Positions 1 to 9,278 of a stretch of DNA of 9,278 nt are shown here, one piece after another (within the stretch, counting starts at the first letter, position 1; each line of letters starts with the position of its first letter). The notes under the pieces were generated by a model. It was given only the letters and a program-made list of their open reading frames with translations. It was not told the origin of the DNA and did not search any database. The DNA is from Chloroflexota bacterium (lineage in GTDB: Bacteria > Chloroflexota > Anaerolineae > Anaerolineales > Villigracilaceae): the NCBI GenBank assembly GCA_021823555.1, contig JAKANW010000069.1, positions 1-9,278 on the forward strand. Direction: 5' to 3'. A program made the position numbers and the translations under genes.

Positions 1-1
1 G

Positions 2-586
2 AATTATCCATCCGCCGCCCAAGCGCCCGCGGCCACGCAAGCCCCGCGCTACGTCCGCTACGACGTTGCCACGGATGGATTCCCCAGCATGGGTCCCGCC
101 GCCGCGCCGATCGTGATCGTCGAGTTCAGCGACTTTCAGTGTCCGTTCTGCCAACGATTTTACAGTGAGACATTCAAACAATTGATGGCGGCCTACCCTG
201 GAAAGATCCGCTTCGTCTATCGTCACCTGCCGCTAACTTCCATCCATCCCGAGGCCTTCCCCGCCGCGGAAGCCTCCATGTGCGCCAACGAGCAAAATGC
301 ATTCTGGGCGTTCCACGATAAGATCTTCGAGAACCAGGACAACCTGGGCGCAGATCTCTATCTGCAAATTTCCAGCGACCTGAACCTGAATACTTCTGCG
401 TTCGAGGACTGCGTGAACACAAACAAATACAAGGATCTGGTGCAGGCGGATTCGGATTTTGCCCTCGGCCTCGGTGTGCAATCCACGCCCACGTTCTTCA
501 TCAACGGATTGGCGCTTGTCGGCGCGCAACCCTTGACCGCCTTTACCCAGATCATTGACAAGGAACTGGCGGGAGAAATTCCGTAG
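2..586 (+). CDS. DsbA-family thiol-disulfide oxidoreductase, 5'-truncated
   Basis: The reading frame is open to the window edge, so the gene begins upstream; 194 codons are visible. The first ~29 residues are a Pro/Ala-rich linker (PSAAQAPAATQAP) that probably joins a lost signal peptide or membrane anchor to the catalytic domain. The domain shows FSDFQCPFCQRFY, a thioredoxin-type CPFC active site at residues 47-50 of the visible chain (codons from 140). It ends with the cis-proline loop STPTFFING, the usual mark of the DsbA/Thioredoxin_4 fold (BdbD-like). Such enzymes oxidise or isomerise disulfides outside the cytoplasm. Two further Cys (CANEQN and EDCVN) lie in the helical insertion. The ATG at 89 falls after conserved-looking upstream coding sequence and just before the domain, so it is unlikely to be the real start. 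The rhodanese gene starts 15 bases after the stop. Family assignment is firm; the redox partner is unknown. Confidence 0.9.
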   Translation, partial: NYPSAAQAPAATQAPRYVRYDVATDGFPSMGPAAAPIVIVEFSDFQCPFCQRFYSETFKQLMAAYPGKIRFVYRHLPLTSIHPEAFPAAEASMCANEQNAFWAFHDKIFENQDNLGADLYLQISSDLNLNTSAFEDCVNTNKYKDLVQADSDFALGLGVQSTPTFFINGLALVGAQPLTAFTQIIDKELAGEIP

Positions 587-601
587 CCATTGGAGTCTGC
601 G

Positions 602-1024
602 ATGAAAAGATTTGTTTTTCTGGCAGTGATTCTCCTGGCGGTGTTAACCGCCTGCCAGGGCAAGCCCGCTCAGGTCACGGGCGAAGCGGTCACGGTGGCG
701 GGCGGGTCGTACACAAACGTCACAGCAGATGAGTTAAGCGTCATGTTGAAGAACAAGGATTTTGTCTTCGTCAACGTTCACATTCCATTTGCAGGAAACA
801 TCGCCAGCACCGACTTGTCCATCGCTTACGATCAAATCGCCGATCCCGCCAACCTCGCACAACTGCCCGCGGACAAAAACGCGAAGATCGTGCTGTACTG
901 TCGCAGTGGACGGATGAGCGCCATCGCCGCCGAAGCGCTGGTGGGACTTGGTTACACCAACGTCTGGAATCTCGAAGGCGGCATGGCAGGGTGGGAACGC
1001 GCTGGCTATCAAATCGAAGAATAA
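602..1024 (+). CDS. Rhodanese-domain lipoprotein
   Basis: This 140-aa protein starts at ATG 602, preceded by GGAG at 592-595; a TTG at 590 in the same frame would overlap that ribosome site and is rejected. Residues 1-18 form a lipoprotein signal peptide: KR, then a hydrophobic core, then lipobox LTAC with the lipidated Cys at 18. A short linker leads to one rhodanese domain (about 40-138). The active-site loop is CRSGRMS with the catalytic Cys at 100, followed by the usual NLEGGMAGW segment. Single-domain rhodaneses carry persulfide sulfur or act in thiol or cyanide chemistry; the true sulfur donor and acceptor cannot be read here. The signal places it on the outer face of the cytoplasmic membrane. 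It follows the DsbA-like gene and precedes a YHS gene by 15 bases, suggesting a shared transcript and a role in extracytoplasmic thiol or metal-thiol chemistry (inference). Confidence 0.9.
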   Translation: MKRFVFLAVILLAVLTACQGKPAQVTGEAVTVAGGSYTNVTADELSVMLKNKDFVFVNVHIPFAGNIASTDLSIAYDQIADPANLAQLPADKNAKIVLYCRSGRMSAIAAEALVGLGYTNVWNLEGGMAGWERAGYQIEE

Positions 1025-1039
1025 AAAAGAGAGGTCAGT

Positions 1040-1210
1040 ATGGTCAAAGACCCTGTTTGCGGTATGACGATTAATCAGCAGGCTAACGTCATCACCACCC
1101 AGTATCAAGGAAAGACGTATTACTTCTGCTCGCAAATGTGCAAGATGATGTTCGAGCGCGAGCCTGAGAAGTACCTCAAGGCCGAAAATAATCAGGAGCA
1201 GACTCCATGA
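1040..1210 (+). CDS. Small YHS-domain protein (56 aa)
   Basis: The 56-aa protein starts at ATG 1040 with GAGG at 1031-1034, five bases upstream. It is essentially one YHS domain (PF04945-type): it opens MVKDPVCGM, continues with YQGKTYYFCSQMC, and ends with the family-typical FEREPEKYL. The three Cys, at 7, 30 and 34, are the presumed metal ligands. YHS domains occur alone or at the ends of heavy-metal P-type ATPases and related proteins, and are thought to bind metal; a metal is not shown here. There is no signal peptide or membrane segment, so it should be cytosolic. Its TGA overlaps the next ATG (ATGA at 1207-1210), a sign of translational coupling. It is the first of four YHS modules in the window. 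Confidence 0.88.
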   Translation: MVKDPVCGMTINQQANVITTQYQGKTYYFCSQMCKMMFEREPEKYLKAENNQEQTP

Positions 1211-2172
1211 CCGAACCCAGAATCGAAGAATCCCCCGAACCTGTAAGTGAAGCTTCTGTCGAGAATCGAAGGATCAGGATAACGGCATGGACTGTCATCG
1301 CCCTTGTGTTGGTCTTTCTTGGCGGACTCGGAAGCGGGTATCTCCAGTGGGGCCGCGACGAGACCGCCCAAGCCGCGCGCGAGAAGCAACTGACGCGGCT
1401 CTACGAGCAGGTCAACCCATCAGAGGGATACACCCTCGGAGTCACGTACGCCGATCTCGGACCTCAACTAGTCGAAGCGGGCGTCATTGATTACAACTCC
1501 TTCCTGCGCGTCATGTCCGCCAGCGGAGACGCCATCAGCAACCGTCAGATTGATATTTTGAAGCAGGGCAGTGACGAAGAAATAGTCATCACACGCGAAA
1601 ACGCCCACTTCCTGCTCAACTTTTTCTGGGCGGTGGGACTCGCCAACAAAAATTCGATTCTCACCGATGGAATGATGGTGCAATACAGCGAGGGTCAGGT
1701 CGAACGCTTCGCTTCCACAGGCGGCTGGACTTTGGCAACCAAACCGATCACCGACATCTACGCCAGCCTGGACTTGATTCCGCTCACCGCCGAGCAGCAA
1801 GCCCGAGTCGAGGAGGTGGCCGCGGCGGTCTACCGTCCGTGCTGCAACAATCCCACCCTCTTTCCCGATTGCAATCACGGCATGGCCATGCTTGGTCTGC
1901 TGGAGTGGATGGCCTCAAACGGCGCAACAGTTGACGAAATGTTCGAGGCCGCGAAATACTTCAACGCATTTTGGTTCCCACAGCAGAATCTTGAAATTGC
2001 CATGTATCTCCAAACCAGTCAGAATATAGATTTCGAGGATGCCGAGCCGCGGCAAATCGTCAGCGCGCAATTCTCGTCCGGGTCTGGGGCTACCATGGTC
2101 CATCAGCAATTGCAGGCAAGTGGTGTATTGCCTCAGGCACCGAGTGGTCAAGGCGGCAGTTGCGCGAATTGA
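1207..2172 (+). CDS. Membrane-anchored protein of unknown function with CC-x8-C-x-H motif
   Basis: A 321-aa protein, started at ATG 1207, which overlaps the YHS stop; AGGAG lies at 1194-1198. Residues 1-26 are acidic then basic, followed by one hydrophobic helix at about 27-47, so it is probably an N-terminally anchored protein with the bulk outside. The segment 50-200 looks helical and lacks a recognised motif. At 209-258 is a striking block, YRPCCNNPTLFPDCNHGM, then LLEWMASNG and YFNAFWFP. Its C212, C213, C222 and H224 are good candidates for a metal or haem-independent redox site. It is not a CxxCH cytochrome motif. The tail is Gly/Ser/Gln-rich and ends GGSCAN with a lone Cys at 319. I do not recognise the family. 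Its place between a YHS gene and an ABC exporter suggests metal binding or delivery at the outer face (inference only). Confidence 0.85.
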   Translation: MTEPRIEESPEPVSEASVENRRIRITAWTVIALVLVFLGGLGSGYLQWGRDETAQAAREKQLTRLYEQVNPSEGYTLGVTYADLGPQLVEAGVIDYNSFLRVMSASGDAISNRQIDILKQGSDEEIVITRENAHFLLNFFWAVGLANKNSILTDGMMVQYSEGQVERFASTGGWTLATKPITDIYASLDLIPLTAEQQARVEEVAAAVYRPCCNNPTLFPDCNHGMAMLGLLEWMASNGATVDEMFEAAKYFNAFWFPQQNLEIAMYLQTSQNIDFEDAEPRQIVSAQFSSGSGATMVHQQLQASGVLPQAPSGQGGSCAN

Positions 2173-2184
2173 CATGGAGGTTCG

Positions 2185-2412
2185 ATGAACAGAAAGCACA
2201 TTCGAAGACAAGCGCCGGCTCCGGAACGCAAGGAGTGGCCTGCTGTAGTTTACTTCTGGGGATTCGGGCTGGCAATTATCGGCTACCTCGTCGGCAGGAT
2301 GGCGCTGAACGCCTTGCCCCACCCTTATCACTGGTTATCCGGTCTGGTTGGCGGATTGGCTGGAATCCCCATCGGCTGGTTGTGGTATCACTGGAAAGGC
2401 GACATGTTTTAG
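2185..2412 (+). CDS. Small two-helix membrane protein, unknown function
   Basis: A 75-aa protein from ATG 2185 with GGAGG at 2176-2180. The N-terminus is basic (RKHIRRQ). Two hydrophobic segments at about 20-40 and 50-68 are separated by a short loop (ALPHPYHW), and the end is WYHWKGDMF. Gly-rich packing (VGGLAGIPIGW) is typical of small helical hairpins. It starts 12 bases after the CC-x8-C-x-H gene, and its stop lies within the ribosome site of the permease that follows, so it is likely co-expressed and could be an accessory subunit of the ABC exporter. No family is recognised. His46, His49 and His69 lie near the membrane edges, but no binding role can be claimed. Confidence 0.8.
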   Translation: MNRKHIRRQAPAPERKEWPAVVYFWGFGLAIIGYLVGRMALNALPHPYHWLSGLVGGLAGIPIGWLWYHWKGDMF

Positions 2413-2423
2413 GAGAAGCGTCC

Positions 2424-3523
2424 ATGTCCCTTGCGCGGCGCAATCTCTTTCAAGATAAAACACGACTCGCCTTGAGCGTCGGCGGGGTGGCGCTGGCTGT
2501 CATGCTGATTCTCATTATGACTGGCTTCCTGGAGGGGATGAATCGCCAGATCACTTCATACCTGGATCATTCGGACGGCTCGATCATCGTCGCCCAAAAG
2601 GGGATCAGCAACCTGCTCGGCGCGACCTCCCTCCTGCCACCTCACGTCGAATCGGACGCCGAGGCGGTTGAGGGCGTCGCAGACGTGATCCCCATCCTTT
2701 CGCAATTCATCATCCTCGACCTGCATGGCAAGAAACAGCCCGTCTATTTGATCGGCTACGATACCGAGCAAGGCGGAGGTCCGTGGGAGATTGTCGAGGG
2801 ACGCGCGCCGCAAACGGACGATGAGATCATCCTCGACCGCATTCTGGCGCAACGACATGACATTTCGCCCGGTGACCAAATCGAAGTGATGGGCAAAGAG
2901 TTCACTATCGTCGGCTTATCCGACGGGACGACCTCCTGGATGACCAGCTTTTTATTCATGTGGAAAAGTGCAGTGGAGATTCTCTTGCGCACTCCGGGGG
3001 CGGTCAGTTTCCTTTTGGTGGAGCCCGCTCAGGGTCAGGAAAGAAGCGAGGTTGTCGAGCGGTTGAATCGGCTCGAGGGGTCAACGTCCTGACCAAAGAA
3101 GACATGAAGTCCAATGACATCAAATTGTTCGCGCGCGTCTTTTCCGCGCCGCTGCGTTTGATGATCGGGATTGCGTTTCTGGTGGGAATCATGGTGGTCG
3201 GGCTGGTGATTTACACGGCCACGATTGAACGACAGCGCGAGTACGGCGTATTGAAAGCGATTGGCTCATCGAACCGTGTGCTGTATGGCGTGGTGACCGC
3301 GCAGGCGTTGTTCGCGTCGCTGGCTGGCTCGCTGACGGGAATCCTGTTGGCGTACGGCGCGGCGGATTTGATCATGTCGCTTCGTCCGCAATTCCTGATC
3401 GTCTTCGACCCCGCGGACATGGCCTGGGCGCTCGCCGCGGGACTTGGCATGGCGCTGGCCGCGGCGCTCTTCCCTGTGCGCGTGATTGCAGGGCTGGCTC
3501 CAGCGGAGGTCTTCCGAAAATGA
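2424..3523 (+). pseudogene. FtsX/MacB-type ABC permease, broken by a frameshift at the GGGG at 3077-3080
   Basis: The start is ATG 2424, with AGGAG at 2411-2415. The first frame runs to a TGA at 3090-3092 and the permease then continues one frame back to a TGA at 3521-3523. Adding one G to the GGGG at 3077-3080 restores a 366-aa protein, against 370 aa for the paralogue next door. The join then reads LEG/VNVLTKED, matching DGVTALP in that paralogue. The first part holds TM1 (about 17-37, SVGGVALAVMLILIMTGF) and an extracytoplasmic MacB-like domain. The second holds three helices, the REYGVLKAIG coupling segment typical of FtsX permeases, and a C-terminal PAEVFRK. The cause may be a homopolymer sequencing error, a true mutation, or less likely -1 recoding; no classic slippery heptamer is seen. 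The permease would pair with the one downstream and the YHS-tailed ATPase. Confidence 0.85.
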
Positions 3524-4632
3524 TCCGTCTCGCATTTAGCAATCTCTTTCAAAACAAGACGCACTTGTTGATTTCCGTGGGTGGCGTGTCGCTGGCGTTG
3601 CTGTTGATCCTCGCGCTCGACGCGATCTTCACGGGCGTGGAACGGCAGACCACCGCGTACATTGACAACAGCGGCGCGGATATTTTCGTAGCGCAAAAAG
3701 ATGTGCGCAACATGCACATGGCTTTTTCATCTCTACCGATTTCTGTGGTGGATGAAGTGAAGGCTGTGGACGGTGTAGAGGAAGTCACGCCGATCTTGTA
3801 TCTGAGCAACATGATCGTGGTCGGTGACGAACGCACACTGGCTTACGTGATCGGGTCGCCTGAAGACGCCACAATGGGCGCGCCGTGGAAGATGAGTTCG
3901 GGCAAACGCGTTCCTGAATCGGGCGAGGCAATCATTGACCAGCGCGTCGCACAAAAGTCGGACGTGAAACTCGGAGACACGGTCGAGATTCTGGCGCACG
4001 AGTTTACCGTGGTGGGCTTTTCGCAGGAGACGACCAACATCGTCAACTCGATAGCCTTCATCCCCGCCGCGGACTTTCAAGCCTTGCGCGGCAATTCAGG
4101 TGTGGTCAGTTACGTGCTGGTCAGAATCCGTTCGGGGGTAGAGGCGGAAGCGGCCGCGTCGCGGATCGAAGATGAAGTGGACGGAGTCACCGCGTTGCCG
4201 CGCGCCGCGTTTTCGAGTCAGGAAGCGCGCGTCGTCAAAGACATGAGCACGGACGTGATCGCCATTATGAACTCGATTGGCTTTTTGATTGGGTCGGCGG
4301 TGATGGCGCTGACTGTTTACACCGCCGTGCTGGCGCGTCGCCGTGAGTTTGGTGTGTTGAAAGCGCTCGGCGCGCGCAACGGACATTTGTATCGCGTCGT
4401 GCTGGCACAGGCGTTGATGAGCGTGCTTCTCGGATTCGTCATCGGACTGGCATTCACGCTTTTGATCTCGTTCATCGTCCCGCGCCTGGGTTTGAGCATG
4501 ACGCTGGAGGTCAGCCGCGCTTCGCTCGTCAAGGTCGGAATCGTTTCGTTGGTGATCACCGCGCTCTCTGCTATCCTTCCCATCCGACAGATCGCGGGTC
4601 TCGATCCCGCGCTGGTCTTCCGAGGAAAATAA
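3520..4632 (+). CDS. FtsX/MacB-type ABC transporter permease
   Basis: A 370-aa membrane protein beginning at ATG 3520, overlapping the previous stop (ATGA at 3520-3523), with GGAGG at 3505-3509. The order is: a short cytoplasmic start (RLAFSNLFQNKTH); TM1 at about 16-36; an extracytoplasmic MacB-like domain (about 40-245) rich in beta-strand-like sequence; then TM2 (249-271), TM3 (298-320) and TM4 (336-356). The cytoplasmic RREFGVLKALGA after TM2 is the FtsX-family segment that contacts the ATPase. It ends PALVFRGK. Four helices with one large external loop define the type VII/MacB-like exporter fold, which moves substrates across or out of the membrane by mechanical coupling. It is clearly a paralogue of the preceding broken permease, so a heterodimer is likely. 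No MacA-like adaptor gene is in view. Substrate unknown. Confidence 0.92.
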   Translation: MIRLAFSNLFQNKTHLLISVGGVSLALLLILALDAIFTGVERQTTAYIDNSGADIFVAQKDVRNMHMAFSSLPISVVDEVKAVDGVEEVTPILYLSNMIVVGDERTLAYVIGSPEDATMGAPWKMSSGKRVPESGEAIIDQRVAQKSDVKLGDTVEILAHEFTVVGFSQETTNIVNSIAFIPAADFQALRGNSGVVSYVLVRIRSGVEAEAAASRIEDEVDGVTALPRAAFSSQEARVVKDMSTDVIAIMNSIGFLIGSAVMALTVYTAVLARRREFGVLKALGARNGHLYRVVLAQALMSVLLGFVIGLAFTLLISFIVPRLGLSMTLEVSRASLVKVGIVSLVITALSAILPIRQIAGLDPALVFRGK

Positions 4633-4633
4633 A

Positions 4634-5461
4634 ATGACAACTGCAACCCTGCAAATCAACCACGTCAGCAAACGTTACGGCGTGGGCGCGACCGAAGTGA
4701 CCGCCGTGCGCGACGTGTCCCTGTCCGTTTTGCCAGGTGAGATCGTGCTCATCATGGGACCCTCGGGTTCGGGCAAGACCACCCTGCTTTCAATGTTGGG
4801 CGCTTTGCTCAAACCCACTGACGGAGAGATTCACCTCAACGGCACGGTCATCAGCGCGCTGGCCGAGAACCGTCTGCCAGATATTCGACTCAAGCAATTT
4901 GGTTTCGTCTTTCAGGATTTCAACCTTCTGTCTGCGTTGACCGCGCTGGAGAACGTCTCCATCGTGGCGGAACTCGCGAGAACCAAGGCGGGCGAGGCGC
5001 GACGAAAATCCGCTTCCCTGCTGACGGAACTTGGGCTGGGCGAACGCCTGAATTTCCTTCCCGAAAAGTTGTCGGGCGGAGAAAAACAACGCGTGGCGAT
5101 TGCGCGCGCTTTGATCAACGACCCGACCCTCATCCTGGCCGACGAACCGACCGCCAACCTGGATTCCAAGATCGGCCACGAGATCATGCGTCTGTTGCGA
5201 AAGATCGCCAAGGAGCAGCGACGCAGTGTCGTCATCGTCTCGCACGACCAGCGGATTCAAGACATCGCCGACCGCGTCCTGTGGCTGGAGGACGGTCAAT
5301 TCAAGGAAATGGTCACAATGGCAGTTGACCCTGTCTGCGGAATGTCCGTGCAACGCGAGAAGGCTTTGCACGTGGAATGGAACAGCCGCGGGTTTTACTT
5401 CTGCGCGCGCGGTTGCAGGGATGAGTTTCTTTCCGATCCCCACAAATTTATCCAAGTCTAA
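4634..5461 (+). CDS. ABC transporter ATPase fused to a C-terminal YHS domain
   Basis: A 275-aa protein from ATG 4634, one base after the permease stop, with GAGGA at 4622-4626. Residues 1-225 are a complete LolD/MacB-type ATPase: Walker A GPSGSGKT (42-49), Q-loop Gln94, signature LSGGE (146-150), Walker B LILADE (166-171), H-loop His204. All catalytic residues are intact. The usual end of such ATPases ([11 protein letters not shown]) is followed directly by a YHS domain (229-275): [14 protein letters not shown] and DPHKFI, with Cys at 235, 257 and 261. LolD-type proteins are normally about 220-235 aa, so the YHS is an addition of about 45 residues. The likely job is to power the two upstream permeases while sensing or receiving a metal through the YHS tail (inference). 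An internal ATG at 5318 could also give a free YHS peptide. Confidence 0.93.
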
Positions 5462-5694
5462 GCTCCGAAATCACAGGGAACTTCAACAAACACACAAGTC
5501 ACGGACACAAAACCAGACAAGGCCGAATGTCTTAATTTCAAGCGCACTCCTCTGGTTGAACGGCAACGCATCGCCCAGTCACATTGACCGAGTGATGTTC
5601 GTCATAGGCAGAATGGCTTGGAGATGTTACCGCAATTTGGCGGTGAGCGGGTTGGCTATAACTCGATAAGATAACGCAACTTTAAACTTTTCAC
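5462..5694 (+). other. Non-coding leader region between the ABC and FixH/FixG-like blocks
   Basis: About 230 bases with no supported gene on either strand. A + frame that stays open to 5669 is only the overrun of an alternative frame from the ATPase-YHS gene and has low-complexity, unprotein-like sequence. No convincing hairpin terminator follows the ATPase-YHS stop. The stretch is visibly more A-rich than the flanking genes in its first third, and holds the palindrome and weak promoter listed separately. It marks the only large break within the series, so the downstream block may have its own promoter. Confidence 0.5.
5629..5662 (+). promoter_or_regulatory. Candidate promoter with overlapping operator-like palindrome
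   Basis: A 16-base inverted repeat at 5629-5644 (ACCGC-AATTTG-GCGGT) is perfect in its five outer pairs and has one mismatch inside. It overlaps a possible -35 element TTGGCG (5637-5642), followed by TATAAC at 5657-5662 as a possible -10. The spacer is only 14 bases, shorter than the usual 16-18, so the promoter reading is weak. The position, 45 bases before a leader ORF and 80 before the FixH-like gene, is right for control of that block. A repressor or metal sensor could bind the palindrome, but no regulator gene is in the window. Confidence 0.25.
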
Positions 5695-5706
5695 GGAGGC
5701 ATTCCA

Positions 5707-5745
5707 ATGCGCTATCGCACCTGCAACGCCGGGGAGGATCAATGA
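5707..5745 (+). CDS. 12-codon upstream ORF / possible leader peptide
   Basis: ATG 5707 is preceded by GGAGG at 5695-5699 with an ideal 7-base spacing, and encodes MRYRTCNAGEDQ. Its TGA (5743-5745) overlaps the ATG of the next gene (ATGA at 5742-5745). The next gene also has its own GGGGAGG at 5731-5737, which lies inside this short ORF. The arrangement allows translational coupling: ribosomes finishing the peptide would uncover or re-initiate at the downstream start. The peptide has one Cys and no run of a single amino acid, so classic attenuation is not indicated. It may be chance, but two good ribosome sites this close are uncommon. Confidence 0.4.
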   Translation: MRYRTCNAGEDQ

Positions 5746-6383
5746 AACGGTTTCTCTACGCAAGTTCAATTTTGTTCGTCTTGTTCGCCGCCTTGTTCAC
5801 GGCTCCCGCGCCCGCGCGCGCCAGCGAAGGGGATGGCGGACATGAACTGACGGCGGAGGTGAACGGCTACCACGTCACCCTGTCCAGCCAGAACGAGTGG
5901 GCAAAGGGCGAGAACGTTTTGGTGGTCACGATTGCCGACTCGATGGGCATGCCCCTTCGCGACGCGGAGGTGGAGATCCTTGTCGCGCCGAAAGATGGGC
6001 ATGCCGAATCGGGCGAGGACGCGATGCCAGAGATGGACATGGGGAACGACCAGCCGCAGGGACCAGAACCTGGCGTGATGAAGCCAGTTGCGAATAATGA
6101 TTCTGAACACGATGAAAAATCCGCAAGCCCAATTGCGATGACCGAATCGGAACATGGTGTGTATACCGTTCAAACCCATTTCGAATCCTCGGGCGAACAT
6201 GACGTGCATGTGATGTTCCATGTGAACGGCGAAATGTTGCAGGCCGATTTTGTGGTGAGCGTGAAAGGTTCCAATTCCAAATCCTTTGTGTTGGGAAGCT
6301 TCGCGGCAATCAACGTTGCGATTGTGGCCGCGGCTGGCGCGCTGAAAAAACAAAAAAAACTTACTGCGAAAGGCGGAAAATAA
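5742..6383 (+). CDS. Exported FixH/YtkA-like protein with Met/His-rich insert and C-terminal membrane anchor
   Basis: A 213-aa protein starting at ATG 5742 with GGAGG four bases upstream. Residues 1-28 are a signal peptide (KR, a hydrophobic stretch, cleavage expected after ARA). The segment 34-83 (HELTAEVNGYHVTLSS, then NVLVVTIADSMGMPLRDAEVEI) and the segment 136-176 (HGVYTVQTHFESSGEHDVHV) form a beta-sandwich pattern like YtkA/FixH domains. Between them, about 86-137, is a low-complexity insert rich in Met, His, Asp and Glu, including AMPEMDMG, suited to copper or other soft-metal binding. A helix at about 182-200 and a Lys-rich tail anchor the C-terminus. FixH (CcoH) works with FixG in copper supply to cbb3 oxidase, and here a FixG/NapH-like gene starts one base after the stop. 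Family membership rests on pattern and context, so it is moderate. Confidence 0.7.
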   Translation: MKRFLYASSILFVLFAALFTAPAPARASEGDGGHELTAEVNGYHVTLSSQNEWAKGENVLVVTIADSMGMPLRDAEVEILVAPKDGHAESGEDAMPEMDMGNDQPQGPEPGVMKPVANNDSEHDEKSASPIAMTESEHGVYTVQTHFESSGEHDVHVMFHVNGEMLQADFVVSVKGSNSKSFVLGSFAAINVAIVAAAGALKKQKKLTAKGGK

Positions 6384-6384
6384 A

Positions 6385-7764
6385 ATGGCGGCCGAACTCC
6401 GACCTCAAAACAAAAGCGTGTTCGCGGGAGGCAATCTCCTGCAAATCAAATTCATTGACAGATTCATGCGAAGCCGATGGTTTCCAGGAATCATCCAATG
6501 GCCAACCCTGATGGCTTTCATGGTCATCATGTTTCAACTCCTGCTCGGACCCGAATCCGCGCACGACAACCTCGGCACCGCGCTGACCTGGGTATTGTGG
6601 TGGCCGCTCATCCCGATCATCTTCCTGTTCCTCGGCCGTTTCTGGTGTGCCATCTGTCCGTTCGCTACAATCAACGATTTGGTTCAGAAATTTGTCGGCA
6701 ATAATCGTCCAGTTCCCAAGTTCCTCAAGAAGTATGGAATCTGGATCATTGACGCGCTCTTCATCTTCATCACGTGGAGCGACCACGTGTGGGGCGTGGT
6801 GGAAAATCCCTTCGGCTCCGGCGTGCTGATGCTCACGCTCACGACGGGCGTGATCGCCTCCGGTTCGTTCTTCGAACGGCGGACGTTCTGCCGTCACATC
6901 TGCTTCCTCGGCGGTCTTTCTGGCAACTACGCGCGGACGGGGATGCTGGCCCTGCGCGGCACGCCCGAAATTTGCGCCACCTGCACCGCCGCCTCCTGCT
7001 TCAAAGGCACGGACAAAGCGCCGGGTTGCCCGCTCTTTGAGTTTCCCAAAACGATGACCTCCAACGCCAACTGCGTGGTCTGCGCGGATTGCATCAAGAA
7101 CTGCCCGAACGACTCGATCCAGCTTACCGTCCGCCCGCCGACGAAGGAACTGTGGTTCATCCGCAAACCCAAGATGGAAGAGGCGTTTTTGTCAGCGGTC
7201 ATTATGGGCATCGTCTTCGTCCAAAATGTGACCATGCTCGAAGTGTGGGGCGGCATGTTGAAGTGGCTGGAAAACGCGGTCGGCACGACCAATTACGCGG
7301 TCACGTTCAGCATTACCTTCGCGATTGCGATCATCATCCCCGTGTTGTTGCTGGGAATCACCTCCTGGATCGCGGGCAGGTTCAACAAGACCAGTCTGGT
7401 GGAAAACTTCACCCGCTTCGGCTACGCCATCATCGCATTGGATGTGGCCGCGCACATCGCCCACAACCTTTTCCACTTGCTTGCGGAAGGCAAGTCCATC
7501 TTCTACACCGCCATCGCATTGTTCGGGCAGGAAGTCCACGGCGCGTCGCCCGCGCTGGTGAGCATGGAGACCATCCAGATCCTGCAATTCGGGCTGATCG
7601 GACTGGGCTTTATCGGCTCGCTCTACGCCGCCTATCGCATTGCCAAATCAAGCCACCCCAACGGCAAAGCCTGGACGACCTTCGCGCCCTTCGCGGTGTT
7701 GATGGTGATTCTCACCGCAATGAACATCTACTTGTTCATACTCCCCATGGCGATGCGCATGTAA
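6385..7764 (+). CDS. NapH/CcoG(FixG)-like membrane 4Fe-4S polyferredoxin
   Basis: A 459-aa integral membrane protein from ATG 6385, one base after the FixH-like stop. Hydrophobic helices are at about 38-55, 67-86, 116-132 and 144-160, then after a soluble core at about 266-285, 304-327, 344-366, 397-418 and 432-454. Cys motifs are in order: CAICP (88, 91); CRHIC (169, 173), as in the Fer4_5 membrane motif of NapH, NosR and CcoG; then C197-C200-C205-C215P and C230-C233-C236-C240P. The last two groups are enough for two 4Fe-4S clusters. HIAHNLFH (357-364) in a late helix could bind haem or metal. The family moves electrons across the membrane, and CcoG is reported to reduce Cu(II) for oxidase assembly. 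It lacks CcoG's C-terminal Ig-like domain and has extra helices instead, closer to NosR/NapH. The electron acceptor is unknown. Confidence 0.88.
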   Translation: MAAELRPQNKSVFAGGNLLQIKFIDRFMRSRWFPGIIQWPTLMAFMVIMFQLLLGPESAHDNLGTALTWVLWWPLIPIIFLFLGRFWCAICPFATINDLVQKFVGNNRPVPKFLKKYGIWIIDALFIFITWSDHVWGVVENPFGSGVLMLTLTTGVIASGSFFERRTFCRHICFLGGLSGNYARTGMLALRGTPEICATCTAASCFKGTDKAPGCPLFEFPKTMTSNANCVVCADCIKNCPNDSIQLTVRPPTKELWFIRKPKMEEAFLSAVIMGIVFVQNVTMLEVWGGMLKWLENAVGTTNYAVTFSITFAIAIIIPVLLLGITSWIAGRFNKTSLVENFTRFGYAIIALDVAAHIAHNLFHLLAEGKSIFYTAIALFGQEVHGASPALVSMETIQILQFGLIGLGFIGSLYAAYRIAKSSHPNGKAWTTFAPFAVLMVILTAMNIYLFILPMAMRM

Positions 7765-7842
7765 GCGTGTCCCAATATAGGCAATTTGGCTCTCATCAAT
7801 CCAGAACAAATATCGGAGAATAAAGTTGAAAGGAGATTAATC

Positions 7843-8022
7843 ATGGCTCAAACCTTCAAAGACCCCGTCTGCGACATGGATGTCACGCCCGAGACCGCGG
7901 CAGGCAAGTCTGAGTACAACGGTCAGACCTACTACTTCTGCTCGCTCGGCTGTAAGAAAGCATTCGACAAGGAGCCTGAAAAGTACCTCGGTAAAGCCGA
8001 CGAAAACGCACACCATCATTAA
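7843..8022 (+). CDS. Small YHS-domain protein with His tail (59 aa)
   Basis: ATG 7843 has AAGGAG (7830-7835) seven bases upstream, an excellent site; a TTG at 7786 in frame would add a non-conserved extension and is rejected. The 59-aa protein is a single YHS domain: DPVCDM, YNGQTYYFCSLGC, and FDKEPEKYL, with Cys at 10, 33 and 37. The common DPVCGM reads DPVCDM here, placing an Asp beside the first ligand. The tail ENAHHH ends in three His, which may add a metal site. No export signal is seen. It lies 78 bases behind the polyferredoxin gene and is probably on the same transcript or a strongly translated part of it. It is closest in form to the 56-aa YHS protein at 1040. Confidence 0.9.
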   Translation: MAQTFKDPVCDMDVTPETAAGKSEYNGQTYYFCSLGCKKAFDKEPEKYLGKADENAHHH

Positions 8023-8041
8023 GTCGTTTCTCTTCTCCTCG

Positions 8042-8068
8042 AATAGCCTGTCCAAAAGGCAGGCCATT
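8042..8068 (+). terminator. Imperfect hairpin, possible terminator after the YHS gene
   Basis: GCCTG-T-CC, then a loop AAAA, then GG-CAGGC, forms a seven-pair stem with a bulged T, with AAT/ATT able to pair outside it. It starts 20 bases after the YHS stop. It resembles the strong hairpin at 9050 in placement, but is followed by CCGCTTGTTTT rather than an immediate T run, so termination would be weak or partial. Confidence 0.4.
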
Positions 8069-8184
8069 CCGCTTGTTTTCGCCTGGAAAAATCCTGATAT
8101 GAACCTTCACTCACTCTTTGTCCCACCTTTACGACTTCTTTAAACTCACCTGATATTCTTGGATCATCGAGAAAGGAGCAAAGC

Positions 8185-8358
8185 ATGTTTCTTATGTGGA
8201 TATTCCCATTACTGCTGATCGGATTGATCGTCTATGCCGTCTCTGGAAATAACTTCGCCAACATTTTCAAACCCGCCGCCAGTCGCGCCTGCCCTCACTG
8301 CCAAAAGCCCACGCAGAGCGACTGGAATACCTGCCCGCACTGCGGACAGGTGTTATAA
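8185..8358 (+). CDS. Small membrane-anchored zinc-ribbon protein (57 aa)
   Basis: ATG 8185 is preceded by AAGGAG at 8173-8178, six bases upstream. The 57-aa protein has one N-terminal helix at about 2-19 (MFLMWIFPLLLIGLIVY), a short linker, then a zinc ribbon with CPHC (36-39) and CPHC (50-53), ending CGQVL. The ribbon is nearly the same as the one at the end of the protein at 8689: both have a DWN/DWK-x-CPHCG pattern. That points to a duplicated module put on different membrane anchors. The ribbon probably faces the cytosol. The function is unknown; zinc ribbons of this type often mediate protein contacts, and a metal-storage or sensing role is possible but not shown. The next gene's ribosome site overlaps its stop. 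Confidence 0.83.
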   Translation: MFLMWIFPLLLIGLIVYAVSGNNFANIFKPAASRACPHCQKPTQSDWNTCPHCGQVL

Positions 8359-8368
8359 GGAGGTCCCC

Positions 8369-8653
8369 ATGTGTGGCTGTATGTTGATGCACGCGGCGAT
8401 GAATCATGAAGGACACCAGCCCGTTTCGCAACCTGGGAGCGCACCTGTCATGGCCGCGAGCGCGTCCAATACCAAATGCGCGCATTGCGGATTTCCCCTG
8501 CAACAAGGATATGCCTTCTGTCCCAGTTGCGGAATGAGTTTAGGAACTGCGAAATGTCCCGCCTGCGGACAAAAGGTTGATTCCAATTGGAGCGCGTGCG
8601 CCTACTGCGGTTCACCTCTCGGCGAGACGTTGAAAGTTGAAGCGCATCATTAG
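8369..8653 (+). CDS. Double zinc-ribbon protein with Cys/Met/His-rich N-terminus (94 aa)
   Basis: ATG 8369 has AAGGAGG at 8357-8363 that overlaps the upstream stop; an upstream ATG at 8234 lies inside the previous gene in another frame and has no ribosome site. Residues 1-16 read MCGCMLMHAAMNHEGH, a cluster of 2 Cys, 4 Met and 3 His that looks like a metal-binding tail. After a Ser/Ala/Pro linker come two zinc ribbons: C37-C40-C51-C54 and C63-C66-C77-C80, as in double zinc-ribbon (DZR-type) proteins. It ends EAHH. There is no membrane helix, so it should be soluble and cytosolic. It lies between two membrane-anchored zinc-ribbon proteins and is probably co-translated with the first. The function is not known. 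Confidence 0.85.
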   Translation: MCGCMLMHAAMNHEGHQPVSQPGSAPVMAASASNTKCAHCGFPLQQGYAFCPSCGMSLGTAKCPACGQKVDSNWSACAYCGSPLGETLKVEAHH

Positions 8654-8688
8654 TTTCACTGCGCTGTAAAAAGAAAGGATTTACTCCA

Positions 8689-9027
8689 ATGAAAAAGACT
8701 AACTGGTTGGTAGTTGCGATTGTCGGAATCCTCACTCTCCTGTTCCTGTTCTGGATCGGCACAATGATCGGCGGATGGGGCTACGGCGGCTATGGAATGA
8801 TGGGCAATTGGGGCTACTCCCCCTTCGGCTGGTTCGGAATGGGATTCGGGATGCTCTTCATGTGGCTGATCCCGATCGGCGTCATCGCGCTTATCGTGTA
8901 CGGTGTTGTCGCGCTGACAAAAAATGCGGGAAACAATGCCCCCGCATCCTCCACGCCTTGCCCCAACTGCGGAAAAAGCGTGCAAGCCGATTGGAAGAAC
9001 TGCCCCCACTGCGGCACGACGTTGTAA
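8689..9027 (+). CDS. Two-helix membrane protein with Gly/Tyr-rich loop and C-terminal zinc ribbon (112 aa)
   Basis: ATG 8689 follows AAAGGA at 8674-8679. The 112-aa protein has TM1 at about 6-26, a loop of Gly, Trp, Tyr, Phe and Met (28-54, with GWGYGGYGMMGNWGYS), TM2 at about 55-76, and then a linker. A zinc ribbon follows, with CPNC (91-94) and CPHC (105-108). The aromatic and Met-rich loop lies on the side opposite the N- and C-termini, probably outside, and the ribbon lies inside. The ribbon matches the 8185 protein closely (ADWKNCPHCG against SDWNTCPHCG). The Met and aromatic residues in the loop could bind soft metal or help pack helices; this is inference. The 35-base gap before it has no terminator, so the three zinc-ribbon genes form one unit ending at the hairpin at 9050. 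Confidence 0.85.
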   Translation: MKKTNWLVVAIVGILTLLFLFWIGTMIGGWGYGGYGMMGNWGYSPFGWFGMGFGMLFMWLIPIGVIALIVYGVVALTKNAGNNAPASSTPCPNCGKSVQADWKNCPHCGTTL

Positions 9028-9049
9028 CAGAAGATTTATCCTGCAACTC

Positions 9050-9078
9050 AATGGCCTATCGAAAAGATAGGCCATTTT
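9050..9078 (+). terminator. Rho-independent terminator after the zinc-ribbon genes
   Basis: A perfect 11-base-pair stem, AATGGCCTATC (9050-9060) with GATAGGCCATT (9066-9076), encloses a GAAAA loop. TTTT (9075-9078) follows at the stem base, then GCTTATAT. It begins 23 bases after the zinc-ribbon stop at 9027 and has no other coding role. The short T run means efficiency is not certain, but the stem is the best hairpin seen in the window. Confidence 0.8.
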
Positions 9079-9123
9079 GCTTATATGGAATCAGGCTGAA
9101 AATCGCTCCCTCCTGTTGTCTAA

Positions 9124-9135
9124 TGGATATATACT
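9124..9135 (+). promoter_or_regulatory. Weak promoter candidate (-10-like TATACT) before the last YHS gene
   Basis: After the terminator, the AT-rich stretch holds TATACT at 9130-9135, a 5-of-6 match to the -10 consensus, 29 bases before the ATG at 9165. No good -35 box lies at the usual distance, so an activator or a different sigma factor would be needed. A promoter is expected here because the terminator separates this gene from the zinc-ribbon unit. Confidence 0.25.
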
Positions 9136-9164
9136 AACGCAATCTCTTGATAAGGTAGGCAACC

Positions 9165-9278
9165 ATGACTGTCCGTGACCCTGTATGTGGAATGGAAATC
9201 GAACCCCAAAGCGCCTCCGCTCTTCGCGAACACATGGGGCAAACGTTTTATTTTTGCTCACAATCCTGCGTGGAACAA
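9165..9278 (+). CDS. YHS-domain protein or YHS-headed metal ATPase, 3'-truncated
   Basis: ATG 9165 has a modest AAGGTAGG upstream, and 38 codons are visible before the window ends. They form most of a YHS domain: DPVCGM at 5-10, then GQTFYFCSQSC, with Cys at 8, 31 and 35. An N-terminal YHS followed by several membrane helices is common in heavy-metal (copper) P-type ATPases, and a stand-alone YHS protein of 50-60 aa is the other reading. Sequence beyond 9278 is needed to decide. If it is a P-type ATPase, the window would hold FixH-, FixG- and FixI-like elements in a row. It follows a strong terminator and so probably has its own promoter. Confidence 0.85.
   Translation, partial: MTVRDPVCGMEIEPQSASALREHMGQTFYFCSQSCVEQ

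Follow-up and report, generated by a model that had tools for sequence, protein, structure and literature searches.

An ABC transporter ATPase fused to a YHS domain in Chloroflexota: a possible motor of a copper-responsive FtsX-type transporter

Introduction

HrtBA is a haem exporter of the type VII ABC class and has one permease gene. It exports a metal cofactor and has no YHS domain, whereas the locus described here has two different permeases. LolCDE is alike in combining two FtsX permeases with one ATPase, and relatives of the present system lie near Lgt and Lit genes; however, the ATPase described here has a YHS domain. DevBCA and MacAB show another likeness: the ATPase matches the DevA model best, the permease fold matches MacB best, and one relative (locus L016) has a HlyD-type adaptor.

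According to the excerpted text of PMC4626032, the adenylyl cyclase of Mycobacterium phlei has a C-terminal YHS domain after an 8-residue linker and is a copper-dependent enzyme, and Zn, Fe, Cr, Co and Ni cannot substitute for copper. The ligands proposed there are D178, C181, C204 and C208. The YHS domain described here has the same aspartate and three cysteines with a middle spacing one residue shorter, and its partner is an ABC ATPase instead of a cyclase. In Campylobacter, FetA bears a YHS domain and its gene adjoins those of FetBCD, a putative ABC unit with two permeases (excerpts of PMC10783030); in FetABCD of C. jejuni the YHS domain is on FetA and not on the ATPase, whereas here it is on the ATPase. 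Furthermore, a Gram-positive mobile copper element with hosts such as Enterococcus and Listeria brings together an efflux pump, a copper oxidase, a metallochaperone, a second lgt and lit2, and the excerpted parts of the report do not name an FtsX-type ABC transporter (PMC8689077).

Here we describe an ABC ATPase with a C-terminal YHS domain, encoded behind two FtsX permease genes. The individual parts are of known kinds, and their combination was not found in the open-access papers searched. A search of that literature, with subscription papers and preprints outside its scope, found no description of an ABC ATPase-YHS fusion architecture. Databases already list some of the fusion proteins, simply under the name ABC transporter ATP-binding protein.

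Architecture of the fusion protein

The window is the whole stretch of DNA that was analysed (9,278 nucleotides). Loci and genomes compared with it carry L and G numbers. The fusion gene and its parts are as follows.

4634..5461, + strand, ABC ATPase with a C-terminal YHS domain; single frame, ATG to TAA, 275 aa
4757..4783, + strand, Walker A GPSGSGKTT, residues 42-50, from the sequence; pattern in 108/109 listed relatives of at least 260 aa
4913..4915, + strand, Q-loop Gln94, from the sequence; almost invariant across aligned relatives
5069..5083, + strand, ABC signature LSGGE, residues 146-150, from the sequence; in 108/109 listed relatives of at least 260 aa
5129..5146, + strand, Walker B LILADE, residues 166-171, from the sequence; in 109/109 listed relatives of at least 260 aa
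5243..5245, + strand, H-loop His204, from the sequence; invariant in a 50-row alignment
5297..5326, + strand, linker, residues 222-231, from LEDG to the first putative YHS ligand; length 10 in 118/120 listed proteins
5324..5452, + strand, YHS domain, residues 231-273; Pfam PF04945, E 1.1e-8
5327..5329, + strand, Asp232, putative metal ligand; conserved, analogous to D178 in the excerpts of PMC4626032
5336..5338, + strand, Cys235, putative metal ligand; conserved, equivalent to C181 in the same source
5402..5404, + strand, Cys257, putative metal ligand; conserved, equivalent to C204 in the same source
5414..5416, + strand, Cys261, putative metal ligand; conserved, equivalent to C208 in the same source

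The first-pass annotation had described complete ABC motifs followed by a three-cysteine YHS domain in one unbroken frame, and Pfam and the sequence motifs confirmed this. In a Pfam scan of the ORF 4634-5461, ABC_tran covers residues 26-174 (E 4.4e-34) and the YHS domain scores 35.3 bits, above the Pfam cut-off of 30.3. All ABC ATPase motifs are present, as in the type VII or MacB-superfamily ATPases. The same annotation had called the ATPase LolD/MacB-type, which holds at superfamily level only: the protein scores 222 bits against a LolD cut-off of 308. Its top-scoring profile is DevA, at 245 bits and below the cut-off of 296, so that it is not a DevBCA ATPase by this measure either. The second permease, the only one scanned with the LolC/E profile, scores 38 bits against a cut-off of 362. 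MacAB-type tripartite systems also differ, because the window proteins scanned include no HlyD-type adaptor and ATPase and permease are separate genes.

Five AlphaFold2 models of the fusion were made; the best has a mean pLDDT of 81.8 and the others range from 76 to 56. In the best model residues 231-270 have a pLDDT of about 85-93 and the Walker A region 56-59. The sole match of the YHS piece among PDB sequences was phenol hydroxylase (E 0.08-0.09). A linker of fixed length would be better suited to mechanical coupling than a loose tether.

The locus and its paired permeases

The other genes of the window and the permease residues discussed below are as follows.

2-586 and 590-1024, + strand, DsbA-like thioredoxin-fold protein (start cut by the window) and rhodanese; profile scans
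1040..1210, + strand, small stand-alone YHS protein; YHS E 1.1e-18
1207..2172, + strand, 321-aa protein; hydrophobic stretch at the N-terminus and CCNNP..CNHG motif, both features seen by eye
2185..2412, + strand, 75-aa hydrophobic protein; homologues close to the fusion in L002 and L004
2424..3523, + strand, FtsX1, first FtsX permease; frame change at about 3071-3092 here, one ORF in most relatives
3520..4632, + strand, FtsX2, second FtsX permease, 370 aa; MacB_PCD and FtsX domains
3712..3720, + strand, Met65-His66-Met67 of FtsX2, candidate Cu(I) site; first extracytoplasmic loop
4243..4245, + strand, Met242 of FtsX2; long helix 228-271, second membrane helix
5742..6383, + strand, YtkA-like protein; Pfam
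6385..7764, + strand, NapH-like protein with a Fer4_5 domain; homologue close to the fusion in L112
7843..8022, + strand, second small YHS protein; YHS E 1.3e-19

FtsX1 and FtsX2 overlap by four bases (3520-3523), and FtsX2 ends at 4632, one base before the fusion. Thus the three genes are tightly packed. The frame change in FtsX1 means that the locus as sequenced is not wholly intact; in most relatives FtsX1 is a single ORF of about 365-370 aa, and the break in the window might be a sequencing error or real.

Of the 20 scan loci that have upstream sequence, 19 show a pair of FtsX genes ahead of the fusion, although FtsX1 of L003 is only a 185-residue piece. L016 has a single split permease and an HlyD gene. 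Both permeases were also found in 11 of 13 sampled Chloroflexota genomes with the fusion, and in the other two the locus is cut by contig ends. This bears out the prediction of paired FtsX permeases made in the first-pass annotation. L081, described below, has one permease. The same annotation had expected small YHS genes to be constant company. This is true in the window, but a further YHS match lies within 20 kb in only 5/12 genomes, and P-type ATPases or a second fusion account for part of these extra matches.

The protein at 1207-2172 belongs to a family with 6384 matches at E<=1e-3 among 7999 scored, which is unnamed in Pfam; a Pfam domain was found in 0/120 listed homologues and no function emerged. 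At 8185-9027 lie three small zinc-ribbon proteins in tandem, and similar ones are close to the fusion in L002.

Conservation and spread of the fusion

Residues 222-275 of the fusion were used as the query of a homologue search that gave 211 matches, of which 120, including the window's own protein, were listed. PF00005 and PF04945 are both present in 120/120 of the listed proteins, so that the database check for joint ABC_tran and YHS architectures proposed by the first-pass annotation came out in favour of the fusion. The pattern D-x2-C..C-x3-C is likewise retained in 120/120 listed proteins. Where the source of a listed protein names an organism, it is Chloroflexi or Anaerolineales in all cases. 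A fusion confined to a single assembly is ruled out, since many assemblies have it and cluster P0004 alone comprises 42 contigs from five sources. The constant 10-residue linker (118/120) also rules out an assembly artefact or a lost stop codon as the explanation of the fusion.

We also scanned one genome per species, which gave at least 597 stretches and 575 relatives, and retained the best 80 loci. Among these 80, 21 are fusions (L001-L021). Their hosts are mostly Chloroflexota, with Thermoleophilia, Microgenomates, Nocardioides, another Actinomycetota MAG, Oceanospirillales and Nevskiales in addition. The ORF of L014 is split by a frame change and that of L020 is truncated at the contig start. 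For the other 59 loci the match itself lay mainly in the YHS part, and for L051 in the ATPase tail only. The fusion is also found on a Rhodococcus plasmid (L081). Among 400 sampled Chloroflexota genomes, 13 match across the domain junction and 96 match the query anywhere; the sample includes its centre G001, which was picked for having the fusion, and in some of its genomes the scoring covered only 15 candidates. In a fourteenth candidate, G141, both permeases are present and the contig stops within the ATPase.

Some unusual forms were seen. In the Thermoleophilia locus L006 the fusion is followed, about 10 kb downstream, by a second protein of that genome (19275-20075) with the end of ABC_tran and a YHS domain; only residues 127-274 of this second protein match the fusion family. 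In P0060 the end of FtsX2 is joined to ABC-YHS on a single 1458-base contig. Single polypeptides with FtsX, ABC and YHS parts in L117 and L123 were rejected because the long ORFs come from over-extended starts.

Lineage of the ATPase

The ATPases of the fusions are 54-91% identical to that of the window, compared with 41-50% for 20 same-genome controls and four comparison ATPases. In a tree of 56 rows, from which the fragments L020, L116 and L118 were excluded, 30/32 fusions form one supported group (96/85), with the deep order of the tree uncertain because of long branches. The two Pseudomonadota fusions, L019 and L021, pair with the YHS-less ATPase of a Thermococcus plasmid (97/89), and the Nitratidesulfovibrio ATPase L128 and the Chloroflexota control L133 stand in the same unresolved fork as this pair. 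This split placement fits one or two origins of the fusion. The plasmid locus, L127 of Thermococcus peptonophilus, has one FtsX permease together with the YHS-less ATPase, whose gene is flanked by heavy-metal P-type ATPases and a TRASH protein.

Copper genes near the fusion

No P-type ATPase, CsoR, Lgt or Lit was found among the window proteins scanned (9.3 kb); the link to copper comes from relatives. Within 10 kb of the fusion, a P-type ATPase was found in 11/32 genomes (1.03 expected, p 2e-9), Lgt in 11/32 (0.58 expected, p 3e-12), a multicopper oxidase in 6/32 (0.42 expected, p 2.5e-6), Lit in 5/32 (0.17 expected, p 5e-7) and FTR1 in 1/32 (0.14 expected, p 0.14). The places used were 150 listed of 202 matches for P-type ATPases, 98/100 for Lgt (two second pieces out), 28/28 for Lit, 66/80 for multicopper oxidases (14 second domains out) and 23/26 for FTR1 (three second pieces out); expected values come from the full match numbers. 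The counts include degenerate copies with stops, namely Lgt in G005 (one count) and a multicopper oxidase in G418.

The p-values assume an even genomic spread and independent genomes despite kinship, so the control ATPases are the better guide. Near the 52 next-best ATPases of the same genomes, P-type ATPases were found twice within 10 kb (1.60 expected), and Lgt, multicopper oxidase, Lit and FTR1 were found in none. At wider range the controls gave Lit 1/52 (15 and 20 kb), multicopper oxidase 1/52 (20 kb) and P-type ATPase 2/52 (10, 15 and 20 kb alike). The YHS profile matched 0/52 control stretches and 20/20 fusion loci. Thus, as in a copper-resistance island, copper genes are commoner near the relatives' fusions than by chance and than near control ATPases. 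Among the P-type ATPase matches listed (150 of 202), none lies within 20 kb in 12/32 genomes, for which short contigs and the shortened list account in part.

CPC is the Cu(I) motif of P-type ATPases. We read 13 P-type ATPases in the loci: 10 have CPC, one CPH and one CPD, and one is a fragment without the region. Pfam confirmed a CsoR-type repressor in L016, a cupredoxin in L004, multicopper oxidases in L007 and L017, Lgt in L013 and Lit in L001. L004 also encodes a small HMA protein that scores 22.8 bits, slightly short of its cut-off of 24.8. Genes that we assigned by reading to response regulators and kinase-like proteins turn up repeatedly near the fusions.

In the Microgenomates locus (L016, 6967-8344) the CsoR-type repressor and an HlyD-type adaptor adjoin the permease and the fusion. 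Lit is close to the fusion in L001, L112 and L113 (upstream) and in the genomes G001, G017, G043, G143 and G344. With Lit beside the fusion in these, and Lgt close to it elsewhere, such neighbourhoods are similar to the Gram-positive mobile copper element that carries lit2 and lgt. When plasmids were searched with Lit, one unannotated Arthrobacter record was returned and gave no further lead.

A Met-His-Met site in the second permease

Met-His sites are suited to Cu(I). The model of FtsX2 (pLDDT 85.9) has helices at 13-44, 228-271, 287-323 and 333-359 and a domain at 55-227, with a predicted membrane position, and Met-His-Met lies in the first loop after strand 55-59 of this extracytoplasmic domain. 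With four transmembrane helices, a large extracytoplasmic domain between TM1 and TM2, and fold matches to MacB, LolE and HrtB, FtsX2 belongs with the type VII permeases. In the fold search MacB was best by E-value, and MacB and LolE outrank HrtB by this measure; the top TM-score among the 50 listed matches is that of HrtB (PDB 7W78; 0.69 by query length, rmsd 4.8, rank 8 by E-value), and a pneumococcal FtsX transporter reaches 0.68. HrtB is also the best profile match of FtsX2 among solved permeases.

In the alignment of FtsX2, His66 is kept in 30/32 rows, Met67 in 29/32 and Met242 in 30/33. The pattern [ML]H[ML] stands at the aligned place in 30/33 FtsX2 rows, 0/28 FtsX1 rows and 0/25 control ORFs; a pattern search found 29 FtsX2 rows (L021 was missed) against the 30 by alignment. 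The control FtsX ORFs came from 17/20 control loci and L127-L130; L127 is counted both in the 33 FtsX2 rows and in the 25 controls, and ORFs holding two FtsX units were aligned once. Met-His-Met is absent from the permeases of the Rhodococcus (L081) and Thermococcus (L127) loci, and L016 could not be scored at that place. Control L163 has LHL at a different place in the protein. No cysteine occurs in 30/33 FtsX2 rows and in 24/28 FtsX1 rows. These results suggest that the Met-His-Met of FtsX2 is a candidate copper contact.

One locus, L172 of genome G244 (6147-9224), has two permeases with Met-His-Met and an ATPase 62% identical over residues 5-222, and no YHS was found within the 11 kb examined. 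The permease site is thus independent of the YHS domain. This suggests that Met-His-Met is earlier or stands by itself, and it gives YHS the look of a control part added on. Next to the L172 set lie a hemerythrin, a protein kinase and an FG-GAP protein, and no copper gene was recognised among the ORFs of these 11 kb. Weaker relatives in G303, G362 and G368 have neither Met-His-Met nor YHS. L172 offers a natural comparison for the role of YHS.

A proposed copper-responsive transporter and its alternatives

The neighbourhood in 32 genomes, the four putative ligands resembling those of a copper switch and the Met-His-Met of FtsX2 together indicate that the metal is most likely copper, and we are fairly confident that the fusion system is linked to it. 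The first-pass annotation had proposed a metal-gated or metal-exporting FtsX-type transporter. The metal link of that proposal is well supported; a gating or a cargo role stays conditional. The cyclase precedent and the fold matches of FtsX2 to MacB, LolE, HrtB and pneumococcal FtsX favour a copper-responsive type VII transporter, probably a pump that is switched or fed by copper. The full reading, in which the fusion is the motor of such an FtsX-FtsX-ABC transporter with YHS as its switch in copper defence, is about evenly poised.

Under this reading the fusion ATPase would drive a three-gene FtsX-FtsX-ABC transporter of the MacB superfamily with a role in copper defence. On its short fixed linker, the C-terminal YHS domain might bind copper through Asp232, Cys235, Cys257 and Cys261. 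Copper-bound YHS would then alter the ATPase activity, most likely switching it on as cytosolic copper rises. ATP-driven motion of both permeases would work at the outer face of the membrane, where Met-His-Met and Met242 of FtsX2 may bind Cu(I) or a copper-carrying ligand for expulsion. The steps differ in strength: that YHS acts as a switch could go either way, and that copper or a copper-bearing ligand is the cargo is a tentative proposal. It is equally tentative to see here another type of bacterial copper exporter in addition to P1B-ATPases and CusCBA. In it, an ABC-driven FtsX pair would draw Cu(I), or a lipoprotein or lipid loaded with copper, out of the outer leaflet by way of Met-His-Met, and a copper sensor that forms part of the ATPase would switch the motor.

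If the reading is true, copper controls or loads an ABC motor via a built-in domain, and the copper clusters of Chloroflexota include a transporter type not found in the open-access literature searched. FtsX-type transporters, the lipoprotein enzymes Lgt and Lit, and copper would then meet in one neighbourhood, where one could test why lipoprotein enzymes occur in copper islands.

The Lgt and Lit genes might instead point to a LolCDE-like machine that extracts lipoproteins or lipids when copper poisons lipoprotein N-termini, with YHS as a sensor and copper not as cargo. Within 10 kb, Lgt (11/32) and Lit (5/32) are found near the fusion and in 0/52 cases each near control ATPases, and FtsX2 has better E-values for LolE and MacB than for HrtB. 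According to excerpts of PMC8689077 and PMC7387801, lit2 and a second lgt accompany copper efflux genes on the Gram-positive mobile copper element, and diacyl-lipoproteins are proposed there as a target to which copper binds. However, the ATPase and the permease fall under the LolD and LolC/E cut-offs, neither enzyme was found among the window proteins scanned, and Met-His-Met would suggest direct metal contact at the permease. We consider such a machine unlikely.

Copper would be the cargo itself if the YHS domain were a dock that takes Cu(I) from a chaperone and passes it to the permease. YHS domains at the N-terminus of P-type ATPases close to the fusion in L008 and L013, the two small YHS proteins of the window and the Met-His-Met of FtsX2 are consistent with this direct export. 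Type VII transporters are not known to use a cytosolic entry route, which speaks against it, as does the retention of Met-His-Met without YHS in L172. The permeases are also nearly cysteine-free, so that no thiol relay is visible. Direct export is therefore quite doubtful.

The YHS domain might be passive and structural, sensing nothing and perhaps serving as a zinc knuckle to stabilise the ATPase. A crystal of toluene-4-hydroxylase has a YHS domain without bound metal, as noted in the excerpts of PMC4626032. But the four putative ligands are retained in 120/120 listed proteins (of 211), and the copper neighbourhood in relatives is strong. We judge a passive role improbable.

A Fet-type iron system, in which an FtsX-FtsX-ABC unit would aid redox-driven iron uptake and YHS would have been relocated from FetA to the ATPase, is very improbable. 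The arrangement of Campylobacter FetBCD beside FetA (PMC10783030, in excerpt) and an FTR1 gene 7.9 kb from the fusion in G017 are in its favour. However, FTR1 is found within 20 kb in only 1/32 genomes (0.29 expected), and two FetD-type ATPases, recognised by the FtrD-like gene and permeases preceding them, are 41% identical to that of the window and group with controls in the tree, apart from the window's ATPase. These counts and this grouping disfavour an iron role. Met-His-Met is absent from the permeases of the FetD-type systems. A FetA-type protein in L124 (589-1983) has a C-terminal YHS domain (59.7 bits) without cysteines (DPISGTQM..YFFES), so the YHS of Fet systems may bind metal differently.

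Least probable is a dual product, in which an internal start at the conserved Met229 additionally yields a free YHS copper chaperone: Met stands at this position in 115/120 listed proteins (of 211) and AAGGA precedes its ATG in the window, but the remaining five have V, V, L, R and I, and the divergent fusions L006, L009, L017 and L018 have L or R, encoded by non-start codons, which fit a hydrophobic contact at this position better than a start.
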